Source: Anaeromonas frigoriresistens
Lineage (GTDB): Bacteria; Bacillota; Clostridia; Tissierellales; SIT17
Assembly (NCBI RefSeq): GCF_016820655.1
Contig: NZ_WSFT01000031.1
Span: 62,001-126,000 of the forward strand
DNA: 64,000 nucleotides
Direction: 5' to 3'
Position numbers and translations under genes: made by a program. Of the stretch, positions 1-64,000 are shown piece by piece (position 1 is the stretch's first letter; each line of letters begins with the position of its first letter). The notes under the pieces were generated by a model. The model saw only the letters and a list, made by a program, of their open reading frames with translations, searched no databases and was not told where the DNA came from.

Positions 1-883
1 GATTATTTCCTTTATATACTACTCCTTTTAGTAACTCTCCATCACTTATTCCAGTAGCTGCAAAAAATGCTTCATCACCCTTTACTAGATCATCTAGCAT
101 AAGTATTCTATCTATTTCATCTTGAGTAAGACCTAAGTCCTTACATCTTTCCATTTCTTCGTCACTTCTAACATTTAGCTGTCCTTGCATATCTCCACCT
201 AAGCATTTTAGTGCCGCAGCGGTTATAACTCCTTCAGGAGCTCCACCGATACCCATAAGCATATCTACTCCAGTATCATCAAAACATGTAGCTAAACTAG
301 CTGCCACATCTCCTTCTCCAAATAGCTTTATTCTAGCTCCTATTCTCCTGATTTCCTTTATCAATTCATAATGTCTAGGTCTATCTTGGATTATAACTGT
401 TAAATCAGATATATCTTTATCTAATGCTTCAGCTACAGCCTTAATATTCTCTTCTACAGGAGCCTCTATATCTATTTTACCTTTAGCCTTAGGACCTACA
501 GCTATTTTCTTCATATATGTATCTGGCGCATGTAATAAACAACCTCTTGGGGCCATAGCTATTACAGCTATTGCATTAGGTAATCCCTTTGCTACTAATG
601 TAGTACCATCTAATGGATCTACAGCTATATCTACTTCCATAGCATCCTCATTTCCCGCTCCTATCTCTTCTCCTATAAATAGCATTGGTGCTTTATCCTT
701 CTCTCCTTCACCAATAACCACTGTACCTCTTATATCTGCTAGATCAAAAGCTCCTCTCATTCCATCTACTGCTGCTTGATCTGCTGCTATCTTATTTCCT
801 CTACCCATATATTTGGCAGCTGCTAGCGATGCTATCTCTGTAACTCTAACTAAAGACATGGCTAAATTTCTATCAAGTTTCAT
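1..883 (-). CDS. glpX: Fructose-1,6-bisphosphatase class II, GlpX (3' end outside window)
   Basis: Hydrolyses fructose-1,6-bisphosphate to fructose-6-phosphate in gluconeogenesis. About 294 N-terminal residues are visible on the minus strand, and the C-terminus lies beyond base 1. The reading starts MKLDRNLAMSLVRVTEIA and contains the GlpX metal/phosphate motifs VIGEGEKDKAPML, VDIAVDPLDGTTL and the late segment GIGGAPEGVITAAALK, all typical of the lithium-sensitive phosphatase fold. An in-frame ATG lies 9 nt upstream at 892, but the AAAGG ribosome site is correctly spaced only for 883. It is divergent from the VanY-like gene, with a 229-bp AT-rich gap that holds their promoters. The product suits the glycogen operon nearby, since it supplies hexose phosphate. 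Confidence 0.95.
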   Translation of the reverse strand, partial: MKLDRNLAMSLVRVTEIASLAAAKYMGRGNKIAADQAAVDGMRGAFDLADIRGTVVIGEGEKDKAPMLFIGEEIGAGNEDAMEVDIAVDPLDGTTLVAKGLPNAIAVIAMAPRGCLLHAPDTYMKKIAVGPKAKGKIDIEAPVEENIKAVAEALDKDISDLTVIIQDRPRHYELIKEIRRIGARIKLFGEGDVAASLATCFDDTGVDMLMGIGGAPEGVITAAALKCLGGDMQGQLNVRSDEEMERCKDLGLTQDEIDRILMLDDLVKGDEAFFAATGISDGELLKGVVYKGNN

Positions 884-1112
884 CCGATTCATCCTTTCAA
901 TCTTTATATTATTTAATATTTTTTCCCTATTGTATGTTACTTTATCATATAAAGTATACTTTTATAGCAGTCTTTAGTCAAATAATTTCCCTGGTAAATC
1001 TTAATAGTATGTAAAATAAGTCTAACTTTGTTATAATAGTAAATAATATAATTTAAATATTGCATATTATAAAACTTACATTAAAGTTTTGACTTAATTA
1101 AGGAGGATAAAT

Positions 1113-1925
1113 ATGAAAAAATTACTAATGATGATATCCATTCTAGTATTTATATCCATAAGTGGATGTGGAATAGTAGATAATGATACTAATGATATAG
1201 AAGATACACCAAAGGAAGAAGAACCAGAAGAGCCTAACGATAAAGATGATAAAGATCAGGCTAATAATGAAGACAAAGAGCCAGTAGAAAAGGAGCCTTA
1301 CTTAGAATCTACTATAAGAACCGATTCTGATGGTAAAAATATAGTGACAAATCCTTCAGATATAATTGTATTAGTTAATAAAAATAGAAATCTTCCTTCT
1401 GATTATGAGCCAGAGGATTTAATCTCCCCTGGAACTCCTTTCCGTCAAGGACAGGATAGTCCTGTAAGATTTATGAGGGAAGAGGCAGGACTTGCTTTAA
1501 GGGAAATGTTTGCTGCAGGAGAAGAAGCAGGATTTATATACTATGGAAGATCCGGATATCGATCCTATCAAATCCAGCAAATATTATTTAATAATTATGC
1601 AGAGGCCCATGGTGAAGAGGCTGCTAATAAATTTAGTGCCCGCCCTGGCCAAAGTGAACATCAAACCGGTTTAGTTATGGATATTACAAGTGAAGTAGCC
1701 AATTTTGATCTTACTGAAGAATTTGGTGAAACAGAAGATGGAAAGTGGCTACAAGAAAATGCCCATAGATTTGGTTTTATCCTCCGATATCCTAAGGGAA
1801 AAGAAGATATTACAGGATATCAGTATGAGCCTTGGCATTACAGATATGTAGGTAAAGAAATGGCAAAAGAGGTATATGAATTAGATGTAACTTTAGAAGA
1901 ATATTTCAAGGACTACTATAATTAG
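1113..1925 (+). CDS. D-alanyl-D-alanine carboxypeptidase lipoprotein, VanY/peptidase M15B type
   Basis: Predicted to trim the terminal D-alanine from peptidoglycan stem peptides at the outer face of the membrane. The 270-aa protein has a lipoprotein signal peptide ending in the lipobox ISGC (Cys about residue 19), then an acidic Glu/Asp/Lys-rich linker (about 23-60), then the M15B domain. Zinc-site motifs are visible: SARPGQSEHQTGLVMDI (SxHxxGxAxD type) and EPWHYRYVG (the WHxR/Y ligand). AAGGAGG precedes the ATG by a standard spacing. It stands alone, with a terminator that overlaps its stop codon. Whether it contributes to glycopeptide tolerance or only to wall maturation cannot be told; no vanA/vanX neighbours are present. 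Confidence 0.9.
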   Translation: MKKLLMMISILVFISISGCGIVDNDTNDIEDTPKEEEPEEPNDKDDKDQANNEDKEPVEKEPYLESTIRTDSDGKNIVTNPSDIIVLVNKNRNLPSDYEPEDLISPGTPFRQGQDSPVRFMREEAGLALREMFAAGEEAGFIYYGRSGYRSYQIQQILFNNYAEAHGEEAANKFSARPGQSEHQTGLVMDITSEVANFDLTEEFGETEDGKWLQENAHRFGFILRYPKGKEDITGYQYEPWHYRYVGKEMAKEVYELDVTLEEYFKDYYN

Positions 1926-1937
1926 TAGTCCTTTTTT
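1910..1937 (+). terminator. Rho-independent terminator of the VanY-like gene
   Basis: Perfect 9-bp stem GGACTACTA/TAGTAGTCC (1910-1918 and 1923-1931) with a 4-nt loop followed by six T. The stop codon TAG lies inside the descending arm. Confidence 0.9.
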
Positions 1938-2065
1938 ATTACAAAAAAATAGGACAAAAAGTCATATTTAAAAACAAAAATCTATACTATATTATAAGGG
2001 CTTGTATTCAATAAACAGAGGAGATATCTGCTTATATAACTTGAATTAACAAAGGGGTGATTAAA

Positions 2066-3973
2066 TTGAAAGATACAGGAGAAAAGTTTTTTTATATTAA
2101 AAATGAAGATTTAGATGTTCATTTATTTCATGAAGGGACCTTTCATAAAAGTTATAAGTTTTTAGGTGCTCATCCTATAGAAGATGATACAGCCATTAGA
2201 TTTGTAGTGTGGGCTCCAAGAGCTAAATCAGTTAATTTAATGGGTGATTTTAATGATTGGGATGATAATAATCTTCCTTTAAAAAGAATAGAAAACACTG
2301 GTCTTTGGAGTATATGTGTAAAGGATGTAAAGGAATTTGATAATTATAAGTACAGAATACTCTCAGCTAAAGATGAAGTTAGAATAAAGGCAGACCCTTA
2401 TGCTTTCTATGCTGAAGAAAGACCTTTAACAGCTTCAAAGTATTACGACATTAGAGGGTTTGAGTGGAAAGATGATAAATGGATGGATAAAAGAAAGAAT
2501 GAGGATTCACAAGAAAATCCCATGATCATATACGAAGTGAATTTATGTTCCTGGAAGAAAAAAGAGGATGGGTCTTTGTACTCCTATAGGGAGCTAGCTG
2601 ACGAATTAGTAAAATATGCCAAGTATATGGGATTTACCCATATAGAACTAATGCCTATAACTGAACATCCCTATGATGGATCTTGGGGATATCAAAACAC
2701 AGGATATTTTGCTCCTACTTCCCGCTTCGGCACTCCTAAAGATTTTATGTATTTCGTAGATAGATGCCATAGAGCAGATCTTGGGGTGATAATAGACTGG
2801 GTTCCTGTCCATTTTACAAAAGATGATCATGGTCTAGCAAGATTTGATGGGACCTATTGCTATGAATCCTCAGACTATATCAAGGCAGAAAATGAAGCAT
2901 GGGGAACATTAAATTTTGACTTTCATAAACCAGAAGTATTTAGCTTTTTAATTTCCAGTGCCTTATATTGGATGGATTATTATCATATAGATGGCATCAG
3001 AGTCGATGCTGTAGCTTATATGATTTATCATGATTCATATGGAAAAGATATCAAAAATATTTATGGTGGAAGAGAAAATCTACAAGCCATAGACTTTATA
3101 AAGAAACTAAATAGTGCAGCGAAAAAATATTTTCCTCATGTTTTAATGATAGCGGAAGAATCAACCACCTGGCCTAAGCTCACATATCCAGTAGAGGTTG
3201 GAGGATTAGGATTTGATTATAAATGGAATATGGGTTGGATGAATGACATATTAGAATATATGGAGACAGATCCCTTATTTAGAAAGGGTAATCAAAAAGC
3301 ATTGACCTTCAGTATTGATTATGCCTTTTCAGAAAATTTCTTATTACCCCTAAGTCATGATGAGGTTGTCCATGGAAAAAAATCTTTAATAGATAAGATG
3401 CCAGGAGAATATAACGAGAAGTTTTCAAACTTAAGACTCCTATACCTCTATATGTTTACTCATCCTGGAAAGAAACTCCTATTTATGGGGGGAGAATTTG
3501 CTCAATTCGTTGAATGGAATGAATGGAAAGAACTTGACTGGTTCTTATTAGAATATGATAAGCATATAGAACTGCAAAAATTCATAAAGGAACTTAATAA
3601 ATTATATACCAGAGAAGAAGCTTTGTATTCTATCGATAATAAACCCCAGGGGTTTAATTGGATAGAACATACAAATCATCAAGAAAGCATCATAGCTTTT
3701 GAAAGAATAAGTAAAAAAGGCGAAAAAATTATTGGTATCTTCAACTTTACTCCTGTTAAAAGGAAAGATTATTCCATTGGAGTAGATCAAGAAGGAATAT
3801 ATAAAACGATAATGACCAGTGATCATACAAGATATGGCGGTAATACAAAAAGGGTTAAATCCTATAAGACCTATGCTGAACCAAAGCATGAAAGGGACTA
3901 TAGTATCAGAGTGTATTTACCCGCGCTAGGTGGATTACTTCTTAAAATAAAGGGAGGTCTTAATGATGGATGA
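2066..3973 (+). CDS. glgB: 1,4-alpha-glucan branching enzyme
   Basis: Introduces alpha-1,6 branches into glycogen. The roughly 635-aa protein has an N-terminal CBM48 domain ([20 protein letters not shown]), then a GH13 barrel with [16 protein letters not shown], the nucleophile strand [13 protein letters not shown], the acid/base region IAEESTTWP and [15 protein letters not shown]. It lacks the long N1 domain of the enterobacterial type, as is common in Bacillota. The start is taken as TTG at 2066 because AGGGG lies 8 nt upstream; the in-frame GTG at 2057 overlaps that ribosome site. First gene of the five-gene glycogen operon; its 3' end overlaps glgC by 11 bp, implying translational coupling. 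Confidence 0.95.
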
Positions 3974-5099
3974 TAAAGTGGTTGCCATGTTGTTAGCTGG
4001 AGGACAGGGTTCAAGACTTAAAACCTTAACAAGTAAAATTGCAAAGCCAGCGGTTCCCTTTGGTGGAAAATATAGAATTATTGACTATGCTCTGAGTAAT
4101 GCTACAAACTCAGGTATAAGGGATATTGGAATTTTAACTCAGTATAAGCCCTTTTTATTAAATAGTCATATAGGAATAGGATCTTCATGGGATTTTGATA
4201 GGACTTTTGGAGGTTTGAAAATATTACCTCCCTTTACTTCAGAAGATGGCGGAAGATGGTATACCGGGACTGCCAATGCTATCTATGAAAATATTGATTT
4301 CATAGATAATCTAGCCCCAGAATACGTCTTGATATTATCAGGAGATCATATTTACAAAATGAATTATCAACATCTATTAGATGTTCATAAAGAAAACAAT
4401 GCCAATGTAACTATTTCTGTTCTAGAGGTTCCTTGGGAAGATACCTCTAGATTTGGAATAATAAATGTAGATAGAGATAAAAGAATAATTGAATTTGAAG
4501 AGAAACCAGAAAATGCAAAGAACAATATGGCCTCAATGGGAATATATATGTTCAATTGGAAGGATTTACGAGAATATTTAATTAAAGATAATGAAGATGA
4601 AAACTCAAGTAATGACTTCGGGAAAAATATATTACCTAAAATGTTGGATGACGGTAAGAGAATGTATGCTTGGGTCTTTGAAGATTATTGGAAAGATGTT
4701 GGTACAATAAGAAGCTATTGGGAAGCAAATATGGATTTATTGGATGAAAAAAACACCCTAAATCTCTATGATAGAGATTGGAGAATATATACTAAAAATA
4801 AAAATCTTCCTCCTCAACACATAGCTAAGAACTCAATAATAAAAAACTCTCTAGTTAATGAAGCCTGTGATGTAAAGGGAGAGGTTAAAAATAGTGTTTT
4901 ATTCAGTAATATAGTAATAGAAAAGGATGCAAAGATAAATAACTCGGTTATATTATCAAATTGTGTGATCAGATCTGGAGCTGAGGTAAATAATGCTGTA
5001 ATTTTAGAAGATATAACTATTGAAGTAGGATCAAAAATTGGAACAAAAAATGATGATAATATCTACTTAGTTTCTGATGAAGGTATTCTAATTGAATAG
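3963..5099 (+). CDS. glgC: Glucose-1-phosphate adenylyltransferase (ADP-glucose pyrophosphorylase), catalytic subunit
   Basis: Makes ADP-glucose from glucose-1-phosphate and ATP, the committed step of glycogen synthesis. 378 aa: an N-terminal nucleotidyltransferase domain with the AGGQGSRL nucleotide loop and the [19 protein letters not shown] sugar/metal segment, then a C-terminal left-handed beta-helix of hexapeptide repeats (about 290-370). AGGGAGG precedes the start. It is paired directly with glgD, as in Geobacillus/Clostridium GlgCD enzymes, where GlgC is catalytic. Confidence 0.96.
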
Positions 5100-5111
5100 G
5101 AGGTATATTGA

Positions 5112-6236
5112 ATGGATAGTTGTTTAGGTATCATTACCACAGGAGATATTGATTTCAATTTTGGTGTCCTTTGTAATCATAGGCCTGTCTATATGTTACC
5201 CTTTGGTGGAAGATATAGACTAGTTGATTTTGCCATTTCTAATATGGTTAATCATAACTTATCTACAATAGCATTATACACTGGAGAAAAGATAAATTCT
5301 ACAATGGATCATTTGGGTAATGGAGAGCCTTGGGACTTAAATAGAAGATTTAGTGGCTTGTTCCTCTTTGCACCTATGGTTGAAAAAGATCAAGGGATAC
5401 CCCTAGGTGACATATCTCAATTCTGCAGTACAGAAGAGTTTTTTAATAGAGTAAAAGAAGAGAATATTTTAGTTCGACATCCAAACTATCTAGCTAAGGT
5501 GAATTTAACTGAGGCCTATAAATACTTTATAGATTCTGAAGCTGATATCACCTTAATATATCATAAGTCTAAAGATACTGAAGGCAAATTAGTCAACTGC
5601 AATAAAATGTACTTAGACGAAGAAAGTAATCTCATAGATATTGGAATCAATCTAGGCACTGAAGAAACTTTTAATCATTTTATAAGAATGGCTTTTCTAA
5701 AGAAAGATGTATTTTTAAGATTAGTAAAAGAATCGAGAGAAAAAGGAGATCCAAAGTTCTTAATTGATGCTATAAGCCAATATAGAGGTAAACTCAAAAT
5801 AAATGCCTATGAATTTAAAGGTCATGTAGAAAGCATTAAGGACTTAAAGTCTTATTATGATGCTAATTTAAATTTATTAAAAGAAGATGTTTCTAAGGAA
5901 GTTTTCTATGAAGGAGGTCAAGTCTTTACTAAAACCAAGGATGAACCCTCCACCTATTATACTGATGAATCTAATGTAGAAAACTCCCTAGTCGCTAATG
6001 GTTGCATTATAAAAGGTAAAGTTGAAAACTCTATTATTTTTAGAGGAGTAAAAGTCGGTGAAAATGCTATAGTTAAAAATTCTATTATAATGCAAAAAAC
6101 TCAAATTCAAGATGGGGCTATTGTTGTAAATTCTATTATAGATAAAAGTGCCACCATTTCAGAAAAGGTGAATATTGCAGGAAGTTCTGCTATGCCTTAT
6201 ATAGTAGAGAGATATAGACATATCACCAATGATTAG
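5112..6236 (+). CDS. glgD: Glucose-1-phosphate adenylyltransferase regulatory subunit GlgD
   Basis: Paralogue of GlgC that forms the mixed GlgCD pyrophosphorylase. The 374-aa protein keeps the substrate-side strand RPVYMLPFGGRYRLVDFAISN and the C-terminal beta-helix, but the N-terminal AGGxGxRL loop is replaced by GIITTGDIDFNFGVLCN. This loss of the catalytic loop is characteristic of GlgD, which modulates rather than catalyses. It starts 12 nt after glgC behind AGGAGG and is followed by glgA after 14 nt. Confidence 0.95.
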   Translation: MDSCLGIITTGDIDFNFGVLCNHRPVYMLPFGGRYRLVDFAISNMVNHNLSTIALYTGEKINSTMDHLGNGEPWDLNRRFSGLFLFAPMVEKDQGIPLGDISQFCSTEEFFNRVKEENILVRHPNYLAKVNLTEAYKYFIDSEADITLIYHKSKDTEGKLVNCNKMYLDEESNLIDIGINLGTEETFNHFIRMAFLKKDVFLRLVKESREKGDPKFLIDAISQYRGKLKINAYEFKGHVESIKDLKSYYDANLNLLKEDVSKEVFYEGGQVFTKTKDEPSTYYTDESNVENSLVANGCIIKGKVENSIIFRGVKVGENAIVKNSIIMQKTQIQDGAIVVNSIIDKSATISEKVNIAGSSAMPYIVERYRHITND

Positions 6237-6250
6237 AAAGGATTGATATA

Positions 6251-7684
6251 ATGAAAATATTGTACTCAACTTCTGAAGCTGTTCCATTTATTAAAACAGG
6301 AGGTCTGGCAGATGTAGCCGGCTCCCTACCTATTGCTTTAAAAGAAAAAGGCAACGATGTTAGGGTGATAATGCCTCTTTATTCTAGTATATCTAAAGAA
6401 TATAAAGAAAAAATGAAAAAAATATGTGATTTCAATGTGGATCTAGGATGGAGAAGACAATATGCTGGAGTATTTTCTTATACATATAATGATGTTATTT
6501 ACTACTTTATAGACAACGAGTACTATTTTAAAAGAGATAAAATATATGGAGAATGGGATGATGGTGAGAGATTTATATTTTTCTCAAAGGTTATAGCCCT
6601 TTTACCTAAAATATTATCCTTTAAACCAGATATCGTCCATTCAAATGATTGGCACACTGGTTTAGTTCCTCTATATATAAAAGATTTTTCAAAGGGTGAT
6701 CCTTTTTATAAAGATATAAAAACAGTGTTCACTATTCATAATCTAAAATATCAAGGAGTCTTCCCTGTAGGTATATTGGAGGATGTTGCTGGATTACCCA
6801 TAGAATACTATATTGATGATGGAGTAAAATTTTATGATAATGTAAATTTCATGAAGGCTGGGATAGTATATTCTGATGCTCTAACTACGGTATCTAACTC
6901 TTATTCTGAGGAAATAAAATATCCTTATTTCGGAGAACAATTGGATGGTATTATAAGAGAAAATGAAGATAAGTTGGTAGGTATAGTAAACGGTATAGAT
7001 TGTACTAAATATGACCCTGCTACTGATAAGGCTCTATCTGAAAATTATAGTATAGAAACTCTACATAAGAAAAAAGAAAATAAAAGTGCCCTACAGAAAC
7101 TTTTTAACCTACCTCAAAGAGAGGATATTCCTCTAATAGGTATGGTATCTCGATTAGAATCAATGAAGGGACTAGATTTAGTTTCCCATATATTAGATGA
7201 ATTATTACAAGAGGACATTCAATTTGTGTTACTTGGAACTGGAGACAAAAAATATGAGAATATGTTTAATAATTTTAGTGAAAAATATCCTGATAAATTA
7301 ACTTCTAGAATTTACTTTAACGAAAAAGAAGCTCATTTAATATATGCTGGATCTGATATATTCCTTATGCCCTCTATGAAAGAACCCTGTGGGATATCCC
7401 AATTAATAGCCTTAAGATATGGATCTATACCTATAGTTCGAGAGGTGGGAGGACTTAAAGATACTATAACCCACTATAGTCAGTATACAGGGCAAGGAAA
7501 TGGCTTTAACTTTAAAAACTTTAATGCCCATGATCTTCTCTTTACTATTAAGGATGCTTTAAGTTTATATACTGATAGAGAAAAGTGGAAAAGATTAATG
7601 ATAAATGCAATGAACTCTAAAAATGATTGGGAGAAATCCTCAATAGAATATATTGAATTATATAATCACACAAAAGATAAGTAG
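6251..7684 (+). CDS. glgA: Glycogen synthase (ADP-glucose type)
   Basis: Extends alpha-1,4-glucan chains using ADP-glucose. 477 aa, GT5 family with a GT-B fold: the N-terminus has KTGGLADVAGSLP (the KxGGL ADP-glucose motif, residues about 15-27), the middle has HSNDWHTGLVPLY and TIHNLKYQGVFP, and the C-terminal domain has MPSMKEPCGISQLIALRYGSIPIVREVGGL with the catalytic E-x7-E arrangement. Its length is normal. It sits between glgD and the pullulanase gene with gaps under 15 nt. Confidence 0.96.
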   Translation: MKILYSTSEAVPFIKTGGLADVAGSLPIALKEKGNDVRVIMPLYSSISKEYKEKMKKICDFNVDLGWRRQYAGVFSYTYNDVIYYFIDNEYYFKRDKIYGEWDDGERFIFFSKVIALLPKILSFKPDIVHSNDWHTGLVPLYIKDFSKGDPFYKDIKTVFTIHNLKYQGVFPVGILEDVAGLPIEYYIDDGVKFYDNVNFMKAGIVYSDALTTVSNSYSEEIKYPYFGEQLDGIIRENEDKLVGIVNGIDCTKYDPATDKALSENYSIETLHKKKENKSALQKLFNLPQREDIPLIGMVSRLESMKGLDLVSHILDELLQEDIQFVLLGTGDKKYENMFNNFSEKYPDKLTSRIYFNEKEAHLIYAGSDIFLMPSMKEPCGISQLIALRYGSIPIVREVGGLKDTITHYSQYTGQGNGFNFKNFNAHDLLFTIKDALSLYTDREKWKRLMINAMNSKNDWEKSSIEYIELYNHTKDK

Positions 7685-7692
7685 GTGTATAT

Positions 7693-9603
7693 ATGGAAAA
7701 TAATATTTATACTGACAAAACCCTAGGAATGATATATGAAAAGGATAAAACAATTATTAGAGTATGGTCTCCTCTTAAGGAGGAGATCTCTTTAATTCTT
7801 TATCCTAATTCTAAGTCTTTTAAAAAAGAAGTATTACTTATGACAAAGGGTAAGGATGGAGTCCATGAGATAATTTTAAAAGGTGACTATAATGGATATT
7901 TTTATACTTTCTTAATAGATGAAAATAAGGAGGTAACAGACCCCTACTCCATTGGATCCTCTATGAATTCTACCCGTTCAGCTATAATAGATTTAAAAGA
8001 TACTAACCCTAAAGGATGGGATAATCACTCTATACCTGATATTAATTCTAAAAAGGATGCTATTATTTATGAAGTTCATATAAAGGACTTTACTTTTAGT
8101 AAAGCCTCTGGAGTAAAAGAAAGAGGAAAATATTTAGGATTTATAGAATATAACACAGATTATAAAGGATTTAAAACAGGTCTTAACCATCTAAAGGAGT
8201 TAGGAGTTACCCATATACACCTTATGCCTATATATGACTTCTTCACAGTAGATGAAGATAAAAAGAAGTTTTCTAGGAGTGACAACTATAACTGGGGCTA
8301 TGATCCTGAGTTATACAATGTTCCAGAAGGATCCTATGCTACAAATCCAGAAGATCCTATAACAAGAATAAAAGAATTAAAGACATTGATAATGACCTTA
8401 CATAATGAAGGATTCAAGGTAATAATTGATGTGGTATACAATCATACATATAAAAGTCAAGATTCGAATTTTAATATAATAATGCCTAATTATTATCATC
8501 GTTTAAATCCCAATGGAAGTTTCTCCAATGGATCTGGTACTGGAAATGAAATATCTTCTGAAAAGCCTATGGCTAGAAAATTCATAATAGACTCTCTATT
8601 ATATTGGGTAAAGGAATATAAAGTAGATGGATTTAGGTTTGACTTAATGGCCCTTATAGATATAGATACTATTGAACTAGCAATAGAAGAATTAAGAAGG
8701 ATAAATCCTGCTATACTCATATATGGAGAGTCCTGGACCGCTGCTAGCACTCCCCTTCCCTATGATAAACTTACCCTTAAAGGAAAGCAAAAGAAATTAT
8801 CTTTTGGATTTTTTAATGATAGATTTAGGGATGGAATCAAAGGAGATAATAATGGAATAAGTAAAGGATTTGTAGGGGGAAATACGGATTTGAAACTAGA
8901 TGTAGAGTCTGGTATAACAGGTTCTATTGATTATGACTATTTACATATTGGCTTTGCTAAAAAACCTATAGAATCGATAAATTATATAAACAGTCATGAT
9001 GATCTGATTGTGTATGATAAGTTTAAGAACACCTTCCCTCATATGGCAGAGGAGGATATTGAAAGATTAAATAGATTAGCCTTTAGTATAATTTTCTGTT
9101 CCCAAGGTATACCTTTTTTCCATGGAGGAAATGAGTTTTTGAGAACTAAATATATGATTCACAACACTTATAAATCTAATATAGAAATAAATCAAATAGA
9201 CTGGTCTCTAAAAGAAAAAAACATAAACTTTTTTAATTATTTTAAGGATTTAATCATTTTAAGAAAAACTTATGATGAGTTTAGGATTAATGATGTGAAA
9301 GAGATAAAGAAACGCTTAAAATTCTATCATTATACCAAGTCAGAAAATGTAATTGTATATACTATAGCTAAGGAAAATAATCACCTATTAATAATACATA
9401 ATAGTGAATTTTTCTCTATTGATATATCAAAGAATAATATACTTGAACACCTAAATACCTCCTATGGATTAGATAAAAAGAACCTTAGAGTTACCCCTAT
9501 ATTTACTAATGAAGGATTAATAAAAGACAAAACATCTATAGATTTAAAAGCTGAAAATCTAGAAATACCTTATTTTTCAACATATATTTATGACATAAAA
9601 TAA
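7693..9603 (+). CDS. pulA: Type I pullulanase / glycogen debranching enzyme
   Basis: Hydrolyses alpha-1,6 branches of glycogen or pullulan. The 636-aa protein has an N-terminal CBM48-like domain, the pullulanase signature NYNWGYDPELYNVPEGSYA and GH13 regions VIIDVVYNHT, DGFRFDLMALID (nucleophile Asp), IYGESWTA (acid/base Glu) and INSHDDLIVYDK. No signal peptide is visible, so it should act on intracellular glycogen. Last gene of the glycogen operon, closed by a strong palindromic terminator. No glycogen phosphorylase gene is in this operon. Confidence 0.93.
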   Translation: MENNIYTDKTLGMIYEKDKTIIRVWSPLKEEISLILYPNSKSFKKEVLLMTKGKDGVHEIILKGDYNGYFYTFLIDENKEVTDPYSIGSSMNSTRSAIIDLKDTNPKGWDNHSIPDINSKKDAIIYEVHIKDFTFSKASGVKERGKYLGFIEYNTDYKGFKTGLNHLKELGVTHIHLMPIYDFFTVDEDKKKFSRSDNYNWGYDPELYNVPEGSYATNPEDPITRIKELKTLIMTLHNEGFKVIIDVVYNHTYKSQDSNFNIIMPNYYHRLNPNGSFSNGSGTGNEISSEKPMARKFIIDSLLYWVKEYKVDGFRFDLMALIDIDTIELAIEELRRINPAILIYGESWTAASTPLPYDKLTLKGKQKKLSFGFFNDRFRDGIKGDNNGISKGFVGGNTDLKLDVESGITGSIDYDYLHIGFAKKPIESINYINSHDDLIVYDKFKNTFPHMAEEDIERLNRLAFSIIFCSQGIPFFHGGNEFLRTKYMIHNTYKSNIEINQIDWSLKEKNINFFNYFKDLIILRKTYDEFRINDVKEIKKRLKFYHYTKSENVIVYTIAKENNHLLIIHNSEFFSIDISKNNILEHLNTSYGLDKKNLRVTPIFTNEGLIKDKTSIDLKAENLEIPYFSTYIYDIK

Positions 9604-9635
9604 GATGGTAGGAATATTCCTACTATCTTATTTTA
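9601..9635. terminator. Bidirectional terminator between pulA and the CNNM/CBS gene
   Basis: A 15-bp stem with one G-T pair, TAAGATGGTAGGA/TCCTACTATCTTA, spans 9601-9630. It is T-rich after the plus-strand arm and lies between convergent genes, so it can serve both directions. Confidence 0.85.
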
Positions 9636-10938
9636 TTGTAATTTTTAAAATTTTAATCCTTTTATTCTCTACTTTCTCTACTTTAAATATTATATCCTCA
9701 TAGGTAACCATTGGATTTTGACCCTTTGTAGGTATATCATCAATTAAGCTAAGTACAAATCCCCCAATAGTGTCTGATACATCTAAAGGAATATCTATTT
9801 CTAATTCTTGATTAATCTTTTTAACACTTTCTAATCCATCTACTATATACACATTTTCTTCTAATTCCTTTATAGATTCTACCTTTTCTTCAAATTCATC
9901 AAATATCTCTCCCACAATCTCTTCTAATATATCCTCCATTGTAACTAATCCAGATATTTTACCATACTCATCTATAATTATTGCCATATGGTTTTGACTT
10001 GCTTTTAATTCTTTATACAATACATCTATCTTCTTTGTCTCGGGAATAAAGTAAGGATCTCTTAATAACTTTCTTATATTAATTTCTTCCTTTGATTTAT
10101 CCTCCATCTCAGAGAATAAATCCTTAATATATAATATACCTATAATCTCATCCTTATCCTTTTCATATATAGGCACTCGAGACAACTGTCTTTTTATAAT
10201 TTTATCAGTCAATTCTTCTACAGGAATTTCTATATCTAATCTAAACATCTTATTCTTAGAAGTCATTATATCCTTAGATTCTTTATCATCAAACTCAAAT
10301 ATCCTTTGAAGCATCTGAGTCTCAGTTTCATTTAGTACTCCATGCCTTTTACCTTTATTAATCATATTCCTTATTTCACTTTCGGTTATCTTCTCTTCTG
10401 CATTTTCAGTTTTACTTCCTAGAAGTCTAGCTACAATATCTGTGGATTTTGTAAGAATAAATACTACTGGTTTCATTATTTTAGCCAAAAAGGTTATTGG
10501 CTTTACTGCAATTAAGGCTACTTTATCAGTATATTCTAAAGCTAGCCTTTTAGGTACTAGCTCCCCCAATACTAGAGTAATAAAGGATAGTATCACTGTA
10601 CCTATTACTACTGCAATCTGCTGAGCAAATCCAGCTATAAAAGGTATCCCTGTAGCCTCTAAAACCTCTGCAAAGGGTCTAGATATGGTTACTGCTGCTG
10701 ATGCACTGGCTAAAAATCCTGCTAGGGTTATACCCACTTGAATAGTAGCTAAAAACCTACTGGGATTTTCCGTTAAATCCAGTAAAAGGACTGCTTTTTT
10801 ATTTCCTTCTTCTCTCTTACTTTTTAATTTATCTCTATTTACTGATACCAAAGCAAACTCTGATGCTGCAAAAAAGCCATTAAGCAGTACCAATATAAGT
10901 ATCAAACCTAAATCTATCACTAATTTTTGTGATTCCAT
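9628..10938 (-). CDS. CNNM/TlyC-type membrane protein with CBS domains (HlyC/CorC family)
   Basis: Likely metal-ion transport or efflux regulator in the cell membrane. 436 aa: an N-terminal DUF21/CNNM transmembrane domain (about 1-195, helices near 8-28, 60-82, 96-120, 130-155), a CBS pair (about 205-340; KMFRLDIEIPVEEL and MAIIIDEYGKISGLVTMEDILEEIVGEI) and a C-terminal CorC_HlyC PCMH-like domain (about 350-436). The old label 'hemolysin' is historical. Preceded by AAGGAGG; convergent with the glycogen operon. Confidence 0.9.
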   Translation of the reverse strand: MESQKLVIDLGLILILVLLNGFFAASEFALVSVNRDKLKSKREEGNKKAVLLLDLTENPSRFLATIQVGITLAGFLASASAAVTISRPFAEVLEATGIPFIAGFAQQIAVVIGTVILSFITLVLGELVPKRLALEYTDKVALIAVKPITFLAKIMKPVVFILTKSTDIVARLLGSKTENAEEKITESEIRNMINKGKRHGVLNETETQMLQRIFEFDDKESKDIMTSKNKMFRLDIEIPVEELTDKIIKRQLSRVPIYEKDKDEIIGILYIKDLFSEMEDKSKEEINIRKLLRDPYFIPETKKIDVLYKELKASQNHMAIIIDEYGKISGLVTMEDILEEIVGEIFDEFEEKVESIKELEENVYIVDGLESVKKINQELEIDIPLDVSDTIGGFVLSLIDDIPTKGQNPMVTYEDIIFKVEKVENKRIKILKITIK

Positions 10939-11012
10939 AAAAAATCCTCCTTAGTAAAACTATCCATTACAGATAATATACCCTAAGAAGGCTCAGGATA
11001 ATATATAGTTTT

Positions 11013-12254
11013 TTAATACTGTAAAAAAGTAATAATAAATTTTGTCCCCACTCCTAATTCACTTTGGGCCTCAATTACCCCCTCATGTCCTTCTATTATT
11101 GTCTTTGCTAAAGCTAATCCAATCCCTACCGAATCACTATTTTTAGATGTTTTTGCTTTATAGAACCTCTTAAATATATTTGGTAAATCTTCATCACTAA
11201 TCCCGGTCCCATGATCTTCAATAATAATCCTTTTATATATAGGAGTTTCTATTAATTCTATATTTACTTCTTCTCCCTTTTTACTATGCTGAATACTGTT
11301 TACTAAGATATTTATTAACGCTTCCTTTACCCAGTAAAAATCCTGTTCCAAGAGAACTTCTCCTTTAGAACTGAAGTGAATTGGTATGTGTTTTTCTAAA
11401 GCTTTATTATCTACGGATTTGATTACCTCTTCTATAGTCCTATTTATACTTCTATTCTCTTTTTCAAACTTTATGGCTTGAACATCTAATCTTGCCAGCT
11501 TAAGAAGACTTTTAATTAACCATTCCATTCTCTCAAGCTGCTTTTGGTTATTTCCTAAGAAAGTTAGTTGTTTATTTCTAGGTAACTCTTTTTCCATTAA
11601 AATGTCATTATATACGATCATTGAAGAAAGGGGGGTTTTCAATTGATGGGAGATATCTGATAAGAGGTCTACTAAAAATTGTTTTTCTTTATTCAATTCT
11701 TCTAAATTATTTCTTATAATTTTTCCCATTGAATTAAAGGCAGTGGTAAGCTTAGGAAAATCACCTTCCTGGTCTTCCTCTATGTATGTATCATATTTAC
11801 CTTCTACTATGTTTTTAGCTCCAGAAGTAATTTTTCTGGCTCTTTTATAAAAGTAAGTATGTTGATAATAATTAAAAATGAATAGCACTAAAGTCATAAT
11901 GATAAAAATAGAAATAAAAGTTTGATTATTCACTTTGAATGTAGTGTTTATATATGGAAACAATGAATTCTCAAGATCTTTACTTAATCCATATTCTCTT
12001 AAAATCTCAGCCCCTTTAGTTGCTTCTTCTTGAGATATCTCTGTTGTGAGAAGAGGTATAACCTCCTTAGCTAATTCAGGATCCTCTTCATTTATCTTTG
12101 CAACTATTCCCCCAAAACTATGGACATAATCCTCTTTTAATTGGCTATAGTGATTATTTAGTAATACAAATATTCCTATTATAAATATGACCATAATCAT
12201 ACCTAAACTTATTGAGCTTTTCTTTAATTGTGGATTTATAAAATAGCTATTCAT
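11013..12254 (-). CDS. Sensor histidine kinase with HAMP domain
   Basis: Membrane sensor of a two-component pair. 413 aa: TM1 about 14-33, an extracellular loop of about 80 residues, TM2 about 112-130, HAMP about 132-185, HisKA with the phospho-acceptor His203 in DISHQLKTPLSSM, and HATPase_c with DHGTGISDEDLPNIFKRFYK and GIGLALAKTIIEGH. It follows the response regulator by 6 nt. The upstream FtsX-type ABC operon suggests that the pair senses an envelope insult and controls that exporter; this is inferred from position only. Confidence 0.93.
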   Translation of the reverse strand: MNSYFINPQLKKSSISLGMIMVIFIIGIFVLLNNHYSQLKEDYVHSFGGIVAKINEEDPELAKEVIPLLTTEISQEEATKGAEILREYGLSKDLENSLFPYINTTFKVNNQTFISIFIIMTLVLFIFNYYQHTYFYKRARKITSGAKNIVEGKYDTYIEEDQEGDFPKLTTAFNSMGKIIRNNLEELNKEKQFLVDLLSDISHQLKTPLSSMIVYNDILMEKELPRNKQLTFLGNNQKQLERMEWLIKSLLKLARLDVQAIKFEKENRSINRTIEEVIKSVDNKALEKHIPIHFSSKGEVLLEQDFYWVKEALINILVNSIQHSKKGEEVNIELIETPIYKRIIIEDHGTGISDEDLPNIFKRFYKAKTSKNSDSVGIGLALAKTIIEGHEGVIEAQSELGVGTKFIITFLQY

Positions 12255-12260
12255 TTTTAC

Positions 12261-12956
12261 CTACTCCTTTATTACTTCCTTTTGCCATCTGTATCCCAGT
12301 CCCCTTTGAGTAATAATATATTGAGGATCCTTTTGATTGTCTTCTATTTTTTCTCTTAGTCTTTTTATATAAACCGATAAAGTATTCTCATCAAAGAAAG
12401 CCTCTTCTCCTTCTGTTAAAGCCTTTAGTATTTCCTCCCTCTTTAATAATTGTTGGGATTTATTAATAAAAATCAATAATAATTTATATTCTAAGGCCGT
12501 AAGGTTAATTTCTTCCCCATTTTTATCTATATGGGCAGTGGCAGTATTTATGTTTAAATCTCCACTTTTATAAATTGCATCAATATTATCATTTTTCGAA
12601 GTTCTTCTTAATATTGCTCTAATTCTAGATAAAAGCTCCCCTACTCTAAAGGGCTTTGTGATATAGTCATCCCCACCGATATCTAATCCTAACACGATAT
12701 TTACTTCTTCATCTAAGGCAGTCAGAAAGACTATAGGCACATCACTAGAAGTCCTTATATATCTGCAAAGGTCATATCCACTTCCATCAGGGAGATTAAT
12801 ATCTAATAAGATTAGGTCAATGGATTCCTTATCATATAGCTTTTTACCTTCTTCTAAGGTACTACCTGTGTGGACTATATATCCCTTTTCATTTAAAGTA
12901 AATTCTATCCCCATGGCTAAAGCCTTATCATCTTCTACTAATAATATTTGACTCAT
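12261..12956 (-). CDS. OmpR-family response regulator
   Basis: 231 aa: receiver domain (about 1-120) with phospho-acceptor Asp52 in LLDINLPDGSG and the conserved Lys in ITKPFRVGELL, then a winged-helix OmpR/PhoB DNA-binding domain (about 130-228) ending FDENTLSVYIKRLREKI and QRGLGYRW. Partner of the kinase immediately downstream. Upstream lies a 90-bp inverted-repeat element rather than a clean promoter; a TATAAT-like box overlaps its edge (12993-12998). Confidence 0.94.
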   Translation of the reverse strand: MSQILLVEDDKALAMGIEFTLNEKGYIVHTGSTLEEGKKLYDKESIDLILLDINLPDGSGYDLCRYIRTSSDVPIVFLTALDEEVNIVLGLDIGGDDYITKPFRVGELLSRIRAILRRTSKNDNIDAIYKSGDLNINTATAHIDKNGEEINLTALEYKLLLIFINKSQQLLKREEILKALTEGEEAFFDENTLSVYIKRLREKIEDNQKDPQYIITQRGLGYRWQKEVIKE

Positions 12957-12996
12957 TTCATCACCCCTTAGTATTTCTATTTTCTTAACTTCATTA

Positions 12997-13086
12997 TAAC
13001 AAATAGAGGAGAATATATTCTCCTCTATTTTATGATTTGAAGAGAAGCAGTGGGGACGGTTCTTTTTGCTTCTCCTCTATTTGTTA
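12997..13086. repeat. Nested inverted-repeat element with GGGGACGGTTC core (REP-like)
   Basis: Outer arms of 17 nt (TAACAAATAGAGGAGAA at 12997-13013 and its exact complement at 13070-13086) enclose the sequence GTGGGGACGGTTC (13050-13062), itself flanked by GAGAAGCA and TGCTTCTC. The left arm is also half of a perfect 30-bp palindrome (13001-13030). From memory, GGGGACGGTTC-type repeats accompany REP-associated Y1 transposases in many bacteria; no transposase is present here. Confidence 0.75.
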
Positions 13087-13111
13087 ATTTTATTTATTCT
13101 ATATTTTCTTC

Positions 13112-13140
13112 TGTCATCCTAAACCTAGTGAGGTACCTTA
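13112..13140. repeat. Degenerate TGTCATCCTRAA...GAGGT dispersed-repeat fragment
   Basis: TGTCATCCTAAACCTAGTG continues to AGGTACCTTA. This resembles the dispersed intergenic motif TGTCATCCTGAA-N-AAGGATCT, of which a better copy lies at 59115-59143. It overlaps the 3' end of the permease gene by three bases. Function unknown. Confidence 0.45.
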
Positions 13141-15633
13141 ATAATCTCCCCGGATGGTTTCTATTAAATTATCATTCTTAACTTTAGCCAAAGGATATTG
13201 TACCGAAAGATATCCAATCATCAATGTAGCTATTGTAGCGATACCAATAGTACTCCATGGGATACTCCAACTAAACTCTCTCATGTCTCCTAATCCCTTA
13301 TATAAAACAAAAGATAACAGAGTCCCTACTATAGCTCCATATATTATACCCATTACTCCATAGAGCATCCCTTCTAGCACGATCATTTTTCTAAGTCCCT
13401 TATGGGTAAGACCAACGGACCTTATTGTAGCAAATTCTCTTTTTCTTAAGAGTATATTTGTAGTCAATGTGTTTATTATATTTACACTACCAATCAAGGA
13501 CACAACCACTACAAATCCATAAAGTAGTATTTGTACCATTAACTCTCCAGATTTTCCTCTTCTATTATTATCTATATGATTAATTATATTTAAATTTGGA
13601 TTATTCTTTATAGCATTCTCTATATCTGCTACTGCTACTTTTTCACTATCCTTATTATCTAATACAATATTTAAATTTATTGGTTTAATGGTTTTTTCCT
13701 CCATCAATTTCTTTGCTACTTCCTCGGAGGTTATAAGCTTCAAATATTCATGATGCCCACGATAGCTAAACACTTCTTGTTCTATTATCGCTACTACCTT
13801 TAATGTTTCTCCTACAGCCCTATTTTTTTCTTCTCTTTGGTACATTTCTTGTATAACATCTATCTCATCTCCTACTTTTATATCTGCCACGGGACCATAA
13901 TAGGTCTTTTCTGAGTTATAATTATATATCCTATTTCTTCTAATTAGAATTACTCCATTTTCTTTATTCAATTCATCTATATCAATATTCCCTGATTCCA
14001 CATATTCCTTAGTGTCCTCAAATGCTTCTTTATCATAAATATTTATATTTCCATATACTTTAGTTTTATCCTCTGCATCTGAATCTCTATAAATTTGCTG
14101 TCCTAAAGCTTGGATTTCTTTTAGCTCACTATTTTTGTCTATTTCCATATCAAATTGATAGTCCTGATAGACATTATAAATTTTATTAACTGTAGGAATG
14201 TCTTTAATTTTTTCTATAATATCTTCCTCGATCCTTATATCTTTTTCTGTTCCTTGAACATCCCTTACTACAGAAAAATGTACATTTTCAGTTTCTCCCA
14301 TACTATCAGTTATACTGAAAGACATATCTATGAAAGATTTGAATGTGATAAAAAGCATTACACTTATTACTATAGAAAATACAGTTATACGATATCTTTT
14401 TCTATTTCTCTTTATATTTTTATAGGCCAGCTCTCCTTCAAATCCTAAGGTCTTTCTAATAATTTTAATAATGGGCCCCTTTCTTCTTTTTATCTTTTCC
14501 TTTGTTATAGATTTTCTATTGCTAATGGCTACCAACGGTGAGATTCTTCCAGCAAATATTGCTGGTAATAAAGCGGAAAGATATATTGAGAACAGACCTA
14601 TCATCCCACTTCCACCCAATATAACTGGTGATATAGAAGGCTTTATAATTATTAAATCCTCCCCACCAATTAACCTGAAAACCAAGCTAATAGAATAAAT
14701 AGCCACTATACCAAATAACAATCCTATAGGTATCCCTATAAGGGATAATAAAGTAGCTTCTCTTAATATGAGTTTTCTTATTTGTTTAGGTGTTGTACCA
14801 ACTGCCCTTAATAGCCCAAACTCTTTTATACGCTCCATTACACTGATTTGGAAAGAATTATAAATTACTGCTATAGTAGATATAACAACTATGGCAATAA
14901 TAACAGCTACTACCATATACAGACCGAAGAATCCTTCATCACCTCTTGTGGCCCCTTGCATAGCAAGTAAATTGATATTTTTCTGAACTTGTCCCTCCTT
15001 ACCCAAAGCTTCTAATTCTTCTACTGCAGATTTTAAATTTGTCTTTGGGCTAACTTCCGCTAATAGTATTGCTTCTTTATCTTCTGTATAATTATTTCGT
15101 GTCAATATAATACTTCTATTATTTATTTGTTCTGTAATATTGTTCTCTAATATTCCTACCAATCTATAGGCTCTATTATTTACATTTATGTTTCCTCCAA
15201 CATCTGCATTGGGATTAATATGTCTCAATAACCATCCTTCAATAGCCACTTCTCCCTTTTCTTCTGGTAATCTACCCCTTTTAACTTTAGCAGGAAAAAG
15301 CTCTAATGCTTTGTTTGTAGCTCCAATTTCCAAGACATTTATTTCCTCATCCAATATAAACTCTGACTCTATATTATAGGTACCACTTCTTCCAACTTTA
15401 GGATGATTAGATATCTTTTCTATAAGTTCTCTATCTACATTGTCATAATGTAAATGATAGGAACCATAAGTGTTTCTCATATCTTCTATTTGAGCATCTT
15501 GCATCCCTTTTAAAAATAATCCAATGGAGGAGATCAGAGCTACAGATAAAATAATTCCAACAATAGTTAATATAGCTCTTTTTTTATTACTTTTTAAATA
15601 TTTCTTAGTAAGTTGTTTATATCCTGTAATCAT
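13138..15633 (-). CDS. ABC transporter permease with two FtsX domains
   Basis: About 831 aa. TM1 at 19-42 is followed by a large MacB-type extracytoplasmic domain (about 45-225), three TM helices (about 235-350), then a second half with TM (about 415-435), another extracytoplasmic region (about 440-700) and three terminal TM helices. This duplicated FtsX layout occurs in exporters of peptides or lipoproteins and in mechanotransmission systems. ATG at 15633 is chosen because AGGAGG lies 7 nt upstream. It follows the ATPase gene by 11 nt. The substrate is unknown; the linked kinase/regulator and uppP hint at envelope antibiotics. Confidence 0.9.
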   Translation of the reverse strand: MITGYKQLTKKYLKSNKKRAILTIVGIILSVALISSIGLFLKGMQDAQIEDMRNTYGSYHLHYDNVDRELIEKISNHPKVGRSGTYNIESEFILDEEINVLEIGATNKALELFPAKVKRGRLPEEKGEVAIEGWLLRHINPNADVGGNINVNNRAYRLVGILENNITEQINNRSIILTRNNYTEDKEAILLAEVSPKTNLKSAVEELEALGKEGQVQKNINLLAMQGATRGDEGFFGLYMVVAVIIAIVVISTIAVIYNSFQISVMERIKEFGLLRAVGTTPKQIRKLILREATLLSLIGIPIGLLFGIVAIYSISLVFRLIGGEDLIIIKPSISPVILGGSGMIGLFSIYLSALLPAIFAGRISPLVAISNRKSITKEKIKRRKGPIIKIIRKTLGFEGELAYKNIKRNRKRYRITVFSIVISVMLFITFKSFIDMSFSITDSMGETENVHFSVVRDVQGTEKDIRIEEDIIEKIKDIPTVNKIYNVYQDYQFDMEIDKNSELKEIQALGQQIYRDSDAEDKTKVYGNINIYDKEAFEDTKEYVESGNIDIDELNKENGVILIRRNRIYNYNSEKTYYGPVADIKVGDEIDVIQEMYQREEKNRAVGETLKVVAIIEQEVFSYRGHHEYLKLITSEEVAKKLMEEKTIKPINLNIVLDNKDSEKVAVADIENAIKNNPNLNIINHIDNNRRGKSGELMVQILLYGFVVVVSLIGSVNIINTLTTNILLRKREFATIRSVGLTHKGLRKMIVLEGMLYGVMGIIYGAIVGTLLSFVLYKGLGDMREFSWSIPWSTIGIATIATLMIGYLSVQYPLAKVKNDNLIETIRGDY

Positions 15634-15644
15634 CAATTCCCCTC

Positions 15645-16331
15645 CTATTCATTCTTTAAAAATTTATCAGAGACTATTTCTCCATCTTTTAAGGTAATAA
15701 TTCTATCTGCCATAGTAGCAATATTCAGCTCATGGGTTATCAAAATCAATGTTTGATTATATTTTTTTGCTGTAAACTTTAATAACTCTATAACTTCTTT
15801 TGAAGTCACACTATCAAGGTTTCCTGTAGGCTCATCAGCGAGGATAATAGAAGGCTTATTGAACAATGCTCTTCCAATAGCTACCCTCTGTTGCTGCCCC
15901 CCTGATAATTCTGAAGGAAGATGGGTTTTTCTATCTTCCATCCCTAGAATCTTAATTAATTCATTTAAATATCCTCTATTTATTTTGTCATTATCCAATA
16001 ATTCCGGAAGGGCAATGTTCTCTTCCACATTTAATATTGGTATCAGATTAAAAAATTGAAATATGAATCCTATTTTCCTTCTCCTAAATATAGCTAGCTT
16101 TTCTTCCTTGTAATTATAGATATCTTCACTATCAACTATTACTTTGCCATCAGTAGGTCTATCTAAGCCTCCTAATAAATGAAGAAGGGTACTTTTCCCT
16201 GATCCAGAAGCCCCTATAATTGATACAAATTCTCCACTTTTCACTGATAGATTTACATTTTTAAGAGCTTCTACCTTATTTATTCCACTTCCGTAAGTTT
16301 TATTTAAGTTTTCTACTTTTAATATCTCCAT
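15645..16331 (-). CDS. ABC transporter ATP-binding protein (MacB/LolD type)
   Basis: 228 aa. Walker A GASGSGKSTLL (about 37-47), Q-loop FIFQFFNLIP, signature LSGGQQQRVAIGRAL, Walker B IILADEPTGNLDS and the His switch in LILITHELNIA. The ADEPTGNLD variant marks the MacB/LolD/FtsE subgroup, which works with FtsX-like permeases such as the one encoded next. First gene of the minus-strand block running through the permease. Confidence 0.95.
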   Translation of the reverse strand: MEILKVENLNKTYGSGINKVEALKNVNLSVKSGEFVSIIGASGSGKSTLLHLLGGLDRPTDGKVIVDSEDIYNYKEEKLAIFRRRKIGFIFQFFNLIPILNVEENIALPELLDNDKINRGYLNELIKILGMEDRKTHLPSELSGGQQQRVAIGRALFNKPSIILADEPTGNLDSVTSKEVIELLKFTAKKYNQTLILITHELNIATMADRIITLKDGEIVSDKFLKNE

Positions 16332-16424
16332 TTTTTCACTCCCTTTATCTTTATCTTTTTCTCTGTCTCCATTATATTTGCTTTAATTTGTCTTTTCTAT
16401 AGCAGGTATCTTACAACTTTAAAA

Positions 16425-16450
16425 GCTATCTTACTATTTAGTAAGATAGC
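16425..16450. promoter_or_regulatory. Perfect 26-bp palindrome between divergent ABC and uppP genes
   Basis: GCTATCTTACTA and its exact complement TAGTAAGATAGC are separated by TT. A partial copy, GGTATCTTACAA, lies 20 bp away at 16405-16416, so GTAAGATA occurs twice at about two helical turns on the minus strand. It has no T-run of terminator quality. Could be an operator of the ABC operon or uppP. Confidence 0.5.
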
Positions 16451-16574
16451 CTTAAAATCATAACCTTCTTCTTGCAATATTAGGAAAACCGTAATAATAT
16501 ATATAATTGTTAAATACTTATTTTAAAAGTAGATTTAGCTAAAGTAATAATTATATGGGTGGAGGTATAAGTAG

Positions 16575-17396
16575 ATGTTTATAGAAATATTAAAAACAAT
16601 ATTCTTAGGAATAGTTGAAGGGATTACCGAATGGCTCCCTGTAAGTAGTACCGGTCATATGATTCTAGTTGAGGAATTTATAAAGCTAAAAGTTTCTCCA
16701 GAATTTAAAGAAATGTTTTTTGTAGTGATTCAGTTAGGGGCTATCATGGCTGTAGTGATGTTATTTTTCCATAAATTAAATCCTTTTTCACCTACAAAAT
16801 CCCTAAAAGAAAAGAAAGATACTATAACATTATGGTTTAAAGTAATCATTGGAGTTATTCCAGCAGCTGTATTAGGACTATTATTTGATGATTGGTTAAA
16901 TGAAAAACTATACAATTATCAAACAGTTGCGATTATGTTAATTGTTTATGGAGTTTTATTTATTATAGTTGAAAATATGCATAAAGGTCGAGATGGGAGA
17001 ATCAAAACCTTTAAGGATTTAACTTATAAAACAGCATTCTTAATCGGTATGTTCCAAGTCTTAGCTTTAATTCCAGGCACATCCCGTTCTGGTGCAACAA
17101 TAATTGGAGCAATAATACTTGGTACTTCCCGTTACATTGCTGCTGAGTATTCATTCTTCTTATCTATCCCAGTAATGTTTGGCGCAAGTGCCTTGAAATT
17201 AGTAAAATTTGGTTTTGATTTTACTGGTACAGAAGTAGCTATTTTATCTATAGGTTCCATTGTAGCTTTCGTGGTTTCTATTATATCAATCAAATTCTTA
17301 TTAACATACATCAAGAACAATGACTTCAAAGCCTTTGGATGGTACCGAATCATTTTAGGTATTATAGTTATTGGATACTTTATTTTATTTGGATAA
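16575..17396 (+). CDS. uppP: Undecaprenyl-diphosphatase (UppP/BacA)
   Basis: Dephosphorylates undecaprenyl pyrophosphate to recycle the wall-lipid carrier; extra activity gives bacitracin tolerance. The 273-aa polytopic protein has about eight helices. Both family signatures are present: [20 protein letters not shown] near the N-terminus and [10 protein letters not shown] at about 155-164, holding the catalytic Glu, Ser, Arg and His. GGTGGAGG precedes the ATG. It lies divergent from an ABC exporter/two-component block, an arrangement consistent with envelope-antibiotic defence. Confidence 0.96.
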
Positions 17397-17400
17397 TAAA

Positions 17401-17436
17401 AATGACTGTCAAACTTAAATTTGACAGTCATTTTTT
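17401..17436. terminator. Bidirectional terminator after uppP
   Basis: Perfect 13-bp stem AATGACTGTCAAA/TTTGACAGTCATT (17401-17413, 17420-17432) with loop CTTAAA and six T on the plus strand. It lies between convergent genes. Confidence 0.92.
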
Positions 17437-17440
17437 GCAA

Positions 17441-18031
17441 CTAAAAATTTATCCCAATTTTATTCATTAGAGAATGTAATCTTCTGTTTTTTACTTGATG
17501 GGGAAACCTTATCTGCTTTAGATTTCCTTCATAGATGATTTCACCTTCTATATTTAGGAGATTTTGAGGTCTAACAAGATTTCTTGACACTTTAAGATCA
17601 GCAATATAACTTTCATTTAAAATGTAATATACAAATTCTGAGCATAAAAATCTATCATCCTTACACACTGGTTTATTTAATAAGTTATATATTAGTCCCT
17701 TGTAATTATATTTATATGAATCGCTATTCAGTATAAAATGATCTAATAAGATTTTAGCCCTTTCATATTGCTCCTTTGTTGTCTCAACCTCCATTACTAG
17801 CCCCGGTACATCTCTGTGAAATCTATATATTCCCTCATTTATATCCTCTTGTTTGAATCTTCCAATAAAAGGATTATACGTATTTCTTCTTCCAAAGCTA
17901 TACATATACTCAATATCTTTATCTAATGAAATTGATGCATGAGTAAATTGATCATTCTTAATCAATTTAATCATTTTTGATACTGCTGTATTAGGCCTCG
18001 AAAGAACTATATATAAATAGTACTTTTCCAT
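17441..18031 (-). CDS. Possible permuted NlpC/P60 (YiiX-like) cysteine hydrolase
   Basis: 196 aa, cytosolic with no signal peptide. The segment NDQFTHASISLDKDIEYMYSF carries a candidate catalytic His, and DRFLCSEFVYYIL a candidate Cys. The order His then Cys, and the CSEFV context, match the circularly permuted papain-like YiiX/YebB group. The rest of the protein is unassigned. Function unknown; members are thought to be amidases or acyltransferases acting on peptides or lipids. Single gene with its own ATG start. Confidence 0.55.
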   Translation of the reverse strand: MEKYYLYIVLSRPNTAVSKMIKLIKNDQFTHASISLDKDIEYMYSFGRRNTYNPFIGRFKQEDINEGIYRFHRDVPGLVMEVETTKEQYERAKILLDHFILNSDSYKYNYKGLIYNLLNKPVCKDDRFLCSEFVYYILNESYIADLKVSRNLVRPQNLLNIEGEIIYEGNLKQIRFPHQVKNRRLHSLMNKIGINF

Positions 18032-18085
18032 AATAAACCTTTGCCCCCAGTAATTTATTTAGTTACTCTATTATATAATATAATC

Positions 18086-18124
18086 AAAAAAAATACCTTA
18101 ATAATAGCATAAATAATTATTAAG
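18086..18124 (-). terminator. Terminator of the yyaL gene
   Basis: On the minus strand CTTAATAAT and ATTATTAAG (18116-18124, 18098-18106) form a 9-bp stem with a 9-nt loop, followed by GTA and eight T (18086-18093). Confidence 0.8.
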
Positions 18125-18155
18125 ATATTCTTAAGTTCTTATATATTAGTATAAA

Positions 18156-20204
18156 CTACTTTAATTGTTCTTTTAAATTATCTAAATCATTAGTTGGCAT
18201 ATTACAAGTAAAATCCTCACAAATATAGGCTGTGGTTTTTCCATCTATTATTTTCTTATACTTTATGCTGGGTACTATCTCCTGTAATTTATTAGAATTA
18301 TCATTTGCCACTACTGAAATAAATGGCAAGTATTTTTCATTTATTTCTTTGATCATATCATTAAACAAATCATCCTTTTCTTTTATAGATATGACTATAG
18401 ATTTACCAGATTTTAAGTAGTACATATATGCCATTAAAAAGAAAGAATAGGCTGGTGGATTATCTTTTATTTCTGAAGAGAATTTTTTAAGCATAACCCT
18501 GAATTTTTCAGTATACCTCTCACTTTCTGCCATTTTATCTAACCTAAGCATATTTAGAGCAGCTACTGAATTTCCTGAGGGTATTGCTCCATCATATATA
18601 TCTTTAGGTCTTAGGACTAACTTTTCTCCGTCATGACCATTTATATAGAATCCTCCCTCATCCTTATCCCAGAATAATCTAAAGGATTCCTCCATTAGAT
18701 TTAGAGCCTTTTCTAAATATTCTACCTTGAATGTGGCCTCATATAGCTCTATCAATCCCCAAGTTAAAAAAGAATAATCTTCTAGATATCCTAAAAATTT
18801 AGCTTCTCCATCTCTATATCTAGCTAATAATCTTCCTTCATCATTAAATAAATTTTTATATATAAAATCTATAGCTCTTTCTGCTATTTTAATATATAGT
18901 CCATTCTCTAATATCCTACTTCCATAAGCTAGTGCTGCTATCATTAAACCATTCCATGAGGTTAATATTTTATCATCTTTATGGGGATGCACTCTTTTTT
19001 CCCTTGCATAAAATAACATATCAGTATAAGCATGAACTCTGTATTTAAACTCTTGAGATTTATCTATAATCTTAATATCTTGTTTGATTAGATTTGGAAT
19101 ACTTTTACCTTCGAAATTCCCTTTTTCTGTTATGTCATAATAATTACATACTAGATTTGCCTCTTCATCTCCTAAAATATCCTTTATCTCTTCAGGATCC
19201 CACACATAGAATTTACCTTCTTCTCCTTCAGAGTCAGCATCCTCTGCAGAGTAAAATCCCCCTTCTTCTGATGTCATATCCCTAATGATATAGGTAAATA
19301 TCTTTTCTGCTACCTCTTTATATATAGGTTTTTTAGTAGCTTGATAGCCTTCAAGATAACTAAAGGCAAGTAGAGCATTATCATATAACATCTTTTCAAA
19401 GTGAGGCACTAACCACTTTTCATCTACAGAATATCTAGAAAATCCATAGCCTATATGATCGAAGATTCCTCCTTTATACATTCCTTGTAGAGTTTTTTCC
19501 ACCATTTCTAAACTCTCTTTATCTCCTGTGTCCTTCCAATATCTTAATAATTGTAATAGATTATGGGCCATGGGAAATTTAGGTTTGTTTCCAAAGCCTC
19601 CATATTTAGGATCAAAACTTCTTTTATTATCTTCAAATATATCTTCTAAAATTGATTTATCTAGTTCTTCTCCCTCTATATCTCCTTTTGACCTATTTAA
19701 AGCTTCTATAATATTTTCACTGGACTCAATAAGTTCATTTTTCTTTTCCTTCCAAGCCTTACTTAGTTTTTCTAACACATCAAGAAGTCCTATCCTATTC
19801 ATGATACTTCTCTTTGGAAAATATGTACCGGCATAGATAGGCTTTTGTTCTGGAGTTATGAATACATTCATAGGCCATCCACCCTGACCAGTCAGTGCTT
19901 GAGTTATATTCATATAGATATTATCTAAATCTGGACGTTCTTCTCTATCTACTTTAATAGCTATAAAATCCTTATTTAAAGCCTCTGCAACTTCTTCATC
20001 TTCAAAAGACTCCCTTTCCATCACATGACACCAATGACAAGTGCTATAGCCTATAGATAAAAATATTAACTTATCCTCTTCTTTGGCCTTTTTGAAAGCC
20101 TCCTCACTCCATGGATACCAATCTACAGGATTATAGGCATGTTGAAGTAAATATGGCGACTTCTCCTTGATCAACCTATTGGGTTCTATATTATTTGTTG
20201 TCAT
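18156..20204 (-). CDS. Thioredoxin-domain protein YyaL (DUF255 / SSP411 family)
   Basis: 682 aa, full length. N-terminal DUF255 thioredoxin-like domain (about 1-165) opening with [20 protein letters not shown] and containing the CxxC site in [16 protein letters not shown]; the remainder is an (alpha/alpha)-barrel of the glucosaminidase/epimerase type. Biochemical function is not established for the family. Single gene with a terminator downstream. A short broken copy of its 5' end lies 5.4 kb away at 25647-25772. Confidence 0.92.
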
Positions 20205-20301
20205 AGCACCACCTCCAATCTTTATTCTCTACTTTTCTATTATTTCCTATTATTGAGAATATACCCATTAAACATATTCATAAGAGTTCATACATACTCT
20301 A

Positions 20302-20850
20302 TTACAATGTTAGCTCTGCTATTTTTAAAACTTTGTTTACAATCACACCTTTAGCTTTTCTATATTCTCCTCTGTCATTTGGATATATAGATACTAATTC
20401 AATTTTACGCCTTTTATATATTTGTGCATACTTATAATTCTTAGTTAAGAAATTTTTAAATAATAAATATTCCTCATACTTTCTACTCTGACTACTCACT
20501 ATATGAATATGATGTGTTATTACTTCCCTATCTTCATCTCTTCCCTTCACAAGGAAAATACACTCGTTGTTGAGATCCCAAGAAACTTGTTCATATCCTA
20601 AAAAATTTAATAAGAATGATATTTTACTAGAATATAACTCGAATTTTTTTGATACTAACATCATATCAATTATTGGTTTTGAAGATATTCTTGGAATAGA
20701 TGTACTCCCTATATGATATATTGTAAAATTATCTAATTCAAAATGATCTTTTAATTTTTCTTTAATCAATATTTTTTCTGCTTCAAAATAGTCTTTCCAT
20801 TTATCATCATATGGTACTATTCTTAGTTCATTACTTTTTAATCCCAGCAT
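20302..20850 (-). CDS. GrpB family protein (UPF0157, nucleotidyltransferase-like)
   Basis: 182 aa. The conserved family segment IYHIGSTSIPRISSKPIIDMML (His, GSTS and the Asp pair of a nucleotidyltransferase-like fold) lies at about 44-65, and the C-terminus has KRRKIELVSIYPNDRGEYRKAKG. Family members have no firm physiological role. It lies at the edge of the small-orphan-gene zone; nothing links it functionally to its neighbours. Confidence 0.88.
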   Translation of the reverse strand: MLGLKSNELRIVPYDDKWKDYFEAEKILIKEKLKDHFELDNFTIYHIGSTSIPRISSKPIIDMMLVSKKFELYSSKISFLLNFLGYEQVSWDLNNECIFLVKGRDEDREVITHHIHIVSSQSRKYEEYLLFKNFLTKNYKYAQIYKRRKIELVSIYPNDRGEYRKAKGVIVNKVLKIAELTL

Positions 20851-21039
20851 TTAATATACCTCTCATTTAATTATAATATTTTATATCAGAAAAATTAGGC
20901 TGTGTTAGTGTAGATTGCATCCATTATTAACCCAAATTAAATTTCTCATAATATAGCTAGAATATGAGTTATGATAACCAGAAAGAGATAAAAAGTGTAT
21001 AATCTATCCAAGTAGTATCAATGCTTATGGTGCTTTCTC

Positions 21040-21073
21040 TGAGTTTGTCATAATGAACATTAAGTAAAACTCA
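21040..21073 (-). repeat. 34-bp palindromic repeat, copy A
   Basis: On the minus strand it begins TGAGTTTTACTTAATGTTCA and ends GACAAACTCA, with 7-bp complementary ends TGAGTTT/AAACTCA. It lies 45 nt downstream of the stop codon at 21118. The following minus-strand 40 nt (GAGAAAGCACC...GATACTACTTGG) also resemble the sequence after copy E. Confidence 0.85.
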
Positions 21074-21117
21074 AATTTCTTAGATTCATATAGATATTCT
21101 TGTTGTAACTGAAATTT

Positions 21118-21342
21118 TTAAGCATTTATAAGAAATATAAAATACCCTATAAACATTAATATGATTCCAAGTATCATTGAAATAATATATACTTTTTTTA
21201 TTATGTTTTCTATATTACCCTTTTTAAATTTTATCTTTTCAGAAAGAAATATATCATAAAATATAAAAATTGATACAAAAATTTTGAAAACAACTCCTAT
21301 TAACATAAAAACAATTCCCATTATTAAAATAGGGTTAATCAT
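21118..21342 (-). CDS. Small membrane protein, unknown
   Basis: 74 aa with two hydrophobic helices (about 5-30 and 48-72) joined by a basic loop KIKFKKGNIENIIKK, so both ends probably face the same side. AAGGAGG precedes the ATG. It follows the 70-aa gene by 14 nt and may be co-transcribed with it. Copy A of the 34-bp repeat follows its stop codon. I do not recognise the family. Confidence 0.6.
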   Translation of the reverse strand: MINPILIMGIVFMLIGVVFKIFVSIFIFYDIFLSEKIKFKKGNIENIIKKVYIISMILGIILMFIGYFIFLINA

Positions 21343-21356
21343 TTCAATATGCCTCC

Positions 21357-21569
21357 TTATACAAGCTTAAAATAGTATTTTATGAGAAAGGCCAGAAGTA
21401 AAAATAGAAATAAAACTATTATTTGAAATTTAGATGACTTTTTTAAAAATTCTTTTTCTTTTTTTGATTTACCATAAAAGAAATAAGTAAAATATCTAAC
21501 TCTAAATACAACAATTATAATACTCAATATGAAAAATAAGAAAAAGATAATAGCATATTTAAATCCCAC
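21357..21569 (-). CDS. Small membrane protein, unknown
   Basis: 70 aa with GTG start and GAAGTGAT upstream. Two helices (about 5-25 and 49-68) flank a Lys-rich loop SKKEKEFLKKSSKF. The topology resembles the 74-aa product encoded just downstream, suggesting a two-gene unit. No recognisable domain. Confidence 0.5.
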   Translation of the reverse strand: MGFKYAIIFFLFFILSIIIVVFRVRYFTYFFYGKSKKEKEFLKKSSKFQIIVLFLFLLLAFLIKYYFKLV

Positions 21570-21619
21570 TTTATTATCACTTCTTTCTCTATATATTAAT
21601 TTATAGCTAGAAAATCCGT

Positions 21620-21653
21620 TCAGTTTATCATAATTACTATTAAGTAAAACTCA
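21620..21653 (-). repeat. 34-bp palindromic repeat, copy B
   Basis: Minus strand: starts TGAGTTTTACTTAATAGTAA, ends GATAAACTGA. It differs from copy C at two positions. It follows the stop codon of the 177-aa gene by 70 nt and precedes the 70-aa gene. Confidence 0.85.
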
Positions 21654-21723
21654 TATTTCACTATTACAAAATAATATAAAAAATCAAGATTAAATATTAA
21701 TGCCTTTAATTAAATGAGATGAT

Positions 21724-22257
21724 CTAAGCAAAGAATGAAATAATATATATGGAACCTAATAGTAGAAAAAATAAATTTATTTTTGTAACTTTAATTTTAT
21801 CTTCATTTTTTAGAAGATAAATTGGGCTAAGATTATATGTATTTTTAATACTAATTATTTTTTTGCCGCTTTTAGTTAAATTAATAGAAAATAGATTTTC
21901 TGCTAAATTTAATTCTTTAGCAAATTTAGTTTTCGCACTTTTGATATCTACATCATTAGCATTAAACATTACAAAATTACTAAGATCCTTATACTCTTTA
22001 TTAAAATCAGGGTTAAACTTTTTAGTATCTATAAATAAAAGTGCAAACACAATAATGCTTATAAAAGATAATAAAATATATAAATAAGAAAAGTCATAAA
22101 TACGAATACTCAGTAGAAATAAAGTTCCAAGTATATAGTTGTGGGTAGTACTTAGTAATTTATTAAGATTCATTGAAGTAACTATATATTTATTATTTAA
22201 TCTTAATAATGCAAAAACAAGGTATATTATCCCCATTATGAAAATGAACCACTTCAA
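21724..22257 (-). CDS. Membrane protein, unknown
   Basis: 177 aa, TTG start behind a GGGGGG-rich ribosome site. Hydrophobic helices at about 2-18, 42-58, 60-77 and 158-175 enclose a cytosolic-looking region (80-155) rich in Lys and Asn. No family recognised. Divergent from the 158-aa gene across a 383-bp gap and followed by repeat copy B. Confidence 0.6.
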   Translation of the reverse strand: MKWFIFIMGIIYLVFALLRLNNKYIVTSMNLNKLLSTTHNYILGTLFLLSIRIYDFSYLYILLSFISIIVFALLFIDTKKFNPDFNKEYKDLSNFVMFNANDVDIKSAKTKFAKELNLAENLFSINLTKSGKKIISIKNTYNLSPIYLLKNEDKIKVTKINLFFLLLGSIYIISFFA

Positions 22258-22640
22258 TCTAATCCCCCCCTTTTTGTGTTTATAAATAATTATTGACTTG
22301 AAATATATTTGTTATATTATACCATATATTAACAATGAGAGTTTTAATATGACACATAAGGATTTTAAAATAAAGCCAAAATTTTAATACAAAAGATTAT
22401 TTAAGAATATTAATGACGCATAAAAAATCTTTTGTGTCACAACTTCATTTTTAGTACGAAACCATACATTATTTCATTTTAGAATTCGCTAATAAATAGT
22501 ATATTTAGAAAAATATTGATTATAATTAGAGGAATTTAATGCTTTCTTATAGAATTTTAGTTTATTACATAGTTGTAGAATAATTCGACATTAAAACAAT
22601 ATGGATATCTGCATAAATATAGATTTAACGGAGGTTAAAG
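22258..22640. other. Divergent AT-rich intergenic region with an inverted repeat
   Basis: 383 bp without a gene. It holds ACAAAAGATT (22389-22398) and its complement AATCTTTTGT (22426-22435), flanked by GACACATAAG and GTGTCAC-like words. Promoters for both divergent genes must lie here, but no box pair is convincing. Confidence 0.5.
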
Positions 22641-23117
22641 ATGCGAAAAGTTTATTTAGATAGAACAGAATTCACTGGAGCTATAAGTGTATTTTTAAAA
22701 GATACTGAGATTATATCAGCAGGTACAACAATTTTTTCTATGAGTGTTAATGATAGAAATGAGGAGTATCAAAGATATGCTGACGATTATGATATTAAAT
22801 TTATATTTGACGACCATATTCCATATTTAGAATTTTATACAGTTCCACAAGTAGATATTATGGCAAAAGATAGTAAAGGTGGATTTATCGGAACCATTGG
22901 CGAATCATGTGACTTAGAAAGTGATGCACCAATTTGTTATATCAATAAGGATTTGGAGTGCTTCATAATTTCTGAAAATGAAACAGATTTTCTGAGTAAT
23001 ATAGAATCATGGCAAGACAACTTGAAACCCTATGATAAAATTACCCTTTATCGTTCGAAATCAGAAGCAGAAATGAAACTTGAATTTATCGATTTGTCTC
23101 AGATAGGAATAGATTAA
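22641..23117 (+). CDS. Hypothetical soluble protein, unknown
   Basis: 158 aa, acidic and soluble with no signal peptide or helix-turn-helix. GGAGG lies 8 nt before the ATG. The composition (many Asp, Ile, Phe, Tyr) and its placement among orphan genes are reminiscent of immunity-type proteins, but no motif supports this. Followed at 84 nt by repeat copy C. Confidence 0.6.
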   Translation: MRKVYLDRTEFTGAISVFLKDTEIISAGTTIFSMSVNDRNEEYQRYADDYDIKFIFDDHIPYLEFYTVPQVDIMAKDSKGGFIGTIGESCDLESDAPICYINKDLECFIISENETDFLSNIESWQDNLKPYDKITLYRSKSEAEMKLEFIDLSQIGID

Positions 23118-23200
23118 GTAAACTATAAATTTTAAGTCATAATAAGTAAAAAATATTTATTATGTCGCATCTTTTATAAACTATGCATTATGCTCTAATC

Positions 23201-23234
23201 TGAGTTTTACTCAATAGTAATTATGATAAACTCA
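23201..23234 (+). repeat. 34-bp palindromic repeat, copy C
   Basis: Begins TGAGTTTTACTCAATAGTAA and ends GATAAACTCA, with perfect TGAGTTT/AAACTCA ends. Lies between the 158-aa and 96-aa genes. Confidence 0.85.
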
Positions 23235-23280
23235 GAGGTTCCTATGGCTAGGAAATCTCATACATGGTAAAATAAGTATA

Positions 23281-23571
23281 ATGAAAAAGGATTGTTATAA
23301 TTATATTGGATGGGATGGGGTGAACATAATCACTATATCTAAAGTATCATTAATAATACTGATAATGTTAACGGTAGTTCTATTTATATCAATAAATAAA
23401 GGAATTGAAATTTATAAAATACCTTTAACGAATATTCTAATGACTATTATGTTTATTATAGGAGCAATAGGCCTATTAAATACTAATGAAAACAATAAGA
23501 TAGGTGCTAAAATACTTTTTATAGTAGCATCATTTAACATAGTTTTCATTATTTTTATTTATATTATCTAA
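23281..23571 (+). CDS. Small membrane protein, unknown
   Basis: Up to 96 aa with three hydrophobic helices (about 20-38, 47-65, 75-95). The start is uncertain: the ATG at 23281 has no ribosome site and overlaps a TATAAT-like box, while an in-frame GTG at 23320 follows GGATGG. The latter would give about 83 aa. No family recognised. Lies between repeat copies C and D. Confidence 0.5.
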   Translation: MKKDCYNYIGWDGVNIITISKVSLIILIMLTVVLFISINKGIEIYKIPLTNILMTIMFIIGAIGLLNTNENNKIGAKILFIVASFNIVFIIFIYII

Positions 23572-23602
23572 TTAAGATATAGCTTATAGAATTATGTAGG
23601 AA

Positions 23603-23636
23603 TGAATTTTACTTAAGTACCATTATGACAAATTCA
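23603..23636 (+). repeat. 34-bp palindromic repeat, copy D
   Basis: Begins TGAATTTTACTTAAGTACCA and ends GACAAATTCA. Both arms carry compensating changes (TGAATTT/AAATTCA versus TGAGTTT/AAACTCA), which argues that the pairing is kept by selection. Confidence 0.85.
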
Positions 23637-23717
23637 GTAGATTTCATTGTTCTGGATTCTTATATATGGCTAAATGCTAAAAATAAAAGTTTGAATTAGA
23701 TATGGAGGAATTACACT

Positions 23718-23927
23718 ATGCATAAGTTAAAACTAACAAATATTATCGATATATTGATTAAAGTATTGATTGTTACTTTCATACTTTTGAGTATATGGTT
23801 TATTGGGATTAAAAATACATTATCAAACCCTGAAAGTTATGATATAAGAACATTATCATCCATTTCTGGTATGCTTCTATTTTTGATAATAATAAAATTT
23901 GTTTTTAAGAAAAATACTAATAGTTGA
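23718..23927 (+). CDS. Small membrane protein, unknown
   Basis: 69 aa with two helices (about 9-31 and 44-62) and a basic C-terminus KKNTNS. GGAGG lies 9 nt before the ATG. No recognised domain. Flanked by repeat copies D and E and closed by a terminator at 24011-24043. Confidence 0.6.
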   Translation: MHKLKLTNIIDILIKVLIVTFILLSIWFIGIKNTLSNPESYDIRTLSSISGMLLFLIIIKFVFKKNTNS

Positions 23928-23946
23928 TAAGTCTAACAGTAGTAGG

Positions 23947-23980
23947 TGAGTTTTACTTAATGTTCATTATGATAAACTTA
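23947..23980 (+). repeat. 34-bp palindromic repeat, copy E
   Basis: Begins TGAGTTTTACTTAATGTTCA and ends GATAAACTTA. Its first 26 bases equal those of copy A (opposite strand), and similarity continues about 40 nt past the repeat. Confidence 0.85.
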
Positions 23981-24010
23981 GAAAAAGCTATCTAAATATT
24001 GATATTACTA

Positions 24011-24043
24011 GGACAAAGCAGAAAATCAGATTTGTCCTTTTTT
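24011..24043 (+). terminator. Terminator after the plus-strand small genes
   Basis: GGACAAA (24011-24017) pairs with TTTGTCC (24031-24037), followed by six T. It lies just beyond repeat copy E. Confidence 0.7.
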
Positions 24044-24055
24044 ATTTTTGCTTTT

Positions 24056-24106
24056 TGAGTTTGTCATAATTAAAATTTTAGCTATGTTATGACAAATTAG
24101 AATTCA
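24056..24106. repeat. Variant of the palindromic repeat, copy F
   Basis: The half-element TGAGTTTGTCATAAT (24056-24070) is followed after 15 nt by its inverted partner TTATGACAAA (24087-24096). So two copies of the same half face each other instead of the usual two different halves. Lies downstream of the minus-strand 124-aa gene. Confidence 0.6.
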
Positions 24107-24148
24107 CATAAATCTACCTTATATAATTTTAAAAACTCCATATATAAA

Positions 24149-24523
24149 CTAAAAGTACTCTTTATTAGGTTTGCGATGAATATAAACTTGAGATGTTACT
24201 TTATAATCATGTTTGCATTTTTCAAACCATAATTGAATATCTTCTGAAAACTTCTTACTTATATATTTATTCTCTACTTCTTCTATATTTTCTAAAATTT
24301 TAAATACATTTGTATCACTATCTATTGTATTCTTTATATGATAATCTTCTAACTCTTTATAATGCTCACTTGAATAATATGGATATTTTAAAATGCCATT
24401 TTCATAAATACCTAATACATATCTTTCAGAAGAAATATTAATACATCTAATTGCCGTAGCTTCCACGTAATCTTCACATGCCTTAACCTTAACTTTTTTG
24501 CTATACTTAGGTTCCCGGTCCAT
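24149..24523 (-). CDS. Hypothetical soluble protein, unknown
   Basis: 124 aa, charged and soluble, with no transmembrane segment or known motif; contains KACEDYVEATAIRCINISSE near the N-terminus and ends HRKPNKEYF. The ATG follows GGAGGTG and seven T, and that ribosome site is embedded in a hairpin (24532-24584). It is followed by repeat copy F about 40 nt after the stop, as with the other small genes in this zone. Confidence 0.6.
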   Translation of the reverse strand: MDREPKYSKKVKVKACEDYVEATAIRCINISSERYVLGIYENGILKYPYYSSEHYKELEDYHIKNTIDSDTNVFKILENIEEVENKYISKKFSEDIQLWFEKCKHDYKVTSQVYIHRKPNKEYF

Positions 24524-24584
24524 AAAAAAACACCTCCAAGTAGATAATGTAATTTTAATTAATCACACGGTCTACTTTGGAAGT
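24524..24584 (-). promoter_or_regulatory. Leader hairpin sequestering a ribosome binding site
   Basis: On the minus strand ACTTCCAAAGTAGA (24584-24571) can pair with TCTACTTGGAGGT (24544-24532), about 13 bp with one bulge and one G-U pair. The second arm contains the GGAGG of the 124-aa gene and is followed by seven T, so the structure could act as a terminator or translational switch. Confidence 0.5.
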
Positions 24585-24610
24585 ATCATATCACACGACT
24601 CTATATTGCT

Positions 24611-25510
24611 TTATTTTGAATTTAAATAATATTCATGGCATATTGCCACAGATTCTTTTTCAAATCCTTCATTTAAATATAAGGAAACTGCATTCTCATT
24701 TTCTGCATTGACAGATAGCATTCCTTTTTGTATACCTTTTCTTTTTCCAAAATTCAATGCAACTTTTAGTAGATTTCTTCCTAACCCCTTTCCTTGGTGT
24801 TCAGGAATAACACATAGTGATGAAATAAATACATATTCAATATCATCTTCTACTTCTTTACTTGCACGAACTTGCCCTATTGGCATATTTTTATGATATA
24901 GCATTATTATACCGCCAGGTAAATGCCCATAATCTTTTTCCATTTCATTGTACATTTCAGGCGTTTTTGGCGTATCACAACCTTCAATTTTACTAAATCC
25001 TAAGTTTCTTACTTTACACCAATCTGCTTCATCCCTCCCAGCTTGAAACTCTCTTAGTTCATAACCGACAGGGAATGATGCTTGCATATCTTCTAAATCA
25101 TGGTTGATAAGCGTGTAAGAATATCTTTTAATGTCAAAATTTAAATTTTTCAATACTTCAGCCATTTTCTTATCTTCACCATCTATAAACATAAATACCT
25201 TCTGCAGTCCCTCTATATGTTTTAATGCTAAGTTTAACATTTTTTCATATGTTTCTTTATTAGATTCTATTGTATGAAAAATTCTAAAACGACCCGAGCC
25301 AGCCCTTCTATAATATGAATTAATCATTAGAGAAACTGCTCCAATAACGTTATTATTATCTAACAAAATATACGTTGGGTTTTCTTCATTAGGTTCAAAA
25401 CTTATCAAATCTTGATCATCCAAAAAAGTAATATCAAACTCATTCCTATACTTCATACAATAATTGATAAAATCTAATTTTCTTTCTGAAGTCAATTTAA
25501 TTATATTCAT
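24611..25510 (-). CDS. GNAT-family N-acetyltransferase, two-domain
   Basis: 299 aa. The N-terminal half (1-125) is a degenerate GNAT-like domain; the C-terminal half (about 140-295) is a canonical GNAT with VFISSLCVIPEHQGKGLGRNLL (acetyl-CoA loop QGKGLG) and NAENENAVSLYLNEGFE. Substrate unknown. ATG preceded by GAGGAG. A single gene in the accessory zone. Confidence 0.88.
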   Translation of the reverse strand: MNIIKLTSERKLDFINYCMKYRNEFDITFLDDQDLISFEPNEENPTYILLDNNNVIGAVSLMINSYYRRAGSGRFRIFHTIESNKETYEKMLNLALKHIEGLQKVFMFIDGEDKKMAEVLKNLNFDIKRYSYTLINHDLEDMQASFPVGYELREFQAGRDEADWCKVRNLGFSKIEGCDTPKTPEMYNEMEKDYGHLPGGIIMLYHKNMPIGQVRASKEVEDDIEYVFISSLCVIPEHQGKGLGRNLLKVALNFGKRKGIQKGMLSVNAENENAVSLYLNEGFEKESVAICHEYYLNSK

Positions 25511-25646
25511 AATATCTCCTCTTAAATCTTATAATATATCTCAATTATATAATTTATTACCATGTATTGTAAATAAATATATCAGTATAAGGTATAAGAA
25601 TAATCTGTTTCAATATAATAATAGATTCTATTATTCGGAAAAAACC

Positions 25647-25772
25647 TTAGAATATCAACTTATCCTCTTCTTTAGCCTTTTTGAAAACCTCCTCACTCCA
25701 TGGATACCAGTCTACTGGATTATAGGCATGTTGTAAAAGGTAAGGAGATTTTTCATTAATTAATCTATCAGA
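25647..25772 (-). pseudogene. Truncated duplicate of the yyaL 5' end
   Basis: Minus-strand reading [20 protein letters not shown], then [21 protein letters not shown], then a stop. It matches residues about 8-47 of the YyaL protein encoded at 18156-20204 with very few changes, and the DNA is also nearly identical. No start codon or remainder of the gene is present, so it is a fragment from a duplication or a second yyaL gene. Confidence 0.85.
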
Positions 25773-25891
25773 TAATATTACTGATAGCTTTTTACTTTCC
25801 TAATCTGTTATATTGTAAAAAAGTATGATATTCTAATTCTATTATTGATAAAAATAAAACAAAAAACTAAAGATATATAGGGGGGTTAATT

Positions 25892-26641
25892 ATGTTAGGT
25901 TTTAATGTATTAATGTACCATGAGATAGTTCATAAACAGGACTTTGATTATAATGAGTATAAAGGAATTAAAGTTCAACAAGATTACCAAGATGTTTTAC
26001 CACCAGTTTTATTTGCTTACTTAGAAGAATTTGAAAAACAAATTAAGTATTTATTTGATGAAGGGTATGTAACATTGACATTAAAGGATGTTATAGACTT
26101 CTATTATAATGATAAGAATTTACTTGAAAAATCAGTGTTATTAACCTTTGATGATATGTATAAGTCCATCCTTACTAGAGTTTATCCTATATTAAAAAAA
26201 TATAATTTCCATGCAATAGGTTTTGTAGTAAAAGATTGGATTTTTGATGAAAAACAGGATAACTCCAAAACCAAGTCAGTATGTTTATCAAAAGAAGAAC
26301 TTGAACAAATGAGGGATGTTTTTGAGTATGCTAATCACACAAAATCTTTACATACAAGAATGGATGGACGAGCTGCTCTTGAAACTATAGATAAGATTTC
26401 TTTTTTAAAAGATCTTAGATCTTGTGAAGAATTTGTTAGTACCAAAAATGCTTTTGCCTATCCTTTTGGAGTTTACACTGATGAAAATATAGATTGGTTA
26501 AAAGAAGAAGGATTTATGCTAGCATTTACCTCAGAAGAAGGGAAAAACACTAAAGAGACTAACCCTTATAAACTACATAGGGATGGTATTTTATTAAACT
26601 ATAATTTAGAGAAATTTAAGTCTATATTAAATTATAACTAA
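25892..26641 (+). CDS. Polysaccharide deacetylase family protein
   Basis: 249 aa, no signal peptide. NodB-type fold: LMYHEIVH at residues 6-13, motif 1 LLTFDDMYKSI (metal-binding Asp), motif 2 YANHTKSLHTRM (the His pair, with one residue more than the usual HxxxH spacing), FAYPFGVYTDENIDWLKEEGF late in the domain. It starts a four-gene unit with the importer genes that follow at 17 nt, a pairing seen in some nucleobase/thiamine-precursor-like loci. The substrate is not known. Confidence 0.85.
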   Translation: MLGFNVLMYHEIVHKQDFDYNEYKGIKVQQDYQDVLPPVLFAYLEEFEKQIKYLFDEGYVTLTLKDVIDFYYNDKNLLEKSVLLTFDDMYKSILTRVYPILKKYNFHAIGFVVKDWIFDEKQDNSKTKSVCLSKEELEQMRDVFEYANHTKSLHTRMDGRAALETIDKISFLKDLRSCEEFVSTKNAFAYPFGVYTDENIDWLKEEGFMLAFTSEEGKNTKETNPYKLHRDGILLNYNLEKFKSILNYN

Positions 26642-26658
26642 TTAATGGAGGGATAACT

Positions 26659-27582
26659 ATGAAAAAAATATTATCGTTATTATTATTAATAAGTATTCTA
26701 TCAAGCTTCATCATAGCATGTGAAAAGGATGAATCTTTAGATTATACACTGAAATTTGGTACTTTACCTGCTGAATCAGCTATTCCAATCATCATAGCAA
26801 AAGAGAAGGGTTTTTATGAGAAAGAAGGATTAAGTGTAGAGATAGTTCCATTCAATTCTCCAAATGATCGTAATGTGGCTGTTCAAGCTAAAAAAATTGA
26901 TGCAATAATCGGAGATGTTATGACTTCTTTGACTTTCCACAAAGCAGATTTTGATATGAAGATTACATCTGATATAAATGAAGATTTTAAATTGTTGACT
27001 TCACCAAACTCTAGTATTACTAGTATTGAAGATTTAAATAATAAGGATGTTTCATTAGTACCAAATTTTGTTCTAGAATATATCATGGATAAAATAGCAC
27101 AAGAAAACAATATTGAATATAACCTTGTTAGCATACCATCTTTTACTGCAAGATTTGAAGCCTTGTTAGCAGATGAAATCGACGGTGTAATCTTTACCGA
27201 GCCTCAAGCTACTTTATTAGACTCTAAGGGTGCTAATATAATTGCATCATCAAGAGATTATGGCATTAAAGCTGGTACATTATTATTTAATGGAGAAACT
27301 TTAGATACACACCCTGCTGAGATAAAAGCTTTCTATAGAGCTTATAATAATGCGGTAGACTATATTAATGATACTGATCCAACTGAGTACAGTAAGGTTT
27401 TAAATGAATATGGATTTCCTCCAGCGATAGAGGATTATTTAAAGAGTGAACCAACATATACCAAAGCTCAAGAAATTAGTAATGAAACTTTTAAAGATGT
27501 ATTGGATTGGACTCAGTCTAAGAATTTAATTAATAAAGAATATAAACTAGAAGATATAAGTGATTTCTCCTTTATAGAGTAA
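26659..27582 (+). CDS. ABC transporter substrate-binding lipoprotein (SsuA/NMT1-like)
   Basis: 307 aa. Signal peptide with lipobox FIIAC (Cys about 21), then a type II periplasmic-binding fold beginning LKFGTLPAESAIPIIIAKEK and GFYEKEGLSVEIVPF, as in the sulfonate/nitrate and HMP-precursor (ThiY) receptors. The stretch AKKIDAIIGDVMTSL corresponds to the ligand-contacting hinge. The ligand cannot be assigned from sequence; aromatic precursors, sulfonates and taurine are all candidates. Confidence 0.9.
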   Translation: MKKILSLLLLISILSSFIIACEKDESLDYTLKFGTLPAESAIPIIIAKEKGFYEKEGLSVEIVPFNSPNDRNVAVQAKKIDAIIGDVMTSLTFHKADFDMKITSDINEDFKLLTSPNSSITSIEDLNNKDVSLVPNFVLEYIMDKIAQENNIEYNLVSIPSFTARFEALLADEIDGVIFTEPQATLLDSKGANIIASSRDYGIKAGTLLFNGETLDTHPAEIKAFYRAYNNAVDYINDTDPTEYSKVLNEYGFPPAIEDYLKSEPTYTKAQEISNETFKDVLDWTQSKNLINKEYKLEDISDFSFIE

Positions 27583-27608
27583 TTTTAAGTGGAAGGAAGT
27601 AAAATTAT

Positions 27609-28355
27609 ATGATTCAAATAAATAACTTGAACTATAGCTATGGTCAAGAAGAAGCCCTAAAAAATATTAATTTAACTATCCCGGAAAATTCAAGCTATGC
27701 TGTTATTGGAGAATCCGGATGTGGAAAGACTACCCTGCTATATACTTTAGCAGGACTTCTCCATTATATAGAGGGTGAGATTATCATTAATGATGAAGTT
27801 ATAAATGGGGTACGAAAGGAAACTGGTATAATACTTCAAGATAGTGGCCTTTTACCCTGGAAAAGAGTATCGGAAAATATCTCTCTAGGTCTAAAAGCTA
27901 GAAACATAGATAAGTATAATATCAAAGATATAGTAAATAACACCTTAAGAGAATTAAATCTACTACAACATAAAAACAAATATCCTAATGAATTAAGTGG
28001 AGGACAAAAACAAAGGGTAGCAATTGCAAGAACACTAGTAATGGATATAGATACTTTGCTTTTAGATGAGGTTACCTCTTCTTTAGATGCTATTACTAAA
28101 GAAAAAATACAAGATTTAATTTTAAAACTATATCATGAAAATCCTATGACTATCATTTTAGTTACTCATAGTATAGAAGAAGCTGTTTTTTTAGGTCAAA
28201 AGATTATAGTTATGGAAAAAGGAAGTATTAAAAAGATTATTAATAATCCATATTTTGGGGATAAAGATATCAGAGACAAAGAAGAATATTATATTTTATG
28301 TAATGAAGTAAGAAAATGGCTTTATAAGGGTGATAATGATGAGAGTCTTAAATAA
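27609..28355 (+). CDS. ABC transporter ATP-binding protein (SsuB/TauB-like)
   Basis: 248 aa. Walker A GESGCGKTTLL, Q-loop ILQDSGLLPW, signature LSGGQKQRVAIARTL, Walker B TLLLDEVTSSLDA and switch VTHSIEEAVFLG. The LLPW segment after the Q-loop is usual for the nitrate/sulfonate/taurine group. Energises the importer with the neighbouring permease, whose start overlaps its 3' end by about 20 bp. Confidence 0.95.
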   Translation: MIQINNLNYSYGQEEALKNINLTIPENSSYAVIGESGCGKTTLLYTLAGLLHYIEGEIIINDEVINGVRKETGIILQDSGLLPWKRVSENISLGLKARNIDKYNIKDIVNNTLRELNLLQHKNKYPNELSGGQKQRVAIARTLVMDIDTLLLDEVTSSLDAITKEKIQDLILKLYHENPMTIILVTHSIEEAVFLGQKIIVMEKGSIKKIINNPYFGDKDIRDKEEYYILCNEVRKWLYKGDNDESLK

Positions 28356-29100
28356 ATTAACTAAATATAAATCGATATATGGTTTTATTATAATATTAAT
28401 TCTTTGGTATATTTTACATAAAGGAATTGATTCTAGTATTGTTCCTAGTCCCTATGAAACTATTATCGCATTTATAAATGCTTTAATTAATGGAAGTCTT
28501 CTCCTTCACCTTTTAGTAAGTCTATTAAGGATAGTATCCGCGGTGTCTATAGCTATGATTATAGGAATTCCTATGGGTTTATGGATGGGCTCTAATAGTA
28601 GAGCTGATGCTATTATATCCCCAGTTACTTATCTATTATATCCTATTCCTAAAATAGCTTTTCTTCCAGTTTTTATGCTACTATTTGGTCTTGGTAACTT
28701 GTCTAAAATCGTCCTTATTATAACAATTATTTTTTTTCAAGTACTTTTGGCCACAAGAGATGGAGTAAAGGAAATCCCAACAAACCTAATTTACTCTGTA
28801 AAATCCTTAGGGCTAAATCACTGGCAAACTTATCTACATCTTGTTATACCTTCTACTCTACCAAAAATAATTTCTGCCCTAAGAATCAGTGTTGGGATAT
28901 CAATATCTGTATTGTTTTTTGCTGAAAATTTTGCAACTACCTACGGTATAGGCTATTATATTATGAATTCCTGGGCTATAGTTCAATATAAAGAGATGTT
29001 TGCAGGTATTTTAGGTCTTAGTCTAATGAGTTATCTAATTTTCAAGATAATAGATCTAATTGAGGGTAAAGTATGTGCTTGGATGTTCGTAGGAAAATAA
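28336..29100 (+). CDS. ABC transporter permease (SsuC/TauC-like)
   Basis: About 254 aa with six hydrophobic helices. The EAA-type loop is visible as ATRDGVKEIPTNLIYSVKSLG with the following LPKIISALRISVGIS. ATG codons at 28336 and 28339 sit behind AAGGG; an earlier in-frame GTG at 28330 overlaps that site. It forms the membrane channel of the importer and is followed by a strong terminator. Confidence 0.92.
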   Translation: MMRVLNKLTKYKSIYGFIIILILWYILHKGIDSSIVPSPYETIIAFINALINGSLLLHLLVSLLRIVSAVSIAMIIGIPMGLWMGSNSRADAIISPVTYLLYPIPKIAFLPVFMLLFGLGNLSKIVLIITIIFFQVLLATRDGVKEIPTNLIYSVKSLGLNHWQTYLHLVIPSTLPKIISALRISVGISISVLFFAENFATTYGIGYYIMNSWAIVQYKEMFAGILGLSLMSYLIFKIIDLIEGKVCAWMFVGK

Positions 29101-29106
29101 ACTATA

Positions 29107-29141
29107 AAAACAGCTATCAAATAATATCTGATAGCTGTTTT
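29107..29141. terminator. Terminator of the importer operon
   Basis: Perfect 13-bp stem AAAACAGCTATCA/TGATAGCTGTTTT (29107-29119, 29129-29141) with a 9-nt loop. Lies between convergent genes and is A/T-flanked on both sides. Confidence 0.9.
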
Positions 29142-29182
29142 ATTTTAATTAAAGTCGAAATGAGTACACCAAATTATATCAA

Positions 29183-29626
29183 CTATATTTCTTTTCCCAT
29201 CATGGACATAAAATCTAGCCCACTAAAACCATTTCTTCTATAGAATTTATCTGTACAATTATCCTTTTCTGTAAACAATATAATAGTATGTACTCCTAAA
29301 TCCTTTGCTCTCACTTCTAATTCCTGTAACATCTTACTACCTATTTTTTTTCCCTGTAGTTCATTAGTTACATACATCTCTCTTAAATTAAAATGCATAC
29401 CTTCATACCATTGTTCACAGTTTCCAAATAGTGCTGCTTTTATAATATCTTCTTCAACATATTTAATACCTACAAATCCTGGTGATATATAAGTGTCTCT
29501 TAATCTATTATAGGCAGTTTTGGTAGTCCATTTATCATTCCATGGCTCTTTATTAAATACATCAACATAAAGTTCAGCACACTCCTTTATATCTTTCTCT
29601 TCTAATTTAAATACCCCTGATATCAT
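29183..29626 (-). CDS. GNAT-family N-acetyltransferase
   Basis: About 147 aa. The GNAT core is visible as MHFNLREMYVTNELQGKKIG and SKMLQELEVRAK, with acetyl-CoA loop QGKKIG, and a C-terminal FYRRNGFSGLDFMSM strand. ATG at 29626 is chosen because AAGGAG lies 8 nt upstream; an in-frame GTG at 29635 overlaps it. It lies directly downstream of the alpha/beta hydrolase, probably co-transcribed. Substrate unknown. Confidence 0.87.
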   Translation of the reverse strand: MISGVFKLEEKDIKECAELYVDVFNKEPWNDKWTTKTAYNRLRDTYISPGFVGIKYVEEDIIKAALFGNCEQWYEGMHFNLREMYVTNELQGKKIGSKMLQELEVRAKDLGVHTIILFTEKDNCTDKFYRRNGFSGLDFMSMMGKEI

Positions 29627-29638
29627 CAAATCCACTCC

Positions 29639-30514
29639 TTATAACCCTTTATAGAACTCTCGAATCACTTCACTAAATTTTCTTGGGTATTGAAATGCCA
29701 CATAGGCATGAAAGCCACCTGGAATAATATCAACTTTACTTTTCTTCAATAATTTCTGATAATTTTCTATGCTTTCCTTTACTTCTGGTGTAGACCATTC
29801 ATCTTCACTAGGTATCATTAAAACTGGGCATTTTGTTTTTTTAAAGTATTTTTCAAATTTTATATCCCAATAATTCTCTACATAATTATCAACCACCCAT
29901 TTTGGACAGCTTGTAGTAAATTTTCCATCCTCAGTTTCTACGGTATCATATTTTTCAAATTTTTCTATATGACTATCCCACTCAATACCGCCTTCTTCAA
30001 AATCTTTTCTTTTAGTTTCAACCTTTTCTTCTATAGAGTTATAAACAGGAGTGATCCTTTCTTTCCGCTCTTTTCTGATCTCCTCTTTTTTATTAGGAAT
30101 CTCTTCTTCTGGTATATCATAGGATCCATTTTTACCAAAAAAATTCTGAATTGCCCCTTCTGCAACAACTGAAACTATTCTATCAGGATAATTTGCTGAA
30201 AGGTTTACTCCGATCTCTCCCCCTAGTGAACTTCCTACTATATGAGCTTTGCTTAAATCTAGCTCATCCATTACCCCTATAACATCTTTAGCCATATTAT
30301 CTAATGTATAGCCTTCTTTTAATTTTTCTGATTTTCCATGCCCTCTAATATCCATAGTGACAATATTATAATCATCCTTAAAATAAGGTATAATTCCACT
30401 CCATTGAGCTAAGTTACCTCCTGAGAAATGTAAAAATATAATTGTATCTCCCTCTTTAGGATAGTGATTTACCTCTAGTTCTACTCCATTTGCATTAATC
30501 TTTCTATTATCCAT
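29639..30514 (-). CDS. Alpha/beta hydrolase
   Basis: 291 aa, cytosolic. Oxyanion region FLHFSGGNLAQWSG, nucleophile elbow HIVGSSLGGEIG (GxSxG), acid region LMIPSEDEWSTPEV and catalytic His in IPGGFHAYVAF. A charged insertion (about 130-165, rich in Glu and Lys) forms the cap. Substrate unknown; probable small-molecule esterase. Forms a two-gene unit with the GNAT downstream (12-nt gap). Confidence 0.9.
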   Translation of the reverse strand: MDNRKINANGVELEVNHYPKEGDTIIFLHFSGGNLAQWSGIIPYFKDDYNIVTMDIRGHGKSEKLKEGYTLDNMAKDVIGVMDELDLSKAHIVGSSLGGEIGVNLSANYPDRIVSVVAEGAIQNFFGKNGSYDIPEEEIPNKKEEIRKERKERITPVYNSIEEKVETKRKDFEEGGIEWDSHIEKFEKYDTVETEDGKFTTSCPKWVVDNYVENYWDIKFEKYFKKTKCPVLMIPSEDEWSTPEVKESIENYQKLLKKSKVDIIPGGFHAYVAFQYPRKFSEVIREFYKGL

Positions 30515-30606
30515 TTCAAACTCCCCCTAAATATAAAACATTTTTATTTTCTATGTATATATATGCTTGGCTTCTATTTAATTCCCCCAAGATTAAACGC
30601 CATATA

Positions 30607-31152
30607 TTATCTTTCTATAACTTCTTCTAAACTAGGACATTCTTCACGTAAAAGTCCGAGTAATTCACAGTTTTCATATTTACCGTTCTTATAATTAGCA
30701 CCTCTTTTTAGACCCTCATATTTGAAACCACATTTCTCGGCAACTCTTCTACTTCCAATATTTCCTTGTGCTAATTCAATCTCTAGACGATTTATATCTT
30801 TTGATGCAAAGAGATAAGCAGTGAATATTTTTAGCGCCTCTGATACATATCCTTTACCTCTGTCCTCTTTTCGGAATATTTGATATCCTACTTCATATCC
30901 TGGCATGTACCATAACCCTTTAAAATAAGTGATATCTCCAACAATCCTATCATCTTTATCAGTGATTAACATAGTTCCATAATCATTATTCCAAAGACCT
31001 GTATCTGCATACCTTTTTTTCAAAGATCCTCTAGTTTGTAAACTATAGTGCCAATACTCTCCCCGTTGAGATATATCACTGTTTAATCTATATATCTCAT
31101 CTAAATCTCCCTCTTCTACTAACCTCAAATTTATCAATTTCCCCTTTAACAT
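30607..31152 (-). CDS. GNAT-family N-acetyltransferase (RimJ/RimL type)
   Basis: About 181 aa. MLKGKLINLRLVEEGDLDEI is the usual RimJ/RimL opening; the acetyl-CoA site is in QIFRKEDRGKGYVSEALKIF, and RLEIELAQGNIGSRRVAEKC then GFKYEGLKRGA follows. ATG at 31152 fits AAGGAG at 9 nt; upstream in-frame ATGs at 31158 and 31176 are less well placed. Could acetylate a ribosomal protein N-terminus or an antibiotic; not resolvable. Confidence 0.9.
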   Translation of the reverse strand: MLKGKLINLRLVEEGDLDEIYRLNSDISQRGEYWHYSLQTRGSLKKRYADTGLWNNDYGTMLITDKDDRIVGDITYFKGLWYMPGYEVGYQIFRKEDRGKGYVSEALKIFTAYLFASKDINRLEIELAQGNIGSRRVAEKCGFKYEGLKRGANYKNGKYENCELLGLLREECPSLEEVIER

Positions 31153-31262
31153 TAAATTCATCTCCTTGACTTTCAATTTCTGAATATTTAATATTTTCAG
31201 CTAATTATACCACTGAGAAGAAATACTAGGCAATATAAAAATCTATTTAGAAACTTAAGCTC

Positions 31263-31286
31263 AAAAAAAGAGCCTCTTAAGGCTCT
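31263..31286 (-). terminator. Terminator of the YetF-like gene
   Basis: Minus strand AGAGCC-TTAAGA-GGCTCT (31286-31269) followed by a T-run (31263-31268). It overlaps the last codons of the gene. Confidence 0.85.
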
Positions 31287-31984
31287 AATACATCCGACTC
31301 CATTTGATAAGGCGAAATACTGATATTTCCTTCACTATCCATAGCTGCAAAGAAAACATCTTCAACTCTTGAATACCCTTGTTTATTAAGAATTTTTAAT
31401 ATATCCTCAGGATTTAAATTTAGTCTTTTAATATTTTCTGTTTGTAATTCTTTTTCTACCACTACCGCTACTGGTAATGATGCTTTCTTAGTTACGATAT
31501 TCATATCCCTTTTTATCACTTCATCATACTCAGTTCTTTTAAGTATCGATAACTTACCGCTAGATTCTATTACCCCATATTCTATTGTGTTAATATCAAA
31601 TATGTCTTTTTCTCTCAAAAGCATCAATACTTCATCAATTGAGTATTTTATCTTTTTAATATTTTTATGTATTAACTGTCCATCCTGAATTATTATAGTC
31701 GGTTCAAAAGTAACCCATTTTTTAAACTTTTTATTCTTAATTATCATTTCACTAACGAACCTTTGAAGAGCGGCAAGGATTATGACAGCAAAGGCAGTTG
31801 GAAGATGCTCAATATTTGGATCTGCTATATCCGCACCAACTATAGCCCCAATTACAATAAGTGAAAGAAAGTCAAACACTGGTAATTCACCTATAGGTCT
31901 TTTCCCCATAATAAATAAGGTTGAAAACAAAAGTAAAGTCATAATAGTAATTACACGAAGTAGGACAAGTAAATAGGGGTTCAT
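31277..31984 (-). CDS. YetF/DUF421 family membrane protein
   Basis: 235 aa. Three N-terminal helices (about 5-25, 35-55, 58-78), then a cytosolic alpha/beta region with the DUF421 features FEPTIIIQDGQLIHKNIKK and VLMLLREKDIFDINTIEYG, and a C-terminal tail. In spore formers, members (SpoVA-linked YetF, YdfR) occur in the membrane with roles in spore germination or stress; the role here is unknown. Single gene with its own terminator. Confidence 0.9.
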   Translation of the reverse strand: MNPYLLVLLRVITIMTLLLFSTLFIMGKRPIGELPVFDFLSLIVIGAIVGADIADPNIEHLPTAFAVIILAALQRFVSEMIIKNKKFKKWVTFEPTIIIQDGQLIHKNIKKIKYSIDEVLMLLREKDIFDINTIEYGVIESSGKLSILKRTEYDEVIKRDMNIVTKKASLPVAVVVEKELQTENIKRLNLNPEDILKILNKQGYSRVEDVFFAAMDSEGNISISPYQMESDVLEP

Positions 31985-32042
31985 AAAATCATTCCCTTCA
32001 TTTTTTATATATAATCCCCCAATTTAGTAATGATATATTCAA

Positions 32043-32069
32043 AAAAATAGAACCTATTTCTAGGTTCCA
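32043..32069 (-). terminator. Terminator after the 90-aa membrane gene
   Basis: Minus-strand GGAACCTA (32069-32062) pairs with TAGGTTCT (32057-32050) over a 4-nt loop, followed by A and a T-run. It closes the long minus-strand ABC/two-component operon. Confidence 0.8.
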
Positions 32070-32085
32070 CATCTTTTTTATCTAG

Positions 32086-32358
32086 TTAATTAAATGCTAC
32101 TATTAACTGAGAAGTACCGGCAGCAATATTTAACGTTACTGCTATTAGTCCAACAATAAGGGTAAACCTCCACTGACCTTTCTTTATACTGCCCTGATTA
32201 TATCTCTGTTTATTTGAATAAATGATACTTAACATAACAATTCCTAAAGAAAAAGGACCTAAAGCTGGTATATAAATGTCCTTAATCAGAAATATCAACG
32301 AGTTAGATATAGTTATTACTGCTGCTATAATACCTATTATTCTAATTATTTTCTTCAC
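32086..32358 (-). CDS. Small membrane protein, unknown
   Basis: 90 aa with three hydrophobic helices (about 5-26, 29-48, 67-88) and a basic loop SNKQRYNQGSIKKGQWR. GTG start behind GGAGGAG. It follows the histidine kinase gene by 21 nt and precedes a terminator, so it is probably the last gene of that operon. The family is not recognised with confidence (it resembles small DUF-type four-helix proteins of clostridia). Confidence 0.65.
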   Translation of the reverse strand: MKKIIRIIGIIAAVITISNSLIFLIKDIYIPALGPFSLGIVMLSIIYSNKQRYNQGSIKKGQWRFTLIVGLIAVTLNIAAGTSQLIVAFN

Positions 32359-32379
32359 TCCACACTCCTCCTATAGCCC

Positions 32380-33804
32380 TTAATATTTTGGTAATCTGAT
32401 GATGAACTTGGTTAGGCTGGTATCATCATCAAGGATTAGCTGCCCATTATGTTTCTCAATAATTCTCTTTGAAATAGCAAGTCCTAGCCCACTTCCTCCA
32501 CTACTACTTCGAGCTTGATCTCCCCTTACAAAAGGGTCAAAGATATTATTTCTTAAAGTTTCTGGTATTCCCACACCATTATCAGCTACCTGTATCTCTA
32601 TGTTATCTTCATTATATATTAGTTTAATAAAAAGAGTAGTTCCTTTAGGGTTATATTTAATCGAATTGGAAATTAAATTAGATAGTACCCGTTCTATTTG
32701 TCTAGAATCAAAGGAATAAAAGAGTCTTTCTTCTGGCATATCAATGTTTAGTTCAAATCCTTTTTCTTCTATCTCTTCATAATATCCAGCAATAGTTTCT
32801 CGAATAAATTCTGTTAAATCCTGATTTGTAATATTAAGCTTATATTCCATGGTATCTAGCTTCACATATTCAAATAGCATATCAATTAAGTTAGTTACTT
32901 TAATAGATTTATTATAGATAGTATTCAAATATAACTGCTTTTTCTCATCATCCTCTACCATTCCTTCAGATATTGCCTTTGAATATCCTTGAATAGTAGT
33001 AATAGGAGTCTTTAGGTCATGGGAAATATCAACTAACATGTTTTTCTTTTTTTCTTCTATCTGATTTTTTTCCACTTCAATTCTTTCCAGCTCAGAAACC
33101 ATATAATTAAAGGCATCTCGAATATTAGCAAATTCACTTTCTGCTTCAAAGTTTAATCTTGTATTATATTTCTTCTGAGACATCTTTTTTAACCCCTCTA
33201 TTATATAAGATAGAGGTTTTGTAATTTTCTTTGTCATCCACCTACTATATAAGGCTACATTCAAGATAAATAATATTAAAAATATACCTAAAGTGTATAA
33301 TGCAGACTTAATAAATATTTTATTTACAGCATAGGGAACATTTTTAAAATTCATTTGGATACCAATCTTGTCTCCAGGAATCTTTATCAGAGCAATATAT
33401 TCTTTTCCATCCTCACCTATAAAATATGTGGAAGATGTAAAGTACTCATAATCTTGGTCAATTGTACTTAAAAGCTGAAAAAATTCCTTTTCACTGTAGG
33501 ATGAATTATATTCTCTAGGAGTTCCTTTGATATATACTACATTTCTATCGGTATCTAAAATCTCTAACCATCCACCCAAAAGTATGATATCACTTATATC
33601 TATTTTTTTATAATCAGCTTGAACAATGTCAGTAGCTCTAATATTTGGTAACTCTCCATCTTGAACACTTCTTTCCATAAACACTCCTAGAAAGATAAAA
33701 GCGATAATCACTATTAATACTATAGTTAAACTAAAAAATACATAATTTTTTATAAGGGTAGAATATAGCTTTTTCCCGGTTTTTTTATTAAATATTTTTC
33801 TCAA
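32380..33804 (-). CDS. Sensor histidine kinase with HAMP domain
   Basis: 474 aa: TM1 about 20-43, extracellular domain about 44-163, TM2 about 166-186, HAMP about 188-240, HisKA with His262 in DISHDLKTPITTIQGY, HATPase_c with VADNGVGIPETLRNNIFDPF and SGGSGLGLAISKRIIEKH. TTG start; overlaps the regulator gene by 17 bp. Part of an operon with an ABC exporter and an HExxH protein, which it probably regulates. Confidence 0.94.
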   Translation of the reverse strand: MRKIFNKKTGKKLYSTLIKNYVFFSLTIVLIVIIAFIFLGVFMERSVQDGELPNIRATDIVQADYKKIDISDIILLGGWLEILDTDRNVVYIKGTPREYNSSYSEKEFFQLLSTIDQDYEYFTSSTYFIGEDGKEYIALIKIPGDKIGIQMNFKNVPYAVNKIFIKSALYTLGIFLILFILNVALYSRWMTKKITKPLSYIIEGLKKMSQKKYNTRLNFEAESEFANIRDAFNYMVSELERIEVEKNQIEEKKKNMLVDISHDLKTPITTIQGYSKAISEGMVEDDEKKQLYLNTIYNKSIKVTNLIDMLFEYVKLDTMEYKLNITNQDLTEFIRETIAGYYEEIEEKGFELNIDMPEERLFYSFDSRQIERVLSNLISNSIKYNPKGTTLFIKLIYNEDNIEIQVADNGVGIPETLRNNIFDPFVRGDQARSSSGGSGLGLAISKRIIEKHNGQLILDDDTSLTKFIIRLPKY

Positions 33805-34492
33805 ATTTATACCCCAATCCTCTTATGGTCTTTAGATAAATTGGATGCTTAGGATCATCCTCTATCTTTTCTCTAATTTTACTTATATGAACCATTATTG
33901 TATTATCATCTCCATCGAAGTACTCTCCCCATATCTGTTCAAATATTTGCTTCTTTGTATATACTCTACCGGGAGTTTTTAAGAGATAATTAATGATTTT
34001 ATACTCAGTGGATGTTAAATCTATTACTCTTTTGTTTTTATATAAAGTACAACTAGACTGATCTAGTTTTAATTCTCCTAGACAAATATTACTTGGATAT
34101 TCTATTTCTTTCAAAGTTTCATTAAATTGATAAGAACGTCTAAGCTGAGCTTGAACTCTTGCTATAATTTCTAAGGGATTAAAGGGCTTTGTAATGTAAT
34201 CATCCGCCCCTAATCCAAGACCTAGTATTTTATCACTATCCATATTCTTTGCTGATAAAATAATTATTGGAATCTGATATTGAGCTCTAATTCTTTTCAC
34301 TAATTCAAATCCATTTATCTCTGGCATCATTATATCTATTACTGCTAGGGAAATATCCTCATACTTTACCTTATCCCATGCCTCTTTACCATCATTAGCT
34401 TCAATTACAGTGAAACCATCCTTTTCTAGATAAAGTCTTAAAAGCTCTACTATTTCTTTCTCATCATCGGCCACTAATATCTTTTCATTCAT
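33788..34492 (-). CDS. OmpR-family response regulator
   Basis: 234 aa: receiver with Asp53 in VIDIMMPEINGFEL and Lys in ITKPFNPLEII, then a winged helix (about 135-232) with STEYKIINYLLKTPGRVYTK and MVHISKIREKIEDDPKHP. Directly abuts the HExxH gene. A likely binding site is the 11-bp-spaced direct repeat at 36981-37000 upstream of the operon. Confidence 0.94.
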   Translation of the reverse strand: MNEKILVADDEKEIVELLRLYLEKDGFTVIEANDGKEAWDKVKYEDISLAVIDIMMPEINGFELVKRIRAQYQIPIIILSAKNMDSDKILGLGLGADDYITKPFNPLEIIARVQAQLRRSYQFNETLKEIEYPSNICLGELKLDQSSCTLYKNKRVIDLTSTEYKIINYLLKTPGRVYTKKQIFEQIWGEYFDGDDNTIMVHISKIREKIEDDPKHPIYLKTIRGLGYKFEKNI

Positions 34493-35475
34493 TATAGTCC
34501 CTCCAATGCATCTTCTAATCTTTCATTTAAAGGAATGGGGTTTCTAAAAGCATCTTTCTTCCAAGATATATTAAAGCGATCTAATAGTAGACAGATACCC
34601 ATTCCAGTATTATAATATTTCTGCTTTCCTTCTTGTAATTCCTTTATAGTTTTTAAATATTTTTCTACTATTTCTTCCCTTTCTAAATACTTAAGGATCT
34701 GTTCCTCCATATATTTAGCTGTTCCTTCAACCAGTTCATAATAATGTTCTTGCTCCTTTAATACTTCTAGTTCTTCTCTTTTCCAGTGTTTTTCTAAAAA
34801 CTGTATGCGTTTTTTCCTAGCACTTACATATTCTTTTGCTAAAGATATAGATTCTTTATCATCTTGTGTAGTAATAGCTTGATAAAGTAACTCTCCTTCC
34901 TTTTCATAATAGGAAACAATAGCTTCTTCATCTACTCTCCTTAAAACTTCTTTTTCATCTATTTCTTTATATTCATCTTTAGCTATGTTCATCAAATTTT
35001 TCTCATAATATTTTAATTGATAAGCATGAAGTCCTTCATGATACATTATGCTTAAATATTGTTCATCAATCATTTTTTTCTTATCTAATCCAAATTGATT
35101 GATTAAAAATTCTTCTTCATTTCCAATTCCTTCAGCAAAATCTCCTAAGGTATCTAATTCTTCCTTTGATAACATAAACACATTTACTTCTCCATCTACA
35201 GGATAGGCAGTGCACGCAATTACAGGAAGTACAGGGGTTCTCTTTCTCATCTCTTCTTTTCTAAATACATATTCTGTATTCCTTTGTCTGATAGCTACCG
35301 GATAATCCCCAAAATTAAAGTCCTTCCACAGATTTTCTTCCACTTCCTTACTTAAATCTAAGGCCTTTCCATATAGTTCTTCTGTTTTATCTGATAATCC
35401 TTGGAATCCTAAATATATTAATGAACTAATAAGCACTACACCTATCAATCCATAGATAACAAAAATTTTTTTCAT
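34492..35475 (-). CDS. Membrane-anchored putative zinc metallopeptidase (HExxH protein)
   Basis: 327 aa. An N-terminal signal anchor (about 4-24) is followed by an extracytoplasmic, Glu/Lys-rich helical domain. HEGLH at 146-150, in SIMYHEGLHAYQLKYYE, matches the HExxH zinc motif, and E250 in YYELVEGTAKYMEE is a candidate third ligand about 100 residues later (gluzincin-like). I do not recognise the family. It lies between the permease and the regulator, overlapping or abutting both, so it is part of the same module. Confidence 0.6.
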   Translation of the reverse strand: MKKIFVIYGLIGVVLISSLIYLGFQGLSDKTEELYGKALDLSKEVEENLWKDFNFGDYPVAIRQRNTEYVFRKEEMRKRTPVLPVIACTAYPVDGEVNVFMLSKEELDTLGDFAEGIGNEEEFLINQFGLDKKKMIDEQYLSIMYHEGLHAYQLKYYEKNLMNIAKDEYKEIDEKEVLRRVDEEAIVSYYEKEGELLYQAITTQDDKESISLAKEYVSARKKRIQFLEKHWKREELEVLKEQEHYYELVEGTAKYMEEQILKYLEREEIVEKYLKTIKELQEGKQKYYNTGMGICLLLDRFNISWKKDAFRNPIPLNERLEDALEGL

Positions 35476-35476
35476 A

Positions 35477-36232
35477 CTAAACCTCCTTCCTAAAGGTTAC
35501 AAAGGTAAGAGCTAATATTATATATAGAAATAACCCCTGTAGCACAAGGGGATAAATATCTACATAATTCCCTGTAACTAGCTGTCCTGATTGCTTTTGC
35601 ACAGCTGCAAAGTTTGGTACTAATGTCATAAGTCCTTCTAATAGAAATCTACTAAATCCTTCTCTAGTTTTTACAAAAATAGATAGCATAGAATGAAAAA
35701 CTCCTACAAAATATATTAAAATCCCAATAAATCCTGTAATAGTTTCTGGTAGTTTAATGCTCAACCAGCTTGTGATTGCACTTAATACACTGATATTTAA
35801 CCCAAGTATCAAAATACTTCCTAGTATCTTTAATAGCACTTGTATCTCCCCTTGTACTAATGCATAGATTATAACCGATATAGATAAAAGCCCAATACTA
35901 AACAAAGATATTATTATATTACTTATAGTTAAAGCTAGAATAAACTGCCATTGCTTGATACCCCTTACTAGTACTAAATGGGTAGTTTTTCTCTCAAACT
36001 CTTTTGGTATTGTAGATAGAGATAGCATAATAGCTAATATACTAGCAAATAGATTAACCATTACTAATACTATAGGCACTAATTCATGACAATCAGTTAA
36101 TATCTTATCATCAAAGCTAAAGGAACCGTTCAAAGCAAGAAATAATATTATAGCTACACCTATACCTCCAACGATATAAATAGTTTTACTCCTAATTTTT
36201 TCTCTTAATGAATTTATAATAATGGCTCCCAT
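35477..36232 (-). CDS. ABC transporter permease (ABC-2 type, NatB/CcmB-like)
   Basis: 251 aa with six hydrophobic helices (about 18-35, 52-75, 97-125, 133-160, 164-185, 225-245). The segment LSTIPKEFERKTTHLVLVRGI matches the cytosolic coupling loop of ABC-2 permeases. It follows the ATPase gene by 1 nt. Substrate unknown. Confidence 0.85.
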   Translation of the reverse strand: MGAIIINSLREKIRSKTIYIVGGIGVAIILFLALNGSFSFDDKILTDCHELVPIVLVMVNLFASILAIMLSLSTIPKEFERKTTHLVLVRGIKQWQFILALTISNIIISLFSIGLLSISVIIYALVQGEIQVLLKILGSILILGLNISVLSAITSWLSIKLPETITGFIGILIYFVGVFHSMLSIFVKTREGFSRFLLEGLMTLVPNFAAVQKQSGQLVTGNYVDIYPLVLQGLFLYIILALTFVTFRKEV

Positions 36233-36233
36233 A

Positions 36234-36920
36234 TCACATACCTCCTATGGATTTAATAAATCTTTCCTCTAATTTCTCTTCTCCATTTTTACTTAGCTTA
36301 TGAACATCTACTTCTTCTATCATCTTACCTTTACTTAAGATAATCACTCTATCTGCTACTCGTTCTACATCATTTAAGATATGACTATTTAAGAGAATGG
36401 TTTTTCCTTCTTTTTTTAAAGAATCAATTAATCCTAGCATCTCAATCCTTCCTAAAGCATCTAATCCTGCTGCTGGTTCATCCAAAATCAAAAGCTCAGG
36501 ATCTCCCAGCAATGCTTGAGCTACAGCTAAACGTTGTTTCATCCCTTTTGAATAGCCCTTTACTTTTTTATGTTGGTCTTCACCTAATCCTACTTTTTCT
36601 AATAATGTTTCTATTTCTTCTTTAATACTCTTAGAAGGTAGTTTTTGTAGCTTTGCAAAAAACTTCATTACTTCATATCCACTAAGAAAAGGATGGAAAT
36701 ATGGTGTTTCTGGAGAATAACCTACAGTCACATTATCCTTGATATAGATATCTCCCTTGGTAATGTTTGTAAGTCCTAATATCATTTTAATAGTAGTGGT
36801 TTTTCCCGCTCCATTAGCTCCAAGTAATCCAAACACTTCTCCTTCTTTAACTTCAAAACTTAAATTTGATACTACTTCTTCTTTTCCATATCTTTTTATC
36901 AAATTATTACATTTAATCAT
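36234..36920 (-). CDS. ABC transporter ATP-binding protein
   Basis: 228 aa. Walker A GANGAGKTTTIK, signature YSKGMKQRLAVAQALL, Walker B LLILDEPAAGLDALG and switch LNSHILNDVERVADR. The NGAGKTTT/GMKQRL combination is typical of the drug/sodium/antimicrobial-exporter ABC-2 class. First gene of a five-to-six-gene operon (ATPase, permease, HExxH protein, regulator, kinase, small membrane protein). Confidence 0.95.
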   Translation of the reverse strand: MIKCNNLIKRYGKEEVVSNLSFEVKEGEVFGLLGANGAGKTTTIKMILGLTNITKGDIYIKDNVTVGYSPETPYFHPFLSGYEVMKFFAKLQKLPSKSIKEEIETLLEKVGLGEDQHKKVKGYSKGMKQRLAVAQALLGDPELLILDEPAAGLDALGRIEMLGLIDSLKKEGKTILLNSHILNDVERVADRVIILSKGKMIEEVDVHKLSKNGEEKLEERFIKSIGGM

Positions 36921-36980
36921 TATCTCGACCTCCCTTACACTTATAGTCTACTCACCTAATCTTTCAGATTTCTAAATAAA

Positions 36981-37000
36981 ACCTTAAGATTACCTTAAGA
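36981..37000 (-). promoter_or_regulatory. Direct-repeat operator, probable OmpR-type regulator site
   Basis: TCTTAAGGT occurs twice on the minus strand with an 11-bp period, about 60-80 bp upstream of the ABC ATPase start. Eleven-bp tandem sites are how OmpR/PhoB-family dimers bind, and the operon encodes such a regulator. A TATAAG box lies between it and the gene with no good -35, as expected for an activated promoter. Confidence 0.5.
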
Positions 37001-37005
37001 AGATT

Positions 37006-37040
37006 AAAAAAAGGCTGCTAACAAATTTGTTAGCAGCCTT
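37006..37040 (-). terminator. Terminator of the purF-thiC operon
   Basis: Perfect 30-bp palindrome with arm AAGGCTGCTAACAAA (37026-37040 and 37011-37025), followed on the minus strand by a seven-T run. Confidence 0.92.
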
Positions 37041-37051
37041 TGATCATAATT

Positions 37052-38365
37052 CTAAACATCTTCTCTTAAAATATTTATATTTTTCCCTTCCATTACTTTG
37101 TTCATATTTCTCATTGAACACATCTTTCCACACATTGTACAAGTATCTTCATGCTCTGGAGTAGATTCTGCTCTATATCTTCTAGCCTTCTCTGAGTCAA
37201 TTGCTAAGTCAAACATTGTATTCCAATCAAGGGATTGTCTAGCTTTACTCATTTTATAATCCCATTCTTTTGCTCCCTTTACATTGGTAGCTAAATCAGC
37301 AGCATGGGCAGCAATTTTTGAAGCTATTATACCTTCCTTCATATCATCTAAGTTTGGCAGACGTAAATGTTCGGCAGGAGTAACATAACATAAGAAATCT
37401 GCACCATTAGCTGCAGCTATTGCTCCTCCAATAGCACTGGTTATATGGTCATACCCTGGAGCAATATCTGTTACTATAGGTCCTAGTACATAGAAGGGAG
37501 CACCATGACATAATTTCTTTTCTAGTAACATATTTGCTTGAATTTCATTTAGAGCCATATGTCCTGGTCCTTCTATCATAACTTGTACATTCTTCTCCCA
37601 AGCTCTCTTAGTTAATTCCCCAAGAACCATTAACTCTTTAATTTGACTGGCATCAGTAGCATCATTAATACTCCCTGGACGACAAGCATCCCCTAGGCTT
37701 AAGGTTACATCATATTCTGCACAAATGTCTAAAACTTCATCATAGTACTCAAAGAATGGATTTTCTTTATTATTTAACTCCATCCAAGCATATAATAGAG
37801 ATCCTCCTCTAGAAACTATATTTGTTAATCTCTTGTTTCTCTTAAATACTTCAGCTGTTTCTCTATTTATTCCAGCATGAATAGTCATAAAGTCTACCCC
37901 ATCTATGGCATGCTTTTCTACTACCTTTAAAAATTCTTTAGCTGATATGTCACTTAATTCTTTATCATAAAATCCCACTGCATCATACATAGGAACAGTA
38001 CCAATCATAGCTGGAGACATGTTTATCAGCCTATTTCTAAATTCTTCTGTTTTACCAAAAGAACTTAAATCCATGATAGCTTCAGCCTTCATATCTATAG
38101 CTGTTTGCACCTTTTCTAATTCTGCTTCTATATTAGGGCAATCCTTAGATATACCTAAGTTCACATTAATCTTAGTTCTTAATCCTTGTCCAATAGCCTC
38201 CGCATCTAAGGATGTATGATTTTTATTAGCAGGAATTACTATCTTTCCTTCCGCAATAAGTGATCTTAGTTCTTCTACATCCACATTTTCTTTCTTAGCC
38301 ACTACCTCCATTTCTTTGGTGATTGTCCCTTTTCTTGCTGCATCCATTTGAGTTGTATAATTCAT
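37052..38365 (-). CDS. thiC: Phosphomethylpyrimidine synthase ThiC
   Basis: Radical-SAM conversion of aminoimidazole ribotide (AIR) to the HMP-phosphate half of thiamine. 437 aa, the short form of the family. Conserved [32 protein letters not shown] and, near the C-terminus, the cluster motif [12 protein letters not shown] (CxxCxxxC spacing, as in other short ThiC proteins). Downstream of purF in a TPP-riboswitch operon, so it is repressed when thiamine is plentiful. Confidence 0.96.
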
Positions 38366-38421
38366 TTGATTATTCCTCCCTTTATTTATTATTAAAATTC
38401 AATATAAATTTGAATTTCCTA

Positions 38422-39765
38422 CTATTGTGTAAAACATTTCAAGCAAGTACATTTCTGTCCTATAGCATCTTTTAGGCCTTCAATACTTATGTATTTTAAA
38501 CTATCTGCATTAATTGCCTTTCTAATCTCCTCTACTTTCATATATGAGCCTAATAAGTTGCTACAATCCGCTGTATCTATACCATAGAAACAAGGATATT
38601 TTATAACGGGAGAAGCAGATCTAAAATGAATCTCCTTTGCTCCTGCATCACGAAGAAGGGAAACGATCTTTTTGCTGGTTGTTCCTCTTACTATAGAATC
38701 ATCTACTACAACTACTCTTTTTCCTTTTATACTATCTTTGATAACCCTCAATTTAATATCTAAATTTTTTTCTCTTTTCTTAGATTCCGGTTCGATAAAG
38801 GTTCTGCCTATGTAATCATTCTTTACAAAACCTATATCATAGGGAACACCAGAAGCATTAGAGAACCCTATGGCTGCTAAGTTCCCTGATTCGGGGACCC
38901 CAATTACTATATCAGCTGATATAGGAGCTTCTTCCCATAACTTTTTTCCCATGTTGATTCTAGATTTATATACACTTAAATTATCAATAATACTATTTGG
39001 CCTTGCAAAATAGATATATTCAAAAGCACAAATTGCACTATTATTTTTCCCTTCTATATAACTAGATGATACTCCATTGAAATCTATGGTTACTATTTCT
39101 CCCGGATTAACTTCTCTTATTAATTCTCCTCCTAGAGCATCAATTGCACAACTTTCAGAGCATAAAATATAAGAATCTTTTAACTTTCCAATGCAAAGAG
39201 GCCTAATTCCTTGAGGATCTCTAAATCCTATAAGTTTCTCCTCTGTTAAGATTAATACAGAATAGCCTCCATTAATTTTTTCTATAGATTTAGATATTGC
39301 CTGTTCAATAGGATCTTTATCTAGCTTTTGTATCAGTTTTAATATAACTTCTGAATCTACAGAGGTTTCAAATCCTACTCCTTTATTCATTAATTCTTCT
39401 TTTAATTCCATTCCATTAACTATGTTTCCATTATGAGCAAGGGCCATTTTATTACTTAGTATAGGCTGAGCATTAATGAGGTTACTTTCTCCAGAAGTAG
39501 AGTAACGTACATGACCTATAAAAGACTTTCCTTTAATCTTTCTTACTTCTTCTTTAATAAAAAAATTAGACACAAGACCCATTTCTTTATAGCATTTTAA
39601 CTTACTATCTTCATAAATTGCTATACCACAACTTTCTTGCCCCCGATGTTGAAGAGCACTGAGGGCTATATATGAAATATTAGATATATCCACATCTTTA
39701 TTGTTAAATAAGCCAAATACTCCACACTCCTCTTGCATCTTATCTACAGTATAATTTCTCTCCAT
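38422..39765 (-). CDS. purF: Amidophosphoribosyltransferase (PurF) in the thiamine operon
   Basis: Transfers glutamine amide nitrogen to PRPP, the first step toward AIR, the purine and thiamine precursor. 447 aa: a short propeptide then the Ntn nucleophile Cys in EECGVFGLFN, glutaminase domain with LQHRGQESCGIAIY, PRTase domain with RVVVVDDSIVRGTTSKK, and C-terminal cysteines CTCLKC with the upstream DCSNLL, the iron-sulfur pattern of the B. subtilis type. It lies under a TPP riboswitch with thiC, not in a pur operon, so it probably feeds AIR to ThiC. Confidence 0.93.
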   Translation of the reverse strand: MERNYTVDKMQEECGVFGLFNNKDVDISNISYIALSALQHRGQESCGIAIYEDSKLKCYKEMGLVSNFFIKEEVRKIKGKSFIGHVRYSTSGESNLINAQPILSNKMALAHNGNIVNGMELKEELMNKGVGFETSVDSEVILKLIQKLDKDPIEQAISKSIEKINGGYSVLILTEEKLIGFRDPQGIRPLCIGKLKDSYILCSESCAIDALGGELIREVNPGEIVTIDFNGVSSSYIEGKNNSAICAFEYIYFARPNSIIDNLSVYKSRINMGKKLWEEAPISADIVIGVPESGNLAAIGFSNASGVPYDIGFVKNDYIGRTFIEPESKKREKNLDIKLRVIKDSIKGKRVVVVDDSIVRGTTSKKIVSLLRDAGAKEIHFRSASPVIKYPCFYGIDTADCSNLLGSYMKVEEIRKAINADSLKYISIEGLKDAIGQKCTCLKCFTQ

Positions 39766-39798
39766 GATTCCACCTCCATTAAAGGAAATTTATGCAAT

Positions 39799-39827
39799 AA
39801 AAAAAGCACAAATCCATAGGATTTGTG
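39799..39827 (-). terminator. Leader terminator of the TPP riboswitch
   Basis: Minus strand CACAAATCC-TAT-GGATTTGTG (39827-39807), then C and seven T (39805-39799). It lies between the aptamer and purF and is the expected expression platform. Confidence 0.88.
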
Positions 39828-39880
39828 TTTACATTACTCAAGATAAAAATATCATAGTATTAATAATATATTCTCTTAGC

Positions 39881-39975
39881 AAACAACTTCCTACGCTGGT
39901 ATTATCCAGTTCAGGTTATAAGGGTCAAAGAATACATCTTAATCTCAGCTGGTTAATCCAGCCCCCCTGTTGTTA
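39881..39975 (-). ncRNA. TPP riboswitch (THI element)
   Basis: On the minus strand the THI landmarks appear in order: GGGGGGCTGG, CAGCTGAGATTAAG, GACCCTTATAACCTGAACTG and GATAATACCAGCGTAGGAAG. P1 can form between AACAAC at the 5' end and GTTGTT at the 3' end. It controls purF-thiC by transcription termination, off when thiamine pyrophosphate is bound. Confidence 0.96.
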
Positions 39976-40031
39976 CATATTAATTCAATTTTTCTATTTT
40001 AATAGTACCATACTAATATACTATATACAAC

Positions 40032-40367
40032 TTAATTTAATCTTTTCATTAATTTTAAGTTGTATCCTATTTTCTCCATTTCATATCGTGTTAAAATCTT
40101 TCCTTCAGGAGCTCTTTCCTTCATTTTTAATACTATGGCGTATTGTCCAATTTTTTGATGGAATTCGATTCTATTTCTAGGTACTTTCATCTCTAATATT
40201 TCTGATAATATTTCAGCTGTAGCTTCATGGCCAATTGCTGAAATAAACCCATGGTCTTTAATCATATTTCTTGCTTCAGCTAAACCTATATCACTTATTT
40301 TATATGTTCCATTAGTAGTTGCTATAGTTCCATTAAATAAGGCTATTGGTAGTTTTTCATTGCTCAT
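40032..40367 (-). CDS. DUF1874 protein (YddF / viral B116 / AcrIII-1 ring-nuclease family)
   Basis: 111 aa. The family core reads FISAIGHEATAEILSEIL and later MKERAPEGKILTRYEMEKI. His47, Arg85 and Glu88 fall at the positions known to be catalytic in the archaeal viral AcrIII-1 enzyme, which degrades cyclic tetra-adenylate. Family knowledge: such proteins occur in viruses, mobile elements and bacterial chromosomes. No CRISPR or phage gene is nearby here, and its role is inferred only from family membership. It lies 65 nt after the corrinoid adenosyltransferase gene on the same strand. Confidence 0.82.
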   Translation of the reverse strand: MSNEKLPIALFNGTIATTNGTYKISDIGLAEARNMIKDHGFISAIGHEATAEILSEILEMKVPRNRIEFHQKIGQYAIVLKMKERAPEGKILTRYEMEKIGYNLKLMKRLN

Positions 40368-40432
40368 TTCTTCCCACCCTTCCTTGATCCTTATATTAAT
40401 TTTACCCTTTTATTAATGTATAAAAATATATT

Positions 40433-40948
40433 TTAGCTTTCTATACCTTTTCTTGCCTGGACTCCCTGTTGATAATAATGCTTTATTTCCTTCATTTCAG
40501 TAACTAAGTCAGCTATTTGGATTAGCTCTTCTGGAGCATATCTACCTGTAATAATGACTTCTACTTCTGGTGATCTATTTTCTAACATTTTAAGCACTTC
40601 TTCCACAGTGAATAATTTATAATATAAAGCAATAGTTAATTCATCTAGTACAATGATATCATAATTACCTTCTTCTAATATATCTTTACATACTTTGAGA
40701 CCTTCTTTTGCTATATCAATATCCTCCTGTTCAGGATCCTTCTCTATAAAGCAGGTTCTACCAAATTGATGTATTTCAAAATTAGGTAGATACTCTACAG
40801 CCTTCGTCTCACTATATTTCATTCCCTTTACAAATTGTCCAAAATAGACTTTTTTACCAGCACAAATAGCTCTCATAGACAGTCCTAATGCAGCAGTAGT
40901 CTTCCCTTTACCGTTTCCTGTGTATATATGAAAATATCCTTTACTCAT
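40433..40948 (-). CDS. cobO: Cob(I)yrinic acid a,c-diamide adenosyltransferase
   Basis: Adenosylates corrinoids in coenzyme B12 synthesis or salvage. About 171 aa; P-loop HIYTGNGKGKTTAALGLSMR near the N-terminus, VLDELTIALYYKL in the middle and VEVIITGRYAPEELIQIADL at the end, all CobA/CobO/BtuR signatures. ATG at 40948 gives the usual MxKGYxHIYTGNGKG start and is 9 nt from AAAGG. Other cobalamin genes are not in the window. The family symbol could equally be btuR or cobA. Confidence 0.94.
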   Translation of the reverse strand: MSKGYFHIYTGNGKGKTTAALGLSMRAICAGKKVYFGQFVKGMKYSETKAVEYLPNFEIHQFGRTCFIEKDPEQEDIDIAKEGLKVCKDILEEGNYDIIVLDELTIALYYKLFTVEEVLKMLENRSPEVEVIITGRYAPEELIQIADLVTEMKEIKHYYQQGVQARKGIES

Positions 40949-41066
40949 CCTTCTCATCCTTTCTAATAAATGTTACTCCTAATCTCTATCTTCAATAAAA
41001 ATATATTTTCTCCTTTAATACATTTGCCTTTTAACTTAAGAATAATAAAAAATAATCTATCACACA

Positions 41067-41352
41067 CTATTTTTGTGATAAAAATAGTACTAGATGATTT
41101 CGAGGTGTTAAAATTGGATAATGAAAACTACGTACAAAATAATTCAGGAAACAATAGTTATTAATTTTGCATCTATTTTCATAGTCAAAGATAATACCAT
41201 ATGATATCTCAAGATAATTAATTTCTATGTTATTAAAACTACTTCTATCAACAAATTTATTAAAATTAAGTGGTATAAACCAATGACCTATTCTTGGGAC
41301 ATTAAGAACACGACCTGAATAAAATAACCTTGATTTTATCCACTTCTATCAT
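41067..41352 (-). pseudogene. Frameshifted remnant gene following an attC-like site
   Basis: AAGGAG then ATG at 41352 opens MIEVDKIKVILF, after which the frame breaks; a shifted frame continues SGRVLNVPRIGHWFIPLNFN, then KFVDRSSFNNIEINYLEISY and GIIFDYENRCKINNY. One indel near 41315 would join them. The family is not recognised. It begins 26 nt after an attC-like site, as a cassette gene would. Confidence 0.55.
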
Positions 41353-41377
41353 AGGATCCACTCCTTATATAAATTTT

Positions 41378-41449
41378 GCCTAACGGTGTTGTGTTTACAA
41401 CACCTTTGAGGTCTACCAAGAGCTACATATGCGACTGAATATCACCGTC
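41378..41449 (-). repeat. attC-like site 1 (ends CGTTAGGC)
   Basis: On the minus strand GACGGTG (41449-41443) pairs with CACCGTT near the other end, which closes with GTTAGGC (41384-41378). Inside are CATATG and a perfect 8-bp hairpin GGTGTTGT/ACAACACC. GTTAGGC matches the integron R' core GTTRRRY; a matching R'' box is not clear, so the site may be partial. Confidence 0.45.
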
Positions 41450-41479
41450 TTTTTCTTCCCAACTATTTATATGTACTTT

Positions 41480-41697
41480 TTAGACTTTATAAAGAGATAG
41501 CTTTGAAATATATCTTTCAAATGTTTCACTTCTTTTTACTGAGCTCCAATAAGCACAACTAACATCATATAAAAAGTCAGCCCCACTTCTCAGTTATACT
41601 CTCAATTGGAATGTAGCTAAGGTCATGTTATATGATGTGGTGCCTGCTTTTCATACTTAAAAATGAAATTTACTAAATAATTTACATTATTATTCAC
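41480..41697 (-). pseudogene. Decayed cassette gene, unknown
   Basis: Fragments in successive frames read NNNVNYLVNFIFKYEKQAPH then HIT, HDLSYIPIESITEKWG, then ADFLYDVSCAYWSSVKRSET and FERYISKLSLYKV before a stop at 41480. Two single-base indels would restore about 72 codons from GTG at 41697. No family recognised. It lies between the Nudix gene and attC-like site 1. Confidence 0.45.
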
Positions 41698-41891
41698 CTT
41701 AAAATGTTCTCTATTTATTATTATTTTAAATATTTCATTTGATTTTCTAATTCAAATAGCAACACTAATCTTAGACCTAAAAATATAATATAAATAATCC
41801 TTCGTTTTAAAAATGTATTATAAGATATTAATATATTTTTATTTTTTTATAAAATAAATTCAATGTATAAGATGATAAAACCAATAATTTT

Positions 41892-42332
41892 CTAATAATT
41901 ATAAAAAATCTCTGCTTTATATTTTGATTCTTCCTTATTTTTTAATTCTATTAGTAATAGTTTTATAAATCCTCCCAAATCGTAATTATCAATTTCTTTT
42001 AAATCTACCCACTCATATTCTTGAGCCTCTTCATTCAATATTACGTTATAAGAATCCGTTTTACATATATAATCAATGAATATAAAGTGCTTTTTTTCAT
42101 GAAAAGATTCATTATGTACACTTTCTTTTATGCTAATTAATTGAATGTCATATATTTCCAATCCAGTTTCTTCTAATATCTCTCTTTTTAATGCTTCTTC
42201 CATTTCTTCACCTAATTCAATATGGCCACCAGGAATTATATATTTATTATTCCACTTGTGAGATTTACAAAGAAGTATTTTATTATCTGGATTAAAAATA
42301 ATAGCACCAACAGTTGGTTCAGGATATCTCAT
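41892..42332 (-). CDS. Nudix hydrolase
   Basis: 146 aa. The Nudix box reads GGHIELGEEMEEALKREILE then ETGLEIYD, matching GX5EX7REUXEEXGU, at residues about 34-58. MRYPEPTVGAIIFNPDNKIL is the usual opening strand. Hydrolyses a nucleoside-diphosphate-linked compound; the substrate is unknown. It starts 62 nt after attC-like site 2 and is the only intact gene between the two sites. Confidence 0.92.
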   Translation of the reverse strand: MRYPEPTVGAIIFNPDNKILLCKSHKWNNKYIIPGGHIELGEEMEEALKREILEETGLEIYDIQLISIKESVHNESFHEKKHFIFIDYICKTDSYNVILNEEAQEYEWVDLKEIDNYDLGGFIKLLLIELKNKEESKYKAEIFYNY

Positions 42333-42394
42333 TATTTTGCTCCTCTCTTTTTTTATTTCTTAAAATAATTTAATCTGATTTTAAACACCATGTC

Positions 42395-42464
42395 GCCTAA
42401 CGTTTTGAGACTTAACGACGGTTCATATGTTTCTTGTGAACTATCGTGAATACTTTGTTATAGG
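42395..42464 (-). repeat. attC-like site 2 (CCTATAAC ... CGTTAGGC)
   Basis: Minus strand: CCTATAACAAAGTATTCACG (42464-42445) leads to an inner stem ACGATAGTTCA/TGAACCGTCGT enclosing CAAGAAACATA, then AAGTCTCAAAACGTTAGGC ends at 42395. CCTATAAC and GTTAGG form the outer boxes, giving the R''-L''-L'-R' order of an integron attC site in about 70 nt. Confidence 0.5.
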
Positions 42465-42611
42465 AAGTGATGACTTTTTACCACCTATCTTACTCCCACA
42501 CATATTACAATGAATCATCCTTATTGCTATACCTACAATGGTCCAAGGCTGTTTATTCCGTTCTTCAAAAATTACATATGCAAGTAGTTTTTCTTCCTCA
42601 CTGCCTGGCAC
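42441..42611 (-). pseudogene. 56-codon ORF, C-terminal fragment with HCxxCG motif
   Basis: GTG at 42611 opens VPGSEEEKLLAYVIFEERNK, then QPWTIVGIAIRMIHCNMCGS, KIGGKKSSLPITKYSR and a stop inside attC-like site 2. HCNMCGSKIGG looks like half of a zinc knuckle. A different frame upstream reads LKEKYSARQ, so the 5' end is probably frameshifted. Could also be an intact small protein. Confidence 0.45.
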
Positions 42612-42664
42612 TATATTTTTCTTTCAAAACAATACTCTAAGATTTATTTTACAAACTAACTTGT

Positions 42665-43039
42665 CTATTTTTTTATAATAATATCTTTTAATTTATTACT
42701 CTGTTCCTCTGTAATTAAATAATAATTTTCCCTAGGTCTTAATGTAATTGCAGTTCCATCTTCTAAAAACCATATATATGCCCATATTTCTGCAACCCCA
42801 TCCTTATTTAATGAAATAAATGTATCAGGTTCTCGTGTTAAATTATCAGAAACATCAATTTCTTTTAAGCTATTGAAAATACTACGTACCTGTTGAATCG
42901 TTTCTTTATCTTTAATCTCTATATCAAATGTTATTGTATCTTCATTTGGAGAACCTATTCTAAGTATTTCATTAGGTGAACACCCAGTAGTAATTAACAC
43001 TATTAAAATTACTATAATAATCAAACCTCTTTTAGTCAA
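42665..43039 (-). CDS. Small lipoprotein, unknown
   Basis: 124 aa. Signal peptide with hydrophobic stretch IIIVILIVLI and lipobox ITTGC (Cys 20), then a small soluble domain: TFDIEIKDKETIQQVRSIFN and SLKEI, ending RENYYLITEEQSNKLKDIII. TTG start 7 nt after GGGGG. No family recognised with confidence. It lies upstream of attC-like site 2 in the same orientation, so it could be another cassette gene. Confidence 0.75.
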   Translation of the reverse strand: MTKRGLIIIVILIVLITTGCSPNEILRIGSPNEDTITFDIEIKDKETIQQVRSIFNSLKEIDVSDNLTREPDTFISLNKDGVAEIWAYIWFLEDGTAITLRPRENYYLITEEQSNKLKDIIIKK

Positions 43040-43084
43040 TTTGATTCCCCCTTTAAACTTAGATTAAATATATTCATCTCCTTA

Positions 43085-43603
43085 TTATTGATAATCCTCG
43101 ATTTTAATAGTCATGATATAAGAGCCTACATCATTTCCTTCTCTCTTAAATAGCTTTTCTCTATATTCAGTAACCTTAAATCCAACCTTTTCATAGCAGC
43201 TAATAGCATTTTTATTAAAATCAAAAACTGCTAATGTAATTTGATTAAGATTATATTCATCAAATCCTATTTGAACTATATTTTTTAATACTCTCTGTCC
43301 AAACCCTTTGTTTCTATTCTCTTCATTACCAATTAAAAATCGTCCTATATGACCAATACCTTTTTCTTTATCTTTTAATACTAATTCTATAGTTCCTATT
43401 ATTTCTTTATTTTCAACATCTACTATTTGAAATATCTGTATCTTAGACCCTTCTTTTTCTATCCTTTCATTAATAGTTTTTTCTGTTAACGGACTAGAAT
43501 ATACAGGGCCTGCCCACTGTCTTATATAATTAGTGGTCTTTCCCTCATTCCACTCTACAATTTTCTTTATCCCCTTATTATTTATCTCTTCTATTCTTAA
43601 CAT
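43085..43603 (-). CDS. GNAT-family N-acetyltransferase
   Basis: 172 aa. Core motif IGRFLIGNEENRNKGFGQRV then LKNIV, with acetyl-CoA loop NRNKGFG, followed by ITLAVFDFNKNAISCYEKVG and FKV. RimJ/RimL-like. Substrate unknown. Same orientation as the lipoprotein and Nudix genes, and of the gene class often carried on cassettes. Confidence 0.9.
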   Translation of the reverse strand: MLRIEEINNKGIKKIVEWNEGKTTNYIRQWAGPVYSSPLTEKTINERIEKEGSKIQIFQIVDVENKEIIGTIELVLKDKEKGIGHIGRFLIGNEENRNKGFGQRVLKNIVQIGFDEYNLNQITLAVFDFNKNAISCYEKVGFKVTEYREKLFKREGNDVGSYIMTIKIEDYQ

Positions 43604-43671
43604 TTTTATTCCCCCTAAATTATTTTTCCTACTTATATATTTCTACTCTTTTTATATTATTCCTTCTCATG

Positions 43672-43710
43672 AAAAAAGCCAGGAGATGAGCAATCATCTC
43701 TTGGCTTTTT
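43672..43710. terminator. Terminator of the 2HCT carrier gene
   Basis: AAAAAGCCAGGAGATGA (43673-43689) pairs with TCATCTCTTGGCTTTTT (43694-43710), one G-U pair. A-run and T-run on both sides allow use in either direction. Confidence 0.88.
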
Positions 43711-43742
43711 ATCTATAAAGTGTATTTCACTTTAAGGTGATT

Positions 43743-45065
43743 TTAGAATATCAATCCAAACACAATACTTCCTATAACTAATACCATTCCTCCACCTATC
43801 CTTGAAGAAATTTGTCCATAGGATATTAAATCCATTCTCTTAGAAGCACCTAGTACTGCAATATCCCCAGATCCTCCTCTGTTTGCCATACATAACCCAG
43901 CAGTAACTGCTGTGTCTATTGGGAAGAACCCTACAAAATAACCAACTATAGCACTTCCTAATACTGCACCAATAACAACAAATGCTGCTATAAATACATT
44001 TGAAAGAGTAATTGCTGCTACAAGTTCTCCTAAGTCAGTAAAGGCAATACCGACACCAGCCATTATTACCCAAATAAACTGTCCTGTAAAGAATTTCTGT
44101 AACTTTTTAGCTCCACTTCTTAATTCTTCAGGAATTAATCCTAAAGCATTAAATATTGCTACAAATATAACCATATATGCGAAGTGATGAATTACTACTC
44201 CACCTATTGAAGGAAGTAAAGCTTTAGAGAATAATCTACCTAGTGAATAGAATGTTGTTGCTAAAATAAGTCCTGCTGCTACATCTCTAAAAGTAGTTTT
44301 TGTTTCCTTGTTATCTTCATCAGTTAAAAGGGCTTTTGAATTTCTAATTAATTCTTCCCCATTTCCTGTTAAATTAGGTCTCATTTGTCCAATTTTATTT
44401 AATATAGCACCTATAAATATTGCTACAATGTTAGCTATTGTAAGGATTGAAATTGCAAAGGAATAATATGCATCTCTTGGTTGTCCAGTTACTTCTTCCC
44501 ATATTTCACTTAAAGGAATAGCTCCTGCACCATTTCCTCCACCCATAATAGGTAAAACGTATTTTATAGCAATTTCTTTAAAAGGAACTCCAACTATAAG
44601 GCCTGCTATTCCTCCAAATAAGAAAGCAAATGCAAGACCGCCTAAGATAGCTGGAACATATCCTATAAAAGATCTTATTAATAATTTTCTATTTACCGCT
44701 AATATTGATCCCGTTATTAATACACTAATAAATAGTGTTAAAAAGTCTGAATCATCCATAAATACTACTACAGAATCAACATATTTCTCTGGTAAAATTC
44801 CTTTATATACTAGATATGCTGCACCTAAGAATGCTAATATTGATCCTCCCCCTATATATTCCTTCCAGATAGGGATTCTATCTCCTATTTCTCCAAATAC
44901 AATACCAAGTAAGAATAATACCGCAAATCCACCAGCTAAATCTGTTGATAAACTTCCTGTTGCCATACCTGCTATTATTACTATTGCAAATATTGCAAAT
45001 ACATGAACAGGCATTCCAAAAAGCTTAAACTTTTGTCCATTATTTATACCTTTAGTCCCTTCCAT
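43743..45065 (-). CDS. 2-hydroxycarboxylate transporter family protein (citrate/malate:Na+ carrier)
   Basis: 440 aa, polytopic (about 11-12 helices). Both GGxG re-entrant loop motifs of the 2HCT family are visible: IMGGGNGAGAIPLSEIW (about 174-190) and ANRGGSGDIAVLGASKRM near the C-terminus. CitS, CitP, CimH and MaeN belong here. The citrate lyase and sodium-pump decarboxylase genes downstream on the map make citrate the likely substrate, with sodium symport. Expressed from its own promoter behind a roughly 195-nt leader that contains a terminator. Confidence 0.93.
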   Translation of the reverse strand: MEGTKGINNGQKFKLFGMPVHVFAIFAIVIIAGMATGSLSTDLAGGFAVLFLLGIVFGEIGDRIPIWKEYIGGGSILAFLGAAYLVYKGILPEKYVDSVVVFMDDSDFLTLFISVLITGSILAVNRKLLIRSFIGYVPAILGGLAFAFLFGGIAGLIVGVPFKEIAIKYVLPIMGGGNGAGAIPLSEIWEEVTGQPRDAYYSFAISILTIANIVAIFIGAILNKIGQMRPNLTGNGEELIRNSKALLTDEDNKETKTTFRDVAAGLILATTFYSLGRLFSKALLPSIGGVVIHHFAYMVIFVAIFNALGLIPEELRSGAKKLQKFFTGQFIWVIMAGVGIAFTDLGELVAAITLSNVFIAAFVVIGAVLGSAIVGYFVGFFPIDTAVTAGLCMANRGGSGDIAVLGASKRMDLISYGQISSRIGGGMVLVIGSIVFGLIF

Positions 45066-45094
45066 TGTTTACACCCCACTATTATTTTTTTAAT

Positions 45095-45139
45095 AAAAAA
45101 AAGGCCAACTTTGGCACATGAAGTACCAAAGTTGACCTT
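45095..45139 (-). terminator. Terminator within the leader of the citrate carrier gene
   Basis: Minus strand AAGGTCAACTTTGG (45139-45126) pairs with CCAAAGTTGGCCTT (45114-45101), 14 bp with one G-U pair and an 11-nt loop, then a run of eight T. It lies between the promoter at 45268-45296 and the gene start, so it can act as an attenuator; it could also stop read-through from the regulator gene. Confidence 0.85.
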
Positions 45140-45267
45140 ATTTAAGCTAAGTTAATTAACTTTCCTAAATCAAAATCAACATAATTAATGTTATTAAATT
45201 TTATATAAAATTTATTGCTATTATGAAAGTGTTTTCCTCAAACCCTCTCATACTTAGCAGTAACTTA

Positions 45268-45296
45268 ATTATATATTTTTATTGTTACCTTGTCAA
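45268..45296 (-). promoter_or_regulatory. Sigma-A promoter of the citrate carrier gene
   Basis: Consensus TTGACA (45296-45291) and TATAAT (45273-45268) separated by exactly 17 bp. It lies 10 bp after the response regulator stop codon. Transcription would start near 45261, leaving a leader of about 195 nt. Confidence 0.85.
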
Positions 45297-45305
45297 TAAT
45301 TTCAC

Positions 45306-46076
45306 TTAATAAATTTCAAATTTTAGTAGTGTTTTATCGTCAGATAAATCAACTTCTATTGAATCCAGTTTTATATCCCAAATAAGATATTCCTTAATTA
45401 TCTCTTTCATCTGTTCTTCATGATCCCTATATAATATTTCCCTATTATATTTAATAATAGATTTATTTTTATCTAATTCCAATAGGGTCTTTTCCATCCT
45501 CGTAAGGGTTCCTAGGACTTCTATCTCTAATACATTAGAATGAATAAATGCCTTTATATTTTGGGGTCCTTTTCCTGTTCTATCTTTAATAAATTTGCCT
45601 ATAGCATTTTTAATCTGTTCCTCTATACCTATTTTATCTTCCTTTGTTAATACTTTATTTCTTACTGCTAATAGCCTTCCTTTATCCTTTAAAACCTTTA
45701 TCGCTGTTTTTCTCAACACTTCTGTTAATTCTCTAGCATCTATAGGCTTCACTATATAATTTTCTATCCCTACATCTACAGCCTTTAAGATTATTTCTTT
45801 ATCAGAAAAGGCTGTGGTAATAATTATTGGTACATCACTTATTTTTCGAATTTCTCGTGCCATTGAAAGACCATCCATTATAGGCATCTTTAGATCAGAA
45901 ATAATGATATCAGGTCTGTCTTCTTTAAAGGCTTCTAATCCCTCTTTTCCGTTTTGAGCTACTATCAATTTTCCTACTCTTTTTTTTAGAAAAAAGAGCA
46001 TTTGCTCTAATATTTCTTCTTCATCTTCTACATAAAGTACCTTTATATTTTTCAGTAAGCTACTTTCTAGTGGCAT
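45306..46076 (-). CDS. Response regulator with C-terminal DUF2294/MpsC-like domain
   Basis: About 256 aa. Receiver (about 10-128) with phospho-acceptor Asp61 in IISDLKMPIMDGLSM and Lys in YIVKPIDARELTE, a short linker, then about 150-256: IKDRTGKGPQNIKAFIHSNV, LEIEVLGTLTRMEKTLLEL and IIKYNREILYRDHEEQMKEI, a pattern I assign to DUF2294 (PF10057, MpsC-like). No DNA-binding domain. ATG at 46076 fits AAGGAGG at 6 nt; an earlier ATG at 46082 overlaps it. Overlaps the kinase gene by 17 bp. Confidence 0.75.
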   Translation of the reverse strand: MPLESSLLKNIKVLYVEDEEEILEQMLFFLKKRVGKLIVAQNGKEGLEAFKEDRPDIIISDLKMPIMDGLSMAREIRKISDVPIIITTAFSDKEIILKAVDVGIENYIVKPIDARELTEVLRKTAIKVLKDKGRLLAVRNKVLTKEDKIGIEEQIKNAIGKFIKDRTGKGPQNIKAFIHSNVLEIEVLGTLTRMEKTLLELDKNKSIIKYNREILYRDHEEQMKEIIKEYLIWDIKLDSIEVDLSDDKTLLKFEIY

Positions 46077-47823
46077 CCCCATCCTCCTTTATTAATATTA
46101 TTCTTTCTTTTACCCCACCCTCAGTATTTTCTATAAACAAGTCTCCGTTAAATTTTTCCTTCAATATAATCTTTGAAATATATAGTCCTAATCCAGTCCC
46201 ATGGTTTTCTTTAGTAGTAACGTAGGGTTCAAACAATTTATCCTTTATATCTTCTTTAATTCCTCCACCATTATCCTCTAATTCTATAACTATATTTTTT
46301 TCTTCTTCGTGAACTAATATTTTTAAATATCTATCTCCCTCTATATCACTTAAGGCATCTATTGAGTTGTTTATCAAGTTTAAAATAACCTGAGAAAATA
46401 TATTACTTTCTCCTATTGTGGTAATATCCTTATCTCCCTGGATATCAATATTAATTTCAAAATTATTTATTCTATCTATATTTAAATCTATTGAAAACAT
46501 TATGGCATTATAAACATTAAACTCGCCATTTTTATTTTGAGGCTTAAAAAAGAATTTAAAATCATCTATTGTTTCAGCCATTTTATCTATAAATTTATAG
46601 TTTGATTTAAATAGAGTATTTAAATACTCTTCATCATTTTCCTTTAAATAGTAGTAGTCTTCTATATTATAAAGAGCAAGCTTTAAAGCATTTAGGGGCT
46701 GCTTTAATTGATGAGCAATAGTAGCTAACATCTCTCCCATAGCTGCAAACTTAGATTGATGCATCAATAGAGCATTTTTCTCCTGAAGCTCATTGTGATA
46801 AATTGATTCCACTAATAGCTTGTTCTTTTTACTTTCAACGGTATATATATATACAATCATTATGATTCCTGTTATTATCATAAGCACTGAAATTATTACT
46901 GTTATTTCAGTAATATTCCTTACACTTGATATTACTTCTTTGTAATCAGTGGATAGATTTACTATCAAAAAAGTATCCCCTATAATACAAGGACTATATC
47001 CACTTATTTTTTTTACTCTTTTATCTTCTCCGGGCCAGATTGAATGATACTCCCCTACTCCGCTCTCTCTATTCATTTGCTTATTTACTATCTCTTCTAA
47101 CTCGCTCCAATCATAGTTTGGATATTGTCTTTTTCTAGCCTTTACAACCTCTTCACCATATCCAATATTAGAAGGATGTAGTAGAATTCTTCCATATCTA
47201 TCTTTTACCGAAATATATCCCTTTTGGTTTATTTTATAATCTTCTAAATAGGTTTCATATATATAGTCTGAATCTATTTTCATCCTTACAAAACCTTGGC
47301 TATCTCCTTCTATTAAGACAGGGTGAATTATATTTATGGTACCACTATATTTTGTATCTACATAATATACATCATCCTGATATTTTATTGCCTTATCTAT
47401 ATCCATACCTCTTCTATATTCATACTCCCTATCAGAGGTATAGACTTTTAATAAATTCCCTTCTTTGTTTATTAACTCTATAGAAATATTCTCCTTGCTT
47501 TGGATATCATACAGTACTTCCATGAGAGGAACATTCTCTTCTCCTTGGAGTAACTCATTAAATTGACTTTTAAACTGAGATTTATTTATAACTTCCTTTA
47601 AATAATAATCTTTTCTATCTAAATATAATTCAAGCTGAGATGATACAGTTGAAACTAAGTTCAAAATATCATTTTTCTCTGTTTCTATTACCATCTTTCT
47701 ATAATAAAAATAACTTCCTATTAAAATCCCTAGAATAATAGACATAATAATCACTGCAATCAATATTAATTTAGTTATTTTATAATAGGACTTTATATTT
47801 AAATCTTTTATTCTAGTTTCCAT
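46060..47823 (-). CDS. Sensor histidine kinase, dCACHE-type
   Basis: 587 aa. TM1 about 19-41, long extracellular region about 42-305 of double-CACHE type (ISIELINKEGNLLKVY, GYISVKDRYGRILLHP), TM2 about 308-328, short coiled linker, HisKA with His371 in TIAHQLKQPLNALKL and HATPase with LEDNGGGIKEDIKDKLFEPY and HGTGLGLYISKIIL. The HQLKQPL box is of the DctB/NtrB-like class that senses small organic acids. The neighbourhood suggests citrate or oxaloacetate as signal. Confidence 0.92.
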   Translation of the reverse strand: METRIKDLNIKSYYKITKLILIAVIIMSIILGILIGSYFYYRKMVIETEKNDILNLVSTVSSQLELYLDRKDYYLKEVINKSQFKSQFNELLQGEENVPLMEVLYDIQSKENISIELINKEGNLLKVYTSDREYEYRRGMDIDKAIKYQDDVYYVDTKYSGTINIIHPVLIEGDSQGFVRMKIDSDYIYETYLEDYKINQKGYISVKDRYGRILLHPSNIGYGEEVVKARKRQYPNYDWSELEEIVNKQMNRESGVGEYHSIWPGEDKRVKKISGYSPCIIGDTFLIVNLSTDYKEVISSVRNITEITVIISVLMIITGIIMIVYIYTVESKKNKLLVESIYHNELQEKNALLMHQSKFAAMGEMLATIAHQLKQPLNALKLALYNIEDYYYLKENDEEYLNTLFKSNYKFIDKMAETIDDFKFFFKPQNKNGEFNVYNAIMFSIDLNIDRINNFEINIDIQGDKDITTIGESNIFSQVILNLINNSIDALSDIEGDRYLKILVHEEEKNIVIELEDNGGGIKEDIKDKLFEPYVTTKENHGTGLGLYISKIILKEKFNGDLFIENTEGGVKERIILIKEDGDATRK

Positions 47824-47856
47824 GGCATCCTCTGCTTTCCTTATCTATAAGAATAG

Positions 47857-47903
47857 TTTCTACTTATGACCTATATATGATATCACAAAGTCATAAGTAG
47901 AAA
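47857..47903. promoter_or_regulatory. 14-bp inverted repeat upstream of the kinase gene
   Basis: TTTCTACTTATGAC (47857-47870) and its exact complement (47890-47903), separated by 19 bp. It lies between the oadB stop and the kinase start, has no adjacent T-run, and so is a better candidate for an operator or mRNA-stabilising stem than for a terminator. Confidence 0.55.
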
Positions 47904-47940
47904 ACAATTTTAATAACGCTTATTTAATTCTCTTTTAGTA

Positions 47941-49068
47941 TTAAAATACTTTTAGTAATATTCCTGCTGCCACAGCTGAACCGATTACACCGGCAACATT
48001 AGGTCCCATAGCATGCATTAATAAGAAATTCGATGGATTTTCCTCTTGACCAACCTTTTGAACAACCCTTGCTGCCATCGGTACTGCAGAAACTCCTGCT
48101 GCTCCAATCATTGGATTTATCTTTCCACCACTTAGCTTATACATAAGCTTACCAAATAATACTCCAGACATTGTTCCTATAGCAAAGGCAACTAAACCTA
48201 AGGCTGTTATCTTAAGAGTTTCAATACTTAAGAAAGCATCTGCACTAGCCTTTGCTCCTACTGTTAATCCTAAAACAATTGTAATTATATACATCAAGGA
48301 ATTCTGTGCTGTTTCTACTAGCTTTGGAACTACTCCTGATTCTTTGATTAAGTTTCCAAACATAAGCATTCCGATCAAAGGAGCTGCTGATGGTAGCAGT
48401 CCTATAGTGAATATTGATACTACCACTGGGAAAAGTATTTTTTCTCTTTTAGATACCGGTCTTAATTGTTCCATTTTTGTCATTCTTTCTTCTTTTGTGG
48501 TAAATAACTTAATTATAGGTGGTTGTATAATTGGTACTAAAGCCATATAAGAATACGCTGCTAGAGCAATAGTTCCTAAAAGTTGAGGGGCTAATTTTCC
48601 TGTTAAGTATATAGCCGTCGGTCCATCAGCTCCCCCTATAATTCCAATAGATGCAGCTGCAGGACCTGCAAATCCTAATAATATGGAACCTATAAATGCA
48701 AAGAATATTCCAAACTGTGCTGCTGCACCCAGTAATATCGTCTTAGGATTTGCTATCAGAGGTCCAAAATCTGTACCAGCCCCTACACATAAGAATATAA
48801 TGGGTGGATATATTCCTAGTTCCGTACCTTTATATAAATAGTATAATAGTCCACCAGCTTCACCATTCTCAGGATATAGCATTAAATTTGCTCCTGGCAT
48901 ATTTACTAAAAGCATACCGAAAGCAATAGGTATTAATAGATATGGTTCATACTTCTTACTTATTGCTAAATATAAGAACACACAGGCAATTATAATCATA
49001 ACTACTTGTTTAATTTCAGTGATTGCAAATCCCGAGCTAATCCAAAAATTATATAACATTTCTTTCAT
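47941..49068 (-). CDS. oadB: Sodium-translocating decarboxylase beta subunit (OadB/MmdB)
   Basis: Membrane subunit that couples decarboxylation of carboxybiotin to sodium export. 375 aa with about nine helices. Family motifs: [40 protein letters not shown] (catalytic Asp region) and [18 protein letters not shown] at the C-terminus. Follows the biotin carrier gene by 18 nt in the oxaloacetate decarboxylase block. Confidence 0.96.
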
Positions 49069-49086
49069 GATACTACCTCCTTTTGC

Positions 49087-49461
49087 TTATCCAATCTGGA
49101 TTATACTATCTCCGAGATTTACATTTTGTCCTTTACTTACATTTATAGCAGTTATTTTCCCATCTACTGGAGCTACAATTTCGTTTTCCATCTTCATAGC
49201 TTCCAGGACTACTAAGGTTTGTCCATTTTTTACGATATCTCCCACATTTACAGCTATATCGAATATTGTTCCTGGCATAGGTGCCTCAACATCTTGACCT
49301 CCTGCAGTTACCACAGTTTCACTTACATTCTCTTCTTTAACTTCTTCTTTTTTTACTGGTGTTGCTGCTAGAGATGGGGCTTTAGCTCCTGCTGCTACTT
49401 CTTCTATTTCTAATTCATATACCTTGCCGTTTAGTTTAATATGATATGTTTTTGAATTCAT
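49087..49461 (-). CDS. Biotin carrier subunit of oxaloacetate decarboxylase
   Basis: 124 aa. An N-terminal strand region, an Ala/Glu/Val linker (about 22-55) and a biotinyl domain with VLEAMKMENEIVAPVDGKIT, whose Lys in EAMKM is biotinylated. Here the carrier is a separate gene rather than the C-terminal domain of OadA, as is common in anaerobic Bacillota. Shuttles CO2 from OadA to OadB. Confidence 0.93.
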   Translation of the reverse strand: MNSKTYHIKLNGKVYELEIEEVAAGAKAPSLAATPVKKEEVKEENVSETVVTAGGQDVEAPMPGTIFDIAVNVGDIVKNGQTLVVLEAMKMENEIVAPVDGKITAINVSKGQNVNLGDSIIQIG

Positions 49462-49484
49462 TTTTTCCTCCTAAGTTATCCTTC

Positions 49485-49763
49485 TTATTTAATTCTTTTT
49501 ATACTAGAAATATGAAAGTTTGGATTTACCTTTCCTTCACCTGCTATTATTGAGGCAGCTAAGGAAACCACTACTCTATCTTCTTCTTCTATTTCTAATT
49601 CCTTTTTAATATTTGCTTTAACAGGGACCTTTTTATCTACAACCTCTTCTTTGTAGATAAAGGTTTTAAATGATTTTAATATGAAAAATATCATTGTTAA
49701 AGTTATAAATACTAAAGTCATGCTAAAAACTGTTATTGTTAATGCTTTAGACATTGTTATCAT
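49485..49763 (-). CDS. oadG: OadG-family gamma subunit
   Basis: 92 aa. One N-terminal helix (about 6-29) followed by a short cytosolic tail with a Lys/Glu-rich stretch (VVDKKVPVKANIKKELEIEE). It fits the OadG/MmdD role of assembling the alpha and beta subunits at the membrane. Weakly conserved family, so the call leans on size, topology and position between oadA and the biotin carrier gene. Confidence 0.8.
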   Translation of the reverse strand: MITMSKALTITVFSMTLVFITLTMIFFILKSFKTFIYKEEVVDKKVPVKANIKKELEIEEEDRVVVSLAASIIAGEGKVNPNFHISSIKRIK

Positions 49764-49779
49764 TTTTTATCACCCAACT

Positions 49780-51147
49780 TTACATAGTCACTGTAATATA
49801 GTGTACATCTGTATTTTTATTTTCTAAAAACTTCTTTGTTACTTGGGGGAATAGTGCATAGGATAATACATCCTCTGTAGATTTTGCAAGATCTCCTATT
49901 TCTTTTTTATATTTATCAAAGGCCGGTTCAATCAAATCAGCAGGACGAACCGTAATTACTTCTTCATTTCCTATAATTTTTTCTTTTATTTCCTTCTCTA
50001 TAGGAACCGGTGGTCTTCCATAAAGACCTTTAACATACTCTTTTATTTCCTTTGGTATGATTTTATACCTATCTCCAGATAAAATATTAAATACTGCTTG
50101 AGTTCCTACCATCTGACTTAATGGAGTAACAAGGGGTGGGAAACCTAAGTCTTCTCTTACTCTTGGTATTTCTCTTAATACATCTTCATATTTATCTAAG
50201 GCATTTTGTCCTTTTAATTGAGAAAGTAAGTTGGATAACATACCTCCTGGAACTTGATACATTAATGTATTTGGTTCTACATCCATTACCTTTGGGTTTA
50301 GTGTTCCATCTTCTCTATACTTTTCCTTTATAGGTTTAAAATATTGAGCTATTTCATTTAATGCATCTAAATTTAATTTTGGTCCCCTAGAATCTTCTGC
50401 TAAGGTAAGAGCTATAGATTCAGTTGGGGGTTGGCTTGTCCCATTTGCAAAGGGAGATATGGCTGTATCAATAATATCAATTCCAGCTTCTACTGCCTTT
50501 AAATAAGTCATAGAAGCAATTCCACTGGTACAGTGAGTATGAAGTTCTAATGGAATATTCACTACTTCCTTTAATCTTGTTATAAGTTCATAAGCAGAGT
50601 AGGGAGTTAAAATTCCTGCCATATCCTTAATACATATGGAATCGGCTCCTAAATCTTCAAGACTTTTTGATAACTCCACATAATATTCAATATTGTGGAC
50701 TTTACTTGTCGTATAACTTATGGCACATTGACAGTGAGCTCCTGCTTCCTTTATAGATTTCACTGATGTTTCTAAATTTCTTATATCATTTAGGGCATCA
50801 AAAACTCTTATAATATCAATTCCATTTTCTACGGACTTTTTAATAAAAGTTTCTACTACATCATCGGGATAATGTTTATACCCTAAAATATTTTGACCTC
50901 TTAAAAGCATTTGAAGTTTTGTGTTCTTAACTACTTTTCTTATCTCTTTTAGTCTTTCCCATGGATCTTCATTTAAAAATCGAAGACAAGCATCAAAAGT
51001 TGCCCCTCCCCAAACTTCCATGGCATGGTATCCTACTTCATCCATCTTTGATAGAATTGGTAATATTTCTTCTGTTTTTAGCCTTGTTGCAATTAGAGAT
51101 TGATGTCCATCTCTAAGGGCTGTTTCAGTTATTTTTACTGGATTCAC
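49780..51147 (-). CDS. oadA: Oxaloacetate decarboxylase alpha subunit, carboxyltransferase
   Basis: Transfers CO2 from oxaloacetate to biotin, leaving pyruvate. 455 aa: the TIM-barrel HMGL-like domain opens with ITETALRDGHQSLIATR, holds the metal ligands in LELHTHCTSG and the carbamylated Lys in DSICIKDMAG, and ends with a PYC_OADA conserved domain (about 290-450). The C-terminal biotin domain is absent; the separate carrier gene replaces it. GTG start behind GGAGG. Confidence 0.95.
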   Translation of the reverse strand: MNPVKITETALRDGHQSLIATRLKTEEILPILSKMDEVGYHAMEVWGGATFDACLRFLNEDPWERLKEIRKVVKNTKLQMLLRGQNILGYKHYPDDVVETFIKKSVENGIDIIRVFDALNDIRNLETSVKSIKEAGAHCQCAISYTTSKVHNIEYYVELSKSLEDLGADSICIKDMAGILTPYSAYELITRLKEVVNIPLELHTHCTSGIASMTYLKAVEAGIDIIDTAISPFANGTSQPPTESIALTLAEDSRGPKLNLDALNEIAQYFKPIKEKYREDGTLNPKVMDVEPNTLMYQVPGGMLSNLLSQLKGQNALDKYEDVLREIPRVREDLGFPPLVTPLSQMVGTQAVFNILSGDRYKIIPKEIKEYVKGLYGRPPVPIEKEIKEKIIGNEEVITVRPADLIEPAFDKYKKEIGDLAKSTEDVLSYALFPQVTKKFLENKNTDVHYITVTM

Positions 51148-51173
51148 TGCTGTTTTGCCTCCTTATTAACTAA

Positions 51174-51217
51174 GACTTAGTTTAGATAGAGTCTAGGCTC
51201 TGTCTAAACCTAAAGTC
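51174..51217. other. Intercistronic hairpin between citX and oadA
   Basis: TTTAGATAGAG pairs with CTCTGTCTAAA (51181-51191, 51198-51208) and the flanks GACTTAG/CTAAAGTC extend it, 51174-51217. There is no T-run, so it is more likely an mRNA processing or stabilising element than a terminator. Confidence 0.5.
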
Positions 51218-51232
51218 ATCGGTTAAGATATC

Positions 51233-51763
51233 CTATTTATTTTTAAAATAGTCTGTTGCCATATTTTCTATTTTAGTGAGCAACTCTTTCAACTCATGAT
51301 TTCTAGACCTTCCACATTCAAAGGCATTTTTATCACATACTAAGCATTTTCTAGGATTCATATCTTTATCCTCTCTACTAATCTGTGACCCTTTTTCATC
51401 TAAAATATCAAAATCAAATAATCTACCCAAGGGATGTATTTCTTCTATCAGCGTGCATAAATTCTTTACCTCTAAAGGAGAATATTTAAAGCTAATAAAG
51501 CATTCAGGACCACTATATTGATAAGTTATTTTTTGATATGAAGTTTCAATTTTTTGTTTTTCTAATACCTTTGTTATCTCTAAAAGTCCCTCATTAAATA
51601 TATTCTTTATTAAAGGATTGTATTTTACTGGCCCAGGAATATTTAATTTATATGAAATAATAGGATTACTGTATTTCTCTAATAGCTCTCTTTGAAATGC
51701 TACTCTTTCATCCTTAGCTTTTAAAATATCCTGTAAAGATTGCTCTACTCCTTTTATGCACAT
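51233..51763 (-). CDS. citX: Citrate lyase holo-ACP synthase CitX
   Basis: Attaches the phosphoribosyl-dephospho-CoA prosthetic group to CitD. 176 aa; conserved KLNIPGPVKYNPLIKNIF, LGRLFDFDIL and the C-terminal NPRKCLVCDKNAFECGRSRN motif of the family. It follows citF on the same strand by 14 nt. Its partner CitG is encoded on the divergent operon at 56488-57363. Confidence 0.92.
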   Translation of the reverse strand: MCIKGVEQSLQDILKAKDERVAFQRELLEKYSNPIISYKLNIPGPVKYNPLIKNIFNEGLLEITKVLEKQKIETSYQKITYQYSGPECFISFKYSPLEVKNLCTLIEEIHPLGRLFDFDILDEKGSQISREDKDMNPRKCLVCDKNAFECGRSRNHELKELLTKIENMATDYFKNK

Positions 51764-51777
51764 TTTAATTACACTCC

Positions 51778-53310
51778 TTATTTTACTTTTCTAATAACAT
51801 CGATAATAGTTCCATCTCTATACTCTACTAAAGCTACTACTTTATCCTCGTATTGTATCCTTTCTGGCTTTCCTACTACCTCTATAGCTTTATCTTTTAA
51901 TTCTTCTATTGTATATACAGGAACATCTAAATTCTTAAATTCTTCAATTAAATCCTCTCTTCTTGGATTAATTGCTATTCCTATTTCAGTAACTACCACA
52001 TCAATTGTCTCTCCTGGAGTGATAACAGTATTTACACTATCTACAATAGTTGGTATTCTGCCTCTCACTAAAGGTGCTACTATCATGGTAAGCTTTGAAC
52101 CAGCAGCAGTATCACAATGTCCGCCGGAAGCTCCTCTAATTACTCCGTCAGATCCTGTTATAACATTTACATTGAAATCTGTGTCTACTTCCAATGCTGA
52201 AAGTATAACTATATCCAATTTATTTACAGCAGCTCCCTTATTATGAGGATTTGCATAGAATGTAGAGGATATTTCTTGATGTCTTTCATTTTTACTTACT
52301 GAATTTGCTGCTACTAGATCGAAACTTTGTACATCAAATATAGTATTAATTAATCCTTCTTCTAGCATTTCAACCATAGGCTTTGTTATGCCACCTAGGG
52401 CAAAGCTTGCATTGATATTTTGTTTAATCATTTCATTCCTTAAAAATCTAGTTACTGCTAATGAAGACCCTCCTGTACCAGTTTGGAAAGAAAAACCCTC
52501 TTTAAAGTACTTTGATCCTACTATTGTTTTGCTTGCGTAATCAGCAATTAATAATTCCTTAGGATTCTTTGTAAATCTTGTAGCTCCTGAAGCTATTCCA
52601 GATGGATTTCCTATTTCATCTACTTTAACTACATAATCTACATTAGTTTGTAAAATACTAGCTGGCATATTTGGATATTCTACAATATTATCTGTAATAA
52701 TAACTACATTGTCAGCATACTCTGCATCTATTTGGGCATATCCTAAAGGTCCACATATAGCCTTCCCACTAGCTCCACTGGCATTTCCATATTCATCTGA
52801 AGAGGATGCGCCTAAGAAGGCAACATCTATCTGTATATCTCCTGCTTCAATAGCCCTTGCTCTACCACCATGAGAACGGATTATTACTGGTTCTTCCATT
52901 AGTCCATTGGATATCTCTTCTGCTAATTCTCCTCTAAGACCACTGGATGTAATCTTTGTTATAACTCCATTCTTTATATGTTTTATTAAAGGAGCATGGA
53001 CACTAGTTAGAGAACTTGGAGCTAAGGTAAGATCCTTGATTCCCATTTCTGCAATTAAATCCATTACCTTATTTACAATATAGTCTCCTGATCTAAAATG
53101 ATGGTGGAAAGAAATTGTCATTCCATCCTTTAATCCACTCTTTACTATCGCATCTTCTAGAGACTCTATCAATTTACTCTCTCCTGGTTTAACTCTACTA
53201 ATCTTTGGAGATGCTTTTCTGCCTAGGATTTCTTTGTCAAAGGATCCTTGATAAACTTCATATTTTTCTATTATTTCTTCTGGAATTTCTCTTCCTATCT
53301 TATTTTTCAT
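51778..53310 (-). CDS. citF: Citrate lyase alpha subunit (citrate CoA-transferase)
   Basis: Exchanges citrate onto the acyl carrier to give citryl-ACP plus acetate. About 510 aa, full length. Opens [20 protein letters not shown] and contains [40 protein letters not shown] and [16 protein letters not shown], all CitF signatures. ATG at 53310 follows AAGGAGG by 9 nt; an upstream in-frame ATG at 53334 lies inside citE. Overlaps citE by 11 bp. Confidence 0.95.
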
Positions 53311-54199
53311 CTCCAAATTCCTCCTTATATACACCAGCAGCCATAGCTAAATGAAGAACTCTATCTGCTCTATCAACAATTGGTTTATCAATCATTTTTC
53401 CATTTAAAGAAATAACTCCCGAGCCTTTTTCTTCTGCTTCTTTTATAGCTCTCTTCACATCTAATGCTTTACTAATTTCTTTTTCAGTTGGTGTATAGAT
53501 TTCATTTACTGGTCCAATCTGTCTTGGATTTATTACAGACTTTCCATCAAATCCAAGTTGTTTTATAAACTCAACTTCTTTTCTAAATCCTTCTTCATTA
53601 TCTACATCAGAAAATACTGTATCTAAGGCATATATTCCTGCTGCCCTAGCAGCTAACACTATTTGACTTCTTGCTGCAAATAATTCCATTCCATCAAGAT
53701 ATCTTTTTGTTTTCATGTTAGTTACAAAATCCTCTGCCCCTAAGGCTATACCTATCAATCTATCACTAGCTGTAGCAATATCATAAGCATTGAATACCCC
53801 TAAAGGTCCTTCTATTGCTGCCATCATTTTTGTAGATCCAAGCTCTTTACCTATCTTCTTTTCTACTTCATCAATCACAGCTTCCACATCTAATATATCT
53901 TGTTTTGTCTCCGTTTTTGGTAGTCTTATAACATCTACTCCTGCTATAACCATTGCCTCAATATCACTTTTCCCAAAAGGAGTATCTAATCCATTGATTC
54001 TAACAACTACTTCAGTATTTCCATAATCTACTGTTCTCACTGCATTATATACTAAGAATCTAGCAGCATCTTTCTCTGTTAATGCAACAGAATCCTCTAA
54101 ATCAAACATTAGGCAATCTGCTCCATATATATATGCATCTCTTAACATTCCAGGATTATTACCTGGAACAAACATCATAGTTCTTCTTAGACGATCCAT
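53300..54199 (-). CDS. citE: Citrate lyase beta subunit (citryl-ACP lyase)
   Basis: Splits citryl-ACP to oxaloacetate and acetyl-ACP. 299 aa, HpcH/HpaI-type TIM barrel: [40 protein letters not shown] (metal Asp/Glu), [18 protein letters not shown] (second metal Glu) and [18 protein letters not shown]. Overlaps citD at ATGA-type junction (54199). Confidence 0.96.
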
Positions 54200-54492
54200 T
54201 ACTTAATTACCTCCCAGTTGTAATTTTCTTTTATTTCAGCACCCCTATATGCAGCAGCTGCTACCCTTGCTTGTACTGTACAATCTAATGCACCTTTATC
54301 AATAGCTATAACCTTAACATCTTCAACACCTAATTTTTCTAGTGTCTCTCTAATAACTTTTCTAATTTGATTTCCAAATTGCTTTTCCACAGAACTTTTT
54401 AATTCTATTTCAATTCCTTCTCCTGCCTCTACTACTATTTGAATATCACTAGATTCCATAGTTCCTGCTAAAGCTCTTTTTACTATTTTCAT
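54199..54492 (-). CDS. citD: Citrate lyase gamma subunit (acyl carrier protein)
   Basis: About 97 aa, the size expected. [20 protein letters not shown] carries Ser14, the attachment site for the triphosphoribosyl-dephospho-CoA-derived prosthetic group. ATG at 54492 follows GGAGGTG at a normal distance, whereas an upstream in-frame TTG overlaps the ribosome site. Together with CitE and CitF it forms the lyase complex. Confidence 0.95.
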
Positions 54493-54507
54493 AGTTTTCA
54501 CCTCCAA

Positions 54508-55551
54508 TTAATGTCTTCCAGTATTGCTTTTTATTTTCTTAATTAAATCTTCTGCTTCTTTAGATCTAAAAAATTCATAAGTTGTGGATGGCACAAAGTC
54601 CTTTATTCTTTCTAATTCATGTTCTTTTATTAGTCTCCTCACAAATGAAGCACTAATAGCTCTTCCTTGAGACTCCACTCTAGGTATAACCCTAACTTCC
54701 ATATCTTCACCTTCTAAAATTCTTTTCATAGTTTCGTTATATATTTTTGTTACTTCACAATAAGGCTCTTCCCCTACATATCTTCTATTGATATTTAGAG
54801 TAGGAACTATATATCTTTTAAATATAGTTAAATCTAGGGCTGCATATACATTTATAGCTTGGTTTGCATCCTTCATAAAATAGGATGGAAATGTAGCACT
54901 AGATACCATATATACTCCTCCTTTGTGAAGTATTACATTGTCTAGATGCTTGGTTCCTTTTTTAATAAGTTCATATCTTATATCAAAGGGAATAATAGAA
55001 GCTTCTTCTGATACTACAAAAAGATGTACTACATCGTTTTCCTTTGCTGCTTGTTCTACTAAGTATTTATGTCCATTTGTAAAAGGATTAGCATTCATTA
55101 CTATACTGGCAATATTCTTCCCATCTACTTTTTTCGTTGATAGCTCATTTAAATAGGATTGTATTTCTGTAGGACTATTCTCCATTAATACTACATCTTT
55201 TACTCGTGCAATTTCATAAAATCCCAAAAATGTAAAGGACTTCACTGACTTAGGCTTAGTATAAATAAACAGATGTGTTATTCCCTTTTGATATGCTTCC
55301 TTTATCAAGTGTGAAATAACCTTGTTTAATAAGCTTGTACCTTGATATTTTGGTTTTACTGCTATGGATCGTAAAGTATTATTAGAAAGGGAACCGGTAG
55401 CAATTAACTCGTCTTCATTGAATATTGCCATAATATATTCAGCATTTTCATCTAATCGAATGTCTTGAGTCTGTAAAAATTCCTCTAGTTCTCGCTTTCC
55501 TCTTTTATCATCTAAAAAAATTCTTTTTTCAATTAATTGAGATCCTAGCAT
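54508..55551 (-). CDS. citC: Acetate:[citrate lyase] ligase
   Basis: Activates citrate lyase by acetylating the CitD prosthetic group with acetate and ATP. About 347 aa: N-terminal GNAT-like domain (about 30-125; TGSLSNNTLRSIAVKPKYQG), then a nucleotidyltransferase domain with SIVMNANPFTNGHKYLVEQA (the (H/T)xGH-type nucleotide motif) and SASFVRRLIKEHELERIKDF. ATG at 55551 is 9 nt after AAGG. First gene of the minus-strand cit operon. Confidence 0.95.
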   Translation of the reverse strand: MLGSQLIEKRIFLDDKRGKRELEEFLQTQDIRLDENAEYIMAIFNEDELIATGSLSNNTLRSIAVKPKYQGTSLLNKVISHLIKEAYQKGITHLFIYTKPKSVKSFTFLGFYEIARVKDVVLMENSPTEIQSYLNELSTKKVDGKNIASIVMNANPFTNGHKYLVEQAAKENDVVHLFVVSEEASIIPFDIRYELIKKGTKHLDNVILHKGGVYMVSSATFPSYFMKDANQAINVYAALDLTIFKRYIVPTLNINRRYVGEEPYCEVTKIYNETMKRILEGEDMEVRVIPRVESQGRAISASFVRRLIKEHELERIKDFVPSTTYEFFRSKEAEDLIKKIKSNTGRH

Positions 55552-55598
55552 TGTCAATTACCTTCTTTCTAAGCTTATGTCCTTTATAATGCTCCTTA

Positions 55599-55627
55599 AT
55601 TATACAGTCATATTTTCTCCTCCCCAA
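55599..55627 (-). promoter_or_regulatory. Probable promoter of the citC operon
   Basis: TATAAT (55604-55599) preceded by TTGGGG (55627-55622) at 17 bp, 48 bp upstream of citC. The -10 is consensus, the -35 poor, consistent with a regulated promoter. Confidence 0.6.
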
Positions 55628-55703
55628 GTTTTTTTGATGTACCTAGTGTACTTTCAGTGTGTTTTTTGTTTGTTTCTTTTATTTTCAACTATAATCTCCT
55701 ATA

Positions 55704-55740
55704 AAACACACTAAAAATACTTGGTATTTTAAATGTGTTT
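55704..55740. promoter_or_regulatory. 37-bp near-perfect palindrome, candidate cit operator
   Basis: Arms AAACACACTAAAAATAC (55704-55720) and GTATTTTAAATGTGTTT (55724-55740) match at 15 of 17 positions around TTG. It overlaps the -35 of the regulator promoter. A related half-site, AGTGTGTTTT, recurs at 55657-55666 in the inverse orientation nearer citC. Best candidate binding site for the GntR/FCD regulator encoded downstream. Confidence 0.7.
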
Positions 55741-55749
55741 GGATAAAAT
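55721..55749 (+). promoter_or_regulatory. Probable promoter of the regulator-citG unit
   Basis: TTGGTA (55721-55726) and TAAAAT (55744-55749) at 17 bp spacing; the -35 is inside the 37-bp palindrome, so repressor binding would block it. Confidence 0.6.
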
Positions 55750-55794
55750 ATAGAAGTAGCTTAATCACTGGTACTAGTGGAAGGAAGGGTATAA

Positions 55795-56478
55795 ATGTCA
55801 GAACATATGGATGAATTTGTAAAAAATACAGATCTATCACAAAATAAACCTATGAGGGATGTTATATATGAAAGCTTAAGAAGTACAATAATTAATGGAA
55901 AAATTCCTGTAGGGGAAAGGATTATTGAAAAAGAATATGCAGATAGGCTAAACATTAGTCGTACTCCTATTAGGGAAGCTCTTAAACGTTTAGAAATCGA
56001 AGAATTAGTAGAATATATTCCTAGATATGGAGTAGTTGTAAAAAGAATTACAAAAAAAGATGTAATTGAAGTATATAAAATTAGACATTCCTTAGAAGTA
56101 TTAGCTGCAGTAAGTGCTATGGACAATATAACCCCACAAGAAATACAAGACATCAAAGATTTACTTGATCTAACAGAACTTAAAAATAAGGAAGGCAAAG
56201 TTGAAGAAGTTATTGCTTTATTTGGGAAATTTAATTCAAAGATTTATGAAGCAAGTAGGATGAATAGATTAGCTTCAATGATTGGAAAGCTAAATGAGTA
56301 TTTACAAAGATTCAGAAATATTTCTATAACGGATGAAATGAGGAGAAAAGAAGCATTGATGGAACATCGAGAAATTCTACAATCTATAATAGATAAAGAT
56401 AAGGATAGAGTAGATAAATTAATCAAGAAACACTTGGATGATTCTTTAGAAATTGTATTAAAGGAAATTGATGAATAG
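55795..56478 (+). CDS. GntR-family regulator with FCD domain (citrate operon)
   Basis: 227 aa: N-terminal winged helix (about 18-85) with ERIIEKEYADRLNISRTPIR then EALKRLEIEELVEY, and a C-terminal FCD effector domain (about 90-225) with metal/effector residues in IRHSLEVLAAVSAMD, HREILQSI and KKHLDDSLE. FCD regulators bind small carboxylates; similar proteins (CitO/CitI-like roles) sit at citrate lyase loci. Divergent from citC; the intervening palindrome is its probable target. Confidence 0.9.
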   Translation: MSEHMDEFVKNTDLSQNKPMRDVIYESLRSTIINGKIPVGERIIEKEYADRLNISRTPIREALKRLEIEELVEYIPRYGVVVKRITKKDVIEVYKIRHSLEVLAAVSAMDNITPQEIQDIKDLLDLTELKNKEGKVEEVIALFGKFNSKIYEASRMNRLASMIGKLNEYLQRFRNISITDEMRRKEALMEHREILQSIIDKDKDRVDKLIKKHLDDSLEIVLKEIDE

Positions 56479-56487
56479 GAGAAAATA

Positions 56488-57363
56488 ATGAAAAATGAAA
56501 TATATGCTCACTATATTGCCTCCCTTGCTCAGAGGGCAATACTATATGAAGTAAGCGCCACACCAAAGCCAGGTCTTGTCGATCGTGATAATAATGGGGC
56601 CCATAATGATATGGATTTCTTTACTTTTATGTCTAGTAGTTCCTCATTATATAAGGGACTATATGAATTTACTATGGCAGGAATAGTGTTTGAAGAAGAA
56701 GATCTTACTAATCTTTTTGATAATATTAGACCCTTAGGTATGGACTGTGAAAAATCAATGTTCCTAGCCACTAAGGATATAAATACCCATAAAGGTATTA
56801 TTTTCTCCTTTGGTATATTATGTGCATCCATAGGAAGTTTATATAAAAAACATAAAAAAGAAATATTCAAAGCAGAAGAGGTATGTTCTGTTGCAAAGAA
56901 TATGGTAAAGGATTTAATTCTTAAAGATTTTAAAAACTTAAGTGCAAAAAAGGTATTAACCCATGGAGAATATCTATATAAAAATCATGGACTAACGGGA
57001 ATTCGGGGAGAAGTAGAATCTGGATTTAAAACAATTATGTCAAAGCCCCTATTAATTGTACGCCAATGGAATATTAATAAGGATTTAGATAAAAATGATT
57101 TATTTTTAGAAGTATTACTTCACATAATGGCCTCCTCAGAGGACACCAATATTGTTACCAGGGGTGGAATGGAAAGTCTTCATTATGTGAAATCTATCTC
57201 AAAAGAATTCTTAGAAAAGAGTGGAATGAAACAACCAAATTCTAAAGAAATCCTTAGTTCTATGAATGATACCTTTGTAAAAATGAATATTAGCCCAGGA
57301 GGTTCTGCAGATCTCCTAGCTGTAACCATATTCCTTGCCCTTGTAGAGGGAATTGAACTATAA
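56488..57363 (+). CDS. citG: Triphosphoribosyl-dephospho-CoA synthase
   Basis: Makes the precursor of the CitD prosthetic group from ATP and dephospho-CoA. 291 aa; YEVSATPKPGLVDRDNNGAH and NDMDFFTFMSSS near the N-terminus, HGEYLYKNHGLTGIRGEVES in the middle and SPGGSADLLAVTIFL at the C-terminus are the CitG/MdcB signatures. Follows the regulator gene by 9 nt. CitX, its partner, is in the other cit operon. Confidence 0.94.
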   Translation: MKNEIYAHYIASLAQRAILYEVSATPKPGLVDRDNNGAHNDMDFFTFMSSSSSLYKGLYEFTMAGIVFEEEDLTNLFDNIRPLGMDCEKSMFLATKDINTHKGIIFSFGILCASIGSLYKKHKKEIFKAEEVCSVAKNMVKDLILKDFKNLSAKKVLTHGEYLYKNHGLTGIRGEVESGFKTIMSKPLLIVRQWNINKDLDKNDLFLEVLLHIMASSEDTNIVTRGGMESLHYVKSISKEFLEKSGMKQPNSKEILSSMNDTFVKMNISPGGSADLLAVTIFLALVEGIEL

Positions 57364-57364
57364 G

Positions 57365-57432
57365 AAAGCTCAGAAATGACTAAATTGTCTACTCCTTAGG
57401 GAGATAATTGACTTATCATTTCTGAGCTTTTT
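57365..57432. terminator. Bidirectional terminator between citG and brnQ
   Basis: Outer stem AAAGCTCAGAAATGA/TCATTTCTGAGCTTT (57365-57379, 57416-57430), with a second partly paired stem inside (TCTACTCC/GGGAGATA). Lies between convergent genes, with T-rich tail on the plus strand. Confidence 0.88.
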
Positions 57433-57434
57433 AT

Positions 57435-58745
57435 TTAAGCATATTCTTTTTCTAATCTTCTTGGATTATTTAATTTTGTAATAAATACTGCTATAAGTAT
57501 TCCTATTATAGCAGGAACTATCCATCCAAATCCTTTATCTGCTAAAGGTAATACACCCATTATGCTATTTACTATAGGGGATTCTACTCCTAAAGCTTTG
57601 ATTCCATCTAGTACACTTACCATAAGAGTACCATATACCGCTCCAGTATATGCTTTTTTATTTGGTATCACTCCATCAAATAGATTTAATATCACTAGTA
57701 TTATGGCAACTGGATATATAACAGCTAGTAGAGGTGCTGCAAAGGCAACAATACTTTCTACTCCTACATTAGCTATAATAGCACTTAGTATTGTTGATAG
57801 TGTAACTACTAATTTATAGCTTAGCTTTCCTCCACTTATTTCACTAAATAAGTCTCCCACCGTGGCAGTGATTCCAACTGATGTAGTAAGACATGCAGCT
57901 GTTACACAAACGCCTAAAACTACTTTACCTATCTCTCCTAATATACTCCCTACTATAGCTACTGTCAAACTTGTCTTTGCCATATCTGCTGAGAATACTG
58001 AGCTACCAGTTGCTCCTAGATATAGAAGTCCACCATATACAATAGCCAACCCTGTAGCAGAGATTAGTCCTGCTCTTAAAGTGATTTTAAACTGTGTTTT
58101 TTTATCTTTATATCCTTTTTCTATTAAGGACTTAACTATTATACCGCCAATTATTGTAGATACAATAACATCCATTGTTTGATATCCTTCAGTGAATCCC
58201 TTTGAAAAGGGGCTTACCATTCCAGTATTTAACGGTGCACCTATTGGAGCTGTGATTCCTTTATATATTATAATTGCTAACATTATTAGTAAAATCGGTG
58301 TTAGTATTTTCCCTATTCTATCTATTATTCCAGAAGGCTTTATTACTAAAAATAAAGTAAGAGAAAAGAATACTATTGAAACTACAATTGGGCTTATACT
58401 TTCGAATATAGGACTTATACCCATTTCATAGGTTGTCGCTCCTGTTCTAGGAACTCCTAATAGAGGACCTAATACCACAACTGCTATCACTCCATATATT
58501 TTGTCAAATCGAGGACTTACCTTCCCAGCAAAATTCTCTAAAGTTCCCCCTGCTTTTGATATAGCTAATATACCTAATAGAGGCATTCCTATTCCAGTTA
58601 AAAAGAAACCTATCATTGCACTAAACCAATTATCACCTGCATTAATTCCTATTGAAGGGGGAAATATTAAGTTTCCTGCTCCGAAAAACATTGCAAATAA
58701 AGCTAGTCCAAGAATTATTGAATCTATATTAATTTTTTTAGTCAT
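57435..58745 (-). CDS. brnQ: Branched-chain amino acid carrier BrnQ
   Basis: Sodium-coupled uptake of Leu, Ile and Val. 436 aa, twelve helices. Opening ALFAMFFGAGNLIFPPSIGI and the PRTGATTYEMGISP segment are family hallmarks. Single gene; no T-box or leucine-type leader was found in the upstream region. Preceded by GGAGG. Confidence 0.95.
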   Translation of the reverse strand: MTKKINIDSIILGLALFAMFFGAGNLIFPPSIGINAGDNWFSAMIGFFLTGIGMPLLGILAISKAGGTLENFAGKVSPRFDKIYGVIAVVVLGPLLGVPRTGATTYEMGISPIFESISPIVVSIVFFSLTLFLVIKPSGIIDRIGKILTPILLIMLAIIIYKGITAPIGAPLNTGMVSPFSKGFTEGYQTMDVIVSTIIGGIIVKSLIEKGYKDKKTQFKITLRAGLISATGLAIVYGGLLYLGATGSSVFSADMAKTSLTVAIVGSILGEIGKVVLGVCVTAACLTTSVGITATVGDLFSEISGGKLSYKLVVTLSTILSAIIANVGVESIVAFAAPLLAVIYPVAIILVILNLFDGVIPNKKAYTGAVYGTLMVSVLDGIKALGVESPIVNSIMGVLPLADKGFGWIVPAIIGILIAVFITKLNNPRRLEKEYA

Positions 58746-59203
58746 GATTATACCTCCAGTCTTTATATTAATGTTTTATCTTATTGAAAATCCTTTTCAT
58801 TTTGTGTATTAACTGTATTGTAACACAGTCAATGACTATAACCAATAGATGTAGATATGAAGAAAAAGCAACATATCTACTGGTGTAAATGTATATATTA
58901 TACAATTATGCTGATGGTTAACATAATTACTTTCCATAAATAGTAAAAACCATATAACCCTTTGAATTTTTAAGGTTAGATATCTGAATTGTAGTATATT
59001 TTCAAAATATTCCAATGACAATTATTTTTAAAAATTAATAGAAGAGAATATTAAGAATTAATTGACTATTTTAAGTTTTTAAAGAAAAAGTGAAGTGAGT
59101 TTGGGAAATCTAAGTTGTCATCCTGAATGTAATGAAGGATCTTATTTTTTAGAGTTAATACTAATATCTTTAGGGGTATAAAATAACTTAAGGAGGTAGA
59201 AAA
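58746..59203. other. Long non-coding region upstream of the aldehyde dehydrogenase
   Basis: 458 bp, very AT-rich. Holds a 9-bp hairpin GTAGATATG/CATATCTAC (58851-58859, 58872-58880) and the dispersed repeat at 59115-59143. The only open frames are short and lack ribosome sites. A TATAAA box near 59177 with weak upstream match may be the dehydrogenase promoter. Confidence 0.5.
59115..59143. repeat. TGTCATCCTGAA...GAAGGATCT dispersed repeat
   Basis: TTGTCATCCTGAATGTAATG then AAGGATCTTA. It shares the TGTCATCCT-N-AGTGA/ATGA-AGG framework with the degenerate copy at 13112-13140. From memory, such motifs are scattered in intergenic DNA of many bacteria; function unknown. Confidence 0.5.
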
Positions 59204-60616
59204 ATGGATCATCAAAAACTATATATAAATGGAGAATGGACAGAGTCAAAAAGTGGTGAGTTCATAGAAGTAGAAAACCCTGCCACAAGAGAAGTTATGG
59301 ATAAGGTTCCCCGGGCTAATAAACAAGATGTAGATTATGCGGTAAAAGCTGCAAAAGAAGCCTTTGAAACTTGGCAATATACAGATTTAGAAGAGAGAAT
59401 TTCTCTTATGAAAGATTTACAAAAGGAATTAGAGAAAAGAAAAGATGACATGGTAGACTGTATAGCAAAGGAATTAGGCCGTAGTAAAGGCTTTGCTTTA
59501 AATCCTCAAGTGGCTCCTCAGATAGAATCCTTTGATTCTTTTATTGAACTAACAAAGGAATATGAGTTTGAAAGAAGGTTCGATGGATTCATGGTTAAAA
59601 AAGAGCCTTTTGGAGTAGTTGCAGCCATTACCCCTTGGAATTATCCTTTATCTCAAGTAACTAAAAAGGTTATTCCAGCATTACTTACTGGTAATACAGT
59701 AGTACTAAAGCCTAGTCAACAAACTCCATTAGTTGCATATATCCTAACTGATGCTATTGATAAAGTAGGATTCCCTAAGGGAGTGTTTAATTTAGTAACA
59801 GGAACAGGAACAGGATCAGAAGTAGGAGATATGTTGTCTAACCATAAAGATGTAGATATGGTCTCCTTTACGGGTTCAGTAGATGCTGGAAGAAAAGTAG
59901 ATACTGCTGCCATTGATGGTATTAAAAAGGTTACTTTAGAATTAGGCGGGAAGTCCCCAGCAATTATTCTAAAAGGAGGAGATATTGACTTAGCTATAAA
60001 GAAGACATTAAATACCGTATATAATAATACAGGGCAAACCTGTAGTGCCTATACAAGATTGTTGGTTCCTGAAGACCAAAAGGAAGAAATAGAGAAAAGA
60101 GTCATTGAAATGACTAAAGAATATAAATTTGGAGACCCAAAGACAGGGGATAAAGTAATTGGTCCTGTAGTTTCTAAAAAACAATTTGATAAAGTAGTTT
60201 CATATATTGAAAAAGGTGTAGCTGAAGGTGCAACCCCTATACATGGTGGAATTCCTAAGGATTATAATAAAGGATACTATGTAGGACCTGTAGTATTTAC
60301 CGATGTTAAAAATGATATGGAAATTGCTCAAAATGAAACATTTGGTCCAGTACTAAGTATAATCACTTATAAAGATAAAGAAGAAGCTCTTAAGATAGCT
60401 AACGATATAGACTATGGTTTAGCCGGAGCAGTGTTTGGTCCCGAAGAAGAAGCATTGGAATTCGCAAAGAAAATAAAAGCTAGAAACATCCTAGTAAACG
60501 ATGGAAAAGGTGGTCATAAGGCACCTTTCGGAGGATATAAGAACTCAGGTCTCGGCCGCGAAGATGGAGTTGAAGGTATTGAAGAATTCTTACAAACAAA
60601 AACTATATATATTTAA
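59204..60616 (+). CDS. NAD(P)-dependent aldehyde dehydrogenase
   Basis: 470 aa, full length. Rossmann core with ITPWNYPLSQVTKKVIPALL (cofactor/oxyanion Asn), KPSQQTPLVA, SFTGSVDAGRKV, catalytic Glu in VTLELGGKSPAIIL and nucleophile Cys in NTGQTCSAYTRLLVP. C-terminal FGGYKNSGLGREDG. The substrate cannot be assigned; the protein is near the betaine/aliphatic aldehyde group. AAGGAGG precedes the ATG. Confidence 0.93.
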   Translation: MDHQKLYINGEWTESKSGEFIEVENPATREVMDKVPRANKQDVDYAVKAAKEAFETWQYTDLEERISLMKDLQKELEKRKDDMVDCIAKELGRSKGFALNPQVAPQIESFDSFIELTKEYEFERRFDGFMVKKEPFGVVAAITPWNYPLSQVTKKVIPALLTGNTVVLKPSQQTPLVAYILTDAIDKVGFPKGVFNLVTGTGTGSEVGDMLSNHKDVDMVSFTGSVDAGRKVDTAAIDGIKKVTLELGGKSPAIILKGGDIDLAIKKTLNTVYNNTGQTCSAYTRLLVPEDQKEEIEKRVIEMTKEYKFGDPKTGDKVIGPVVSKKQFDKVVSYIEKGVAEGATPIHGGIPKDYNKGYYVGPVVFTDVKNDMEIAQNETFGPVLSIITYKDKEEALKIANDIDYGLAGAVFGPEEEALEFAKKIKARNILVNDGKGGHKAPFGGYKNSGLGREDGVEGIEEFLQTKTIYI

Positions 60617-60629
60617 TATAAATTTAAAA

Positions 60630-60650
60630 ATGCGGGCTAGAAACCCGCAT
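60630..60650 (-). terminator. Terminator of the anti-sigma gene
   Basis: ATGCGGG/CCCGCAT (60630-60636, 60644-60650) with a 7-nt loop and a T-run on the minus strand. It overlaps the gene's last codons and can slow convergent plus-strand transcription. Confidence 0.8.
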
Positions 60651-61779
60651 CTTCATTTATATTCCAAAATTCAATTTCTCCTACTTTTATACCCCTTACC
60701 CAATCTTCTTCTTTAAGTTTTAGTATCTCTTTACTAGGTCCAGTGACCACCATACCATATATTTTCACTCCATTTTCTTCTATATATTGTAGGTGATTAT
60801 CAATAATTGGAGTTTCTATAATAGTTTTTGATACAGAATCATATTCTTGTATCAGCTTTAGTGTTTTAATAAAATTTTCGTTTCTAAGCTTGCCACTTCC
60901 GTAGTCTTCTACTTCGGGATAATGGCCTGATTCTAATACGGTTTTACTAAATAAAGGTCCTTCTTCTACTTCTCTACTTTCCATAACATAATCATCCTGA
61001 TGCCACATTGTTAAGTAAGGAAATCCTATGGGAAGGTAGTAGTCTATATCTTCTTCATATCCCGTATCAACAGCTAGCCATATTAAGCTTAAGTTTTCAC
61101 CTTTAAATTTCTGTAGAATTTCATCCGTTTCATATCCTTGGTCAAAAGAAAGATAAGCTTCTGCCACAGTACCTTCAGGAACTCTTTCTAACTTTTCCCA
61201 TTCATAGAATTTTATTTCCCCCTTTGGATGACTAAAATCATTTATAAAATATTTATCCTCTATTTTTAAAGGATTTATACTCATTTTATTAAATAACATA
61301 GTTCCTTCAAATTCTCCTACTTTAATGCTATCTCCACCAATTCTTTTTATAAGCTTTCCAGTATAATCATTTGTGAAAAATATGTTCTGTTCGGAGTTAA
61401 GATTAATCAGTCTAACATTTGGAAGTCTAACAGATACACTATAGGTTAAGACATCTCTATAAACATCTAGTCTATTTGGTTCTCCTCCAGTATAATACAC
61501 AGAACTTATAACACTAGAAACTATACATACTACTAAGAATATAGCTATAACAGTAAAAGCATTATGGAATCTCGCTTTCCATTTTCCCCTCTTTATCATT
61601 CTTCTATGTTTTTTATCAAAGATCTCCTCTTCTTTTGGTTCTTCAACCTTCAAATCCTCATCTAGAGTTTCTTGATAAATTTCTAGCTTTTCTAATTCTT
61701 TTTCTATTTCTATTCTTTCTTCTTCACTTAATTTACCTTCAAAGTAATCCTTCAATTTTTTCTTGAAATCATCACTCAT
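60637..61779 (-). CDS. Anti-sigma factor with Sigma_reg-type domains
   Basis: About 380 aa. The N-terminal region (1-70) is helical and highly charged, facing the cytoplasm to bind the sigma factor. One transmembrane helix (about 76-100, FTVIAIFLVVCIVSSVISSV) leads to a large extracytoplasmic part (about 105-380) with SLIWLAVDTGYEEDIDYYLP, which fits the sigma-factor-regulator N- and C-terminal (Sigma_reg_N/C) family. ATG at 61779 fits AAGGAG at 9 nt and overlaps the sigma gene's end. Confidence 0.8.
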   Translation of the reverse strand: MSDDFKKKLKDYFEGKLSEEERIEIEKELEKLEIYQETLDEDLKVEEPKEEEIFDKKHRRMIKRGKWKARFHNAFTVIAIFLVVCIVSSVISSVYYTGGEPNRLDVYRDVLTYSVSVRLPNVRLINLNSEQNIFFTNDYTGKLIKRIGGDSIKVGEFEGTMLFNKMSINPLKIEDKYFINDFSHPKGEIKFYEWEKLERVPEGTVAEAYLSFDQGYETDEILQKFKGENLSLIWLAVDTGYEEDIDYYLPIGFPYLTMWHQDDYVMESREVEEGPLFSKTVLESGHYPEVEDYGSGKLRNENFIKTLKLIQEYDSVSKTIIETPIIDNHLQYIEENGVKIYGMVVTGPSKEILKLKEEDWVRGIKVGEIEFWNINEDAGF

Positions 61780-62275
61780 CCATCCCATCTCCTTCCACCT
61801 TGTCTCGGATAATTTTCCTTGCCCTAAATACTAATACTTTAAAATAAGATAAACTAACCCCCATCACCTGGGATGCTTCCTTATAGGATAATCCTTTAAA
61901 ATCACAGAGAATTATAGCCTTTCTCTGCTTATCCTTCATTGTTTTAATAATCTCTCTTACTTTGAAAAGCTCATCCTGAATAATTACTTCTTTCTCTAGA
62001 GACTTATCATCTGAGAGATTACCAAAATATTCCTTTTCTCTAATATCATTTTTGCTATTCTTTCTAACATAGTCCACATAGGCATTATGGGCTACAGTAA
62101 ATAACCATGACTTCACATTATCCTCAGGACAACTTTCAAAATACATATATGCCCTGTAAAAGGTTTCCTGCATAATATCCTCTGCAATGTGCTTATTTTT
62201 ACATCTCGAAAGGAGGTAGCTATAAATATCATTCATATATAGTTTATAAATATAATCCAATGAATTTTTGTTCAA
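61772..62275 (-). CDS. ECF RNA polymerase sigma factor
   Basis: 167 aa. Region 2 reads ADDIMQETFYRAYMYF (as AEDIMQETFYRAYMYF at 32-47) with core-binding and -10 recognition residues, and SWLFTVAHNAYVDYVRKNSK; region 4 reads RKAIILCDFKGLSYKEASQV and MGVSLSYFKVLVFRARKIIR. TTG start behind AAGGAGG. Co-transcribed with the overlapping anti-sigma gene and preceded by an ECF-type promoter, so it probably activates its own expression on envelope stress. Confidence 0.94.
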   Translation of the reverse strand: MNKNSLDYIYKLYMNDIYSYLLSRCKNKHIAEDIMQETFYRAYMYFESCPEDNVKSWLFTVAHNAYVDYVRKNSKNDIREKEYFGNLSDDKSLEKEVIIQDELFKVREIIKTMKDKQRKAIILCDFKGLSYKEASQVMGVSLSYFKVLVFRARKIIRDKVEGDGMDE

Positions 62276-62299
62276 TTTATTTTTACCTCCTTCACTAAT

Positions 62300-62327
62300 T
62301 AAACGTATGAAACAAGAAAAAGTTACA
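62300..62327 (-). promoter_or_regulatory. ECF-type autoregulatory promoter
   Basis: Minus strand TGTAAC (62327-62322), 16 bp, CGTTTA (62305-62300), against the SigM/V/W-like consensus TGAAAC-N16-CGTMTA. It lies 25 bp upstream of the sigma gene start. Confidence 0.75.
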
Positions 62328-62446
62328 TTTATTTATAATTCTTTTATTAGATGTACTTTTCCTTTAAGATATAAATAAAAAACACCTTGTCACACTTTAG
62401 ACCCCTTTTCATATTATGTATTGGAAAGAGACAAGGAGGTGCCTTG

Positions 62447-62671
62447 ATGAGTAACCAAAACTTTAATTGTCCACAATTACCAGGAACAGTTCTTCGTATA
62501 AGCATACCACCTGGAGCAGAAATTAATCTTCTTAATCTAATAGAATTAACTAGCCCAGGAGGAATTTGTCTAATTATTAGATTGCCTATTTTAGGTGGAA
62601 CTCTAGGATTAGATTCAATAAGAAATGCTATTGAAGAAGCTGGAGGATCAGTAGAATTTCAACAGTTTTAA
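62447..62671 (+). CDS. Small protein, unknown
   Basis: 74 aa starting MSNQNFNCPQLPGTVLRISI. ATG at 62447 is preceded by AAGGAGG at 8 nt; an upstream in-frame ATG at 62387 has no ribosome site. Gly/Pro/Ile-rich with repeated hydrophobic strands (VLRISIPPG, GGICLIIRLPILGG), which suggests a small beta-structured protein; no membrane helix is certain. Divergent from the ECF sigma operon. No family recognised. Confidence 0.7.
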   Translation: MSNQNFNCPQLPGTVLRISIPPGAEINLLNLIELTSPGGICLIIRLPILGGTLGLDSIRNAIEEAGGSVEFQQF

Positions 62672-62679
62672 TTAAAATA

Positions 62680-62706
62680 AAGGGGACCAAATAAAAAGGT
62701 CCCCTT
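62680..62706. terminator. Terminator after the 74-aa gene
   Basis: AAGGGGACC/GGTCCCCTT (62680-62688, 62698-62706), perfect 9-bp GC-rich stem with a 9-nt loop, between convergent genes. Confidence 0.85.
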
Positions 62707-62723
62707 ACTTATATTTATACCAC

Positions 62724-63623
62724 TTATGAACTTACCATTACTCCACCATTTACATGAATTACCTGTCCTGATACATAACTAGAGTCTTCTGAGGCTAAAT
62801 ATACATAGGCCGGAGCTAATTCAAAGGGCTGTCCTGCTCTCTTCATAGGTGTGTCTAACCCAAATGTCTTAACCCTCTCAGCTGAAAAACTAGAAGGAAT
62901 TAAAGGGGTCCATATAGGTCCTGGTGCTACAGCATTTACTCTTATTCCTTTATCTATTAAGGATAATGATAAAGATCTTGTAAATGTAACAATAGCTCCC
63001 TTAGTAGCAGAATAATCTATAAGTAATTTATGACCTTCATAAGCGGTAATTGAAGCAGTATTGATAATTGTGCTGCCTTTTTTAAGATAGGGCAGAGATG
63101 CTTGAGTTACATAAAAGTATGAAAAAACATTTGTTTTAAAGGTATCTTCTAATTGTTCACTGGATATATCTAAAATACTTTCTTGGGTAAATTGTACTGC
63201 TGCATTATTAACTAATATGTCCAATTGCTCATATTCATCTATAGTTTCTTCTACCAAGTCGTAGCAAAATCTTTTATCTCTTAAATCCCCTTCTATGAGT
63301 AAACAACAGCTTCCTAAACTTTCTACTACCCTTTTAGTCTCTAGGGCATCCCTTCTTTCATATAAGTAAACAATCGCTATATCTGCGCCTTCCTTAGCAA
63401 AAGATACAGATACAGCTCTACCTATACCACTATCTCCCCCAGTAATAAGGGCTACTTTACCCTTTAGTTTTCCACTGCCTTTATAGTCAGGATTATCATA
63501 GATAGGTCTCGGTTCCATTAAGTATTCTAGCCCGGGTTGACAGGGCTGATGTTGTGGGGGAAAAGTTATAGGTACTTCTTCACATTCTCTTTCATAACCA
63601 AAGTAAGGATAACTAGGGTACAT
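62724..63623 (-). CDS. Short-chain dehydrogenase/reductase, YghA/YdaD type
   Basis: About 299 aa, NAD(P)-dependent. An N-terminal extension rich in Pro, Tyr and Cys (1-50) precedes the Rossmann fold: GGDSGIGRAVSVSFAKEG (TGxxxGIG type), DILVNNAAVQFTQE, catalytic Ser in TASITAYEGHKLLIDYSATK with YxxxK, and PGPIWTPLIPS. The extension matches the group of spore/stress-linked SDRs in Bacillota. ATG at 63623 is 8 nt after GGAG; an ATG at 63629 is too close to it. Confidence 0.92.
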   Translation of the reverse strand: MYPSYPYFGYERECEEVPITFPPQHQPCQPGLEYLMEPRPIYDNPDYKGSGKLKGKVALITGGDSGIGRAVSVSFAKEGADIAIVYLYERRDALETKRVVESLGSCCLLIEGDLRDKRFCYDLVEETIDEYEQLDILVNNAAVQFTQESILDISSEQLEDTFKTNVFSYFYVTQASLPYLKKGSTIINTASITAYEGHKLLIDYSATKGAIVTFTRSLSLSLIDKGIRVNAVAPGPIWTPLIPSSFSAERVKTFGLDTPMKRAGQPFELAPAYVYLASEDSSYVSGQVIHVNGGVMVSS

Positions 63624-63720
63624 ACACATATCTCCTTTTAAAATAATTTTTCTTTCTATACTATTCTTTTAAAGAAGATATGGTGAGGATAAAAGGTTTA
63701 TATCAAATTATAAAGCTATA

Positions 63721-63759
63721 AAAAATAACTAAGATAAACAAAGGTTCATCTTAGTTATT
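63721..63759 (-). terminator. Terminator of the alcohol dehydrogenase gene
   Basis: Minus strand AATAACTAAGAT (63759-63748) pairs with ATCTTAGTTATT (63735-63724), a perfect 12-bp stem, then a T-run at 63725-63720. Confidence 0.85.
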
Positions 63760-63773
63760 AACAAAGTTATCTT

Positions 63774-64000
63774 CTAAGGTTTCAATATTACCTTGATACA
63801 ATCATCCTGCTTTTGATCGAATATTTCATAGGCATGCTTTCCTTTGTCTAAAGGGATTTTATGAGTGATTATATCTGTAGGGTCTATTTTCTTTTCCTGA
63901 ATTAATTTCAATATAGGATCTACATAACTATGAACTGGACATTGACCCATTTTTAGAGTTATGTTCCTTGAGAAAAAGTCTCCGAAGGGGAAGTTATTAT
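63774..64000 (-). CDS. Zinc-dependent alcohol dehydrogenase family protein (3' end only)
   Basis: The C-terminal 75 residues are visible on the minus strand: FFSRNITLKMGQCPVHSYVD, PILKLIQEKKIDPTDIITHK, then IPLDKGKHAYEIFDQKQDDC and IKVILKP. The pattern matches the end of the threonine/formaldehyde dehydrogenase-like MDR group, where the terminal DKxxDCxKVxxKP is characteristic. The nucleotide- and zinc-binding parts lie beyond base 64000. Confidence 0.88.
   Translation of the reverse strand, partial: NNFPFGDFFSRNITLKMGQCPVHSYVDPILKLIQEKKIDPTDIITHKIPLDKGKHAYEIFDQKQDDCIKVILKP

Follow-up and report, generated by a model that had tools for sequence, protein, structure and literature searches.

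Firmicutes are among the integron-bearing phyla (PMC8618304), and integrons are reported to be rare in them (PMC9024848); a table in a 2008 survey gives 0 of 103 complete Firmicutes genomes with integrons (PMC2426708), and IntegronFinder 2.0 identified one complete Firmicutes integron, in Limnochorda pilosa, and a few CALIN (PMC9024848). PMC9668308 defines CALIN as a cluster of at least two attC sites without an integrase. In a literature search that covered mainly titles and the openings of abstracts, of papers outside bioRxiv and outside most subscription journals, we recognized no report of integrons with a recombinase lacking the IntI-specific insert.

Here we describe a stretch of Anaeromonas frigoriresistens DNA that is very probably a decayed piece of a cassette array belonging to an integron-like system. 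With classical chromosomal integrons this system shares one-direction cassettes, an attC-like R/L-box fold, a crossover between G and TTA, signs of bottom-strand bias, the free-circle logic that relates cassette start to R'', a putative attI-like entry point and long arrays. It differs from them in that the array recombinase lacks the IntI-specific insert, the host belongs to Bacillota, the recombinase gene is upstream of and co-directional with the array with the attI-like site on its 3' side, and the start/R'' complementarity spans some 12 nt and has an almost invariable wobble at +7. Archaeal integrons, as described in PMC9668308, are similar in having attI-like sites right after the integrase gene and in being mostly integrase-less arrays, whereas archaeal IntIs keep the IntI-specific additional domain. 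IS91-associated tyrosine recombinases are related to the array recombinase and likewise lack the insert, but they adjoin an IS91 transposase and not the head of a cassette array.

On the minus strand of the window, by which we mean the whole 64-kb stretch that was analysed, a GNAT gene comes first, followed by a small lipoprotein-like ORF and a remnant; then come site 2 and a Nudix gene, and behind these lie decayed sequence, the end of site 1 and a further decayed gene. The initial annotation had read the features from the lipoprotein gene onwards in this order. The features around site 2 are:

42665–43039, minus strand, predicted small lipoprotein ORF upstream of site 2, assigned by eye
42441–42664, minus strand, remnant directly upstream of site 2, with TCATCACTTCC
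42394–42464, minus strand, site 2, an intact attC-like site, placed by its match to covariance model R1
42468–42457, minus strand, R'' box of site 2, ACTTCCTATAAC
42402–42395, minus strand, R' box of site 2, CGTTAGGC
41892–42401, minus strand, Nudix cassette after site 2, start GTTAGGCGACAT, placed by its start letters
42332–41892, minus strand, Nudix hydrolase gene of that cassette (PF00293, E 2.7e-21)

Site 2 was scored with the covariance model R1, trained on 15 bottom-strand sites, of which contigs C37 and C42 of A. frigoriresistens supplied four and relatives the rest, with the window site excluded. Site 2 reached 54.6 bits (E 1.8e-10 over 64 kb), the plus strand being the one modelled as folding, and at E up to 10 the model returned one other match only in the window, at 12.6 bits. 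Of the 24 base pairs in the training set, 17 showed changes on both sides, with 60 cells compared with 19.5 in shuffles; the set had been picked by a folding scan, a choice that favours structure, and sliding it by 1–3 columns lost most of the pairing. As a structured site, site 2 is real and far beyond chance. It has the R''-L''-L'-R' order originally proposed for it. The fold of the site alone is weak: with DNA energies the two strands are nearly equal at -4.9 and -4.6 kcal/mol, and neither is more stable than its own shuffles (z -0.50 and -0.46). An Rfam scan of the window at gathering cut-offs returned a TPP riboswitch only. The crossover would lie between G 42401 and T 42400.

The shared end CGTTAGGC had been reported for both sites and is present at 42395–42402 (site 2) and at 41378–41385 (site 1). 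A third exact copy occurs at 1232–1239, and with up to one mismatch the window holds 6 copies of the 8-mer versus 12 expected; since it is not unusual in the window, the 8-mer alone is no evidence. The stretch TCATCACTTCC precedes R'' in several attC-like sites of the site 2 type. For the lipoprotein ORF at 42665–43039, neither Pfam nor NCBIfam gave a match at E<=0.01. The end site of the Nudix cassette is lost, a search downstream for a matching R'' having found none, and the start/end scan found no beginning for the cassette that site 2 had terminated. The start predicted for that cassette, GTTATAGGAAGT, had a sole match at 43778, which we took as chance; it is native coding sequence, because a same-genus homologue in genome G002 has nearly the same protein end there. 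A BLAST search gave 17 rows, and in 10 of them the match is confined to the AT-rich stretch preceding the Nudix gene; we regarded these 10 as chance. No plasmid with similar DNA was found at E<=1e-5. A conserved 19-base stretch was found in one record of the genome collection searched, from Sporosalibacterium faouarense (Tissierellales, NCBI taxonomy). An empty site was not found in same-genus genomes; their gene order differs here.

Two attC-like sites had been claimed for this region, and site 2 is one of them. We rejected site 1 as an intact second site, supported by neither R1 (the short-site model) nor R2 (the long-site model); it resolves into half-sites around a gene fragment:

41574–41635, minus strand, long-type attC-like left half (R''-L''), TCATATAACA..., cut off at about 41577
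41426–41580, minus strand, 155-base fragment of a cassette gene, placed by sequence identity to a C42 gene
41378–41441, minus strand, long-type right half (L'-R'), the end of site 1, ending ACACAACACCGTTAGGC
41138–41349, minus strand, decayed cassette gene after site 1, a HAD-hydrolase relative

The left half-site is identical in 50 of 63 columns to the left half of a C42 site (locus L051, 4983–4922) and also resembles L138 2833–2760, while the right half-site is identical in 72 of 110 columns to L076 1612–1719, by eye a long-type right half. The fragment is 83% identical to L051 2333–2179 on C42, its full-length relative there being an MbnB/TglH/ChrH-type protein (PF05114, Pfam), and shows 83% identity over 150 columns to L141 824–675 of genome G011. 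The decayed gene has 63% nucleotide identity over 231 columns to L074 3890–4117 and L072 8530–8757, which belong to the HAD-hydrolase gene of a mobile 993-bp cassette in genome G082; its frame was compared by eye with L074 3405–4112 (family HAD_2). Fragments in the window are homologous to genes in arrays elsewhere, and what survives in this region is a single intact site plus debris from other cassettes. Like a CALIN, it has an attC-like site and cassette genes with no recombinase found on the contig; unlike a CALIN, which requires at least two attC sites within 4 kb, it has one intact site and two half-sites. Because only one site is intact, the window holds a decayed remnant and not a two-site cluster, and the CALIN-like reading of the initial annotation survives in substance but not in its count of sites.

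Across the A. frigoriresistens genome, R1 found 16 sites at E<=10, 15 of them at E<=1e-4, and R2 found 14 at E<=0.01, one in common with R1. The resulting 29 distinct sites, 6 of which had served in model training sets, lie on seven contigs (C13, C15, C32, C36, C37, C38 and C42) in co-oriented arrays with recombinases at the array heads. The C37 array carries GNAT, PF06983, protease and other genes on a single strand and is headed by a tyrosine recombinase with an in-frame stop (TAA). C53 has an intact-looking copy of the recombinase, 366 residues between stops, and ends 0.6 kb after it, and on C36 a recombinase remnant stands in front of the array. The statement of the initial annotation that no integrase is present is correct for the window's contig, where no recombinase matched at E<=1e-15, but wrong for the genome.

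We examined cassette behaviour in 108 R1 sites of at least 40 bits from 30 loci, which formed 62 neighbouring pairs within 2 kb at a median spacing of 812 bases. The longest ORF lay on the cassette strand in 54 of the 62 intervals and on the opposite strand in 1, and 7 had none of at least 60 aa; in a replicate of 67 intervals the corresponding counts were 59, 5 and 3. The few intervals without an ORF of this length, along with a conserved flanking stretch TCATCACTTCCTATAAC in several sites, would suit an attC-resembling family of repeats (REP/MITE-like hairpins) spread between genes without a cassette mechanism, but a whole gene has moved with one site attached. In G082, an identical 993-bp cassette adjoins the recombinase in one locus and lies inside the array in another, its identity running from GTTATAGG to ACCGTTATA and breaking at GTTA. 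C37 also has the cassette that comes first after the C53 recombinase, 91% identical, with homology from GTTA. A G011 cassette and its C32 counterpart have a common start at CGTTA and differ at their far ends, diverging before the far end is reached, and a G027 cassette has its gene in common with its C36 counterpart up to R'', where the homology ends, short of R', because the attC stems differ. The G082 case shows that cassettes have moved, and the far ends of the G011/C32 and G027/C36 pairs count against the integron-like reading.

In integrons, whatever lies just beyond the crossover is part of the following cassette, and in the circular form of that cassette these bases pair with its own R''. 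In the 62 pairs, the four bases after GTTA matched the R'' of their own cassette at a mean of 3.21 of 4 (32/62 perfect) and the R'' of the current site at a mean of 1.84 (3/62 perfect), while shuffled start/R'' pairings averaged 1.73 and reached 3.21 in 0 of 2000 cases. The replicate, from arrays of G582, G321 and G451, which represent other families of the phylum and were previously unused, gave 3.52 versus 2.36 over 67 pairs (46/67 versus 5/67 perfect), and when enlarged by two matches 3.47 versus 2.34 over 70 pairs (47/70 versus 5/70 perfect); not all pairs in these sets are independent, because some genomes are closely related. The arms of a mobile hairpin should match each other, whereas the bases after GTTA fit the R'' of their own hairpin far less well than the one at the other end of the cassette, at a median distance of 0.8 kb. 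The cassette-boundary and complementarity tests thus speak strongly against an unrelated repeat family, the alternative that the initial annotation had kept, and we regard it as extremely improbable.

Complementarity between start and R'' spans about 12 bases. G-T wobbles in the 62 pairs fell on the bottom versus the top strand 15 to 1 at +4, 14 to 1 at +6 and 56 to 1 at +7, where the wobble is not independent evidence of pairing because it is nearly constant whatever R'' is paired; at +9 to +11 top-strand wobbles were commoner, 15 versus 6 in all. Judged by sequence comparison, cassettes in the co-oriented arrays run in one direction and end, on their 3' side, in a foldable R''-L''-L'-R' site, of which the window keeps one intact example; crossover is at GTTA, between the G and TT of R', and the cassettes behave like circles and carry their own start/end complementarity. 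Cassette movement together with the pairing of each start with its own R'' leads us to read the window as a decayed, CALIN-like remnant of an integron-like system.

The array recombinase matches Pfam Phage_integrase with SAM-like N domains. Six recombinases, five array-type and one IS91-type (L075), were tested against NCBIfam, and the top model for all was NF040815 (site-specific tyrosine recombinase/integron integrase) at 204.6–242.2 bits; four of the proteins exceed its cut-off of 220, and two fall short of it (219.6 and 204.6). With NF040815 and TIGR02249 (integron integrase) as the best named models and a site logic as in integrons, the arrays could be taken for an ordinary classical integron in which IntI has merely diverged in sequence and the host alone is new. 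However, all six recombinases fall under the TIGR02249 cut-off of 265 (187.3–219.4 bits), and in an alignment to IntI4 the recombinase has 20 residues where IntI4 has 62, an insert of about 42 residues being absent; in classical integrons this part is held to be essential. Between the basic K-D/E-R motif and LRH, the spacing is 63–68 in 23 of 25 rows, an array being shown for some but not all of these rows and the pattern giving none in two, compared with 67 in XerC, 71 in XerD and about 105 in IntI1; IntI1 has a second pattern match at 78, inside the insert, and the second IntI row has a differing motif with the same long stretch visible. IS91-type recombinases, with spacings of 63–71 in 5 of 5 rows, are also without the insert. 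In a tree of 34 rows, which has modest support, flagged long branches and two IntI rows only, IntI lies outside the group of IS91-type and array-type recombinases, with Xer toward the root side. We consider a merely diverged classical integron unlikely.

The predicted structure of the recombinase (mean pLDDT 79.1) aligned best to archaeal XerA (Z 23.3), followed by 4a8e (19.0), IntI4 (18.9) and XerH (18.8), which are tied. This closest solved fold, and the fact that related recombinases neighbour IS91 transposases, annotated in L236 and L240 and recognized by eye in L214, L219 and L075, would fit movement of the cassettes by host XerC/XerD as dif-like modules, or by IS91-type elements with a related recombinase, in place of the array recombinase. 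The layout of the loci argues otherwise. At least six loci (C37, two in G082, G133, G451 C11 and G470) have the recombinase gene next to the array, upstream of the sites and co-directional with them, and inspection of 13 loci by eye showed, in 9, a GTTA-terminated inverted-repeat site after the recombinase stop codon. This attI-like repeat has the form CGAAC...GTTCG or CGAC...GTCG, then 10–11 bases and GTTA; by eye it is not clear in G011, both G044 copies and the IS91-type G041. The first cassette starts exactly at the attI-like site in G082, where it is the moved cassette, and in C53, and the same cassette is found at the attI-like site and within an array both in G082 and between C53 and C37. 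By eye only, no IS91 transposase was noticed at the C37 and G082 array heads. Movement by Xer or IS91-type machinery is very unlikely in our assessment, and the array tyrosine recombinase probably moves the cassettes.

Under the integron-like reading that we prefer, each cassette would consist of a gene followed on the 3' side by a foldable R''-L''-L'-R' site. This site, folded as a single bottom strand, would be linked to another site between G and TTA by a tyrosine recombinase whose gene lies elsewhere in the genome. Cassettes would thereby be released as circles and reinserted either into other attC-like sites or into the attI-like site that comes immediately 3' of the recombinase gene. The window piece would derive from such an array, having kept one intact site and the Nudix cassette while its other cassettes were fused and eroded by deletion. 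From the cassette comparisons, the system appears to work like an integron. By the usual integrase definition it is not one, because the defining IntI insert was tested for in the recombinases and is absent.

Similar arrays occur elsewhere in Bacillota, and some are very long. Among 199 genomes of the order, R1 sites (E<=1e-4) were found in 18, the recombinase (E<=1e-15) in 11 and both in 9, so that the two co-occur (Fisher p 2e-9; if the IS91-type G041 is set aside, 8 of 10 and p 3e-8), the site counts being lower bounds because stricter filters were used and 25 candidates were scored per genome. Among 398 genomes of the phylum, 13 have sites (E<=1e-4) and 33 have the recombinase (E<=1e-60), the latter including IS91-type relatives; the A. 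frigoriresistens genome is counted in the site totals of both samples and among the 33. G582 has 44 R1 matches at E<=0.05 over about 56 kb, behind recombinase fragments. In a Chryseobacterium plasmid R1 gave two matches, of which one is credible but weak (21.5 bits, E 0.0059).

In Acinetobacter plasmids, tet(X3) occupies the first-cassette position behind a recombinase of the array-recombinase clade. R1 found no site at the tet(X3) locus. A start/end scan in L234, L240 and L241 found nothing. PMC12772301 concerns another resistance gene only.

On balance we lean towards a second integron lineage, represented in a number of Bacillota families and on one Bacteroidota plasmid, whose recombinase, related to Xer and IntI and without an I2-type insert, would act on folded attC sites; this lineage would be sister to IntI and may have captured tet(X3).

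The window itself is a minor decayed piece, and its worth is as a pointer to this wider system. Surveys that require the IntI domain would probably miss such systems. Should the tet(X3) lead prove right, this system would also have figured in a drug-resistance gene's history. Escudero et al. 2016 (PMC4792948) saw functional intermediate forms as a way out of the question of integron origin. Arrays that combine attC-like sites and integron-type movement with an insert-less recombinase would make this question testable, and the second lineage, if true, could be the intermediate sought by the 'chicken-egg' problem of integron origin.

Behind a tyrosine recombinase of the clade lacking the IntI insert, at locus L234 (NZ_CP041297, 3200-4585), tet(X3) follows immediately, and the same gene order recurs at three other loci (L237, L238 and L239). 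Between the two genes of L234 lie an inverted repeat, TACGCCATTTGGCGTA, and the sequence ...CTT|GTTATGTG, which together place tet(X3) in the first-cassette position, directly 3' of the recombinase gene. A search for an attC-like site behind tet(X3) found none. We regard tet(X3) as a putative first cassette of this recombinase clade, as a lead only.

The N terminus of several recombinases of the clade (L067, 8376-8640; L068; L070; L072) carries approximately 80 additional residues containing a motif that resembles IRKIxGRxWN...YWxIP. The sole Pfam match to this extension was a weak one to HARP, in L072 (E 0.0023).

Very long arrays of superintegron size were seen in single-contig Bacillota genomes of other families, at L209-L211 (G582, 850000-909700) and L212-L213 (G321). 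The G582 array is headed by a fragmented recombinase; in G321 no recombinase was noticed in the corresponding position.

The window also holds a riboswitch:
39871-39978, minus strand, TPP riboswitch (82.1 bits)

One cassette gene is common to A. frigoriresistens and genome G027, with differing attC stems (L078, 18992-19742; L098, 10604-9853). Homology between the two copies stops at R'' TTTAAC; the sites may have been swapped, or an exchange may have taken place at R''.

A recombinase of the clade is also encoded on the Chryseobacterium sp. SNU WT5 plasmid (L235, NZ_CP041688, 7300-10240). By eye, a Pontibacter plasmid (L241) resembles this locus; scanning it for cassette starts paired with their own R'' gave nothing. 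In L235, the start/end scan found three such pairs obeying the cassette rule behind the recombinase (control mean 0.4, maximum 2), and on this sequence evidence L235 may represent the integron-like system in a Bacteroidota form.
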